From assembly GCA_947372535.1 (NCBI GenBank), contig CANBUA010000007.1:1-37814 (forward strand): a stretch of DNA of 37,814 nucleotides. Reading direction: 5' to 3'. A model generated the notes under the pieces. That model was not told the DNA's origin. It saw only the letters and a program-made list of their open reading frames with translations, and ran no database searches. Origin of the DNA: Burkholderiales bacterium (lineage in GTDB: Bacteria; Pseudomonadota; Gammaproteobacteria; Burkholderiales; Burkholderiaceae). The position numbers were made by a program, and so were the translations under genes. Positions 1 to 37,814 of the stretch are shown here, one piece after another. The first letter of the stretch is position 1. Every line of letters begins with the position of its first letter.

Positions 1-208
1 CGGGGCCGATCTCGACCAGGGCCTCGCCCGGACGCGGGTCGATGCCGCGCACGATCTCATCGATGACAAAATCATCGGCCAGGAAATGTTGCCCGAAGCG
101 CTTGCGCGCGATGTGACCGCCACCGTGCTTGCCGCCACCAGACTTCTGGTTCTTGGCGGGTGGTTTGCCGGATGATGACCGGTTGCCTGATCGGCCGTCA
201 GGGCGCAT
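1..208 (-). CDS. rsmA: 16S rRNA dimethyladenosine transferase RsmA/KsgA (3' end beyond the window)
   Basis: Only the first 69 codons are in the window. After a start region rich in Gly, Ser and Lys comes [18 protein letters not shown], then [18 protein letters not shown], the hallmark N-terminus and SAM-binding motif I of RsmA. The enzyme dimethylates two adjacent adenines in helix 45 of 16S rRNA during late 30S assembly. The only in-frame ATG upstream of the conserved core is at 208, which overlaps the last 11 bases of surA and suggests translational coupling. The predicted N-terminus precedes the RKRFGQ core by about 34 residues, longer than in the E. coli protein. In many proteobacteria pdxA lies between surA and rsmA; here it does not. 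Confidence 0.93.
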
Positions 209-1658
209 CGCGCATTTCCACGAAGGCGGCGCCACGCAGTTCGCGCGCCCAGTCTTCATAAGCCTGCTCGAAATGCTGCTCGCGCAGCACGCTGCGGGCG
301 GCTTCGCGCTTTTGATCGGTGGTCAGTTGTACTTCGCGCCGTTCGATCAACTGGATGAGGTGCACGCCAAAACGTGAGACCACGGGCTCGGACACTTCGC
401 CGGGCTGCAAGGCCAACAATGCTTTCTCGAACTCGGGCACGAACTGGCCGGGTGCGGCCCAGCCCAGCTCGCCGCCTTTGGTGGCGCTGCCGTCCTCCGA
501 ATACTGGCGGGCCATCTGCGCGAAGCTGGATTGACCGCCGACGATCTGCTTGCGGATGTCGGCCAGCTTGTCGCGCGCGGCCTTGATGTTCAGCTGCGGT
601 GTGGTGCGCAACAGGATGTGGCGCGCGCGCTGCTGGGTGTAGCTGGCCGTCTTGGCGTTCTCGCGCTCGATCAGCTTGACGATGTGAAAGCCGGCGCCCG
701 AGCGCACGACCTTGCCCACTTCGCCCACCTTGATGTCCTTGACCGCATCGGTGAACAGCTCAGGCAACTTGCTGGCCGGGCGGGTGCCCAGGGAGCCGCC
801 TTGGGCCTTGGTGTTGGGATCGTCCGAGAACTCCTTGGCCAGCGCAGCGAAGTTGGCGCCGCTGATGATGCGCTGGCGTATTTCTTCGGCCTTCTTGGCC
901 AGTTGCGCGACCTTCTCAGGCGAGCTGCCTTCGGGCACCAGGAGCAGGATGTGCGCCAGGGTCAGGTCGGCATCGCGGCCCGAGGCGGCGGCCTGGATGT
1001 TGAAGGCGTCTGCCTCGGCATCGCTGATGCGGATGCGGCCATTGACCTCGCGATCACGAACGCGTTCGAGCATGATCTGCTCACGCAGGCTGGTGCGGTA
1101 ACGCTCGTAGTCCAGGCCATCGGCCTTCATGCGTGAGCGCAATTCTTCCAGGCCGATCTGGTTCTGCGCGGCGATGTTGCCCACGGCGCTGTCCACCTCC
1201 GCATCGCTGACAGTCAGGCCAATGCTCTTGGCGTACTGCAGCTGGATTTTCTCGTCGATCAAGGCATCGAGCACCTGCTGGCGCAGCACATCGGCCGGCG
1301 GCAGGTTGGCGTTGCGGCCGGCGGTGTCCATCACGCGGGCCACGCGTTTGTCCACATCGGTGTAGGTGATGGGTTCGGCATTGACCACGGCCAGGATGTA
1401 ATCGGCAGTGGTCTGCTTGCCTTCGATCTTGAGGTCGGTGCTCAGGTTGCGGGTGCCCGGGATGCGCGGCGAGACACTGGGCGCATCGACCAAGCGAAAG
1501 CCCTGCTGGGCGACGGCGTCATCTCCCACGCCCAGGCCCAGGGCCAGCAGCAAGGCGGCCAGGACGCCGCCCAGCGCCAAGCGAGGCACCAGGCGCTGCA
1601 GCAGGCCAACAGTGCCGGCAGTGGCTCGTTGGGGTCGGAAAGAAGTCAAGTCATTCAT
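198..1658 (-). CDS. surA: Periplasmic chaperone / peptidyl-prolyl isomerase SurA
   Basis: This 486-residue protein is the periplasmic chaperone that escorts unfolded outer-membrane proteins, including LptD, to the BAM complex. A long N-terminal stretch with a hydrophobic core at about residues 28-44, ending near AVAQQ (50), looks like a signal peptide. The SurA N-terminal domain follows (about 84-210). Two parvulin-type PPIase domains start at LAHILLL (about 235-332) and RARHILL (about 344-441). Each contains the family's F-A-x-A/M-A-x-x-x-S-x-D and GG-x-LG signatures. The start overlaps the end of lptD by 8 bp and the stop overlaps rsmA by 11 bp, so the three genes are probably cotranscribed. 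The N-terminus before the signal core is longer than usual, so a downstream start is possible, but no better ATG is seen. Confidence 0.95.
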
Positions 1659-4149
1659 CGTTGAGGTCGCTCAAGGGCAAGGGGGCCGCGATCAGGCTGG
1701 AGTCTTCGCGCAGCAGGCGGTAGCCAGGGATATTGTCCTTCAAGGCGCGCAGCGGGCTGGAGCCCAGCCTGGACAGGCCCACCAGTTCCAACTGGAACAT
1801 CAGGCGGGTGCTGGCGTCGGCGCGGCCGATGGACACACGCTCGGCCACGATGCGGCCGATCCAGCAGCCGCCATCGTATTCGACACCCATGAGCGCATCG
1901 CTCAGGCGGCTGTCCTTGAGGCTGTAGCTCAGGCGGCCCACGGCGTACCAAGTGCCGCCGCAGCCGTCAGGCGAGCCCATCGAGCCGGTCACGCGGCCCG
2001 TGCTGGCGGCCATGCTGCCGGGGGAGGGGGTGATGTCCAACGCGGGCGAGCGGCCCGCCAGCGGCCACTGCCAGCCCAGGTCGAGCTGTTCGCTGCTGCC
2101 GCGTGTGTAGCGGTAATTGGCGCTCACCGTGCGCCAGGGACCGGGCGAATAGCGCACACCGACCAGCGAGCGTTCGGCCCGGCTGTATTGGGGGCTGTAC
2201 TGCACGGTGCTGTCCAGCGTCCAGTTGGGCAGCACCGTGCTAGAGGCCAGCAGCAGGAGATCGGAGAGGTGCTGCGTGACGGGCGGGCCGTCATCCGGGG
2301 TGATGCGCTGGTCGGAGAACAGCAGCTTTTGAACCACGCCCAGGCGCAAGGTCTCGGCCCCATTGACAGGGTTGATCAGGCGGGTGCTCAGGCCCAGGGT
2401 GAGCTGGTTGGCGTCTGAGACACGGTCCACGCCAGTGAAGGCATTTTCGTCGAAGATGCTGTACTGGTTGAAGTCCCGCACCGTGCTGTCGAACAGCGGC
2501 AGGTCGGACTGCAGCTTGTAGGGCGTGTAGACGTATTGCGCACGCGGCTCCAGTGTCTGGATCATGCTCTGCCCGAACCATTGCACGGGCCGCTCGAAGG
2601 TGGCGGTGGCGTCCAGGCTGGCTGTGGGGATCAGGCGGGTGGCGTTGCGTTCGGTCACGCCAGGTTTGTCGTCGAGCGCATAGCTGGCGGCATTGACGCC
2701 GAGCTTGGGGGTGAGCGTCCAACCCGCATTGCCGAAGGGGCGTTGAACCGTGGCCAGCGCATGCAAGCGGTTGCCGCTGGCGCGGGTTTCGTCTTCATTG
2801 GTGAAGCGGTTGAACTCGCCTTGCATGTTCCATTGCCAGCCCGACTCGGACGTGCTGCGGCTGCGCAGGCCGATCTGGGGTTCGCGTCGGTAGGGCGAGA
2901 TGATGCGGGAGGACGGATCGGCCAGCGGGTCCAGGTCCTGCAAGGTCTGCCAGGATTGCACGTTGGCGTAGAGCTCGGTCTGGCTTTGTCCCAGGCCCCA
3001 GGCGCGCGTGTTGAGCTGGCGTTCGATGCCCAAATGTTGTTCGTACAGGCGCGGCGTCAGCGTCGGCAGACTGCGCGGGAAGTCTTTCCAGTAGTCATCG
3101 TCGGAGACTTGCTGCCACTTGACGTTGTAGCTGGTGAGATTGCGCGAGCCCGACTCGTTGAGGTCGCCACGGTGGTTGATCTCCAGCAGTGAGCGATCGC
3201 GGCCGGCCAGGTTGTCGTGCGGCAGCACCGTGAATTTCAGGCTGCCCTGGTCATGGTTCTGCAGGTAGCGGAATTCGCTTTCCAGGCCCAGGCCGCGTCG
3301 CGTCGACAAGGTCGGTGTCAAGGTGGCATCGCGGTTGGGCGCGATGTTCCAGTAGTAGGGCAGGGCGAACTCGAAGCCGCTCTTGTTGTCGATGTCGAAG
3401 CTGGGCGGCAAGAAGCCCGATTTGCGCTCGTCTGTCAGCGGGAAGGTCAGCACGGGCGCGGCCAGGATGGGCACGCCCTTGAAGCGGATCACGGCGTTCT
3501 CGGCGCGGCCCTCATTGGTCGAAAAATCCATGCTCACGCTGGAGGTGCTCAGCAGCCAGTCGGGCGAGGCGGTGTTCTCGGGCGTGCAGCTGGTGTAGGT
3601 GGCTTGGATGGCCGTGAGCTTGTGCTGGCCCTGGAAGATCACTTGCTCAGCCTGGCCGCCGGCGCCGGTGCGGGCGAAGCGGTAGGTCGGGTGGGTGAAC
3701 TCGCCTTCCAGGGTATCGAGTTTGAGCCAGAGCTTGGGGCCGCTGTAGACGTCGCCGCGCCGGGTGATGCGCACCTGGCCATCGGCCTGCACCTGGTTGT
3801 CGGCCTGGGTGTGGGTGACTTCGTCAGCGCGCAGGGTCAGGTCGCCCCGGCGCAATTTGGCGTTGCCGATGGCCTTGGTGCGTTCACCGGGGCTGCCTTC
3901 GATGCGGTCAGCCTCGAAGTACACGGGCAGGGCCGGGTTCTCGGGGCCGGCCACGGGCACGGCCAGGCTGCCGGCCATGCGCAGCGTGGGGTCGCTGGGT
4001 GGCTCCAGATCGGCCGCATGGGCCAGGCTGGAGGCCATCAGCGCCATGCTCGCCGCCCACGCCACGCGGGTGGGGCGTGGCATGGTCCGCGCCCAATGGC
4101 GTGTGGCTGGCGAAGCGTGTGGGGGAATGCTGGCTGGAGGCACGGGCAC
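1651..4149 (-). CDS. lptD: LPS-assembly protein LptD
   Basis: This is the outer-membrane beta-barrel that, with LptE, inserts lipopolysaccharide into the outer leaflet. Up to 832 residues are encoded. An ATG at 4083 (MPRPTRV) would give an 810-residue precursor starting directly at a classical signal peptide that ends in LAHA-AD, and I regard this as the likelier start. An OstA/LptA-like jellyroll domain follows (YFEADRIEG, ADEVTHTQADNQVQADGQVRI), then a long barrel rich in aromatic strands. One Cys lies early (TSCTPEN) and two lie near the C-terminus (DGCGG, GGCW), compatible with the inter-domain disulfides known in LptD. It heads the lptD-surA-rsmA operon, which pairs the client with its chaperone, and is divergent from the AmgK-like kinase gene. 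Confidence 0.95.
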   Translation of the reverse strand: MPVPPASIPPHASPATRHWARTMPRPTRVAWAASMALMASSLAHAADLEPPSDPTLRMAGSLAVPVAGPENPALPVYFEADRIEGSPGERTKAIGNAKLRRGDLTLRADEVTHTQADNQVQADGQVRITRRGDVYSGPKLWLKLDTLEGEFTHPTYRFARTGAGGQAEQVIFQGQHKLTAIQATYTSCTPENTASPDWLLSTSSVSMDFSTNEGRAENAVIRFKGVPILAAPVLTFPLTDERKSGFLPPSFDIDNKSGFEFALPYYWNIAPNRDATLTPTLSTRRGLGLESEFRYLQNHDQGSLKFTVLPHDNLAGRDRSLLEINHRGDLNESGSRNLTSYNVKWQQVSDDDYWKDFPRSLPTLTPRLYEQHLGIERQLNTRAWGLGQSQTELYANVQSWQTLQDLDPLADPSSRIISPYRREPQIGLRSRSTSESGWQWNMQGEFNRFTNEDETRASGNRLHALATVQRPFGNAGWTLTPKLGVNAASYALDDKPGVTERNATRLIPTASLDATATFERPVQWFGQSMIQTLEPRAQYVYTPYKLQSDLPLFDSTVRDFNQYSIFDENAFTGVDRVSDANQLTLGLSTRLINPVNGAETLRLGVVQKLLFSDQRITPDDGPPVTQHLSDLLLLASSTVLPNWTLDSTVQYSPQYSRAERSLVGVRYSPGPWRTVSANYRYTRGSSEQLDLGWQWPLAGRSPALDITPSPGSMAASTGRVTGSMGSPDGCGGTWYAVGRLSYSLKDSRLSDALMGVEYDGGCWIGRIVAERVSIGRADASTRLMFQLELVGLSRLGSSPLRALKDNIPGYRLLREDSSLIAAPLPLSDLNDE

Positions 4150-4171
4150 AGGGCACTAAAATTGAGGGATT

Positions 4172-5293
4172 ATGCCCAACTCATCCTCGACACCGAATCC
4201 GCCCGCTCGCCAGGCCCATGGCCTGCTCTGGGCCGATCCTGACCGCCTTGCGGCTTTTGACGCCTGGCTGGCGGCCATGGCCAGCCAACATGGCCTGAAA
4301 GCCGAGACGGTGCGCCCGGCCAGCGCGGACGCGAGTTTCCGGCGTTACCTGCGCGCCGACGTGCGGGCAGGCGGCAGCCTGATCATCATGGATGCCCCGC
4401 CGGCGTTGGAGAACTGCCAGCCTTTCGTGGCGGTCGATCGCCTGCTGCGTGCTGGCGGCGTGGGCGCCCCCGAGATCCTGTCCTGGGACGAGCCCCAAGG
4501 GTTCATGCTGCTGTCCGACCTGGGTGAGCACACCCTGTTGTCCACCCTGGTGCCCGATGCGCCCGAGTATTCGGACGCTTCCCGCGCCAATTTCACGCGC
4601 TACGAGGCCGCCATCGACGAGTTGGTGCGCCTGCAAGCCATCGCCGCCGAAAACGAGGTGCCGCCCTATGACGACGCCTTGCTCCAGCGCGAGATGGACT
4701 TGGCGCCGCAGTGGTATTTCACGAAACTGCGCGGCATGACGCTCACGGACACCCAGCAGGCGGTGCTGGACCGGGCGTTTGGCCTGATCAAGGCACAGGT
4801 GCTGGCGCAGCCCCGGGGCCTGGTTCACCGCGATTTCCACAGCCGCAATCTGATGGTGTCCCCCTCGTCCCCGGGGGCTCGCCCTGGGGTGATCGACTTC
4901 CAGGATGCGGTTTGGGGCCCACTGGCGTATGATCCGGTGTCCTTGTTGCGCGACGCCTATGTGGTATGGGAGGAACCCATCCAGATCGATTTGGCGGCGC
5001 GGTACTGGCAAAAGGCCCGAAAAGCCGGTTTGCCGCTCAACGAGGACTTTGGTGAGTTCTGGCGCGATTTCGAATGGATGGGTCTGCAGCGCCACCTCAA
5101 GGTGCTGGGCATTTTCGCCCGGCTGGCCCTGCGCGATGGCAAGCAGCAGTACCTCGACGACATTCCCCGCGTGTGGCAGTACGCTCACAAGGTCTGCACG
5201 CGATACCAAGGCCTGGGCCCATTGTCGGCCCTGCTTGAAGCAGCCGAATCTGCCACGCTGGGCATACAGCGCCAGACCGGCTACACCTTTTGA
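4172..5293 (+). CDS. amgK: AmgK-like sugar kinase (aminoglycoside phosphotransferase fold)
   Basis: This 373-residue protein belongs to the APH-fold family of anomeric N-acetylmuramate/N-acetylglucosamine kinases (AmgK), which feed recovered muropeptide sugars back to UDP-MurNAc. Visible motifs are the N-terminal ASFRRYLR (55-62), the nucleotide-binding SLIIMDAPP (69-77), the catalytic loop LVHRDFHSRNLMV (217-229; H219, D221, N226) and the metal-binding IDFQDA with D242. Placement divergent from lptD is conserved in many proteobacteria. There the uridylyltransferase gene murU usually follows; here the next gene is a DEAD-box helicase, so murU is absent or elsewhere. The intergenic space to lptD is only 22 bp (88 bp if lptD starts at 4083), so the promoters must overlap the lptD 5' region. 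The substrate is inferred from family. Confidence 0.82.
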   Translation: MPNSSSTPNPPARQAHGLLWADPDRLAAFDAWLAAMASQHGLKAETVRPASADASFRRYLRADVRAGGSLIIMDAPPALENCQPFVAVDRLLRAGGVGAPEILSWDEPQGFMLLSDLGEHTLLSTLVPDAPEYSDASRANFTRYEAAIDELVRLQAIAAENEVPPYDDALLQREMDLAPQWYFTKLRGMTLTDTQQAVLDRAFGLIKAQVLAQPRGLVHRDFHSRNLMVSPSSPGARPGVIDFQDAVWGPLAYDPVSLLRDAYVVWEEPIQIDLAARYWQKARKAGLPLNEDFGEFWRDFEWMGLQRHLKVLGIFARLALRDGKQQYLDDIPRVWQYAHKVCTRYQGLGPLSALLEAAESATLGIQRQTGYTF

Positions 5294-5345
5294 GTTTTCG
5301 CGGTCGAATCCATCATCACGAGATTCGACGCCACCACGGGGCAAC

Positions 5346-6917
5346 ATGACCTCCACGACGACCAACGGCACACTCGCCGAACAAACCTCCACCGAAGCCA
5401 TTGTCGATGCAGCGCCTGCGCGCTTTGACACCCTGCCGCTGGACGCCAAGCTGCTGCGCGCCATCGAGGTGCAGGGTTACGCCCTGATGACCCCGATCCA
5501 GGCCAAGGCGATCCCGCTGGTGCTCGAAGGCCGAGACGTGATGGGTGCTGCCCAGACCGGCACCGGCAAGACGGCCGCCTTCTCCATCCCGCTGCTTCAG
5601 AAAATGATGAAGCACGAAAACCAGAGCATGTCGCCCGCCCGCCACCCGGTGCGCGCCGTGGTGCTGGCCCCCACCCGCGAGCTGGCCGTGCAAGTGGCCG
5701 CCAACGTCAAGGCCTATGCCAAGCAGACCGGCTTGCGCGTGGCGGTGGTCTTCGGCGGCATGGACATGAAGCCCCAGACGGTCGAGCTCAAGGGCGGTGT
5801 CGAGGTGCTGATCGCCACGCCTGGCCGCTTGCTCGACCACATCGAAGCCAAGAACTGCAACCTCTCGCAGGTTGAATACGTGGTGCTGGACGAGGCCGAC
5901 CGCATGCTGGACATCGGCTTCCTGCCGGACCTGCAGCGCATCCTGAGCTACCTGCCCAAGCAGCGCCAGACGCTCTTGTTCTCGGCCACGTTCTCGCCTG
6001 AGATCAAGAAGCTGGCGCAAAGCTATCTGCAAGACCCCATCCTGGTCGAGACGGCCCGCCCCAACCAGACGGCCACCAACGTCGAGCAGCGCTTCTACAA
6101 GGTCAACGACGACGACAAGCGCTACGTGATCCGCCAGATCCTGCGTGATCGCGACATCAAGCAAAGCATCGTTTTCGTCAATTCCAAGCTGGGGGCGGCG
6201 CGCCTGGCCCGCTCCTTCGAGCGCGACGGCCTGCGCACGACCGCCCTGCACGGCGACAAGTCGCAGGACGAGCGCCTCAAAGCCCTGGATGCCTTCAAGC
6301 GCGGCGAGGTCGATCTGCTGGTGGCCACCGATGTGGCCGCGCGCGGTATCGACATCGCGGCCCTGCCGGCGGTGTTCAACTTCGACATCCCCTTCAATGC
6401 GGAAGATTACGTCCACCGCATCGGGCGCACGGGCCGCGCCGGTGCGTCGGGCCTGGCGGTTTCGCTGGTCTCGGGTTCGGACACGCGCCTGATCGCTGAC
6501 ATCGAAAAGCTGATCAAGAAGAAGCTGGACATCGAGCCCTTTGAGCTGGAGAACAGCCGCCCGACCTTCCGCCGCGAACGCGAAGGTGGCGACGACCGTG
6601 AAAGCCGTGGCAGCCGTTCTGATTCACGGAGCGATCCACGCGCCGACGTGGCCCCGTCCAATCCGCGCAGCAGCTACCGCCCCACGCGGCCTTCAGTGCC
6701 CAGTGATCCTTTGTTTGACAAGCCCTACGAGCCCGATCCTTCGGCCGATCCGGTTTGGGAAAACAAAGGGCCCGCCAGCACCACGGCGGGTGCAGGCGGG
6801 CCTTCTTCGGGCTCCGGTCTGTCGCGCTTCATCAAGCCACGTCGCAAGGTCGCGTCCCTGCTGGGTGGCCCGGGCACAGGCCCCGGCAGCAACAGCGGCG
6901 CCTCAGGCAACCACTGA
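5346..6917 (+). CDS. DEAD-box ATP-dependent RNA helicase, RhlE-type
   Basis: This 523-residue protein carries a complete DEAD-box helicase core. The Q motif region is at 29-52 (FDTLPL...MTPIQ), Walker A AQTGTGKT at 69-76, motif Ia PTREL at 109-113, DEAD at 182-185, SAT at 213-215, and motif VI HRIGRTGRAG at 357-366. The C-terminal tail of about 110 residues is low complexity, rich in Arg, Ser, Pro and Gly and ending with a basic patch (FIKPRRK), as in many RhlE/DbpA-like helicases where it binds RNA. The likely roles are ribosome assembly or mRNA remodelling. The reading frame is open far upstream, but that part overlaps the kinase gene in another frame; the ATG at 5346, preceded by a weak GGGGC, fits the family start. 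Confidence 0.93.
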   Translation: MTSTTTNGTLAEQTSTEAIVDAAPARFDTLPLDAKLLRAIEVQGYALMTPIQAKAIPLVLEGRDVMGAAQTGTGKTAAFSIPLLQKMMKHENQSMSPARHPVRAVVLAPTRELAVQVAANVKAYAKQTGLRVAVVFGGMDMKPQTVELKGGVEVLIATPGRLLDHIEAKNCNLSQVEYVVLDEADRMLDIGFLPDLQRILSYLPKQRQTLLFSATFSPEIKKLAQSYLQDPILVETARPNQTATNVEQRFYKVNDDDKRYVIRQILRDRDIKQSIVFVNSKLGAARLARSFERDGLRTTALHGDKSQDERLKALDAFKRGEVDLLVATDVAARGIDIAALPAVFNFDIPFNAEDYVHRIGRTGRAGASGLAVSLVSGSDTRLIADIEKLIKKKLDIEPFELENSRPTFRREREGGDDRESRGSRSDSRSDPRADVAPSNPRSSYRPTRPSVPSDPLFDKPYEPDPSADPVWENKGPASTTAGAGGPSSGSGLSRFIKPRRKVASLLGGPGTGPGSNSGASGNH

Positions 6918-6935
6918 TGCCGGCCGTCGTGCCGC

Positions 6936-7409
6936 TTACGAAGCGTGCACGACCAGCATGTTGTTGACCTTGCCCACGCCGCTCATGGCCTTGACCAGAT
7001 CGGTGGCGCGCAGCACGGCTTGAGCCGTGGGGGCTTCACCCGTGAGGGTGACCACGCCGTTCTGGGTGTCCACATTGATTTTGCTCGACTTCAGTTCTGA
7101 GTCGGCGATCAGGCCAGCGGTGACCTTGGCCGTGATGGTCGCATCGGTCACGTTGGTCTCGATCTTCTGACCAGTGACCTCAGCCTTTTGCTTGCTTTCA
7201 GCGCTCATCTCGCTGGACGACTGCTTGATGTTCTCGATGCCTTCCTTGGCATTGGCCTTGGCTTCCTGGGCCGTTTGCTCGGTGGTGGCGATGGCGCTGT
7301 CCAGCTTCTGGCCGGCAGTGCGGTCGTCGTGTTTGTTGCAGCCGGCCAGGGCGGCGACGGCAATCACGAGGACGGTCAGCGGCATGCGGATGGTGTTAGT
7401 GGTATTCAT
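6936..7409 (-). CDS. BON-domain lipoprotein (OsmY-like)
   Basis: This 157-residue protein has a lipoprotein signal peptide with lipobox LAGC (Cys24), an Ala/Glu/Lys-rich helical linker (about 30-85) and one C-terminal BON domain (about 87-155; ITAKVTAGL, VDTQNGVVTLTGEAPT). BON domains occur in OsmY and related envelope proteins and are thought to bind membranes or other envelope ligands. The start at 7409 is preceded by a good AGGAG. The gene is divergent from the AsmA-family gene, and its upstream region carries the CCTACA-N17-CTGAT-N19-CTA arrangement shared with the DUF3309 and ferritin-like genes, which suggests membership of a stress regulon. The protein class is clear; its exact function is not. 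Confidence 0.88.
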   Translation of the reverse strand: MNTTNTIRMPLTVLVIAVAALAGCNKHDDRTAGQKLDSAIATTEQTAQEAKANAKEGIENIKQSSSEMSAESKQKAEVTGQKIETNVTDATITAKVTAGLIADSELKSSKINVDTQNGVVTLTGEAPTAQAVLRATDLVKAMSGVGKVNNMLVVHAS

Positions 7410-7478
7410 GGTGTCTGCTCCTGTCGAAGGTTGATGACATGGCTCGCGCTTGTCGAGCGAACCTTGATCTGTTCACAC

Positions 7479-7543
7479 CATAGAGACGCCGTGAGCTGGG
7501 CGCCATCAGGCGATGTCGCAAAGCGCTGTAGGTCAAGGCTGAC
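7479..7543 (-). promoter_or_regulatory. Candidate activator site and promoter of the BON lipoprotein gene
   Basis: On the minus strand, CCTACA begins at 7532, CTGATG lies at 7509-7504 and TCTATG at 7484-7479, giving CCTACA-N17-CTGATG-N19-TCTATG. The CCTAC half belongs to the degenerate inverted repeat GTAGG-N6-CTGAC at 7528-7543. The DUF3309 and ferritin-like promoters have the same parts at the same spacing. The -35 and -10 assignment is inference; the 19-bp spacer is long for a sigma-70 promoter, which would fit activator dependence. Nothing else of note is seen between 7410 and 7655. Confidence 0.5.
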
Positions 7544-7655
7544 GCGTCGTGTTTGTCAGAGCCTGCCTACGCATCGTTGTGACATCCGCTGATGGCTTGG
7601 ATGGGGATGACATGAGAGTCTGCACATGGGCCATTTTGAGCACAGGAGCCATGCC

Positions 7656-9677
7656 ATGCAGACCACACAAACTCTCACACGACGACGCCGCATCGCAGGA
7701 GGGTTGGGGCTCGTGGTGGTGGTCATCGTGGGCGCGGCAGTCTGGGGTGAACACGAGGGCTGGCCTTGGCTGGTGCAGCCTGCTTCGAAGTTCGTGGGCG
7801 GGGCCTTGAACCGCTCGGTCACGCTGGGCGGTGGGGAAGGCGGAAGCCGGCCGCGGATTCAGTTGTGGGGCGGTGTCTCTTTGCACGCGCCCGAGGTGAC
7901 CATCGGTGCACCCACCTGGAGTGCCGATCCGTTCACGCTCAAAGCCAAGCAGGGCGAGGTCCAACTGGCCTATGGCGACCTGTGGTCGGCCTACCGCGGT
8001 CACCCCTTGCGCATCAAGCTGTTGCAGGCCCAGGAGGCACAAGCCTTCTTGGCGCGTGAAGCCAGTGGCCGCAACTCCTGGACCTTCGGCCCCGACCGCG
8101 AAAAAGCCGACAAGCCGCCCAGCCGGGGCATCCAGTTCGGCACGCTCAATGTGGAGACTGGCCAGCTCACGTTCAATGACGCACTGCTGGACGTGAATTT
8201 TCTGGCTGAAGCGTCGGTCCACATGGGCGAACAAATGTCGGCAGCCAGTCGCGAGCCTGGCTTCAAGGCCCTGATCGTCAAGGCCAAGGGGCAGTACAAA
8301 AAATCGCCCATGGTGGCCAACCTGAACTCGTCGGCCGATGCGCCTGGTGGCTACTTCGGTGCCAAGGCCGAACCTCAGCAATGGCCGGTCATCCTGGACG
8401 TGAAGGTGGGTCAGGCCCACCTCAAGTTCAAGGGCGGCATCGACCCTTGGGGCGCCAACACCTTGCGCGGTCGTTTCTCGACCAATGGCCCTTCGCTGGC
8501 CGCTGCCGGCGAGCCTTTTGGCGTGACCTTGCCGACCACCGGGCCTTTCGACCTGAATGGCTTCCTGTCGCAAACCGGCGAGCGCACGGCCGTGGTGGTG
8601 TCGCAGGCTTCCTTGGGCACCAGCCGCCTGGGTGGTGAATTCATCTACGACCGCAGCGGCGACAAGCCCTTGCTGGCGGGGCGCCTCCGAGGTTCACGCC
8701 TGGCCTTGGCCGACCTGGGGCCCGCGATCGGTGTGCCTGAAGAAAAGCCAAAGGCCGGGCCGGGCGACCGTGTGTTGCCGGATCGAAGCTTCGACTTGCC
8801 CTCGCTGGCGGCCATGAATGCCAATGTTGTGATCGACATTGGCCTGTTCGATGTGGGCAAAGGATTCCTCAAGCCCCTGGCGCCTTTGAAGGGGCATCTG
8901 GTGCTCAAGGATGCCTTGTTGTCGATCACCGATCTGTCGGCCAGTACGGCCGGCGGTCAGGTCATGGGCAAGCTCTCTCTGGACGGCCGCAAGCAGAACA
9001 CGGCATTGTGGAAGGCCGATTTGAGCTGGAAGAACGTGCAGCTCGATGATTGGATTCCCGCGCTGCGTCCAGCCGGTCGCGTGCCTTATGCGACAGGCCA
9101 GGTCGATGGTCGGGTGGTGGTGGCAGGTCAGGGCAAGTCCACGGCGGCCATCCTGGGTTCGCTCGATGGCACGATTCAGGCGCGTCTGCGCGATGGCACG
9201 CTGTCGCACCTGGGCGTGGAGCTGGCAGGCGTTGACCTGGCGCAAGGCCTGGGCATTCTGCTCAAGGGTGACGAGGTGTTGCCCGTGCCTTGTGGCCGCG
9301 CCGATGTGGTCGCCAAGAATGGCGTGCTCAAGCCTGATCTGTTCCTGTTGACGACGCGCGATTCCACCGTTTGGGCCGAAGGCACGGTCTCGCTGGTGGA
9401 TGAAAAGCTGGCCTTGCAGGCCAAGGTCGCACCCAAGGACTTCTCTCTGTTGACCTTACGTACGCCCATTCAGGTGACCGGCACGCTGGGCGAGCCTCAC
9501 GTGTCCATCGAGGTCGGCAAGCTGTTGCCGCGTGTGGCTGGTGCGATCGCACTGGGGGCCTTGATGCCTGTGGCGGCCATCGTGCCTTTCATCGACACAG
9601 GCAATAAGGAACTGGCGCGAAAGGGCGATGAGCTGTGCCGTCAGGAGCAGTTGAACCTGTTGCCCAAGCGCTCTTGA
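7656..9677 (+). CDS. AsmA-family envelope protein
   Basis: This protein of about 673 residues has a single N-terminal membrane anchor (about residues 12-32 after a basic RRRR) and a long periplasmic part with the repetitive beta-strand pattern of AsmA/YhdP/TamB-like proteins. The C-terminal part carries the recognisable AsmA-type segment (GRVPYATGQVDGRVVVAGQG, then the LDGTIQARLRDGTLSHLGVEL region). Family members are inner-membrane-anchored bridges implicated in phospholipid transport to the outer membrane. I chose the ATG at 7656 because AGGAG at 7644-7648 lies 7 bases upstream; an in-frame ATG at 7626 has no such site. The gene converges on an MCE-type lipid-transport operon, a suggestive neighbourhood. 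Confidence 0.85.
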   Translation: MQTTQTLTRRRRIAGGLGLVVVVIVGAAVWGEHEGWPWLVQPASKFVGGALNRSVTLGGGEGGSRPRIQLWGGVSLHAPEVTIGAPTWSADPFTLKAKQGEVQLAYGDLWSAYRGHPLRIKLLQAQEAQAFLAREASGRNSWTFGPDREKADKPPSRGIQFGTLNVETGQLTFNDALLDVNFLAEASVHMGEQMSAASREPGFKALIVKAKGQYKKSPMVANLNSSADAPGGYFGAKAEPQQWPVILDVKVGQAHLKFKGGIDPWGANTLRGRFSTNGPSLAAAGEPFGVTLPTTGPFDLNGFLSQTGERTAVVVSQASLGTSRLGGEFIYDRSGDKPLLAGRLRGSRLALADLGPAIGVPEEKPKAGPGDRVLPDRSFDLPSLAAMNANVVIDIGLFDVGKGFLKPLAPLKGHLVLKDALLSITDLSASTAGGQVMGKLSLDGRKQNTALWKADLSWKNVQLDDWIPALRPAGRVPYATGQVDGRVVVAGQGKSTAAILGSLDGTIQARLRDGTLSHLGVELAGVDLAQGLGILLKGDEVLPVPCGRADVVAKNGVLKPDLFLLTTRDSTVWAEGTVSLVDEKLALQAKVAPKDFSLLTLRTPIQVTGTLGEPHVSIEVGKLLPRVAGAIALGALMPVAAIVPFIDTGNKELARKGDELCRQEQLNLLPKRS

Positions 9678-9738
9678 GGTGCAGGCCTCGCCGGCCAAGT
9701 GGCTGGCGATGTATCGCTGCTGCGCTGTCAAGCTCAGG

Positions 9739-10371
9739 TCAAGGGCGCTGCTGAACCTGTTGAGCAATGGCATCGGCCAGCAGTCCCACCATGCTGGCTG
9801 TGGCCTGCACCTGGGCTGCCGGCGCATCGGCCAGGTTGGAGATGCTCGTCAGTGGCCGCGTCTGATGCGAGATGATCACGCCGTTGGCGGACATCAGCGT
9901 CGATTGTGCCCACGCTGTCAGCTTCCCGCCGTCCAGCTTGAAATCCATGGGTGACAAGGTCACCAGCAAACGCACAGGTCGGTTGTCGATGTCGCCGCAG
10001 ACTTGGGTGCAGAGTTGCCAGGGTTGGGGCAGGCGTTGAGCCAACTCCACCATCAGGCTGCGGGTCAGGCCGATTTCAATGCGCTCGGCCCAGACCACAC
10101 CGTCCCAGGTGGCGATTTGGTCCTGCGCATCGCGGTAACGAAGGGAGCGGGCCTGCCAATACTCCGGCAAATCGACTCGGCCGATCTGAAGCCAGCGAAC
10201 CGACGGCGCCGATGGGGCACTGCTGGCGCTGGGTGCCACAGTGGCGGCCACGGTTGGCAGGGCCGGCGTGGGCAAGGCCATCAGGCGTTGCGGCGGGGCC
10301 TTGGAGGCACAGGCACTCAACAAAAGAAGTGTCGCGGCGGCCATCGCCAGGCGGGAGGTGGGCTGGGTCAT
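9739..10371 (-). CDS. ABC-type transport auxiliary lipoprotein (PqiC-like)
   Basis: This lipoprotein of about 210 residues has lipobox LLSAC (Cys21) followed by a Pro/Ala/Ser-rich linker. The body matches the PqiC/ABC-transport auxiliary lipoprotein family (VDLPEYWQARSLRYR, then WAERIEIGLTRSLMVELAQRL). Such proteins sit in the outer membrane and partner with MCE proteins. It is the last gene of the mlaE-mlaF-mlaD-like operon, 28 bp after the MCE gene. Two in-frame ATGs compete: the one at 10380 abuts the AGAGG Shine-Dalgarno sequence, while the one at 10371 lies 9 bases from it, so I prefer 10371. A longer open frame upstream overlaps the MCE gene and is discounted. Confidence 0.85.
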   Translation of the reverse strand: MTQPTSRLAMAAATLLLLSACASKAPPQRLMALPTPALPTVAATVAPSASSAPSAPSVRWLQIGRVDLPEYWQARSLRYRDAQDQIATWDGVVWAERIEIGLTRSLMVELAQRLPQPWQLCTQVCGDIDNRPVRLLVTLSPMDFKLDGGKLTAWAQSTLMSANGVIISHQTRPLTSISNLADAPAAQVQATASMVGLLADAIAQQVQQRP

Positions 10372-10399
10372 GATGGTCATCCTCTGAGGTCTCTCTTGA

Positions 10400-11368
10400 T
10401 CACTGTTTGCCAAAGAGCAGGGCATTGGGTTGGCGCTCCAGCAACTCGGAGACCTCGCGCAGGCTGCGCGCGGTCTGCGCCAAGTCGCGCACAGCGCCTT
10501 GCAAGTCTTCGCGGGCACCGCTACCTGGCGCGGTCATGTCGGCCAGCGACTGGAAGCCCAGGTCGGCCGAGCGTGCGGCTTGACGTGTCGAGGCCAGGGT
10601 GGCTTCGAGGTCAGGCTGCAGCCGGATGATCGCGTTCTGCGTGGTGGTCGACAAGGTGGTGATGGCTTGCAGGCCCACCCCTGCCTGTTGGCCCACGGTG
10701 GCGATGGTGCGGTCGGTGTGCTGCATCAGTTCGCGCGCGACTTGGCTGGTCTGGTTGAAATCGGCGCCGACCTTGATGATGGCTTGTTGTGCGGCTGCGG
10801 CGGTGCCGTTGACGGCGTTCAAGGTCTTGCGCAGATCCTCCACCGTTTCCTTCAAGGGCAAGTCGCTCAATTGCGCGACCAAGTCATCAAACTGGCCTTT
10901 GATGACCGGGATCTCGACCTGCGTGTTCGAGGCCTGTTGCAGCACTGGTGGGGGCCCGGCCCGCTTGACGAAATCCAGGTCGATCAGGGCTTGGCCGGTG
11001 ACCAGGCTTTGCTGCGCCAGGCGGGCGCTGAGGCCACGTTGCACCAGGCTGGCCAGGGCCTCGGCGGCGGTGCTGACCTTGCCATCCGGGCTGAACATCT
11101 TGGGGGCCAGCGAGATCTGCACAGGCACGCGGGTCACCAGGGTCTGCTGGTTGAGCTCCAGGCCGATGGCATCGACCTGACCGACCGGCACGCCCCGGAA
11201 GGTGACGGGCGCGCCGATGTACAGGCCTTTGACGCTGCCATTGAAATGCACCACGGCCTGGATGCGTTTGTCGAACAGTTTGTGGCCGCCGAGCGAGCTG
11301 ATGATCAGCGCGGCCAGGACCAGGCCCGTCACGACGAACAGGCCGATCAGAAGGGCGGATCGTTTCAT
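10400..11368 (-). CDS. MCE/MlaD-family lipid-transport substrate-binding protein
   Basis: This 322-residue protein has an N-terminal membrane anchor (about 7-25) and one MCE domain (about 38-115; VHFNGSVKGLYIGAPVTFRGVPVGQV), followed by a long helical region rich in Ala and Gln. MCE proteins form hexameric rings that carry phospholipids or other hydrophobic molecules between the membranes. The C-terminal ELLERQPNALLFGK signature is common in orphan MlaD-like proteins of betaproteobacteria. The start overlaps the stop of the upstream ATPase gene in an ATGA, implying translational coupling. The transported substrate cannot be read from the sequence. No MlaC or MlaB is encoded beside it, so it is not the canonical Mla set. 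Confidence 0.92.
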   Translation of the reverse strand: MKRSALLIGLFVVTGLVLAALIISSLGGHKLFDKRIQAVVHFNGSVKGLYIGAPVTFRGVPVGQVDAIGLELNQQTLVTRVPVQISLAPKMFSPDGKVSTAAEALASLVQRGLSARLAQQSLVTGQALIDLDFVKRAGPPPVLQQASNTQVEIPVIKGQFDDLVAQLSDLPLKETVEDLRKTLNAVNGTAAAAQQAIIKVGADFNQTSQVARELMQHTDRTIATVGQQAGVGLQAITTLSTTTQNAIIRLQPDLEATLASTRQAARSADLGFQSLADMTAPGSGAREDLQGAVRDLAQTARSLREVSELLERQPNALLFGKQ

Positions 11369-12162
11369 GCGGGGGGCTCCTGCCGGTTGAGGAATGCTTT
11401 GACGAAGGGGTGGGTGTCGGGCGCGTCTTTCAGGGCCTTTGGCGAGCCGCGCGCGATGGGTTGTTTGTCCTGGGCATCGAGGAAGATGCCGTCGTCGGCG
11501 ATGCTGAGCAGGCTCTCGAGCTCGTGGCTGACCATGAGCACGGCCGCGCCCGTGCGCTCGCGGATGTCCAGGATCAACTCATCGAGCCGCAAGGCGTTGA
11601 TGGGGTCCAGGCCGGCGGAGGGCTCGTCCAGGAACAACAGCCCGGGATTGCCTGCCAGCGCGCGGGCCAAAGCCGCGCGCTTTTTCATGCCGCCGCTCAG
11701 GGCCGATGGGTAGACCTCGGCGGCGTCCAGCATGTCCACCCACGAGAGCAGTTCAAGGGCTTTGTCGCGGCGTTCGCTGGCTGACATTTCGGGTGACTTG
11801 AGCTCCAGTGGCACGATGACGTTGTCCAGCACGCTCATGGAGGTCCACAGGGCGCCGCCTTGAAAGAGCATGCCGAAGTTCTGGCGGATCTGCTGCTGTT
11901 GGGCGGCCTCTTGCTGCCAGTAGTCCTGACCCTTGATGAGCACCTCGCCCGCAGCCGGTTTGATGAGGCCCACCAGGTGCTTGAGCAGGGTGCTTTTGCC
12001 GCAGCCGCTGCCGCCCATGATGGCGAAGATGCAGCCCTTGGGTACTTCGAAATTCACATTCTGCTGGATGAGCTTGTCACCAAACTGCATCTTGAGCGAA
12101 CGCACCGCCAGCAAGGTGGCGCCGTCGTCCGGCGTGTTCGATGGGGTATTGATGCTCGTCAT
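11365..12162 (-). CDS. MlaF-like ABC transporter ATP-binding protein
   Basis: This 265-residue ABC ATPase has Walker A GGSGCGKS (50-57), the signature LSGGMKKRAALARAL and Walker B LLFLDEPSAGLDP. The LSGGM form of the signature is typical of MlaF/Ttg2A-type ATPases, which energise MCE lipid transporters with an MlaE-type permease. The ATG at 12162 overlaps the TGA of the permease gene in ATGA, and the TGA of this gene overlaps the MCE gene start likewise, so the three are translationally coupled. An in-frame ATG at 12186 lies inside the permease gene and is less likely. Confidence 0.94.
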   Translation of the reverse strand: MTSINTPSNTPDDGATLLAVRSLKMQFGDKLIQQNVNFEVPKGCIFAIMGGSGCGKSTLLKHLVGLIKPAAGEVLIKGQDYWQQEAAQQQQIRQNFGMLFQGGALWTSMSVLDNVIVPLELKSPEMSASERRDKALELLSWVDMLDAAEVYPSALSGGMKKRAALARALAGNPGLLFLDEPSAGLDPINALRLDELILDIRERTGAAVLMVSHELESLLSIADDGIFLDAQDKQPIARGSPKALKDAPDTHPFVKAFLNRQEPPA

Positions 12163-12977
12163 CAGATGCCCAGCGAGTTGGCGCACACGGCAAACAACGC
12201 ATCCAGCGCGATCACGCCGACGATGCCGGTGACGACGGCCTTAGTGGTGGCCTTGCCCACGCCGGCGGCGTCTCGGCTGGCGTTCAGGCCGGTGTAGCAG
12301 GCGCCCATGCTGATGAGGGCGCCGAAGAAAATCGTCTTGGTCAGGCCCAGCATCACGAAGCTCAAGGGGCTGGCCATGAGCACGCGCTCCACATAGGCCG
12401 CTGCGTTGATGTCCAGCATCAAGGCCGCCACGACCAAGCCACCCAGCAAGCTGGCCACGCAACCGTAGATGTAGAGCAGCGGCATCATCACCACCAGGGC
12501 CAGGATGCGCGGCAACACGAGGTAGGCCAGCGGGTCGATGCCCAGCACGCGCAAGGCGTCGATCTCTTCCTCGGCCTGCATGGTAGCCAGCTCGGCGGCG
12601 AAGGCCGACGCGGTGCGGCCCGCGACCACAACGGCCGTGATCACGGCGGCCATCTCGCGGGTGACGGCGATGCTGACCAGATCGGCCACATAAATGCCTG
12701 CCCCGAACTTGACCAGTTGAACGGCGCCGACAAAGGCCAGGATGGCACCGACCAGGGCATTGACGATGGCCACGATGACCAGTGAGCGTGCGCCGCTTTC
12801 TGCGATGACGCGGACCAGGTCTTGACGGCGCACCTGCCAGTGCGTGGTGGCGCGGACCGTGGTCAGAACGACCTCGCCCAGGAAGGTCACTGGCCCGAGC
12901 CAGCCTGTGCTCCAGGCTTTCAGCGCGCGCCAGTGCCCGGTGGCGGCGGGGCGAACCTTGGTAGGCACTGGCGTCAT
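12162..12977 (-). CDS. MlaE-family ABC transporter permease
   Basis: This protein of about 271 residues has the MlaE permease domain: an N-terminal amphipathic region (LGPVTFLGEVVLTTVRA), the membrane segment with VAIVNALVGAILAFVGAVQL, the coupling region AELATMQAEEEIDALRVLGIDP, and C-terminal membrane helices. It is the first gene of the four-gene lipid-transport operon. The frame is open to 13118, with in-frame ATGs at 13019, 13010 and 12977. None has a strong Shine-Dalgarno site; 12977 gives a length close to other MlaE proteins, so the start is uncertain. The stretch between this start and the regulator gene at 13140 is expected to hold the operon promoter, but I see no convincing boxes. 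Confidence 0.9.
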   Translation of the reverse strand: MTPVPTKVRPAATGHWRALKAWSTGWLGPVTFLGEVVLTTVRATTHWQVRRQDLVRVIAESGARSLVIVAIVNALVGAILAFVGAVQLVKFGAGIYVADLVSIAVTREMAAVITAVVVAGRTASAFAAELATMQAEEEIDALRVLGIDPLAYLVLPRILALVVMMPLLYIYGCVASLLGGLVVAALMLDINAAAYVERVLMASPLSFVMLGLTKTIFFGALISMGACYTGLNASRDAAGVGKATTKAVVTGIVGVIALDALFAVCANSLGI

Positions 12978-13139
12978 GCGAATTGGGGGTCCAGGTGAAT
13001 CAAAGGGCATCGCAGGCATGGTGATCGACCATGACGCAACTTTGTCCTGCACTGTAGAAGTTGCCCAGGGCTTTGTCTGTAGTACGCGGGCGAAACTGCT
13101 GTCAGCCTTTGCCGACAAACGGCATGGAGCCGCGCTGAT

Positions 13140-14090
13140 TCAGGTGACATGGACGCTGTCGTCCGGTGCCTGACGCGTTCCCTGGCGCCAGCTTGAGGGC
13201 GACTGGCCATACTCACGCTTGAAGGCTTGGCTGAATGCGGCCTCCGAGGCATAACCCACGGCATCCGCCACCCGGCTGACAGGCGCCGTCGAGTTGGCCA
13301 GTTGTCGGGCGGCCAGGCGCATGCGGTGGCGTGTCAGGTAAGTCAGGGGCGGTTCACCGAGCGCTTGCGTGAAACGGTCGGCAAAAGCCGAGCGCGACAA
13401 GCAGGCCTGCTGGGCCAGTTCGGGCACCGTCCAGTTGTGGGCGGGCCGGCTGTGCATGGCACTCAGGGCGCTGGACAAAGCTCGGTCTTTGAGGGCTGAC
13501 AGCCAACTGCCCGAGCCTTCGGGCAGGGACGCGACATGGTCGCGCAAGCATTCCATGAAGAGGATGTCGCCCAGCCGGTTGACGATGGCTTGCTGGCCTG
13601 GGCGTGGGGCAGTGATTTCCTGCGCCAGGAATTGCAGGCCGATGCCCAACCAGGGCGGAGGCGCTTCGCCCAGACCGCGGATGTGCATCAAGGGCGGCAA
13701 GGCCTGAACCAATGGCGCGGCCATGTGCACGTCGAATCGAGCATGACCGCTGACCATGCTGGCCTTGGTGCCGCCACGACCCACCAGCAAAGGCGTCATG
13801 TCACGCTGCTTGAGGTGCGGGCCCAGGTCGAACAGGGATTCGATGTCGGCCGCCAGCGTGTCTTGCACCGTGTGTGCCTGCCCTGCTGGCAGCACGACCA
13901 AGTCGCCAGTCTGCAGGCAAAGAGGTTGGTGGCCTTCGCGCAGCAGCCATCCTTGGCCTTCGGTCATGACATGGAAGGCCGCCAGGCCTGGTGTCTTGAG
14001 ATGCACGGCCCACGGCGCGCCAAGTTCGGTCGCCACGAAGACCACGCCGTCAAAGCGCATGTCGTCGATGATGAGGCTCAGAGGGTCCAT
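13140..14090 (-). CDS. AraC-family transcriptional regulator
   Basis: This regulator of about 316 residues has an N-terminal cupin-like effector domain (MRFDGVVFVATELGAPWAVHL, then FHVMTEGQGWLLREG and GDLVVLPAGQAHT) and a C-terminal double helix-turn-helix of AraC type (WTVPELAQQACLSRSAFADRF, then RVADAVGYASEAAFSQAFKREYGQSPSSWR). The architecture matches the cupin_6/AraC subfamily, whose members often respond to small organic ligands or oxidative stress. It lies immediately upstream of, and in the same direction as, the lipid-transport operon, so it could regulate that operon, but nothing in the sequence proves it. The ATG at 14090 (MDPLSL) fits the family start better than the ATG at 14123. 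Confidence 0.9.
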   Translation of the reverse strand: MDPLSLIIDDMRFDGVVFVATELGAPWAVHLKTPGLAAFHVMTEGQGWLLREGHQPLCLQTGDLVVLPAGQAHTVQDTLAADIESLFDLGPHLKQRDMTPLLVGRGGTKASMVSGHARFDVHMAAPLVQALPPLMHIRGLGEAPPPWLGIGLQFLAQEITAPRPGQQAIVNRLGDILFMECLRDHVASLPEGSGSWLSALKDRALSSALSAMHSRPAHNWTVPELAQQACLSRSAFADRFTQALGEPPLTYLTRHRMRLAARQLANSTAPVSRVADAVGYASEAAFSQAFKREYGQSPSSWRQGTRQAPDDSVHVT

Positions 14091-14170
14091 GGTTGACGAG
14101 CATGCCACGAAACAAGGCCCCATCCCGCTCAGCGGTGATGGGGCCTGAGGTGGGCAGGACGCTCAGTGGA

Positions 14171-14326
14171 TCAGATTCGACCCATCAGCATCAGCACGAT
14201 GATGATCAACACGACCAGGCCAAGCCCGCCGCTGGGACCATAGCCCCAGCCGCGGCTGTGAGGCCATGCGGGCACGCTTCCCAGGAGGGCAAGTACCAGA
14301 ACAACGAGCAAGATGGTGGTCAACAT
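14171..14326 (-). CDS. DUF3309 small membrane protein
   Basis: This 51-residue protein is very short and easily missed. It starts MLTTILLVVLVLALLGSVPA, has a central WPHSRGWGYGPSGGLG and ends in a second hydrophobic stretch LVVLIIIVLMLMGRI. This hairpin of two hydrophobic segments around a WPHSRxWGYGPSGG core is the DUF3309 family pattern, of unknown function and frequent in stress gene clusters of proteobacteria. An AAGGA lies 9 bases before the ATG. The upstream region shares a conserved promoter arrangement with the BON lipoprotein gene at almost the same distance from the start codon (93 versus 92 bp from the inner edge of the shared block). Confidence 0.88.
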   Translation of the reverse strand: MLTTILLVVLVLALLGSVPAWPHSRGWGYGPSGGLGLVVLIIIVLMLMGRI

Positions 14327-14396
14327 GGCAGTGATCCTTTCGATTGGCTCTGTCGGGGGGTGATGCCAGGAGTGGCGATCGACAGCATGGACTCAG

Positions 14397-14461
14397 GTTA
14401 GGTCCGCATGTGCTGAACCGCCATCAGCCAAATGCGCCAAGCGCTGTAGGGCCTGGCCGAC
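14397..14461 (-). promoter_or_regulatory. Candidate activator site and promoter of the DUF3309 gene
   Basis: On the minus strand, CCTACA begins at 14450, CTGATG is at 14427-14422 and CCTAAC at 14402-14397, the same spacing as upstream of the BON lipoprotein. The inverted repeat GTAGG-N6-CCGAC occupies 14446-14461 with one mismatch in the second half. Over the 32 bases 14419-14450 the region aligns without gaps to 7501-7532, with identical runs of 12 (CCTACAGCGCTT) and 9 (CTGATGGCG). The 308-base gap between the two divergent genes (14327-14633) otherwise holds only the site at 14475-14490. Confidence 0.55.
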
Positions 14462-14474
14462 ATTCGCAAGCCCG

Positions 14475-14513
14475 GGCAGTCATGTCCTACAGGCGAGTCA
14501 GACGATGCTGACA
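14475..14513 (+). promoter_or_regulatory. Possible second activator site, facing the CX10C-repeat protein gene
   Basis: TCCTACA at 14485-14491 is followed after 16 bases by CTGACA at 14508-14513, resembling the CCTACA-N17-CTGAT arrangement seen at three other promoters but one base shorter. The left half of the inverted repeat is poorly conserved (GGCAG) and no clear -10 hexamer follows at the expected place. It is a weaker candidate than the neighbouring site at 14446-14461. Confidence 0.3.
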
Positions 14514-14633
14514 AACCCTTGCGCCCTTGGCCGATGTCATCTTGCAGGCCTCGCGGCAACACTGTTGGTCATCAGAGGCAGTGATTGCCCTGAAATCATT
14601 GTCACTCGACACGAACACCACTGGAGAACAACC

Positions 14634-15197
14634 ATGCAAAGCACCACTCAGACCCCCCGCTTTTTCGCCAAGTCCCTGCTGGCCCTCGGCATCATGGGCG
14701 CTGCCCTGGCTGCCAACGCCGCCCCGCTGAGCAAAGAAGAATACAAGGTCGCCAAAGACCAGGCCGAAGCCAAGTACGACGCTGCCAAGGCTGCCTGCAA
14801 GCCCATGACCGGCAATGCCGCCGACGTGTGCAAGGCCCAGGCCAAGCTGGAACGCACCAACACCGTGGCTGTGGCTGAAGCCCGCTACAAGAACACGCCC
14901 AAGGCTGCCTACTCGGCCCGCGTGGACATCGCCGAAGCCAAGTACGACCTGGCGAAGGAAAAGTGCGATGACCTGACCGACAACACCAAGGACGTCTGCC
15001 GCAAGGAAGCCAAGGCTGCCTACGTGACCGCCAAGTCCGACGCCAAGGTCGCTCTGAAGACCAACAAGGCCATCGAAGAAGCCGCCGAAGACCAGACTGA
15101 TGCCAACTACGCTGCGGCCAAGGAGCGTTGCGACGCCCTGCGCGGTGCCGACAAGGACACCTGCCAGGCCAAGGCCAAGGTTGACTTCGGCAAGTAA
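14634..15197 (+). CDS. Secreted protein with three CX10C repeats, function unknown
   Basis: This 187-residue protein has a signal peptide ending at ANAA (about residue 30). The mature part is very rich in Ala, Lys, Asp and Glu and contains three copies of a roughly 28-residue unit of the form A-E-A-K-Y-D-x-A-K-x-x-C-x10-C-x-x-x-A-K, about 56 residues apart. Each has two cysteines exactly ten residues apart, so three disulfide-closed helical hairpins are likely in the periplasm. I do not recognise a characterised family, though similar proteins in betaproteobacteria are often given vague TolA-like names because of composition. The ATG at 14634 has GGAG 7 bases upstream; longer in-frame starts lack a signal peptide at the N-terminus. 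A strong terminator follows at 15220. Confidence 0.85.
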   Translation: MQSTTQTPRFFAKSLLALGIMGAALAANAAPLSKEEYKVAKDQAEAKYDAAKAACKPMTGNAADVCKAQAKLERTNTVAVAEARYKNTPKAAYSARVDIAEAKYDLAKEKCDDLTDNTKDVCRKEAKAAYVTAKSDAKVALKTNKAIEEAAEDQTDANYAAAKERCDALRGADKDTCQAKAKVDFGK

Positions 15198-15219
15198 TCT
15201 GAAACGATTGCTGGCAAGC

Positions 15220-15247
15220 AAAGGCCGCCTACTTGGGCGGCCTTTTT
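15220..15247. terminator. Rho-independent terminator, possibly bidirectional
   Basis: AAAGGCCGCC pairs with GGCGGCCTTT around a six-base loop, followed by more T, giving a ten-base-pair stem. It ends the CX10C-repeat gene and, read on the other strand, lies just beyond the stop of the convergent response regulator gene at 15273. Confidence 0.85.
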
Positions 15248-15272
15248 CATGGTCGGGTGCTGACCCGCGAGT

Positions 15273-15905
15273 TCACTGGATCAGGCCATTCTTAAGCGCG
15301 TAGTAAGTCAGGTTGCTGTTGGACTCCAGCTGCATCTTCTCCATCACCCGGGTCCGGTAGGTGGACACGGTCTTGACGCTCAGCGCCATGGTGTCGGCGA
15401 TGTGACCGATGGTCTCGCCGTTGGCCAGTCGCATGAACACCTGGAACTCGCGCTCGGAGAGTTGTTCGTGCAGCGGTTTGTCCTGGCTGCCGCCCAGGCC
15501 GTCAGCCAAGCGCTCGGCCATGCTGGCGGTGATGTAACGGCGGCCCAGTGCCACGGTGCGGATGGCCTTGACGATCTCATCCGGGTCGGTGTCCTTGCGC
15601 AGATAGCCTGAGGCGCCTTGCTTGAGCAAAGTCGTGGCGTAGTGCTCCTCCGGGAAACTGCTTAGGATCAATACCGGCAATTGGGGTGCCCGCGCCTTGA
15701 TGGCGGCCAAAGCATCTACCCCGCTGTGGTCGGGCATCGAGATGTCAAGCAAAATGACATCGGCCAGTTCTTGGCGCACGATGTCCAGCGCCTCTCGGCC
15801 ATTGCTGGCTTCTGCCACCACACGCAAATCCACATGGTCGGACAAAAACTGCTTGAGGCCAGCTCTCACCACCGCGTGGTCATCCACAAGTGCAACCCTG
15901 ATCAT
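15273..15905 (-). CDS. NarL/FixJ-family response regulator
   Basis: This 210-residue regulator has an N-terminal receiver domain, with acidic residues D8-D9, the phosphoacceptor D54 in VILLDISMPDHSG, and the conserved Ser and Lys in ILSSFP and YLRKDTD. A C-terminal LuxR-type helix-turn-helix follows (LSEREFQVFMRLANGETIGHIADTMALSVKTV, about 146-180). The ATG at 15905 has GGAGG 9 bases upstream; a longer frame to 16013 would run into the kinase gene. It is divergent from the sensor kinase gene with only 47 bp between start codons, so the two form a two-component pair. It is a plausible binder of the GTAGG-N6-CCTAC repeats found around the module, since NarL-family dimers bind such symmetric half-sites; this is inference. 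Confidence 0.93.
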   Translation of the reverse strand: MIRVALVDDHAVVRAGLKQFLSDHVDLRVVAEASNGREALDIVRQELADVILLDISMPDHSGVDALAAIKARAPQLPVLILSSFPEEHYATTLLKQGASGYLRKDTDPDEIVKAIRTVALGRRYITASMAERLADGLGGSQDKPLHEQLSEREFQVFMRLANGETIGHIADTMALSVKTVSTYRTRVMEKMQLESNSNLTYYALKNGLIQ

Positions 15906-15952
15906 GGCTTGAGCCTCCAGACTGACGGAAGACACGATTTTAGGGACAAACG

Positions 15953-17314
15953 ATGAACATGAGTGCCACGCGCCTGAGTATGCGCAGTAAATGGTGGCTG
16001 CCGGTCGCTGCATTGGCCACTTTGGCCGTTTGCGGGCTCAATGAAGTGGCCTATCAGCAGTCGCGCCAAGCCATCGACAGCCTGAAGTCGCATGCCGATG
16101 CCACCGGGCGCATTCAGCGCCTGCTTCGCGTGGTGATCGATGCCGAGACAGGTCAGCGCGGCTACTTGTTGACCGGGCGACAGGATTACCTCAAACCCTA
16201 TGTGCATTCGGCCACCGATTCGCGCGAGCAACTGGGCTGGCTGTCTGCCTACTATCGGAAAGATCCGGAGGTGACGCAACTGGTGCGGGACATCCGCCAA
16301 GCCACTGAGACCAAGCTTTCGGAGTTGTCGACGTCGATCGTGATGTACGAACAAGGGCGCCATCAGACCTGGCATGAACTGATCATGACCGACCTGGGCA
16401 AGGAGTCCATGGAGAACGTCCGGGCGTTGAGCCAGAGGCTTCTAGCCATCGAGGCCCAGCGCTCCAGCCATGACCAGGATGCCATCAATCGCCGCCTGTT
16501 GATTGGCCGATGGGGCGTGCCCGTGGCGACCTTGTTGAGCCTGGGTGGCCTGGCCCTGTTCCTGAGGCAGAACAGCAAGTTGAGGGCCTTCGAGCGACTG
16601 CACGCGATGGAGATGAAGCAGGAGCGCGACCAGTTCGAGCACGAAGTGGTGCGGCGCACAGCAGACCTCACGCAACTGGCGCGTCATCTTCAAACGGCCA
16701 GCGAGCACGAGCGTTCGCGCTTGTCGCGGGAGTTGCATGATGAACTGGGATCGTTGATGACGGCGGCCAAGCTGGATGCCGCCCGGCTCAGGCGCTCGTT
16801 GGGCACACCCACAGCGGAGGTGGAAGACAGGCTCAAGCACCTCAACGAGGCCATCAACAATGGGATCGAGCTCAAGCGCCGCATCATTGAAGATCTGCGG
16901 CCTTCGTCCTTGAGTCACCTGGGGCTTGTGCCGGCGCTGGAGATCCAGGCGCTGGAATTTGCCAGGCGCTCCGACATCAAGGTGACGTCCCGGTTCGAGT
17001 CGGTTGCGCTGACTGAAAGCGCTCAGATCACCGTGTATCGCCTGTTCCAGGAAGCCTTGACCAACCTGGTCAAGTACGCTGGCGCCACCGAGGTGGACAT
17101 GTGTGTCCTGGCCCAAGAGGGCCGAGCCCTGGTGTCAGTGACGGACAATGGTCAAGGGTTTGACCCGGCCGTTCGCCGCGGCAGCGCCCATGGACTGATG
17201 GGCATGCGCTATCGCGTTGAAGCAGAGGGCGGTGCACTGACTGTTCGCAGCCGCCCGGGGGCAGGGACGCGCATCGAAGCTTGGATACCCTTTGCCAATC
17301 AGGTGCAGGTTTGA
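15953..17314 (+). CDS. CHASE3-type sensor histidine kinase (HisKA_3 / NarX-like)
   Basis: This 453-residue kinase has two membrane segments (about 13-30 and 186-205) flanking a periplasmic sensor region of CHASE3 type (TGRIQRLLRVVIDAETGQRGYLLTGRQDYL, 51-80). Then come a short cytoplasmic coiled coil, the HisKA_3 dimerisation motif with phospho-accepting H262 (SRELHDELG), and the HATPase domain (FQEALTNLVKYAGA; DNGQGFDP; GLMGMRYRVEAEGG). This architecture partners with NarL/FixJ regulators, matching the divergent gene. CHASE3 domains sense unknown envelope or redox stimuli. AGGGA lies 7 bases upstream of the start. A perfect 14-bp inverted repeat lies 8 bases after the stop. Confidence 0.93.
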   Translation: MNMSATRLSMRSKWWLPVAALATLAVCGLNEVAYQQSRQAIDSLKSHADATGRIQRLLRVVIDAETGQRGYLLTGRQDYLKPYVHSATDSREQLGWLSAYYRKDPEVTQLVRDIRQATETKLSELSTSIVMYEQGRHQTWHELIMTDLGKESMENVRALSQRLLAIEAQRSSHDQDAINRRLLIGRWGVPVATLLSLGGLALFLRQNSKLRAFERLHAMEMKQERDQFEHEVVRRTADLTQLARHLQTASEHERSRLSRELHDELGSLMTAAKLDAARLRRSLGTPTAEVEDRLKHLNEAINNGIELKRRIIEDLRPSSLSHLGLVPALEIQALEFARRSDIKVTSRFESVALTESAQITVYRLFQEALTNLVKYAGATEVDMCVLAQEGRALVSVTDNGQGFDPAVRRGSAHGLMGMRYRVEAEGGALTVRSRPGAGTRIEAWIPFANQVQV

Positions 17315-17398
17315 GGGGGTGGCTGGTTCTTCGGGCGGCGTGCCCCCGAAGAACCAGCGCATGGCGTCGTCCAGATCCGTGTCGTCGTCATTGAACAT
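17135..17398 (-). CDS. Possible small acidic protein overlapping the kinase gene antisense
   Basis: An 87-codon frame starts MFNDDDTDLDDAMRWFFGG and has a reasonable Shine-Dalgarno AGGGAG 8 bases before its ATG. It lies 42 bp downstream of the DUF883 gene on the same strand, as an operon partner would. Against it, its last 60 codons are antisense to the kinase 3' end, and the region outside the kinase contains a perfect inverted repeat that may be a terminator. The N-terminal 25 to 30 residues look protein-like and the rest looks like a shadow. I regard it as uncertain. Confidence 0.3.
   Translation of the reverse strand: MFNDDDTDLDDAMRWFFGGTPPEEPATPSNLHLIGKGYPSFDARPCPRAAANSQCTALCFNAIAHAHQSMGAAAANGRVKPLTIVRH
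17322..17358. terminator. Perfect 14-bp inverted repeat after the kinase gene
   Basis: GCTGGTTCTTCGGG at 17322-17335 and its exact complement at 17345-17358 are separated by nine bases. The hairpin begins 8 bases after the kinase stop codon and could end transcription from both sides, though no T-tract follows on either strand, so it may instead act as an mRNA 3' stabiliser. Confidence 0.55.
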
Positions 17399-17440
17399 GG
17401 CGCCACTCCCTATCGTGCTGACCTGTGGTTGCGACAGTGC

Positions 17441-17746
17441 TCAGTTGTTGCGGCTGCCCAGGGCGCGCACCAGCAGGGCGATGCCGGCACCGACGGCGCT
17501 GGCGATCAGCACGGACTTGATGGGCTCGTCCTTGATGTACTCCACGGTGACGTCGCGGCCACGGATGGCTTGGTCACGGGCGTCGGCCGCGATTTCGCGA
17601 ACGCGTTGCAGCCCTTGAATGCGCAACTCGTCTACCTTGCTCAGGGCTTCGCTCAGTGCAGGCTTGACGGTGTTTTCGGACACGTCATTCAGGGTGTCCT
17701 TGGCTTCGGTGGAGAAAGTCTTGAGGTTGTTGGTGGCAGCAGTCAT
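17441..17746 (-). CDS. DUF883 family membrane-anchored, ribosome-associated-type protein
   Basis: This 101-residue protein is an amphipathic helical N-terminal region followed by a C-terminal transmembrane segment (SVLIASAVGAGIALLVRALGSR). That is the DUF883 (YqjD/ElaB-like) pattern of inner-membrane proteins; in E. coli, YqjD is stationary-phase induced and associates with ribosomes. AAGGA lies 7 bases before the ATG at 17746. A second in-frame ATG at 17830 has an even better GGAGG 5 bases upstream and would add 28 residues with no family match, so a longer form is possible. A near-perfect GTAGG-N6-CCTAC repeat is at 17854-17869, upstream of both. Confidence 0.87.
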   Translation of the reverse strand: MTAATNNLKTFSTEAKDTLNDVSENTVKPALSEALSKVDELRIQGLQRVREIAADARDQAIRGRDVTVEYIKDEPIKSVLIASAVGAGIALLVRALGSRNN

Positions 17747-17853
17747 GGTGTCGTCCTTGGTTGGTGAAAAAGATGATTCATTGTGAAATCGCAGCCCAGA
17801 CGCCGCCACCAGCCAGCGCCGCGTCACCATGTCGTCCTCCGGGATGGGTGGAT

Positions 17854-17869
17854 GTAGGACAAGCCCTAC
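17854..17869. promoter_or_regulatory. Inverted repeat GTAGG-N6-CCTAC upstream of DUF883
   Basis: GTAGGACAAGCCCTAC has two perfectly complementary five-base arms six bases apart, the same geometry as the repeat at 18572-18587. It lies in the divergent region between the DUF883 and ferritin-like genes, 108 bp before the preferred DUF883 start. The CTGAT element present at three sister promoters is not found at the expected distance on the DUF883 side. Confidence 0.55.
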
Positions 17870-17891
17870 TGCCCGTCGACGGGCTCATCGA

Positions 17892-17956
17892 ATCGGCGTT
17901 GTCCTACAAGCCGGGGTGATGGGTGCTGATCCCTGGTGCATGCGCATGCTTCTAGA
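17892..17956 (+). promoter_or_regulatory. Candidate activator site and promoter of the ferritin-like gene
   Basis: TGTCCTACA ends at 17908. CCTACA (17903-17908) is followed after 17 bases by CTGATC (17926-17931) and after 19 more by TCTAGA (17951-17956), exactly the spacing found upstream of the BON lipoprotein and DUF3309 genes. The left arm of the inverted repeat is degenerate (ATCGG). The element ends 51 bases before the GTG start codon. Confidence 0.5.
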
Positions 17957-18007
17957 GTGAAGAAGTCGCCAGGCCCATCTGGCATTGATCGCTCGAAAGG
18001 ACACACC

Positions 18008-18568
18008 GTGGATCAGCACTCTCTCTCCTCTTTCGACAACGCCGCCGTGGGCGCCCTGGTGCTCAACCAGGCGGCCATCGACGAAGCCCGCCAGCACTGC
18101 ATGGAAGGTGCCGTGACGCCCAGCTCCAGCCCTTGGCGCGACCAGATCGTCAAGCTGCTCAATGACTCCCTGGCCACCGAGCTGGTCTGCGTGCTGCGCT
18201 ACAAGCGCCACCACTTCACGGCCAAGGGGCTGAGTTCGCCGGCGATTGCCAGCGAATTCCTGGTGCATGCCAATGAAGAGTCTGCCCATGCCGACCAGAT
18301 CGCCGAGCGCATCGTGCAACTGGGCGGCATGCCCGATTTTTCGCCGAACGGCCTGCTGGGTCGCAGCCATGCCGACTATGACGAATCTGAAGATCTGCAG
18401 GCGATGATCAAGTCCAACCTCGTGGCCGAGCGCGTGGCGGTTGAAACCTACCGCCAGATGATCAACCTCATCGGCGACAAGGACCCCACCACGCGGCGCA
18501 TGCTCGAAGGCATCCTCTCTGATGAAGAGGAGCATGCCGATGAGATGAAGGACTTGCTGGAGAAGTGA
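18008..18568 (+). CDS. Ferritin-like diiron protein (bacterioferritin-type)
   Basis: This 186-residue protein forms a four-helix ferritin-like bundle. All expected iron ligands are visible: E58, the E91-x-x-H94 pair in NEESAHAD, E141 in VAERVAVETY, and E173-x-x-H176 in DEEEHADEM. A likely role is iron oxidation and storage or protection from peroxide during stress. The GTG start at 18008 is chosen because AAAGGA lies 7 bases upstream and the conserved region follows; the in-frame ATG at 17936 overlaps the putative promoter. It is the first plus-strand gene after the divergent DUF883 region and is followed by an inverted repeat and the receiver gene. Confidence 0.9.
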   Translation: MDQHSLSSFDNAAVGALVLNQAAIDEARQHCMEGAVTPSSSPWRDQIVKLLNDSLATELVCVLRYKRHHFTAKGLSSPAIASEFLVHANEESAHADQIAERIVQLGGMPDFSPNGLLGRSHADYDESEDLQAMIKSNLVAERVAVETYRQMINLIGDKDPTTRRMLEGILSDEEEHADEMKDLLEK

Positions 18569-18571
18569 GGC

Positions 18572-18587
18572 GTAGGAAACTTCCTAC
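18572..18587. promoter_or_regulatory. Inverted repeat GTAGGAA-AC-TTCCTAC upstream of the receiver gene
   Basis: The seven-base arms are perfectly complementary around two central bases. It begins 4 bases after the ferritin-like stop codon and about 22 bases before a possible -35. The core TAGGAAACTTCCTA resembles the RcsAB box of enterobacteria (TAAGAATATTCCTA) at 11 of 14 positions, and RcsB is itself a NarL/FixJ-family regulator. Confidence 0.6.
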
Positions 18588-18609
18588 GACACAATGGCCT
18601 TGTCACCGC

Positions 18610-18639
18610 TTGCTCGGCGCGGCATGGCCTTGAGATACT
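18610..18639 (+). promoter_or_regulatory. Possible sigma-70 promoter of the receiver gene
   Basis: TTGCTC at 18610-18615 and GATACT at 18634-18639 are 18 bases apart, and TG one base upstream of the second hexamer makes it an extended -10. The predicted transcription start would fall at about 18646-18647, on the start codon itself. Confidence 0.35.
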
Positions 18640-18646
18640 GCATTTA

Positions 18647-19042
18647 ATGCAGACCCTCCATGCCTTCATCGTTGAAGACAGCCCCGTCATCCTGGAAAAC
18701 CTGGTGGCGACGCTGGAAGAGTTGACCCCTGTGAAGGTGGTCGGCTCGGCTGTGGACGAGGGCAGCGCGATGGACTGGCTGCGCCACAGCCGTGGCGATT
18801 GTCAGCTGGTCATCATCGACATCTTCCTCAAGACCGGCTCGGGCCTGGGCGTGCTGCGCCGCATGTCGGAGTTGGGCTTTGAGGGGCAGCGCGTGGTGCT
18901 GACCAATTACGCCACCCCGGATGTGCGCGAACGTTGCGCGAGTCTGGGGGCCAACCGCGTGTTCGACAAATCGCATGAGCTTGACGAGTTGATCAGCTAT
19001 TGCGCTGATCTGGCTGGACAGGCGCCTGCCACAGCCTGCTGA
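18647..19042 (+). CDS. Stand-alone receiver-domain response regulator
   Basis: This 131-residue protein is a single receiver domain with no output domain. It has acidic pair E10-D11, phosphoacceptor D58 in LVIIDIFLKTGSG, T86 in VVLTNYA and K108 in VFDKSHE. Such proteins act as phosphate sinks or allosteric partners of kinases. The nearby CHASE3 kinase and NarL-type regulator are its obvious candidates, but no partner is proven. There is no Shine-Dalgarno sequence before the ATG, and a promoter candidate places the transcript start at the ATG, so leaderless translation is possible. The gene is preceded by a GTAGG-type inverted repeat and followed by a GTGGG-type palindrome. Confidence 0.88.
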   Translation: MQTLHAFIVEDSPVILENLVATLEELTPVKVVGSAVDEGSAMDWLRHSRGDCQLVIIDIFLKTGSGLGVLRRMSELGFEGQRVVLTNYATPDVRERCASLGANRVFDKSHELDELISYCADLAGQAPATAC

Positions 19043-19055
19043 CGCCTGAAGCAGG

Positions 19056-19071
19056 GTGGGAAATTTCCCAC
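19056..19071. promoter_or_regulatory. Perfect 16-bp palindrome GTGGGAAATTTCCCAC
   Basis: It lies 14 bases after the receiver stop codon and 10 bases before the GGAGA of the next gene. It has the same arm geometry as the GTAGG-N6-CCTAC repeats, with one substitution per arm. It could be an operator or, in RNA, a short hairpin close to the ribosome site. Confidence 0.5.
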
Positions 19072-19091
19072 ACAGGATTCGGAGAACGCCG

Positions 19092-19526
19092 ATGGCCATT
19101 GAGATCGCTCGCGGCGATGATGACTTCACACACCCTATTTCCCCAGTTTGCCAGGAGCTGACCGTGAGCACATACATCGACGCCTTCAACCTGCCACGGC
19201 GCACCAACCGCCCGGCTCGCTCGCCCATCCCTTTGGACGCACCCATGGGGCTGGCGCAGATGCTGCTCTATGCAGGCATCGTGCTCACGCTGTTGGGCGT
19301 GATGATGGGTTTCTGGATGGTGCTCAATGACGCTAAGGTCCAGGCCGAGCGCCGTGGTCAGGACGCGGCTCAGCGCCATGAGGCCTTGACCCGTTGCGAA
19401 TGGTCGGCCAGCGCGCATGAGCGTGACAGTTGCCGCGCCGATGTGTCGGCCCGGCTTGGTGCCTCGCCAGCCTTGGCTTCGATGACGAGCGAGACCAATC
19501 CGCCCGTCAACATGGCCTACCGCTGA
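19092..19526 (+). CDS. Small single-pass membrane protein of unknown function
   Basis: This 144-residue protein has a hydrophilic N-terminus, one strong membrane segment (about 55-76, MLLYAGIVLTLLGVMMGFWMVL), and a charged C-terminal part with two Cys (TRCEWSAS, RDSCRAD) that may form a disulfide if periplasmic. I do not recognise a family. The ATG at 19092 has GGAGA 6 bases upstream; a GTG at 19164 (VSTYIDAFNL) would give a shorter form. It follows the receiver gene by 49 bp and is separated from it by a perfect palindrome, so it may be separately regulated or cotranscribed. Confidence 0.7.
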   Translation: MAIEIARGDDDFTHPISPVCQELTVSTYIDAFNLPRRTNRPARSPIPLDAPMGLAQMLLYAGIVLTLLGVMMGFWMVLNDAKVQAERRGQDAAQRHEALTRCEWSASAHERDSCRADVSARLGASPALASMTSETNPPVNMAYR

Positions 19527-19539
19527 TCGAGCGGGTGTT

Positions 19540-20343
19540 TCAAGGCAGCTCGGCTGCCCCCATGCGCGCAGCGATGGTGGCCGAGCGGCTGGCGATGTAG
19601 CCCGAGCGCGGGCTTTGCTCGAACCGCTTGGGCGCCGGCAGCATCACCGCCAGCCGAGCTGCCTGTATGGGCGCCAACTGGTGGGCGCCCACATGGAAGT
19701 AATGATGGGCGGCGGCGTCCACGCCGAACAGCCCTTCACCCCACTCCACGTTGTTCAGGTAGATCTCCAGGATGCGTTCCTTGCCCAGCAAGGCTTCGAG
19801 CATGAAGGTGATCACGAACTCCTGGCCCTTGCGCAAGAGATTGCGCTCGCTGCTCAGAAAAAGGTTCTTGGCCAATTGCTGGGTGATGGTCGAGCCCCCG
19901 ATGATTTTCGGGGTGGCCGTCAAGGCACTGGGTGGCGGAGGTGTCGCACGCCCGCGCGATTTGGCCCGGTTCACGGCCCGCTGATAACGCTCGCTGGCGC
20001 GCTCCTGCTGAACCTGGACGCGCTGCTGAGCGCGGCTGTTTTTTTGCCAGGCTTTTTCCAGCGCATCCCATTCGACGCCACTGTGATCGGCAAAGCCTGC
20101 ATCCTCCGAAGTGATCACGGCGCGCTTGATGGTCGGGCTGATTTCCTCATAGGGGCGCCATTGTTGGCTCCAGGGCAGGTAGCCATGTTCGCGCAGGATG
20201 CGGCTGATCTCGGAGCGCTGGAAAGTAGTCGATTGCGGATCGACCACGCGCATCAGGGCGATGCGCAGGGCAAAGTAAGCCTCCAGGCTGAGGCCCGATA
20301 AGGCCACCAGCAGCAACAGGCGCCAGACGGTTTTCATCATCAT
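19540..20343 (-). CDS. mtgA: Monofunctional peptidoglycan glycosyltransferase MtgA
   Basis: This 267-residue protein polymerises lipid II into glycan strands without a transpeptidase domain. It has an N-terminal membrane anchor (about 5-24), a GT51 domain with catalytic E80 in ITSEDAGFADHSG, the GGSTITQQLAKNLFL motif (149-163), and ERILEIYLNNVEWGEGLFGVDAAA. Between EKAWQKN and KIIGGST there is an insertion of roughly 40 residues rich in Gln, Arg and Ala and ending in PPPP, which E. coli MtgA lacks. It starts 30 bp after the aroE stop with GAGG upstream; three tandem ATGs (MMMK) make the exact start ambiguous by two residues. The longer upstream frame overlaps aroE and is rejected. Confidence 0.93.
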   Translation of the reverse strand: MMMKTVWRLLLLVALSGLSLEAYFALRIALMRVVDPQSTTFQRSEISRILREHGYLPWSQQWRPYEEISPTIKRAVITSEDAGFADHSGVEWDALEKAWQKNSRAQQRVQVQQERASERYQRAVNRAKSRGRATPPPPSALTATPKIIGGSTITQQLAKNLFLSSERNLLRKGQEFVITFMLEALLGKERILEIYLNNVEWGEGLFGVDAAAHHYFHVGAHQLAPIQAARLAVMLPAPKRFEQSPRSGYIASRSATIAARMGAAELP

Positions 20344-20372
20344 CGAACCACCACCTCGATCAAGGGCAGATT

Positions 20373-21233
20373 TCAGCGTTGCGGCGCATCGATTTGCTGG
20401 CGCAGCGTGGCCAGCACGGGTGCGGTATCGGGACGCACGCCCCGCCACAGCGCGAAGCTCTCGGCCGCCTGCTCGACCAGCATGCCCAGGCCATCGCGGC
20501 CTTGAGCGCCCGCCACGCGTGCCCAATCCAGGAAGCCCCGAGCGGCGGGGCCGTACATCATGTCCACGGCCAGCGAGCCAGGCCGCAGCGCTTTGCTGTG
20601 GACGGGCACGCCCGCGCCTTCCAGGCTGGCGGCCGTGCCGTTGATCAGCACGTCGTAGGCTTCGCCGACTTCGTCCAGTGTGGTCGCCTCCAGGGTGACG
20701 CCGGCCGGACGGGGCCAGCGGCCCTGGCGGCTGACCAGCTCCTGCGCTTTGTTGAAGGTGCGGTTGGCCACCACGATCAGGGCCGGGCCTTGCTCCATGA
20801 GGGGGCCCAGCACACCGGCGCTGGCGCCACCAGCGCCCAGCAGCAGGATGCGTTTGCCCTGCAGGGGCATGCCGGCATTGACGGTGATGTCGCGCACCAG
20901 GCCCAGGCCATCGGTGTTGTCGGCCAGCCAGCCGCCTTCGGTTTGCTCGTCAAAGCGCAGGGTGTTGGCGGCCTGGGCCATCTCGGCGCGTGGGGTGCGG
21001 CGCGCGGCCAGTTGAAAGGCCTCGAACTTGAAGGGCACGGTCACATTGCAGCCGAGGGCACCTTGCTGCGCGAACTGCCTGAGGGTGCGGGCAAAGTCAT
21101 CCAGCGGGCAGAGCAGTCGGCTGTAGTCCATGGACTGGCCGGTCTGTTTGGCGAACAAGGCGTGGATGGCCGGCGAGCGGCTGTGCTCGACTGGGTTGCC
21201 GGCAACGGCGTAACGGTCAGGGGTCGTCGTCAT
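20373..21233 (-). CDS. aroE: Shikimate dehydrogenase (NADP+)
   Basis: This 286-residue enzyme reduces 3-dehydroshikimate to shikimate in aromatic amino acid biosynthesis. Visible motifs are the substrate-binding AGNPVEHSRSPAIHALFA (7-24), GCNVTVPFK with the catalytic lysine, the NTDGLGLVRD segment, the Rossmann loop LLLGAGGASAGVLGPL, and a NADPH-binding NRTFNKA. The order TonB-like gene, aroE, mtgA on one strand with short gaps (9 and 29 bp) implies an operon and is a common arrangement in Burkholderiales. Confidence 0.95.
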   Translation of the reverse strand: MTTTPDRYAVAGNPVEHSRSPAIHALFAKQTGQSMDYSRLLCPLDDFARTLRQFAQQGALGCNVTVPFKFEAFQLAARRTPRAEMAQAANTLRFDEQTEGGWLADNTDGLGLVRDITVNAGMPLQGKRILLLGAGGASAGVLGPLMEQGPALIVVANRTFNKAQELVSRQGRWPRPAGVTLEATTLDEVGEAYDVLINGTAASLEGAGVPVHSKALRPGSLAVDMMYGPAARGFLDWARVAGAQGRDGLGMLVEQAAESFALWRGVRPDTAPVLATLRQQIDAPQR

Positions 21234-21242
21234 GGCGATGGC

Positions 21243-22133
21243 TCAGGGCGAGGCGCTGGTGGCGGGAGCCTGCGTGGAGGCTTCCATGCCAGCCTCGCGG
21301 GTGAAGCGAAAGCGCGAGGAGATCAGCAGCAGGTCGTGACCGGTGCGCACCTCTTCGGGCACCACGCCAAAGGGCCCAGCCTTGCGCACGATGCTGGCGG
21401 CGCGCTTGTCCAAGGTCGGGTTGCCCGAGCTGCGGGTGACGATGGTCTCGACCACATCGCCCTGGCGGTTGAGCCAGACCTCCATGACCAGATCGCCATA
21501 AAGTTTGTTGCCGCTGGCGGTGGGGAAATGCTCTGTACCCGAGCGCTCGACCAGGGTGCGGAAGCGGCTGTAGTACAGCGCATCGGCCGATTTGAGGGTC
21601 GAGGGGCTGAGGTAGCGCTTCTTGGGGCGGGCGTTTTCTTCGCGGATGCGTTTTTCGATTTCGGCCAGCAGTTCGGTCAGCTGCTTGCGGCGCTCCTGGT
21701 CGGCGCGCTCCTGCTTGTTCTTGGCCGAGCGGTGCGGCTGAGGCGGTGGCAGGGCGGACAGCTCATCCTTGACCTGGGTGAGCAGTTGCTGCTGCTGCGT
21801 CTGCATGTCCTCGATCATGCGGCGGGTGTCTTCCAGCGCATCGCCCAGTTCGCTGCGCGGCGAGGGCGGCAGCGGCGAGGTGGCGCGGCCTTTGTCTGCA
21901 TCGCCACCGCCCACCATGTTGGCCTGTGCGAGCGCCTGGGCCTTGTCGGGCCGCTCCTTGCTGGCCGCGTTGACCAGGATGACCTCCAGCGGGGTGTCCT
22001 GAAAAAAGCGGTTGAAGCCTTCCGGATTGACGAAGCGCACCGTGATGAGCACGGCGTGCACGCCCACCGACAGCAGCAGTGTCTTGGTCAGCAGGCCCAT
22101 GTGGGCCCAGGCCTCGCGAAGTCGGTTCAGCAT
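21243..22133 (-). CDS. TonB-like energy transducer protein
   Basis: This 296-residue protein has an N-terminal membrane segment (about 14-33), a charged, proline-containing periplasmic linker with a Gln-rich coiled-coil-like region (about 95-160), and a C-terminal TonB/TolA-type domain (about 185-275; YYSRFRTLVERSGTEHFPTA, then GDLVMEVWLNRQGDVVETIV and SSGNPTLDKRAASIVRKAGPF). Such proteins couple the proton gradient to outer-membrane receptors via ExbB-ExbD. No exbBD or receptor gene is adjacent, so the partner is unknown. It sits between the RNB exoribonuclease gene and aroE, a recurrent order in this lineage that makes a housekeeping envelope role plausible. Confidence 0.85.
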   Translation of the reverse strand: MLNRLREAWAHMGLLTKTLLLSVGVHAVLITVRFVNPEGFNRFFQDTPLEVILVNAASKERPDKAQALAQANMVGGGDADKGRATSPLPPSPRSELGDALEDTRRMIEDMQTQQQQLLTQVKDELSALPPPQPHRSAKNKQERADQERRKQLTELLAEIEKRIREENARPKKRYLSPSTLKSADALYYSRFRTLVERSGTEHFPTASGNKLYGDLVMEVWLNRQGDVVETIVTRSSGNPTLDKRAASIVRKAGPFGVVPEEVRTGHDLLLISSRFRFTREAGMEASTQAPATSASP

Positions 22134-22151
22134 GGATGGTGGCAGGCGTGG

Positions 22152-24194
22152 TCAGGCGGCAGTGCCGGCGGCCGGCGGATCGGCGTCGGTCACGTCGATG
22201 GCCAGGGTCAGCGGCCCTGCATTGTCCAGCACCTCGGACTCGTCCTCGGGTTCTGGTTCTCCCTGAGGCGCGGCTTCCACATGCTCGTCCAGGCGCACCA
22301 GCAGGCTGGCGTGCAGGTCCAGCGTCAACTCGTCGATGCCGGTGATGCGCACGCGAACCTTGGCGTTGCGCGGCAGGTTTTCGCAGCCGATGGCCTTGAA
22401 GACCAGCGGCAGGGTGTCGGCGCGGACCAAGCCATTCATCATCACGGCGCAATCGAGCTCGGTGATGCCCTGCTGTTGCAGGTATTTGAGCGTCCAGTAG
22501 CGCTCCAGGCTGGACTGGAAGCCGTTGTAGGCGCTGTAGGCCGCGTCGAAATTGGAGATGATGGAGAACAGGTCGGCATCGCGCGGCTTGAAGGGCGCGA
22601 CCAGGGCGGCGGTGTTGCCGTGACGGGCGCAGGCGATGATCTGCCACTGGTTGACCAGGTCGACATAACGGCGCAGCGGCGAGGTGGCCCAGGTGTATTG
22701 CGCCACGCCCATGCCGGCGTGCGGCTGGGCCTTGGTGCCCATGCGCACCTTGATGCCCGGTTGCAAGCTGGCCTGGCTGCGGTAGATGCCGGGCACGCCG
22801 CAATCGTGGAGCCAGCCGCCCCAGGTGCTGTTGGCCAGGATCATGGCCTCGGCCACGATCAGGTCCAGCGGCGAGCCGCGCTGGCGCGTGCCGATGATGA
22901 CCTGCTCTTGTCCAACGGGCTCGACGCCGTCTTCCTTGCCTTCGAGCTTGAAGGTGTAGTCGGGGCGGTTGAAGTTCTCGGGCTTGCCGCGCACCACTTC
23001 GCGCTGGGCTTTGAGGGCTTTGGCCAGGCGGAAGGCAAAGGCCAGTTCCGGCGCGAAGGCATAGTCCGCCGAGGCCTCGCCAATCAGGCTGGCCTCGGTC
23101 ACGACGCTATCGAGCTTGTCGTGGCGCAGGTTGGCCGCGATGGGCACGCGTTCCAGCTTAGTCTCCGAGCCCTTGCGCTCCAGGGTGGCCTCGTCGTAGG
23201 TCACGTACAGCGAAACGGCGGGGCACTCGCGCCCTTCCATCAGGGTGTAGCGCTGCACCACCTCGTCGGGCAGCATGGTCAGCTTGTGGCCGGGCATGTA
23301 GACCGTGGACATGCGCGCGCGCGCCACCGCGTCGACGGACGCACCGGGCGCAATGGCCAAGCCGGGCGCGGCGATGTGGATGCCGTAGGTGACGGTGCCG
23401 GTGCCCAGGCCCTGCACGGACAGGGCATCGTCGATTTCCGTGGTGCTGGAGTCGTCGATGGAAAAGGCTTGCACGGGCGCCAAGGGCAGCTCGTCCTTGA
23501 TGGGCGGCGCGTCCATGGCCGGGAAGCCCGCGCCCTTGGGGAAGTGCTCGAACAAGAAGCGCCGCCAGTGGAAATGGTAGGGGCTGTCGATGGCGCCGGC
23601 GTCTTTGAGCAGGTCCAGCGGTGCGCGCTGGGTGGCCTTGGCTGCATCGACCACGGCCTTGTACTCGGCGCCGTTCTTGTCGGGCTTGAACAGGATCTTG
23701 TAGAGCTGCTCGCGGATGGCGGGCGGGCAGGTGCCTGCGGCCAAGTCCTTGGCCCATTGCTCGATTTGCTCGGCGACTTGTTTCTTGCGCTCGATGGCGA
23801 CCAGGGCCTGCTTGAGGATGTCCTCGGGCGCCTTGCGGAAGCGGCCCTTGCCACGGCGGTGGAAATAGTGCGGCGTCTCGAACAAGCGCATGAGCATGGC
23901 CGCCTGCTGCACGGCGGTGCTGCCGTTGCCGAAGTACTCGGTGGCGATGTCTTCGAAGCCGAAGTCTTCTTCCGGGGCGACTTCCCAGACCAGGTCGAGG
24001 TCGATTTCGGCGGCGGCCACGGGGGCCTGGGCCATCAGCTCGGCGGGCGAGGGCTTGGAGAACTTGATCAGCACGTTGGCCGATTTGGCCTTCACGCGCT
24101 TGCCCGAATCCAGCTCGATCTGCATCGAACTGTCGGCTTCGGACATCACGCGGCCAGCCTGGAATTTACCGGCGTCGTCAAAAAGGGCAAACAT
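22152..24194 (-). CDS. RNB-family (RNase II/R-like) exoribonuclease
   Basis: This 680-residue hydrolytic 3'-5' exoribonuclease contains the RNB catalytic motif FSIDDSSTTEIDDALSV (244-260) with its cluster of metal-binding aspartates, plus GIHIAAPGLAI, the MSTVYMPGHKLTMLP region and a C-terminal S1-like segment (GCENLPRNAKVRVRITGIDELTLDLHASLL). The N-terminal cold-shock-type region is weak and unlike RNase R. The tail is acidic, with alternating Glu, Asp and Pro. It would degrade structured or damaged RNA. No clear Shine-Dalgarno site precedes the ATG at 24194; the conserved MFALFDDAGKFQAGRV start supports it. Confidence 0.93.
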   Translation of the reverse strand: MFALFDDAGKFQAGRVMSEADSSMQIELDSGKRVKAKSANVLIKFSKPSPAELMAQAPVAAAEIDLDLVWEVAPEEDFGFEDIATEYFGNGSTAVQQAAMLMRLFETPHYFHRRGKGRFRKAPEDILKQALVAIERKKQVAEQIEQWAKDLAAGTCPPAIREQLYKILFKPDKNGAEYKAVVDAAKATQRAPLDLLKDAGAIDSPYHFHWRRFLFEHFPKGAGFPAMDAPPIKDELPLAPVQAFSIDDSSTTEIDDALSVQGLGTGTVTYGIHIAAPGLAIAPGASVDAVARARMSTVYMPGHKLTMLPDEVVQRYTLMEGRECPAVSLYVTYDEATLERKGSETKLERVPIAANLRHDKLDSVVTEASLIGEASADYAFAPELAFAFRLAKALKAQREVVRGKPENFNRPDYTFKLEGKEDGVEPVGQEQVIIGTRQRGSPLDLIVAEAMILANSTWGGWLHDCGVPGIYRSQASLQPGIKVRMGTKAQPHAGMGVAQYTWATSPLRRYVDLVNQWQIIACARHGNTAALVAPFKPRDADLFSIISNFDAAYSAYNGFQSSLERYWTLKYLQQQGITELDCAVMMNGLVRADTLPLVFKAIGCENLPRNAKVRVRITGIDELTLDLHASLLVRLDEHVEAAPQGEPEPEDESEVLDNAGPLTLAIDVTDADPPAAGTAA

Positions 24195-24413
24195 CGAACA
24201 AGAGGCTCATGTGGACATCAGGGCGCTGATTGTCCCATTTTGGCGCGTGGGCGGGAAATGGCTGGTTGGCATGCATCCAACCACTGCTCCGGGCCGTGGT
24301 CCACCAGCGGTTGGGCGGTGCCCATGTCGAGCGCTCTTCGTTAACCCTGATGTACCGGTCAAGGGGCTTTTTTATACTGTTTCAGGTTGGTATTCATTCA
24401 TCAGGGAGCATTC

Positions 24414-25169
24414 ATGTACAAATTGACCCATGCCCGGGCCGCTGTGGCCTGTCTCATTCTTTCTGCCGTAGGGGCCGCGCGGGCGGACTTGGCGCCCATT
24501 GCCAGTACGCCGGAAAACGACGTATTGGATGCCCATACCGGTTTGGCCTGGATCAAGACGGCCACTTTGCAGCAAGGCCTGGACCTTGGCTACCGTCTGG
24601 CCACCACCAGCGAAGCCAAGGCCCTGGCTTACACGGCTACCCGTGTCGACGATGGTGTTTTCGCATTGGGCATCGATCAATCGAACTCAGTCAGGGCCAA
24701 TGACTATCTGTCTTTTGCCAACGTCGTGTCCATCGGCCATGTGGCGGGGCCTGCCGACCAGGTTTCGCTGGCCGGGTACACATTCAGCACCAGCACATCC
24801 ATCACGGTGCCCAGCCCGCACCTGGATCCGGTCACCCAGACCATGGTGTACCCGCCCTCGTCCACCTCGACGACCACCAGTAACCGCATGCTGGTGGGTG
24901 AACTGCCTTTGTTCGCCGACCTTGCCCATTCAGGCGTAGCCAGCAGTCGTTTCCTGAACAGCGATGGCACCTACGGTGAAGGCTGTCTGGCGGGGGGGTG
25001 CTATCCCGGCAACACCTTGTGGGACGGCGTCCTGGGTCCGGCCAATTCGGAGGCGGCCGTCGGGTTCTTCATGGTCAAGTCGGGCACCGTGCCGGAGCCT
25101 GCCAATGTGCTGATGTGGGCGCTGGGCCTGCTTGGCGTGAGTGCTGCGGCATGGCGCCGCCGGCCTTGA
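24414..25169 (+). CDS. PEP-CTERM sorting-domain exported protein
   Basis: This 251-residue protein has a signal peptide (ending near ARAD) and a C-terminal PEP-CTERM sorting signal: VPEPANVLMWALGLLGV followed by a hydrophobic helix and the basic RRRP end. Such proteins are processed by an exosortase and released to the surface or matrix together with exopolysaccharide. The middle (NDVLDAHTGLAWIKTA, YRLATTSEAKAL) resembles a recurrent PEP-CTERM protein type; its function is unknown. AGGGA precedes the ATG at 24414. A TATACT at 24373-24378 is a possible -10 but has no good -35. No exosortase gene is in the window; the EpsA-like regulator at 35989 fits this system. Confidence 0.88.
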   Translation: MYKLTHARAAVACLILSAVGAARADLAPIASTPENDVLDAHTGLAWIKTATLQQGLDLGYRLATTSEAKALAYTATRVDDGVFALGIDQSNSVRANDYLSFANVVSIGHVAGPADQVSLAGYTFSTSTSITVPSPHLDPVTQTMVYPPSSTSTTTSNRMLVGELPLFADLAHSGVASSRFLNSDGTYGEGCLAGGCYPGNTLWDGVLGPANSEAAVGFFMVKSGTVPEPANVLMWALGLLGVSAAAWRRRP

Positions 25170-25202
25170 AGTTGTGTCTGGCGCCAAGCATGGGGGCGGT
25201 GC

Positions 25203-25829
25203 TCAAGGTGATTCGAGTGAGTCCAGCCCCAGCCACCGCAGCAAAACCGGCAGGTGCTGATCGAAATCGCTGACGGCGTGATCGCTGCCTTCGAGCAGCG
25301 TGAGCGCCACACCCAGGTCCTGGGGCGCGTAGTGGGCCACCATCTCCTGCCAATCCAGCACCTCGTCACCTTGGGCGATCAAGGCGAAGTAGCGAGTTGG
25401 GCGTGTGATGGGATGGGGTTCGATCGCCTTCAGTTCATCCACGAACTCGGCGCGGAAAAAGAAGCGGTCCTGCGGATCATGAAAAGCGTGCTGCTCGCCA
25501 ATGTAGCGGGCCAGGTCCCGCGCCGGGGCCACGGCCGGGTTGATCACCACGGCGCGGCAGCCGTATTTCTCGGCCACCACGGTGGCGTAGAAGCCACCCA
25601 GCGAGGAGCCGATCACGGCCATGGTGTCGTGCGGCCAGTCGTCCACGATGGCATCGATGTCGGCCATGGCCTCGGTGGGCGAGGGCGGCAGTTGCGGGCA
25701 GGCCCAGGTGATGTCCAGGCCGGCGGCGCGCCACCGCTCGACCTCTGTGGCCATGCGATGGGCCTTGGCCGATCTGGGCGAGGAGCGAAAGCCGTGCAGG
25801 TAGAGCAGGTGGGTGGGTGCGACGGTCAT
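25203..25829 (-). CDS. YqiA/UPF0227-type alpha/beta-hydrolase esterase
   Basis: This 208-residue serine hydrolase has the N-terminal LLYLHGFRSSPRSAKA (oxyanion region), the nucleophile elbow IGSSLGGFYAT with Ser in GSSLGG, an acid in ALIAQGDEVLDW and the C-terminal His in GSDHAVSDFD. This catalytic set and length match the YqiA esterase family of palmitoyl/acyl-CoA-type hydrolases; the natural substrate is unknown. The start at 25829 overlaps the stop of the upstream lipoprotein gene in ATGA, so the two are translationally coupled. A longer frame to 26252 overlaps that gene and is rejected. Confidence 0.88.
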   Translation of the reverse strand: MTVAPTHLLYLHGFRSSPRSAKAHRMATEVERWRAAGLDITWACPQLPPSPTEAMADIDAIVDDWPHDTMAVIGSSLGGFYATVVAEKYGCRAVVINPAVAPARDLARYIGEQHAFHDPQDRFFFRAEFVDELKAIEPHPITRPTRYFALIAQGDEVLDWQEMVAHYAPQDLGVALTLLEGSDHAVSDFDQHLPVLLRWLGLDSLESP

Positions 25830-26503
25830 GGGGCAGTGGGCTGGAGGGTGTCGGCCACGGTCAGCACGTTGTGGGAGGCGATGTCCACATAGCTGTCCAT
25901 GTCGGCCGTGAGGCAGATCATGTGGAGGATCACGCGGTCGGCAGCGAGCTCCCTGGGGTGCGAGATATCGGCCATTCTCATGGTCACGAGGCTGGCCACC
26001 TGGGTGGGGCCGCTTTGGCGTGCCCACTGGATGCGCCAGGTCTCCTGCCAGCCGTTCAGGCCGGCCATCTTGACGGCTTTGGCATTTTCGACATCCATGC
26101 GCTCGATGGGGCGCCAGGGGCTGAGCGGGCGGTTGGGTTTGAACTCGAGTTTGGGGTTCTTGAAGTTTTGGCCTACTTGTCGAATGATCTGCCGCAGATC
26201 GGCAAAGCGCAGTGAGTGTTTTGGCGTCAAGCGCGTCCTGGCCAAAGCGCATCCGCCATCGAAACGATAACGCGGAGCGCTTTCGAACTTCATCAGCGGT
26301 TCCACGAACTGGCCCATGCTTTGGTTCAGGGCAGTGTCTTCAGGCTCCAACTGATGGTTTTGGAGAAAGTAGGCCGTGTCATCGGTGAATTCGGGGGGCA
26401 AGGTCCATTCAAAGCCGCCGTGACGGATGGCGGTGTTCTGGGCTGACTGGTGGGCGCACCCTGCGATGAGGAGCAGGAGTGGCAGGAAAAAACGGCAGGT
26501 CAT
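25826..26503 (-). CDS. Hypothetical lipoprotein
   Basis: This 225-residue protein has a short lipoprotein signal peptide with lipobox IAGC (Cys16). The mature part has no motif I can name; it contains FEWTLPPEFTDDTAYF and several Trp-rich strands (GWQETWRIQWARQSG) that suggest a compact beta-sheet domain. It is translationally coupled to the downstream esterase gene through an ATGA overlap, so the two products may act together in the envelope or be coregulated. The gene is divergent from the secretion operon starting at 26608, and the 104 bp between them must hold both promoters, but I see no convincing boxes. Confidence 0.75.
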   Translation of the reverse strand: MTCRFFLPLLLLIAGCAHQSAQNTAIRHGGFEWTLPPEFTDDTAYFLQNHQLEPEDTALNQSMGQFVEPLMKFESAPRYRFDGGCALARTRLTPKHSLRFADLRQIIRQVGQNFKNPKLEFKPNRPLSPWRPIERMDVENAKAVKMAGLNGWQETWRIQWARQSGPTQVASLVTMRMADISHPRELAADRVILHMICLTADMDSYVDIASHNVLTVADTLQPTAP

Positions 26504-26607
26504 GGCAAGGATTGATTGTTCATGGGCGGCGCTGGGTCAGCCTATTGTCGGGCCTGGCTGGGCGCTGTCACAAAGCTGTCAGCATGAGCCAATAGGATCA
26601 TGCCCAT

Positions 26608-27015
26608 ATGAAACGTGCGCATGGATTCACCCTGCTGGAATTGCTGGTGGTGCTGGTCATCATCGGGCTGTTGGCCGGGTATGTGGGGCCGCGCTTTTTC
26701 GCCCAGATCGGTAAATCCGAAGTGAAGACGGCAGCCGCCCAGATCGATGCCTTGAACAAGGCGCTGGATCAGTTCCGCCTGGACACAGGCCACTATCCGG
26801 CCACCGAACAGGGGCTCAACGCCCTGTGGGTCAAACCGGGCGACGAAACCCGCTGGTGGGGGCCTTACCTGCGCAAGGCGCCACCGAAAGACCCTTGGGG
26901 CCGCGAGTACCTCTACAAGGCGCCGGGCGACCACGGCGAGTACGACTTGTCCACCCTGGGCAAAGACGGCCGGGAGGGCGGCGATGGCGACAACCAAGAC
27001 GTCACCAGTTGGTGA
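26608..27015 (+). CDS. gspG: GspG-type major pseudopilin
   Basis: This 135-residue protein begins MKRAHG-FTLLELLVVLVIIGLLAGYVGP, a class III prepilin signal with cleavage after Gly6 and the conserved Glu at position 5 of the mature protein. The body has the GspG fold signatures LDQFRLDTGHYPATEQGL, APPKDPWGREYLYKAPG and the Ca-site loop YDLSTLGKDG. GspG builds the pseudopilus that pushes substrates through the secretin. It is the first gene of the secretion operon, preceded by TAGGA; the next gene follows after 10 bp. No prepilin peptidase gene is in the window. Confidence 0.94.
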   Translation: MKRAHGFTLLELLVVLVIIGLLAGYVGPRFFAQIGKSEVKTAAAQIDALNKALDQFRLDTGHYPATEQGLNALWVKPGDETRWWGPYLRKAPPKDPWGREYLYKAPGDHGEYDLSTLGKDGREGGDGDNQDVTSW

Positions 27016-27025
27016 ACGAGCGCCC

Positions 27026-28276
27026 ATGCCTGCCCGGATGACTCGATTCAGCGTTCGGCACATGGCCTTGGGCCACGTGGCCGTGCACGAGGTGATGGCC
27101 GCCAGCGCGAAGGCGGTGCCGGCTGCGTTGGCGGTGCAGTTGCAGGTGCCGGTCAAGGCGGGCGATGTGCTGGGCGCCACGGTGCTGGCGGTCGATGTGT
27201 CTGGCGCTACCTCAACCCCTGCATCGCCTGGTCATGCGGGTGGCCGGGCGCTGGACTTTCCTCGGCGCCTGTTCTGCCAGGAGTTGGCGGTTCTGCTGGA
27301 TGCCGGCATCCCTTTGCTTGAGGCCTTGCTGACCTTGCGAGAGAAAGAATCTTCGGCCCGTGTGGCCGGCGTGTTGAGCGAGATGGGCGAGTCCTTGCGC
27401 CATGGCCAAACCTTGGCGCAGGCGATGCGGGCGCATCCCTCAGCGTTTGGCGAGTTGCTGGTGGCCTCGGTCGAGGCGAGCAGCCGCACGGGGCACACAG
27501 CCACGGCTTTGCGTCAGCATGCGGCTTACCTGGCCTGGGTCCAGGGCCTGCGCGGGCAATTGATCAGCGCCATGATCTACCCGGCCATCCTGGTCTCGGC
27601 CAGTGTGCTGGTGATCGGTTTTCTGACGGTGTTCGTGGTGCCGCGCTTTGCCGACATTTATGAGGGCATGGGCGGTGAGCTGCCCTGGCTGTCGGGCGTG
27701 CTGCTGGGCTTTGGTCAATGGGTTGGCATGCATCCGGTCTGGGTGTTGGTGGGACTGGCAGGCTTGGTGTTTGGGGCCGTGCTGGCCTGGCGAAGTGCAC
27801 CGATTCGTTCTGCGCTGGCGGCCTGGGCATGGTCCTGGCCGGGGATTGGCGAACGGCTGCGCCTGGTTGAACTGGCGACCTTGTACCGAACGCTGGGGTT
27901 GCTCTTGCAGGCAGGCGTGCCAGTGGTGGCCGCCCTGGAAGCTGCCGGGCCGCTGGTGAGTCCATCCTTGCGCTTGGCTTTGGGCAGCGCTTGTGGCCGC
28001 GTCCGCGAAGGCGCCCGACTGTCTGACAGCCTGCTGGCGCAGACGCTGACCACGCCGGTTTCGCTGCGCATGATCCGCGTGGGCGAGCACTCAGGCGAGC
28101 TGGGCCCGATGCTGGAGCGCGCCGCGACCTTCTATGACGAAGAGATCGCTCGCTTCACCGATTGGGTGGGCCGCGTGATCAGCCCGGTGCTGATGCTGGT
28201 GATGGGCGTGCTGATCGGCGGCATCGTGGTGTTGATGTACTTGCCGATCTTTCAAGTGGCGGACCAGATCCAATGA
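27026..28276 (+). CDS. gspF: GspF-type inner-membrane platform protein
   Basis: This 416-residue protein has a non-conserved N-terminal region (about 1-85) and two T2SSF domains. The first starts at FCQELAVLLDAGIPLLEALLTL (about 88) and the second at LVELATLYRTLGLLLQAGVPVVAALEAAG (about 280). Three membrane segments are visible (AMIYPAILVSASVLVIGFLTVFVV; HPVWVLVGLAGLVFG; VLMLVMGVLIGGIVVLMYLPIF). It forms the inner-membrane platform on which the ATPase acts. The ATG at 27026 is preferred over a frame extension into gspG. Its TGA overlaps the gspE ATG in ATGA. Confidence 0.93.
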   Translation: MPARMTRFSVRHMALGHVAVHEVMAASAKAVPAALAVQLQVPVKAGDVLGATVLAVDVSGATSTPASPGHAGGRALDFPRRLFCQELAVLLDAGIPLLEALLTLREKESSARVAGVLSEMGESLRHGQTLAQAMRAHPSAFGELLVASVEASSRTGHTATALRQHAAYLAWVQGLRGQLISAMIYPAILVSASVLVIGFLTVFVVPRFADIYEGMGGELPWLSGVLLGFGQWVGMHPVWVLVGLAGLVFGAVLAWRSAPIRSALAAWAWSWPGIGERLRLVELATLYRTLGLLLQAGVPVVAALEAAGPLVSPSLRLALGSACGRVREGARLSDSLLAQTLTTPVSLRMIRVGEHSGELGPMLERAATFYDEEIARFTDWVGRVISPVLMLVMGVLIGGIVVLMYLPIFQVADQIQ

Positions 28277-29832
28277 GCAACGCGAGCGTCACGGATGTTG
28301 GGCCGGTACTGCGTGTCGATTGGACCGCCTGGCCGCTGGTGCAGGCACTCAGGCTGCGCGTGGTGGTCGGCCAGGACGAACGCGAACAATGGTGCGCCTG
28401 GACGCCCACGCCCGATGACGTGATGCTGCGTGAAGCGGTGGGGCGCCGGCTGCGGCATTCGCTGCGTTGGCGGTCGATCACGGCCGAGCAGTTGTCCAAG
28501 GTGCTGGCACAGGGTGAGTCGGTCTATGAGGCGCGCGATGCTTTGCAGTCTCAAGCCGCCGAGGTAGGGGGCGAGGCGGGCGCCGCCGTCCTGGTCCATG
28601 AGTTGTCGGTTGATGCCATCAACCGCCAGGGCAGTGCGCTGGTGAAGTTGCTGGACGCCACCTTGTTTGATGCACTCAAGGCCCAGGCGAGCGACTTGCA
28701 CCTGGAATCGACACCTGCGGGCATGACGATTCGCCATCGTCTCGATGGGGTGATGGTGGAGATGGGCGAAGTGACCTCGCGTGAAGTGGCCGAACAGTTG
28801 GTCTCGCGCCTGAAGGTGATGGCCGAGCTGGACATCGGCGAGCGCCGCCTGCCGCAAGATGGGCGCTTCAAGCTGCGGGTGCGGCTGGGCCAGGGTGCTG
28901 GCGAACAGGGCGTGCGCGAGGTGGATTTTCGCGTGTCCATCATGCCGTCCAGCCATGGCGAGGATGCCGTGCTGCGCATCCTGGACCGCTCGCGCCTGGC
29001 GGCCGATGCGTCGGCCATGACGCTCGAAGGCCTGGGCTTTGAGGAGGCCGATGCGACCGTGGTGCGCCGCCTGGCGGGCAAGCCTTACGGCATGCTGCTG
29101 GTGACCGGCCCGACCGGGAGCGGCAAGACCACCACGCTGTATGCCATCGTGCAGGAGATCAACGATGGCAGCGACAAGATCATCACCATCGAAGACCCGG
29201 TGGAATACCAGTTGGCCGGCGTCGTGCAGATCCCTGTCAACGACAAGAAGGGCCTGAGCTTTGCGCGTGGCCTGCGCAGCATCTTGCGCCATGACCCGGA
29301 CCGCGTGATGGTGGGCGAGATCCGTGATGCCGAGACCGCGCAGATCGCCTCGCAGGCCGCGCTGACGGGGCACTTGGTGCTGTCGACCATCCATGCCAAC
29401 AATGTGTTTGATGTGGTGGGGCGCTTCATGCACATGGGGGTCGACCTGTACAACATGGTCTCGGCCCTCAATGGTGTGGTGGCTCAGCGCTTGATGCGGC
29501 GCTTGTGTCCGCACTGCACCTTGCCCTGGCAACCGCAGGCCAGTGATTTGAAGGCGGCCATGCTGCCGTTGGACACGCATGGGCATTTCCATCGCGCTGT
29601 GGGTTGCCCGCAGTGCCGTGGCACAGGCTATCGGGGGCGCAAGGCCATTGCCGAGGTGCTGCTGATGGACGACACCTTGCGTGACCTGATCGTCACCAGG
29701 GCTTCGTTGATCAAGATCAAGGCCCATGCCCGGGCGAGTGGCACGCGCCTGTTGCGTGAATCCGGGCTGGCTTGTGTGCTGCGTGGCGAGTCCACGCTCG
29801 AAGAGCTCAACCGCGTGACGCTGGTGGAGTGA
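28273..29832 (+). CDS. gspE: GspE-type secretion ATPase
   Basis: This 519-residue traffic ATPase drives pseudopilus assembly. The N-terminal domain (about 1-125) is shorter and poorly conserved relative to GspE. The N2 domain begins at LLDATLFDALKAQASDLHLES. Walker A is GPTGSGKTTT (279-288); the Asp box SHGEDAVLRILDR, Walker B-like RHDPDRVMVGEIRDAETA (339-356) and His box GHLVLSTIHAN follow. The zinc-binding Cys pairs C412/C415 and C445/C448 (CPHC, CPQC) are present. Start and stop overlap the neighbouring genes (ATGA and TGATG), so it is translationally coupled to both. Confidence 0.95.
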   Translation: MSNASVTDVGPVLRVDWTAWPLVQALRLRVVVGQDEREQWCAWTPTPDDVMLREAVGRRLRHSLRWRSITAEQLSKVLAQGESVYEARDALQSQAAEVGGEAGAAVLVHELSVDAINRQGSALVKLLDATLFDALKAQASDLHLESTPAGMTIRHRLDGVMVEMGEVTSREVAEQLVSRLKVMAELDIGERRLPQDGRFKLRVRLGQGAGEQGVREVDFRVSIMPSSHGEDAVLRILDRSRLAADASAMTLEGLGFEEADATVVRRLAGKPYGMLLVTGPTGSGKTTTLYAIVQEINDGSDKIITIEDPVEYQLAGVVQIPVNDKKGLSFARGLRSILRHDPDRVMVGEIRDAETAQIASQAALTGHLVLSTIHANNVFDVVGRFMHMGVDLYNMVSALNGVVAQRLMRRLCPHCTLPWQPQASDLKAAMLPLDTHGHFHRAVGCPQCRGTGYRGRKAIAEVLLMDDTLRDLIVTRASLIKIKAHARASGTRLLRESGLACVLRGESTLEELNRVTLVE

Positions 29833-30599
29833 TGAGGCAGCATGTGACGTTGAGTCGATGGTGGCGACGGCCAAGTGCGGTGTTCTTGTCGCCCGGTGTT
29901 GTCGAGGTGTCTGAGGCGTTGACGCAGGTGGTGCCTTCGCATGCGCAGGCTTTGTTGCCCTGGCGGGACTGGTGCGAAGCGCATGCAGGACAGCGTTGCC
30001 TGGTCGGCCTGTCCAGCCAGTGGTTGCTCCATGCGGTGGTGCCGGTGGATCAGGCTATGTCGCGGGTTCAGGCTTTGGATGGCGCCTGGCAGCAATGGGT
30101 TCAGTACTTCGGCCTTGAGGCGCCGTCGGCCGCATCAGCATCAGCTTGGCGCGTGAGGGCCGTGAAAGTGGCGCAAGCCTGGCTGGTCACGGCCATGCCT
30201 CGCCAAATCGTTGCGGACGTGAAGACCGTGGCTGATGCCCATGGTGTGAGGGTGCTGTGGATGGGGCCGTGGTGGGCACGGGGCGTTCAGCGTTGGTGGC
30301 TGGCGCGGCCTGGGCAACGCGGGATCGTCTCGAATGATCGCCGTGTGTTGTTGATGCGTGAGCCGGGGTGGTGTGTGGGCCTGAGCCAGGTCGATGGCGG
30401 TCTGGCTGAATGGGGGGCTTGGCGAGATGACGATGGGGACGGCGATCCGCTGTCGGCTGTGTCATCGGGCCAGGTCCTTGAGGTGCGTGTCGGCACGGCA
30501 TCGACACTGGGCACCGGATCCCAGGCTGTCTTGTGGGATGACGTGTTCACCCGTGCCCTGCTTGAGGGCCAAGCGGCGCCCTGGACGGGTGCGGCATGA
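29832..30599 (+). CDS. Secretion-operon protein in the PilM/GspL position
   Basis: This 255-residue cytoplasmic protein has no signal peptide or clear membrane helix. It is very rich in Trp and Val. The segment CLVGLSSQWLLHAVVPVDQAMSRVQAL resembles the start of the actin-like domain of GspL/PilM, but no nucleotide-binding motif can be seen, so the similarity may be degenerate. Position between gspE and a PilN-like gene supports a role as the cytoplasmic adaptor of the inner-membrane complex. Its ATG overlaps the gspE stop (TGATG) and its own stop overlaps the next start (ATGA). The assignment is by position, not by a recognised domain. Confidence 0.7.
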   Translation: MRQHVTLSRWWRRPSAVFLSPGVVEVSEALTQVVPSHAQALLPWRDWCEAHAGQRCLVGLSSQWLLHAVVPVDQAMSRVQALDGAWQQWVQYFGLEAPSAASASAWRVRAVKVAQAWLVTAMPRQIVADVKTVADAHGVRVLWMGPWWARGVQRWWLARPGQRGIVSNDRRVLLMREPGWCVGLSQVDGGLAEWGAWRDDDGDGDPLSAVSSGQVLEVRVGTASTLGTGSQAVLWDDVFTRALLEGQAAPWTGAA

Positions 30600-31261
30600 A
30601 GGCATGGACGTCGACGGTGCTGACACGGTGGCGCGCCTCCGGCAACTGGGCCGACGACCTGGATTTTGGCGGCCCTCGCGCCAGGACCGCTTGGTGGGCC
30701 TGGCTGGTGCTGGGCCTGGGCGTTGCCACGGCGTTGAAGGTCAGCGATGAATTCGACCGGGTCCGCCTGGCGCTGGACGATGGCGAAGTGCAGATGAAAC
30801 GCTTGAACCGGGCTGAGCGCCAACGCCTGCTGGCGCAAGGCTTGTCCGTGCGTCAGGTTGCCGCTGCATCGTCAGAGAAATCGGCGCCGGCACTGTCTGG
30901 GCCGGCCTTGACCGATGCCATGACCATGAGCCTTCTGCTCGCTTATCCCTGGGGCCAGGTGCTGGCGCAACTTGAGTCGCAAGCGGCTGCTCATCAAGCG
31001 GTGATGATGAGCATGGGGGCTGATCTGGCTGGCCTGAACGATGCGGCTGCATCGCAGCCTGTGTGGCGTCTTCAAGCGGCGGTGCATGGCGATGGCGATG
31101 CCATGGCCTGGGCTTTCAGCCTGCCGCAAGGTCGCTTGCTGACGCGGGAGCGGCTGCCTCAGCCTTTCACGGGTTTGACCGGGGCCTATGAGTTCAAGGT
31201 CCAGGTGCAAATGACGCCCACGGCGCGCAGTCCATCGCCCACCCTGGCGGCCAAGTCATGA
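30596..31261 (+). CDS. Secretion-operon protein, PilN-like
   Basis: This 221-residue protein has a short cytoplasmic N-terminus (about 30 residues, with NWADDLDFG), a single membrane segment (TAWWAWLVLGLGVATALKV, 31-49), a coiled-coil-like stretch and a periplasmic domain. That layout is typical of PilN and of the C-terminal half of GspL. Conserved residues are few. It is translationally coupled to its neighbours by ATGA overlaps on both sides. I infer that it bridges the cytoplasmic adaptor to the PilO-like protein that follows. Confidence 0.7.
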   Translation: MKAWTSTVLTRWRASGNWADDLDFGGPRARTAWWAWLVLGLGVATALKVSDEFDRVRLALDDGEVQMKRLNRAERQRLLAQGLSVRQVAAASSEKSAPALSGPALTDAMTMSLLLAYPWGQVLAQLESQAAAHQAVMMSMGADLAGLNDAAASQPVWRLQAAVHGDGDAMAWAFSLPQGRLLTRERLPQPFTGLTGAYEFKVQVQMTPTARSPSPTLAAKS

Positions 31262-31860
31262 TGAGCAAGCGCCTGCCATGGGCATCGTGGCCGAGGTGCG
31301 TCGGCCTGCTGGGCGTGCCTGGGTGGCTGGGCTTGTCCATTGGCTTGATCGCCGTCTTGGCCTGGTGGCAGGGCTTGCCCGCCGAGCAGGCGCTCCTGGA
31401 TGAGCAGAATTCTCAGCTGGTTCAGTTGAGGCACCATTTGCAAGCCGGCGTCAGCCATGGACAGGGTAGTTCGGGCCAAGCATCGGGTGCGAGCTTGACG
31501 AGCCGGGTGCAGGGGGCCTGGCAGGGGCTGTGGCAGAGCTTGCCCACGCCCCGTCAAGGTGCTGACCTGCAGGTGGAGGTGCTGGCCCTGGCTCGTGCAC
31601 AAGGCGTGCAGGTTCAGTCGGTGCAGTACAAAGGCGCATCCCTCAAGGCTTTGCCTGGCATCTGGCGCCAGCAAATCAGCCTGCCCGTGGAGGGCGCCTA
31701 TCCCGCCGTGCGCGCCTGGTTGGGGCAGATGCAACAGCGGCCCGGGCTCAGCATCGACGCCCTGGACATCGGCCGGACCGATCCCATGAGCGAGCAAGTC
31801 AAGGCCAGGGTGGCCATCTCGGTGTGGTGGCGCGCGCCTGACCCAGAGGGCCAGCCATGA
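31258..31860 (+). CDS. Secretion-operon protein, PilO/GspM-like
   Basis: This 200-residue protein has one membrane segment (LGLSIGLIAVLAWWQGL, about 22-38), a coiled coil (LLDEQNSQLVQLRHHLQAG) and a periplasmic ferredoxin-like region (QVLALARAQGVQVQSV-type strand, QISLPVEGAYPAVRAWLGQMQ, then LSIDALDIGRT). This matches the PilO/GspM/MshJ fold. Two adjacent ATGs (31258 and 31261) are possible starts. The stop overlaps the next gene start in ATGA. Function as an inner-membrane assembly scaffold is inferred from the layout. Confidence 0.75.
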   Translation: MMSKRLPWASWPRCVGLLGVPGWLGLSIGLIAVLAWWQGLPAEQALLDEQNSQLVQLRHHLQAGVSHGQGSSGQASGASLTSRVQGAWQGLWQSLPTPRQGADLQVEVLALARAQGVQVQSVQYKGASLKALPGIWRQQISLPVEGAYPAVRAWLGQMQQRPGLSIDALDIGRTDPMSEQVKARVAISVWWRAPDPEGQP

Positions 31861-32432
31861 AGCCGCTGTTGTGGGTTGGCCTGCTGATCGCAGGCGCCAT
31901 GAGCCTGTATGTCGCGCAGCAGCCTGATGGCGATGTGGACTTGGCGAGCCGCACCAAAGCCGGCTCGGGGCCGGTGCGGCAAGCCGGTGTTGGCCATCCA
32001 GCAGATCTGCGTCGAGCCACACGCACAACCCAGCTCCAGCCCCTCAAGGACGATGCCCAGTTGGCGGCCTGGGCTCAACTGCTGGCAGCGCTGGAGGGCT
32101 GGCAACAGCGCCGCCAGAGTTCACAGCCCTGGCCAGCGCTTTCAGGGCCTGCGCCATTGGCCTGGGCCGCACAGGCGCCGCCGCCCCCCCCAGTCGAGGC
32201 GGCGCCACCTGCGCCACCACCGCCCCCTATGGCACCTCCATTTCCGCACGCCTGGGTGGGCCGCTATGTCGACAACGCGGTGCGTGCGGTCGTGGCCGGC
32301 CCAGCTCAGACCTGGGTCGTGCAAGCCAAAGATGTGCTCGATGGTCAGTGGCGTGTGGACGCCATCGAAGAGCGCCAGATGCGCCTGACCTACCTGCCCC
32401 TGCAACAGAGCCAGACCGTGAACCTGAAGTGA
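31857..32432 (+). CDS. Secretion-operon protein, PilP/GspC-like
   Basis: This 191-residue protein has an N-terminal membrane segment (LLWVGLLIAGAMSLYV), an Ala/Gln-rich spacer, a proline-rich linker with runs of Pro at about 101-125, and a small C-terminal beta domain (HAWVGRYVDNAVRAVVAGPAQTWVVQ, then DVLDGQWRVDAIEERQMRLTYLPLQQSQ). This C-terminal domain strongly resembles the GspC homology region and PilP, which contact the secretin's N0 domain. The secretin gene starts 2 bp after the stop. The linker would span the periplasm. Confidence 0.8.
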   Translation: MKPLLWVGLLIAGAMSLYVAQQPDGDVDLASRTKAGSGPVRQAGVGHPADLRRATRTTQLQPLKDDAQLAAWAQLLAALEGWQQRRQSSQPWPALSGPAPLAWAAQAPPPPPVEAAPPAPPPPPMAPPFPHAWVGRYVDNAVRAVVAGPAQTWVVQAKDVLDGQWRVDAIEERQMRLTYLPLQQSQTVNLK

Positions 32433-32434
32433 CC

Positions 32435-34585
32435 ATGAACTGCACCATTCCCCAGCGCACTGTGTCAGGGGTGGCCATGAGCTGCTTGCTGATGCTGTTG
32501 ACAGCATGCGCGAACCCCGCCTTGCGTGAGGCCGATCGCCTGCGCGAGTCAGGCCAGTACGAAGCTGCGCTGACACGGCTTCAGCAAGCCAGCCAGGCCC
32601 AACCGGAGGACTTGGTGCTCAAGGGCGCCCTGGCCAAGCAACGCGACAGCACCCTGGCTTATCTGCTCTACCAGGCCGAAGCGGCCCGCGTGGCTGGGCA
32701 GCCGGCGGAGTTGGATCGCATCCTGGCGCGCGCGCAAATCGCCGCGCCGGGCCATCCGCGGGTGGAGGCGCTGAAGAACGAGATCGCGCGCCGGGCTCGC
32801 CAGAATCGCTTGTTGGAAGAGGCCCGTGTCGCGGTGAGCCAGCAAGCCTGGGTCAGGGCCGAAGCCGCCTTTCGCGCCATCCTGGCCGAGGATCCCGGCC
32901 ATCAGGAAGCGCGCCAGCAATTGGCCCGCATCGACGAGCAGCGCACCGACCAGACCCGACGCCAGTCCTCGGTGCAGCTGGCCATGGCGGGCAAGCCGAT
33001 CACGCTGGAGTTTCGTGAAGCCGCCTTGCGCACTGTCTTCGAAGCCTTGGCCAGAGCAGCCCAGGTCAACTTCGTGTTCGACAAGGATGTGCGCGGCGAT
33101 GCCAAGGTGACCTTGTTCCTGCGGGACACCACGGTGGACGAGGCCATGAAGGTGATCCTCAACACCCAGCAATTGGGCTACAAGCTGCTCAACGACCGCA
33201 CGGTGCTGATCTACCCCAACACCACGCAGAAACAGCGGGACTTGCTGGACACCGTGACCCGCAGCTTTTACCTGGTCAATGCCGACCCGAAGCAGGCGCA
33301 GAACCTGATTCGCACCGTGGCCAAGACGCGTGACATCTTCGTCGACGAGCGACTGAACCTGGTCGTGGTGCGTGACACGCCCGAGGTGGTCCGCCTGATC
33401 GAGCGCCTGGTGGCCAGCATCGACTTGCCCGATCCCGAGGTCATGCTGGAGCTGGAGGTGATGGAGGTCTCCAGCAACAAGGTCAACGAGATCGGGCTGG
33501 ACCTGGTCAACAGCGCCAACTACGGCCTCCCCGGTGGCCTGGACCCACTCACCAGTTTCAAGGGCTTGCGCTGGAGCACGACCAACCCGCTGGCCGTGGC
33601 CACGCTGCGCGGCACCAAGGATTCGAGCAACCTGCTGGCCAACCCCAAGATCCGCGCCCGCAACCGCGAGAAGGCCAAGATTTCCCTGGGCGAGAAGCTG
33701 CCTGTTTTCACCACCACCACGGTGACCGGCACGGCGACGGCCAACACCGTCAACGTGACCTATGTCGATGTGGGATTGAAGCTGGAGCTTGAGCCTCAGG
33801 TTCAGCTCGACAACGAGGTCATCATCAAAGTGGCGCTGGAGGTGAGCAACATCACCAACAAGGTCACAGGCCCTGAAGGCTCGCTGGCCTACCAAGTGGG
33901 CAGCCGCCTGGCCACCACTTCGTTGCGCTTGCGCGATGGCGAGACGCAGGTGCTGGCCGGTTTGATCAGCGACGATGAAAGCCGCAACTACTCAGGCCTG
34001 CCGGGTCTCCAGGACCTGCCCATTCTCAACCGCTTGTTCGGCAAGAACCTGGACGAGCGCAAGAAGACCGAGGTGGTGCTGCTCATCACGCCGCGCGTCA
34101 TCCGCAACCTCAACCAGGGCAGTTTGTTGGCGTTGCCCATGGCCTCGGGCACCGAGGCTTTGCCGGGCGCGGCCCCGTTCACGATGGAGCACGGTCAGGC
34201 CGGCGGTTTGAGCGCACCGGGCGGCGCCGCACCACGTGCCATGCCTGCGGCCGGTGGCCCCGTGCTGCCTCTGAGCATCACCGGCCCGGAGGAGGTGCAG
34301 CCAGGCGCGTCCTTCAGCATCACCGTGCGCAATGCGGGCGATCAAACCGTCAACACCTCCGTGATGTTCGACAGCAGCCTGATCGATGCGGCCGGCGCGG
34401 GCCCAGGCACGGCGGGCCGCGCGCCCGTCAGCATCGGGCCGCATGCCGAGCAAAGCGTGTTGCTGACGGCCAAAGCGGGCACCTCGCTCGCCGACACCCA
34501 GCTCACGCTGGAGACGCCGGGCCAGCCCTGGCCTTTGCGCATCCGCGATCCCAACCTGCCGCAACCGGCGGAGGCCGAGCAATGA
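32435..34585 (+). CDS. gspD: GspD-like secretin lipoprotein
   Basis: This 716-residue outer-membrane channel has a lipoprotein signal peptide with lipobox LLTAC (Cys25), then an N-terminal helical repeat region of TPR type (about 28-180). An STN/N0-like domain follows (ITLEFREAALRTVFEALARAAQVNFVFD). The NolW-like ring domains come next (YLVNADPKQAQNLIRTVAKT). The secretin core has GSLAYQVGSRLATTSLRLRDGETQVLAGLISD and LPGLQDLPILNRLFGKN, ending VVLLITPRVIRNL. After the core, a Gly/Pro/Ala linker leads to a C-terminal domain (about 610-705; LSITGPEEVQPGASFSITVRNAG) that looks like an Ig- or cohesin-like beta sandwich. Being a lipoprotein, it may reach the outer membrane without a separate pilotin. 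Confidence 0.92.
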   Translation: MNCTIPQRTVSGVAMSCLLMLLTACANPALREADRLRESGQYEAALTRLQQASQAQPEDLVLKGALAKQRDSTLAYLLYQAEAARVAGQPAELDRILARAQIAAPGHPRVEALKNEIARRARQNRLLEEARVAVSQQAWVRAEAAFRAILAEDPGHQEARQQLARIDEQRTDQTRRQSSVQLAMAGKPITLEFREAALRTVFEALARAAQVNFVFDKDVRGDAKVTLFLRDTTVDEAMKVILNTQQLGYKLLNDRTVLIYPNTTQKQRDLLDTVTRSFYLVNADPKQAQNLIRTVAKTRDIFVDERLNLVVVRDTPEVVRLIERLVASIDLPDPEVMLELEVMEVSSNKVNEIGLDLVNSANYGLPGGLDPLTSFKGLRWSTTNPLAVATLRGTKDSSNLLANPKIRARNREKAKISLGEKLPVFTTTTVTGTATANTVNVTYVDVGLKLELEPQVQLDNEVIIKVALEVSNITNKVTGPEGSLAYQVGSRLATTSLRLRDGETQVLAGLISDDESRNYSGLPGLQDLPILNRLFGKNLDERKKTEVVLLITPRVIRNLNQGSLLALPMASGTEALPGAAPFTMEHGQAGGLSAPGGAAPRAMPAAGGPVLPLSITGPEEVQPGASFSITVRNAGDQTVNTSVMFDSSLIDAAGAGPGTAGRAPVSIGPHAEQSVLLTAKAGTSLADTQLTLETPGQPWPLRIRDPNLPQPAEAEQ

Positions 34586-35058
34586 GCAAGCTGGTTGCGC
34601 GTGGCTTCACCCTCATCGAGATGATGGTGGTCGTCGTCATCGTGGGCATCCTGGCCAGTGCCGCCATGCCCTTGGCCGCGCTGCACAAGCGGCGCCAGCA
34701 GGAGTTCGAACTGCGTGACAACCTGCGCGTGCTTCGGCGTGCCCTGGATGACTACAAACGAGCCGTGGAACAAAACCGCATCGAGCGCAAGGCCGACACC
34801 TCGCCTTATCCACCGAACTTGCGCGTGTTGGTCGATGGCGTCACGGACATCAGCAGCCCCCAGGGTGCCAAGATCTATTTCCTGCGCCGTTTGCCACGCA
34901 ACACGCTGGCCCCGCCCGAGCTGCCACCTGAGCAGACCTGGGCCACGCGCTCTTATGAGAGCCCACCGGACCAGCCTGCGCCAGGCCGCGATGTCTTCGA
35001 TGTCTACGTCGATGCCGATGGCCGTGGGCTGGACGGCACGCCGTACCGTTCTTGGTAA
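34582..35058 (+). CDS. Pseudopilin, GspG-like, long C-terminal form
   Basis: This 158-residue protein begins MSKLVARG-FTLIEMMVVVVIVGILAS, a class III prepilin signal with Glu5. The body holds a long helix (ELRDNLRVLRRALDDYKRAVEQ) and a C-terminal loop region of GspG style ending in GLDGTPYRSW. A Pro-rich stretch (about 111-135) is unusual for a pseudopilin. The start overlaps the secretin stop in ATGA. It shares the C-terminal (G-x-DG-x-PY-x-x-W) ending with the next gene, suggesting duplication and divergence. Confidence 0.9.
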   Translation: MSKLVARGFTLIEMMVVVVIVGILASAAMPLAALHKRRQQEFELRDNLRVLRRALDDYKRAVEQNRIERKADTSPYPPNLRVLVDGVTDISSPQGAKIYFLRRLPRNTLAPPELPPEQTWATRSYESPPDQPAPGRDVFDVYVDADGRGLDGTPYRSW

Positions 35059-35066
35059 AAAAAGCC

Positions 35067-35453
35067 ATGGCGCACAAACGAGCAGCCGGCTTCACCTTGA
35101 TCGAGTTGATCGTGGTGCTGGCCATCATCGCGCTGCTGGTCAGCATCGTGGCGCCGCGTTATGTGCGATCGGTCGACAACGCCCGCGATGCCAGCATGAA
35201 GACCTCCTTGAACGTCATGCGCGATGCCATCGACAAGTACCTGGGCGACAAAGGCCAGTATCCGCCCTCGCTCGATGAGTTGGTGCGCATGGGCTACATC
35301 CGTCAAGTGCCCATCGACCCGGTCACTGGGCGCCGCGACAGTTGGCAGATGCTGCCACCGCTGGAAGATGATCATCTGCGCGGTGGCATGGCCGATGTGC
35401 GCAGCGGCGCCAAAGGCCTGGGCCAGGACGGCGTGCCTTATGGGCAATGGTGA
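35067..35453 (+). CDS. Pseudopilin, GspG-like
   Basis: This 128-residue protein begins MAHKRAAG-FTLIELIVVLAIIALLVSIVAPRY, a standard class III prepilin signal with Glu5. The body has the GspG-type signature MRDAIDKYLGDKGQYPPSLDELV and ends in GQDGVPYGQW, close to the ending of the upstream pseudopilin. It starts 8 bp after the previous stop; no convincing Shine-Dalgarno sequence is visible, and an in-frame TTG at 35052 is an alternative. Confidence 0.9.
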   Translation: MAHKRAAGFTLIELIVVLAIIALLVSIVAPRYVRSVDNARDASMKTSLNVMRDAIDKYLGDKGQYPPSLDELVRMGYIRQVPIDPVTGRRDSWQMLPPLEDDHLRGGMADVRSGAKGLGQDGVPYGQW

Positions 35454-35466
35454 GGCCACTGAGGCC

Positions 35467-35952
35467 ATGTCGCGTCGCCACAGCAAACGCCACCACCGTG
35501 GCTTCACCTACCTGATGCTCCTGTGGTGGGTGGCCATCGGCGGGGTGATGCTGGCGGCGCTGGGCCGGCAATGGTCCATGGAGATCAGGCGTCAGCGCGA
35601 GGCTGAACTGATCTTCAGGGCCGAGCAGATCACCCAGGCTTTGCGCAGTTACCAGGCCGTGCGCATCAACGATCAGACCGGCCTGCCCAGCCGCCTGGAG
35701 GACCTGCTCGACGATCAGCGCGGACCGCGAACAGCGCGCCATCTGCGGCGTCTGTGGCCAGACCCCATCACGGGTGGCGAGTGGGGCATCGTGCGCACGG
35801 GTGAGCGCATCTCGGGCGTCTACAGCACCTCGCAGCGAGCGCCTTTGAGCGCGCCCGAGAACATCCACCGCTTCGATGAATGGCGTTTCGAGGTGCCAGC
35901 CGAGGCCGATTCGCCCGCGTCTGAGCCGGCCGTCAACAAACCGTCATCATGA
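35467..35952 (+). CDS. Atypical pseudopilin lacking the conserved Glu5
   Basis: This 161-residue protein has a basic leader, MSRRHSKRHHRG, followed by FTYLMLLWWVAIGGVMLAALGRQWS. The Gly-Phe junction fits prepilin peptidase cleavage, but position 5 is Met, not Glu. The hydrophobic helix and the long following helix (AEQITQALRSYQAV) keep a pseudopilin layout, and DPITGGEWGIV resembles GspG. A missing Glu5 is typical of the tip pseudopilin GspK. I infer a tip-like role. An upstream in-frame ATG at 35440 would overlap the previous gene. Confidence 0.8.
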   Translation: MSRRHSKRHHRGFTYLMLLWWVAIGGVMLAALGRQWSMEIRRQREAELIFRAEQITQALRSYQAVRINDQTGLPSRLEDLLDDQRGPRTARHLRRLWPDPITGGEWGIVRTGERISGVYSTSQRAPLSAPENIHRFDEWRFEVPAEADSPASEPAVNKPSS

Positions 35953-35988
35953 ATCCTTAAGCTCGGCGGTCTGTTGACACTGGACGCC

Positions 35989-36843
35989 ATGACACACCTC
36001 CCCGCATCGGCTGCGGCCTTGTCCGAGAGCATGCTGAGGATTGTTGAATCAGCACCCGAGGTCAAGCGTCGCTCACAGTTCTTCCTCTGGAGTCAGAACG
36101 ACCTCCAGCGCTGGCTGCCCCACAAGCTGATGGCCTGCGGCATCTACGCACGCGACCGCCGCGAAATGGTTTTCGACGCTTTCAACAGCGTGCCCGTGCC
36201 TGATCAGATGCTGCGCCCCTTGCTCAACCCGCAAGCAGCCTTGATTCCTTTGGCCATTGGTGCCTGGAAGCGGGCACGCATGCGGGCCTGCCTGCTGGAC
36301 CTGCCTCTGTCGACCGGTGGTGAATCGGCCTTGCAAACCTTCATCGACAGCGGCTACCAGCAGCTGATGGTGCATGGGGTCAACCGGCCAGGCCGACCCG
36401 ATGAACTCGAGAGTCTGTTCATCTTGGGCTCGCCCGGACATCGCTATGACGAGGATGCGCGGCTGGCGCTGGAGATGTTGCTGCCTTGCCTGCACCTGAC
36501 CTATCAGCGCGTGTACCTGACCGAGTGCGAGGTCGAATCCTGGTCCGGCGCATCGCCGATGGGTCTGGCGCGCTTGTCATCGGGTGCCCTGGCGCAGGTC
36601 ATCACGCTGCGTGAGCGCGAGATCCTCAACTGGGTGCGTTGCGGCATGAGCAATCAGCAGATCTCCGAAAAATTGGGCATCAGCGCCCTCACGGTCAAGA
36701 ACCATGTGCAGAAGATCCTGCGCAAGCTGGGTGCGGCCAATCGTGCACAGGCGGTGGCCAAGGCGATGAGCATGGACATGCTGGGCGGCATGGATGAGCG
36801 CCCTTCGCCATCTGCATCGTCACCAGCACCCGCCAAGACCTGA
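35989..36843 (+). CDS. EpsA-like LuxR-family transcriptional regulator
   Basis: This 284-residue protein has an N-terminal domain with RRSQFFLWSQNDLQRWLPHKLMACGIYA, the pattern I associate with EpsA regulators of exopolysaccharide / PEP-CTERM systems, and a C-terminal LuxR helix-turn-helix (TLREREILNWVRCGMSNQQISEKLGISALTVKNHVQKILRKLGAANR). No receiver domain is seen, so it is not a phospho-regulated regulator. The ATG at 35989 is chosen; an upstream TTG at 35974 is possible. The gene follows the last pseudopilin gene by 36 bp on the same strand, so it could be the last gene of the operon or have its own promoter. Confidence 0.85.
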   Translation: MTHLPASAAALSESMLRIVESAPEVKRRSQFFLWSQNDLQRWLPHKLMACGIYARDRREMVFDAFNSVPVPDQMLRPLLNPQAALIPLAIGAWKRARMRACLLDLPLSTGGESALQTFIDSGYQQLMVHGVNRPGRPDELESLFILGSPGHRYDEDARLALEMLLPCLHLTYQRVYLTECEVESWSGASPMGLARLSSGALAQVITLREREILNWVRCGMSNQQISEKLGISALTVKNHVQKILRKLGAANRAQAVAKAMSMDMLGGMDERPSPSASSPAPAKT

Positions 36844-36855
36844 GGAACGAATCTG

Positions 36856-37596
36856 ATGTGGAACAAAACGAGCTTGATGGCCTGCGGCTTGGGTGCTGCC
36901 TTGGTGACGCTGACGGCCGCTCATGCCCAGTCGGCGTCGCGGGAATTCGAAGGCCTGGGGCAAGTCTCGGCATCGCCTGCCCGCTCGGGCACCGTCGATC
37001 CCATCGAGTGGGTGCGCCGGAGCGAAGCCATGCATGAAGCACGGCCTGAGGCGTGGCTTGACGCCAACCAGCGCTTCCTGTTGGCCGTGCAGCAACGCCG
37101 CTGGCCCGAGGCGCTTGCGCTGTTGAATGCGGGCGGTGTCGATCCCAATGCGGTGGGCGCCGACGGCTTCACAGCCCTGGGCGCAGCAGCCTTTGCGGGC
37201 CATCCGCAGGTGGTCCGCGCCCTGCTTCAGGGTGGTGCACATCTGGACGATTGGGGCGCCACGGGGCTGCCTGCCTTGCACCTGGCCTGCACCACGGGGC
37301 AGACGGCGGTGATCGATGTGCTCTTACGGGCCGGTGCCCGTGCTGATCGTCCCAATCGCCACGGCGAGCATGCCCTGGATGTGGCGGCCGCTTCGGGCCA
37401 GGTGGGGGTCTTGATCCATTTGCGCGATGCGGGCTGGCCGCTGGCCACGCCCGATGCGCACGGGCTCAACGCCCTGCATGCGGCGGCCTTGGGTCGCCAG
37501 CAAGACACCGCGGCCTGGCTGCAGGCGCAAGGGCTTGCGCCGACCACCGTCCTGACCGAGTTGATGCTGGACCGGATGGGTGCCGACCAGCCTTGA
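36856..37596 (+). CDS. Secreted ankyrin-repeat protein
   Basis: This 246-residue protein has a signal peptide (ending at AHAQ, about residue 25), a linker and an ankyrin domain with about four repeats: DGFTALGAAAFAGHPQVVRALL, GLPALHLACTTGQTAVIDVLL, GEHALDVAAASGQVGVLIHL and GLNALHAAALGRQQDTAAWL. Ankyrin repeats mediate protein binding, here in the periplasm. It lies 12 bp after the EpsA-like gene in the same direction, so the two are likely cotranscribed. A terminator candidate follows at 37697. The binding partner cannot be deduced. Confidence 0.85.
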   Translation: MWNKTSLMACGLGAALVTLTAAHAQSASREFEGLGQVSASPARSGTVDPIEWVRRSEAMHEARPEAWLDANQRFLLAVQQRRWPEALALLNAGGVDPNAVGADGFTALGAAAFAGHPQVVRALLQGGAHLDDWGATGLPALHLACTTGQTAVIDVLLRAGARADRPNRHGEHALDVAAASGQVGVLIHLRDAGWPLATPDAHGLNALHAAALGRQQDTAAWLQAQGLAPTTVLTELMLDRMGADQP

Positions 37597-37696
37597 GTAG
37601 GCGCTGGGGGCGGTAGAGGGTTTGTCCGAACGGCTCATGCCGGTGGCCAAGGCGCCATGGATCGGATGTCACACAGATTTTCGACACTGCGGCGTG

Positions 37697-37725
37697 CTCA
37701 CCACCTGTCCGGTGAGTCATTTTTT
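37697..37725 (+). terminator. Candidate Rho-independent terminator
   Basis: CTCACC pairs with GGTGAG around an eight-base loop, followed by TCA and six T. It lies 100 bp after the ankyrin gene and 30 bp before the last gene of the window. The six-base stem is modest. No other signal is seen between 37597 and 37754. Confidence 0.5.
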
Positions 37726-37754
37726 GTCTACCACTTCCCTTCGAGGATACCAAC

Positions 37755-37814
37755 ATGAACCGCACCATCAACATCATCGTGGCTGCCGCAGCAGTCATGA
37801 TCGCCGGCGTCGCT
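37755..37814 (+). CDS. Start of an exported protein (cut by the window edge)
   Basis: Twenty codons are visible: MNRTINIIVAAAAVMIAGVA, the beginning of a signal peptide or membrane anchor. GAGGA at 37743-37747 lies 7 bases upstream of the ATG. The product cannot be identified from this fragment. Confidence 0.6.
   Translation, partial: MNRTINIIVAAAAVMIAGVA

Follow-up and report, generated by a model that had tools for sequence, protein, structure and literature searches.

The intergenic regions of a stress-type module in a Burkholderiales bacterium harbour copies of a 16-bp inverted repeat, GTAGG-N6-CCTAC, hereafter the dyad, and the module encodes in its midst a NarL-type response regulator, which raises the question as to whether the dyads are operators of this regulator and, if so, what kind of promoters and which genes they delineate. 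Within the window, i.e., the whole stretch of 37,814 nucleotides analysed, a recount of mismatches confirmed the copies reported by an earlier sequence-only reading, namely two exact dyads (17854-17869 and 18572-18587), one copy with a single mismatch (14446-14461) and two with two mismatches (7528-7543, 17892-17907). Taken by itself, the window is only mildly enriched (13 matches with at most two mismatches vs. 6.06 expected, the maximum in 100 shuffles being 12), and it is the related loci that settle the reality of the dyad.

These comprise 56 orthologous loci (935 kb) with a regulator 69-86% identical, i.e., 57 loci with the window. At a spacer of 6, the 56 loci hold 24 exact copies and 122 copies with at most one mismatch, compared with 0-1 and 2-28, respectively, at every other spacer between 0 and 15; sites with at most one mismatch are missing from five of the 56 (L002, L007, L026, L047 and L049). 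When the window is included, 108 of 125 sites are intergenic, with intergenic DNA representing 13% of the sequence, and GTAGG-N6-CCTAC ranks first among 21,504 arm/spacer combinations (108 intergenic sites, the runner-up having 78). The site consensus is tGTAGG-N6-CCTACa, conservation being limited to the two 5-bp arms plus a few adjoining bases. This confinement argues against the dyads being transcription terminators or a dispersed repeat element, as do the rarity of the exact dyad (2 to 4 copies in each of four genomes, in which the reversed pattern is commoner) and the location of sites ahead of start codons, where a phased half-site and a -10 element accompany them; although the dyads are inverted repeats between genes and the copy at 18572-18587 comes after a stop codon, such an origin is thus highly improbable.

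The dyad is in fact a single unit in a 23-bp phased array ending beside a -10 element. A second half-site, CYGAY, begins 23 bp after the first, a third lies a further 23 bp on in some arrays, and from the start of the last half-site it is 27 bp to the first base of a -10-like TAnAnT. Among 264 sites selected by the dyad alone, half-sites peak at offset 34 (the exact half-site pattern being limited there to 75/264 sites) and offset 57 (31), for a mean of 3.4 per offset, while TAnAnT peaks at offsets 61 (27), 84 (7) and 38 (7), all 23 apart, for a mean of 0.7; where half-sites occur at both 34 and 57, a -10 core is present at 84 in 21/21 sites. In a held-out test, a composite site was found upstream of the best DUF1328 copy in 23 of the 24 DUF1328-bearing genomes. 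In a second set of 30 loci, 16 tails did not exceed the 95th percentile of the null and the tail difference from sites of regulator-less genomes was modest (p 0.019). A composite model (dyad plus tail), trained without the window and then applied to it, returned 10 matches scoring at least 10 (8 distinct dyads) vs. 0.21 expected; together with the spacer comparison and the ranking of the dyad in the loci, these scores rule out a chance origin.

As regards the site-gene pairs initially proposed, the model assigned separate sites to the BON, AsmA, DUF3309, CX10C, ferritin-like and receiver genes, but the DUF883 pairing proved weaker (Table 1). On the minus strand, the dyad at 17854-17869 is followed by ACGAC at offset 34, CTGGT at 57 and CACAAT at 84, and DUF883 fits only under this three-unit reading; the plus orientation of the same dyad scores higher (18.7 vs. 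11.1 composite). The weak copy claimed at 14475-14490 does not fit the promoter model, scoring 7.6 for the dyad but -8.0 for the tail, and was discarded as an operator; a better CX10C candidate is 14497-14512, which fits with scores of 8.1 and 15.4, respectively. The AsmA dyad at 7555-7570 was absent from the earlier list; for this gene, an ATG at 7656 is compatible with the predicted transcription start at about 7628.

Table 1. Genes and predicted promoter elements of the module (window coordinates; offsets as in the text)
Feature	Position	Strand	Remarks
-10-like TATGGT, BON promoter	7477..7482	-	offset 61-66
BON-domain lipoprotein gene, predicted target	6936..7409	-	Pfam BON 65.4 bits
Second half-site CTGAT, BON promoter	7505..7509	-	offset 34-38
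Primary dyad, BON gene, GTCAGCCTTGACCTAC	7528..7543	-	composite 28.5; dyad 15.4, tail 13.0
Primary dyad, AsmA, GTCAGAGCCTGCCTAC	7555..7570	+	composite 22.8
Second half-site CTGAT, AsmA promoter	7589..7593	+	offset 34-38
AsmA-family gene, start codon uncertain	7626..9677	+	ORF; Pfam AsmA 69.1 bits on 7653-9677
DUF3309 gene, predicted target	14171..14326	-	Pfam DUF3309 80.3 bits
-10-like TAACCT, DUF3309 promoter	14395..14400	-	offset 61-66
Second half-site CTGAT, DUF3309 promoter	14423..14427	-	offset 34-38
Primary dyad, DUF3309, GTCGGCCAGGCCCTAC	14446..14461	-	composite 34.4, window maximum
Degenerate dyad, CX10C gene, GTCAGACGATGCTGAC	14497..14512	+	composite 23.5
Second half-site CCGAT, CX10C promoter	14531..14535	+	offset 34-38
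-10-like AACACT, CX10C promoter	14558..14563	+	offset 61-66
187-aa C-X10-C-motif protein gene, predicted target	14634..15197	+	without Pfam family; relatives in 12 loci
NarL-type response regulator, candidate binder of dyads	15273..15905	-	Pfam Response_reg + GerE; 56 orthologous loci, 69-86% identity
CHASE3-HisKA_3-HATPase histidine kinase, divergent from regulator	15953..17314	+	domain search
DUF883-like gene, proposed target	17441..17746	-	relatives cluster in 36 loci; weak NCBIfam match; no hit in Pfam search at 1e-3
Exact dyad, DUF883 candidate	17854..17869	-	composite 11.1 (two-unit model)
Degenerate dyad, ferritin-like gene, ATCGGCGTTGTCCTAC	17892..17907	+	composite 16.2
Second half-site CTGAT, ferritin-like promoter	17926..17930	+	offset 34-38
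-10-like TAGAGT, ferritin-like promoter	17953..17958	+	offset 61-66
Ferritin-like gene, predicted target	18008..18568	+	Pfam Ferritin 102.9 bits
Exact dyad, receiver gene, GTAGGAAACTTCCTAC	18572..18587	+	composite 23.6; such a site in 44/51 loci
Second half-site CCGCT, receiver promoter	18606..18610	+	offset 34-38
-10-like GATACT, receiver promoter	18634..18639	+	sequence; one base past model position
Single-domain receiver gene (REC), predicted target	18647..19042	+	Pfam Response_reg 55.8 bits; family in 51/57 loci

The search of related genomes that the sequence-only reading had proposed compared 30 genomes with a regulator 69-86% identical, 43 genomes with one 61-69% identical and 27 regulator-less genomes, a palindromic exact site counting as 2 hits. 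Dyad density follows the regulator, with 0.869, 0.834 and 0.183 hits/Mb, respectively (Mann-Whitney p 1.4e-6 for the 30 genomes and 5e-7 for the 43 against the regulator-less set), although the reversed-pattern control also shows a somewhat higher density in the 43 genomes than in the regulator-less set (p 0.019). The latter set was counted by hand as those of at least 3.8 Mb among the 68 of 150 genomes devoid of a regulator relative of at least 60% identity; it leaves out G041, also at least 3.8 Mb, and retains two genomes of doubtful regulator-less ancestry, namely G139 (a 53% relative about 0.4 kb from DUF1328), which contributes 4 of the 22 regulator-less hits, and G076 (a 51% relative about 2.1 kb from DUF1328). 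Sites distal to the regulator locus are intergenic in 65/74 cases vs. 8/21 in regulator-less genomes (Fisher p 1.2e-5), site counts not being independent since the genomes are related; among distal sites having a downstream gene, 37/62 sit 73-108 bp ahead of its start. Like the motif, its positions and its phasing, this cross-genome link to the regulator was computed directly. The dyads do cluster at the regulator locus, but since distal targets occur in many relatives, the regulon is not merely local as first supposed.

Lineage and regulator are partly confounded because DUF1328 is also mostly absent from the regulator-less genomes, and presence alone cannot identify the dyad binder since regulator and DUF1328 are co-inherited (24/27 vs. 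3/27). The dyad could accordingly be the operator of another regulator inherited with the system, the NarL-type protein being a bystander, all the more as NarL-type relatives occur in all 150 genomes searched, with paralogues at about 43-58% identity. However, regulator-less genomes retain such paralogues and yet have few sites. Besides, of the neighbours most often kept across the 57 loci (HK 53, RR 53, REC 51, DUF1328 40, DUF883 36, YqjE-like 26, BON 26), the regulator alone has a DNA-binding domain, and the predicted DNA-contacting part of its HTH is nearly invariant across 53 orthologues. Conservation upstream of orthologues further holds for the adjacent REC (44/51) and DUF1328 (35/46), with 0/60 for HK, but not for the BON lipoprotein (2/10) and ferritin-like (1/7) genes, directly upstream of which a site is rare in other loci. 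A bystander role is thus judged unlikely, and clustering, co-occurrence and promoter-like positions uphold the original proposal that the dyads are shared predicted operators of the module-encoded regulator.

With Response_reg at 101.9 bits and GerE at 53 bits, both above cut-off, this regulator is of the NarL/FixJ type. RcsAB and RcsB boxes are similar to GTAGG-N6-CCTAC in dyad and spacing, and to that extent the likeness initially drawn to the RcsAB box stands, but the nearest curated family is UvrY/SirA/GacA (NCBIfam NF007018, 178.6 bits vs. a cut-off of 280) ahead of RcsB (NF008098, 61.3 bits vs. 235), both below cut-off. The GacA box, TGTAAGN6CTTACA in PMC3171408, has the same N6 and differs by one base per arm, i.e., TGTAAG instead of TGTAGG. 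UvrY/SirA/GacA sites precede csrB-type small RNA genes, whereas the phased arrays described here precede protein genes.

A close parallel in promoter layout is offered by BvgA. As described in PMC7250471, BvgA promoters of Bordetella line up head-to-head dimer sites at a two-turn spacing of 22 bp, a strong upstream site being followed by weak ones and the proximal dimer adjoining the -35; the Pfha primary site given there, TAAGAAATTTCCTA, shares 12/14 bases with window positions 18573-18586. Rows of dimer sites at two-helical-turn spacing, strong then weak, are common to both, and 23-bp steps at a fixed distance to the -10 are found here at the sequence level; the present arrays differ by the 23-bp step, a readable secondary half-site consensus, one to three units and stress-type targets. 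Spanning about -88 to -42, they stop short of the -10, and no -35 consensus is recognisable at their promoters, a layout that is activator-dependent in, e.g., BvgA (PMC7250471) and argues against repression of the target genes by the regulator. Such repression is a minor possibility to be weighed given that one-unit promoters have the dyad directly ahead of the -10 and that the sign of the effect is not readable from sequence.

Outside the window, predicted targets include DUF1328, CsbD, Transgly_assoc, DUF4440 and PNPOx-like proteins. The predicted regulon is best read as comprising small proteins of general-stress type, i.e., BON, CsbD, DUF1328, DUF883, DUF3309, Transgly_assoc, PNPOx-like, ferritin-like, CX10C and others, plus the single-domain receiver, in agreement with the envelope and iron-storage regulon suggested at the outset insofar as it covers envelope proteins of stress type along with a ferritin-like one. 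Literature searches on these protein families with regulators or Burkholderiales found no description of this system, and searches on the motif letters returned unrelated papers only. The one related finding, in PMC11719878, is that expression of a CsbD/DUF1328/BON gene cluster is raised in an Achromobacter mutant resistant to antimonite.

Altogether, the dyads are probably operators of the 15273-15905 regulator, in a kinase/receiver system that would drive a general-stress-type regulon through BvgA-like phased dimer sites. We infer binding, activation, phosphorylation and a feedback role of the receiver as follows: (i) the divergent CHASE3 kinase presumably phosphorylates the regulator, (ii) the phosphorylated dimer would bind the GTAGG-N6-CCTAC dyad, with one, two or three units per promoter, (iii) the last dimer, centred near -42, would adjoin a promoter with a TAnAnT -10 but without recognisable -35 and recruit RNA polymerase, and (iv) the single-domain receiver, itself a predicted target, probably feeds back on the phosphorelay. 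In the alphaproteobacterial general stress response with single-domain receivers such as MrrA (PMC5964349), a single-domain receiver is likewise tied to the stress programme, but there the genes are under the control of a PhyR/NepR/EcfG partner switch and a sigma factor, whereas a dyad-binding NarL-type regulator is proposed here.

More broadly, it is an evenly balanced proposition that a Burkholderiales family controls a general-stress-type regulon via a dedicated kinase/NarL-type regulator/single-receiver system, with no sigma factor, from modular arrays of one to three 23-bp units upstream of the -10, whose number and half-site quality would set promoter strength. If true, a stress regulon run by a transcription factor would stand beside those run by sigma factors. 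The arrays would offer a readable promoter code, recurring in many related bacteria, for a widespread and hardly studied two-component system, would link a single regulator to numerous small stress proteins whose function is unknown and, coming naturally with one, two or three units, may serve as a testbed for the stacking of regulator dimers.

All copies of the 16-bp inverted repeat GTAGG-N6-CCTAC (the dyad) listed by the sequence-only reading are present in the window, where 13 matches with up to two mismatches were found against 6.06 expected. As the window dyads on their own would be weak evidence, 61 loci carrying a relative of the NarL-type response regulator encoded at 15273-15905 (- strand) were collected; 56 were used (L001-L056; regulators 69-86% identical to the query, all labelled Burkholderiales or Proteobacteria) and five distant ones were dropped. 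In these 56 loci, a spacer of 6 gave 24 exact dyads and 122 with at most one mismatch, while every other spacer length in the 0-15 range gave 0-1 and 2-28, respectively. Together with the window, 108 of 125 dyads were intergenic according to simple gene calls made for this analysis, intergenic DNA representing 13% of the sequence, and when 21,504 dyads were compared across intergenic DNA, GTAGG-N6 came out on top (108; runner-up, 78).

Counting from the first base of the dyad towards the gene, 103 non-redundant sites exhibit two further conserved blocks, namely offsets 34-38 (C, C/T, G, A, T/C) and offsets 61-66 (TAnAnT). In 264 sites selected on the dyad only, the half-site pattern C[CT][GT]A[CT] had 75 starts at offset 34 and 31 at offset 57 (mean, 3.4 per offset), with minor peaks at 59 and 82 overlapping the -10; 189 sites lack its exact form at offset 34. 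TAnAnT started at offset 61 in 27, at 84 in seven and at 38 in seven (mean, 0.7). Half-site offsets 34/57 and TAnAnT offsets 38/61/84 are spaced by 23. The -10 core stood at 84 in 21/21 sites with half-sites at 34 as well as 57, and at 61 in 35/54 sites with a half-site at 34 only. DUF1328 promoters follow the three-unit form, as seen in columns 57-61 and 84-89, which played no part in selection, and those of the single-domain receiver gene follow the two-unit form. The promoter-proximal unit is thus predicted to be centred near -42 regardless of unit number.

Trained on the first set of loci, a model of the tail, i.e., downstream half-site plus -10-like element, scored 30 loci of a second set (regulators 61-69% identical) above random positions (p 4e-5), and sites from regulator-less genomes not above them (p 0.29); compared directly, the two groups gave p 0.019, with 14/30 and 3/21 tails, respectively, above the null 95th percentile. 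Using the composite score (dyad plus tail), a site of at least 14 lay upstream of the best DUF1328 copy in 23 of 24 genomes outside training, some of them possibly from species already represented among the 56 loci; the half-site there was mostly CCGAC, and three of six further DUF1328 copies also had a composite site upstream. Trained without the window, the full model gave 10 hits of at least 10 in it against 0.21 per shuffle, and eight of at least 16 (seven dyads) against 0.003 (300 shuffles). The 10 hits come from eight different dyads, of which two score in both orientations and that at 13101 has no gene ahead. Divergent gene pairs possess a separate dyad for each gene.

Dyads predicted for genes of the window
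Gene	Dyad start	Divergent from	Basis
BON	7528	AsmA	composite model
AsmA	7555	BON	composite model
DUF3309	14446	CX10C	composite model
CX10C	14497	DUF3309	composite model
Ferritin-like gene	17892	DUF883	composite model
Receiver	18572		composite model

The dyad at 17854 probably serves DUF883 in the three-unit form. Offsets 34-38 read exactly CTGAT, CCGAT or CCGCT in six of the seven gene-assigned window dyads, and ACGAC instead at 17854. A further dyad, GTCAGCCTTTGCCGAC (13101-13116), has CTGAT at offsets 34-38 on the + strand (score 14.0) with no gene ahead; in the opposite orientation (- strand), the permease of an ABC/MCE-type operon follows it, and the tail is poor. Directly past the receiver gene, the perfect palindrome GTGGGAAATTTCCCAC (19056-19071) has a low composite score (3.8) and is probably not an operator.

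At the regulator loci, the genes of the regulator and of a histidine kinase are divergent, with the receiver gene beside them in 51 of 57 loci and, as frequent neighbours, DUF1328 (40), DUF883-like (36), YqjE-like (26) and BON (26) genes. A composite site was found upstream of 44/51 receiver, 35/46 DUF1328, 7/8 beta/gamma-crystallin-type, 6/10 OpuAC-type transporter, 6/11 CsbD and 6/12 CX10C genes, but upstream of only 8/36 DUF883, 2/10 BON lipoprotein and 1/7 ferritin-like genes, against 39/550 other genes. None was found upstream of the kinase genes (0/60), nor of genes internal to the DUF1328 operon (YqjE-like, 0/26; family 7, 0/19). Most of 20 further loci (regulator about 65-69% identical) show the same layout. 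Of note, the Hydrogenophaga loci (L050-L055) are rearranged, i.e., two kinase-type genes, receiver, BON, BON lipoprotein, CsbD, then regulator, with dyads kept at the new promoters.

Away from these loci, distal sites precede 67 proteins, of which 50 were scanned against Pfam and 17 were excluded as partial or badly placed. Families found were DUF4440 (5), Transgly_assoc (3), MgtC, PNPOx-like, OmpA and DUF1328 (2 each), two sigma-54 activators, and one case each of PRC-barrel, KaiC, DJ-1/PfpI and crystallin; CsbD was also found downstream of distal sites. Several distal sites (L088, L115, L148, L162, L168, L175) are followed, 70-102 bp downstream, by members of one protein family of 59-64 aa with YEAAHPAL...WPDA-like ends, and small, secreted-looking CX10C-motif proteins are repeated targets both at the regulator locus and distally (L066, L067, L113; window 14634-15197). 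The general-stress label of the regulon follows from the roles we take CsbD, BON/OsmY and similar proteins to have, and part of the targets seem unrelated to stress.

The closest curated family of the regulator is UvrY/SirA/GacA, at 178.6 bits and below the cut-off of 280; the reported GacA box has the same arm spacing as the dyad (PMC3171408). BvgA dimers are described as placed every 22 bp, the last one abutting the -35 (PMC7250471). By analogy with BvgA, the phosphorylated regulator would stack as dimers on the dyad array and recruit RNA polymerase. Since the receiver, unlike the kinase, is a target and its protein keeps the phosphorylation residues (D58, K108), it is suggested to feed back on phosphate flow.

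Across genomes, the pattern GTAGGAN5CCKAC (exact palindromic sites counted on both strands) reached 0.869 hits/Mb where the regulator is 69-86% identical (30 genomes), 0.834 where it is 61-69% identical (43 genomes) and 0.183 where there is none of at least 60% identity (27 genomes). The reversed-pattern control gave 2.64, 2.99 and 2.35 per Mb, respectively, where the gap between the last two sets (p 0.019) is far smaller than that of the motif. Some genomes (G061, G078, G129, G151) carry two regulator copies of at least 70% identity. The distal sites fetched were intergenic in 65/74 cases in regulator-bearing genomes versus 8/21 in regulator-less ones, and 37 of the 62 having a downstream gene lay 73-108 bp 5' of its start. 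DUF1328 was present in 24/27 further regulator-bearing genomes versus 3/27 regulator-less ones, two of these three having a 51-53% identical regulator relative nearby. As DUF1328 presence follows regulator presence, the two-component system and its regulon are inherited together, which, with lineage as a partial confounder, supports a dedicated regulon.
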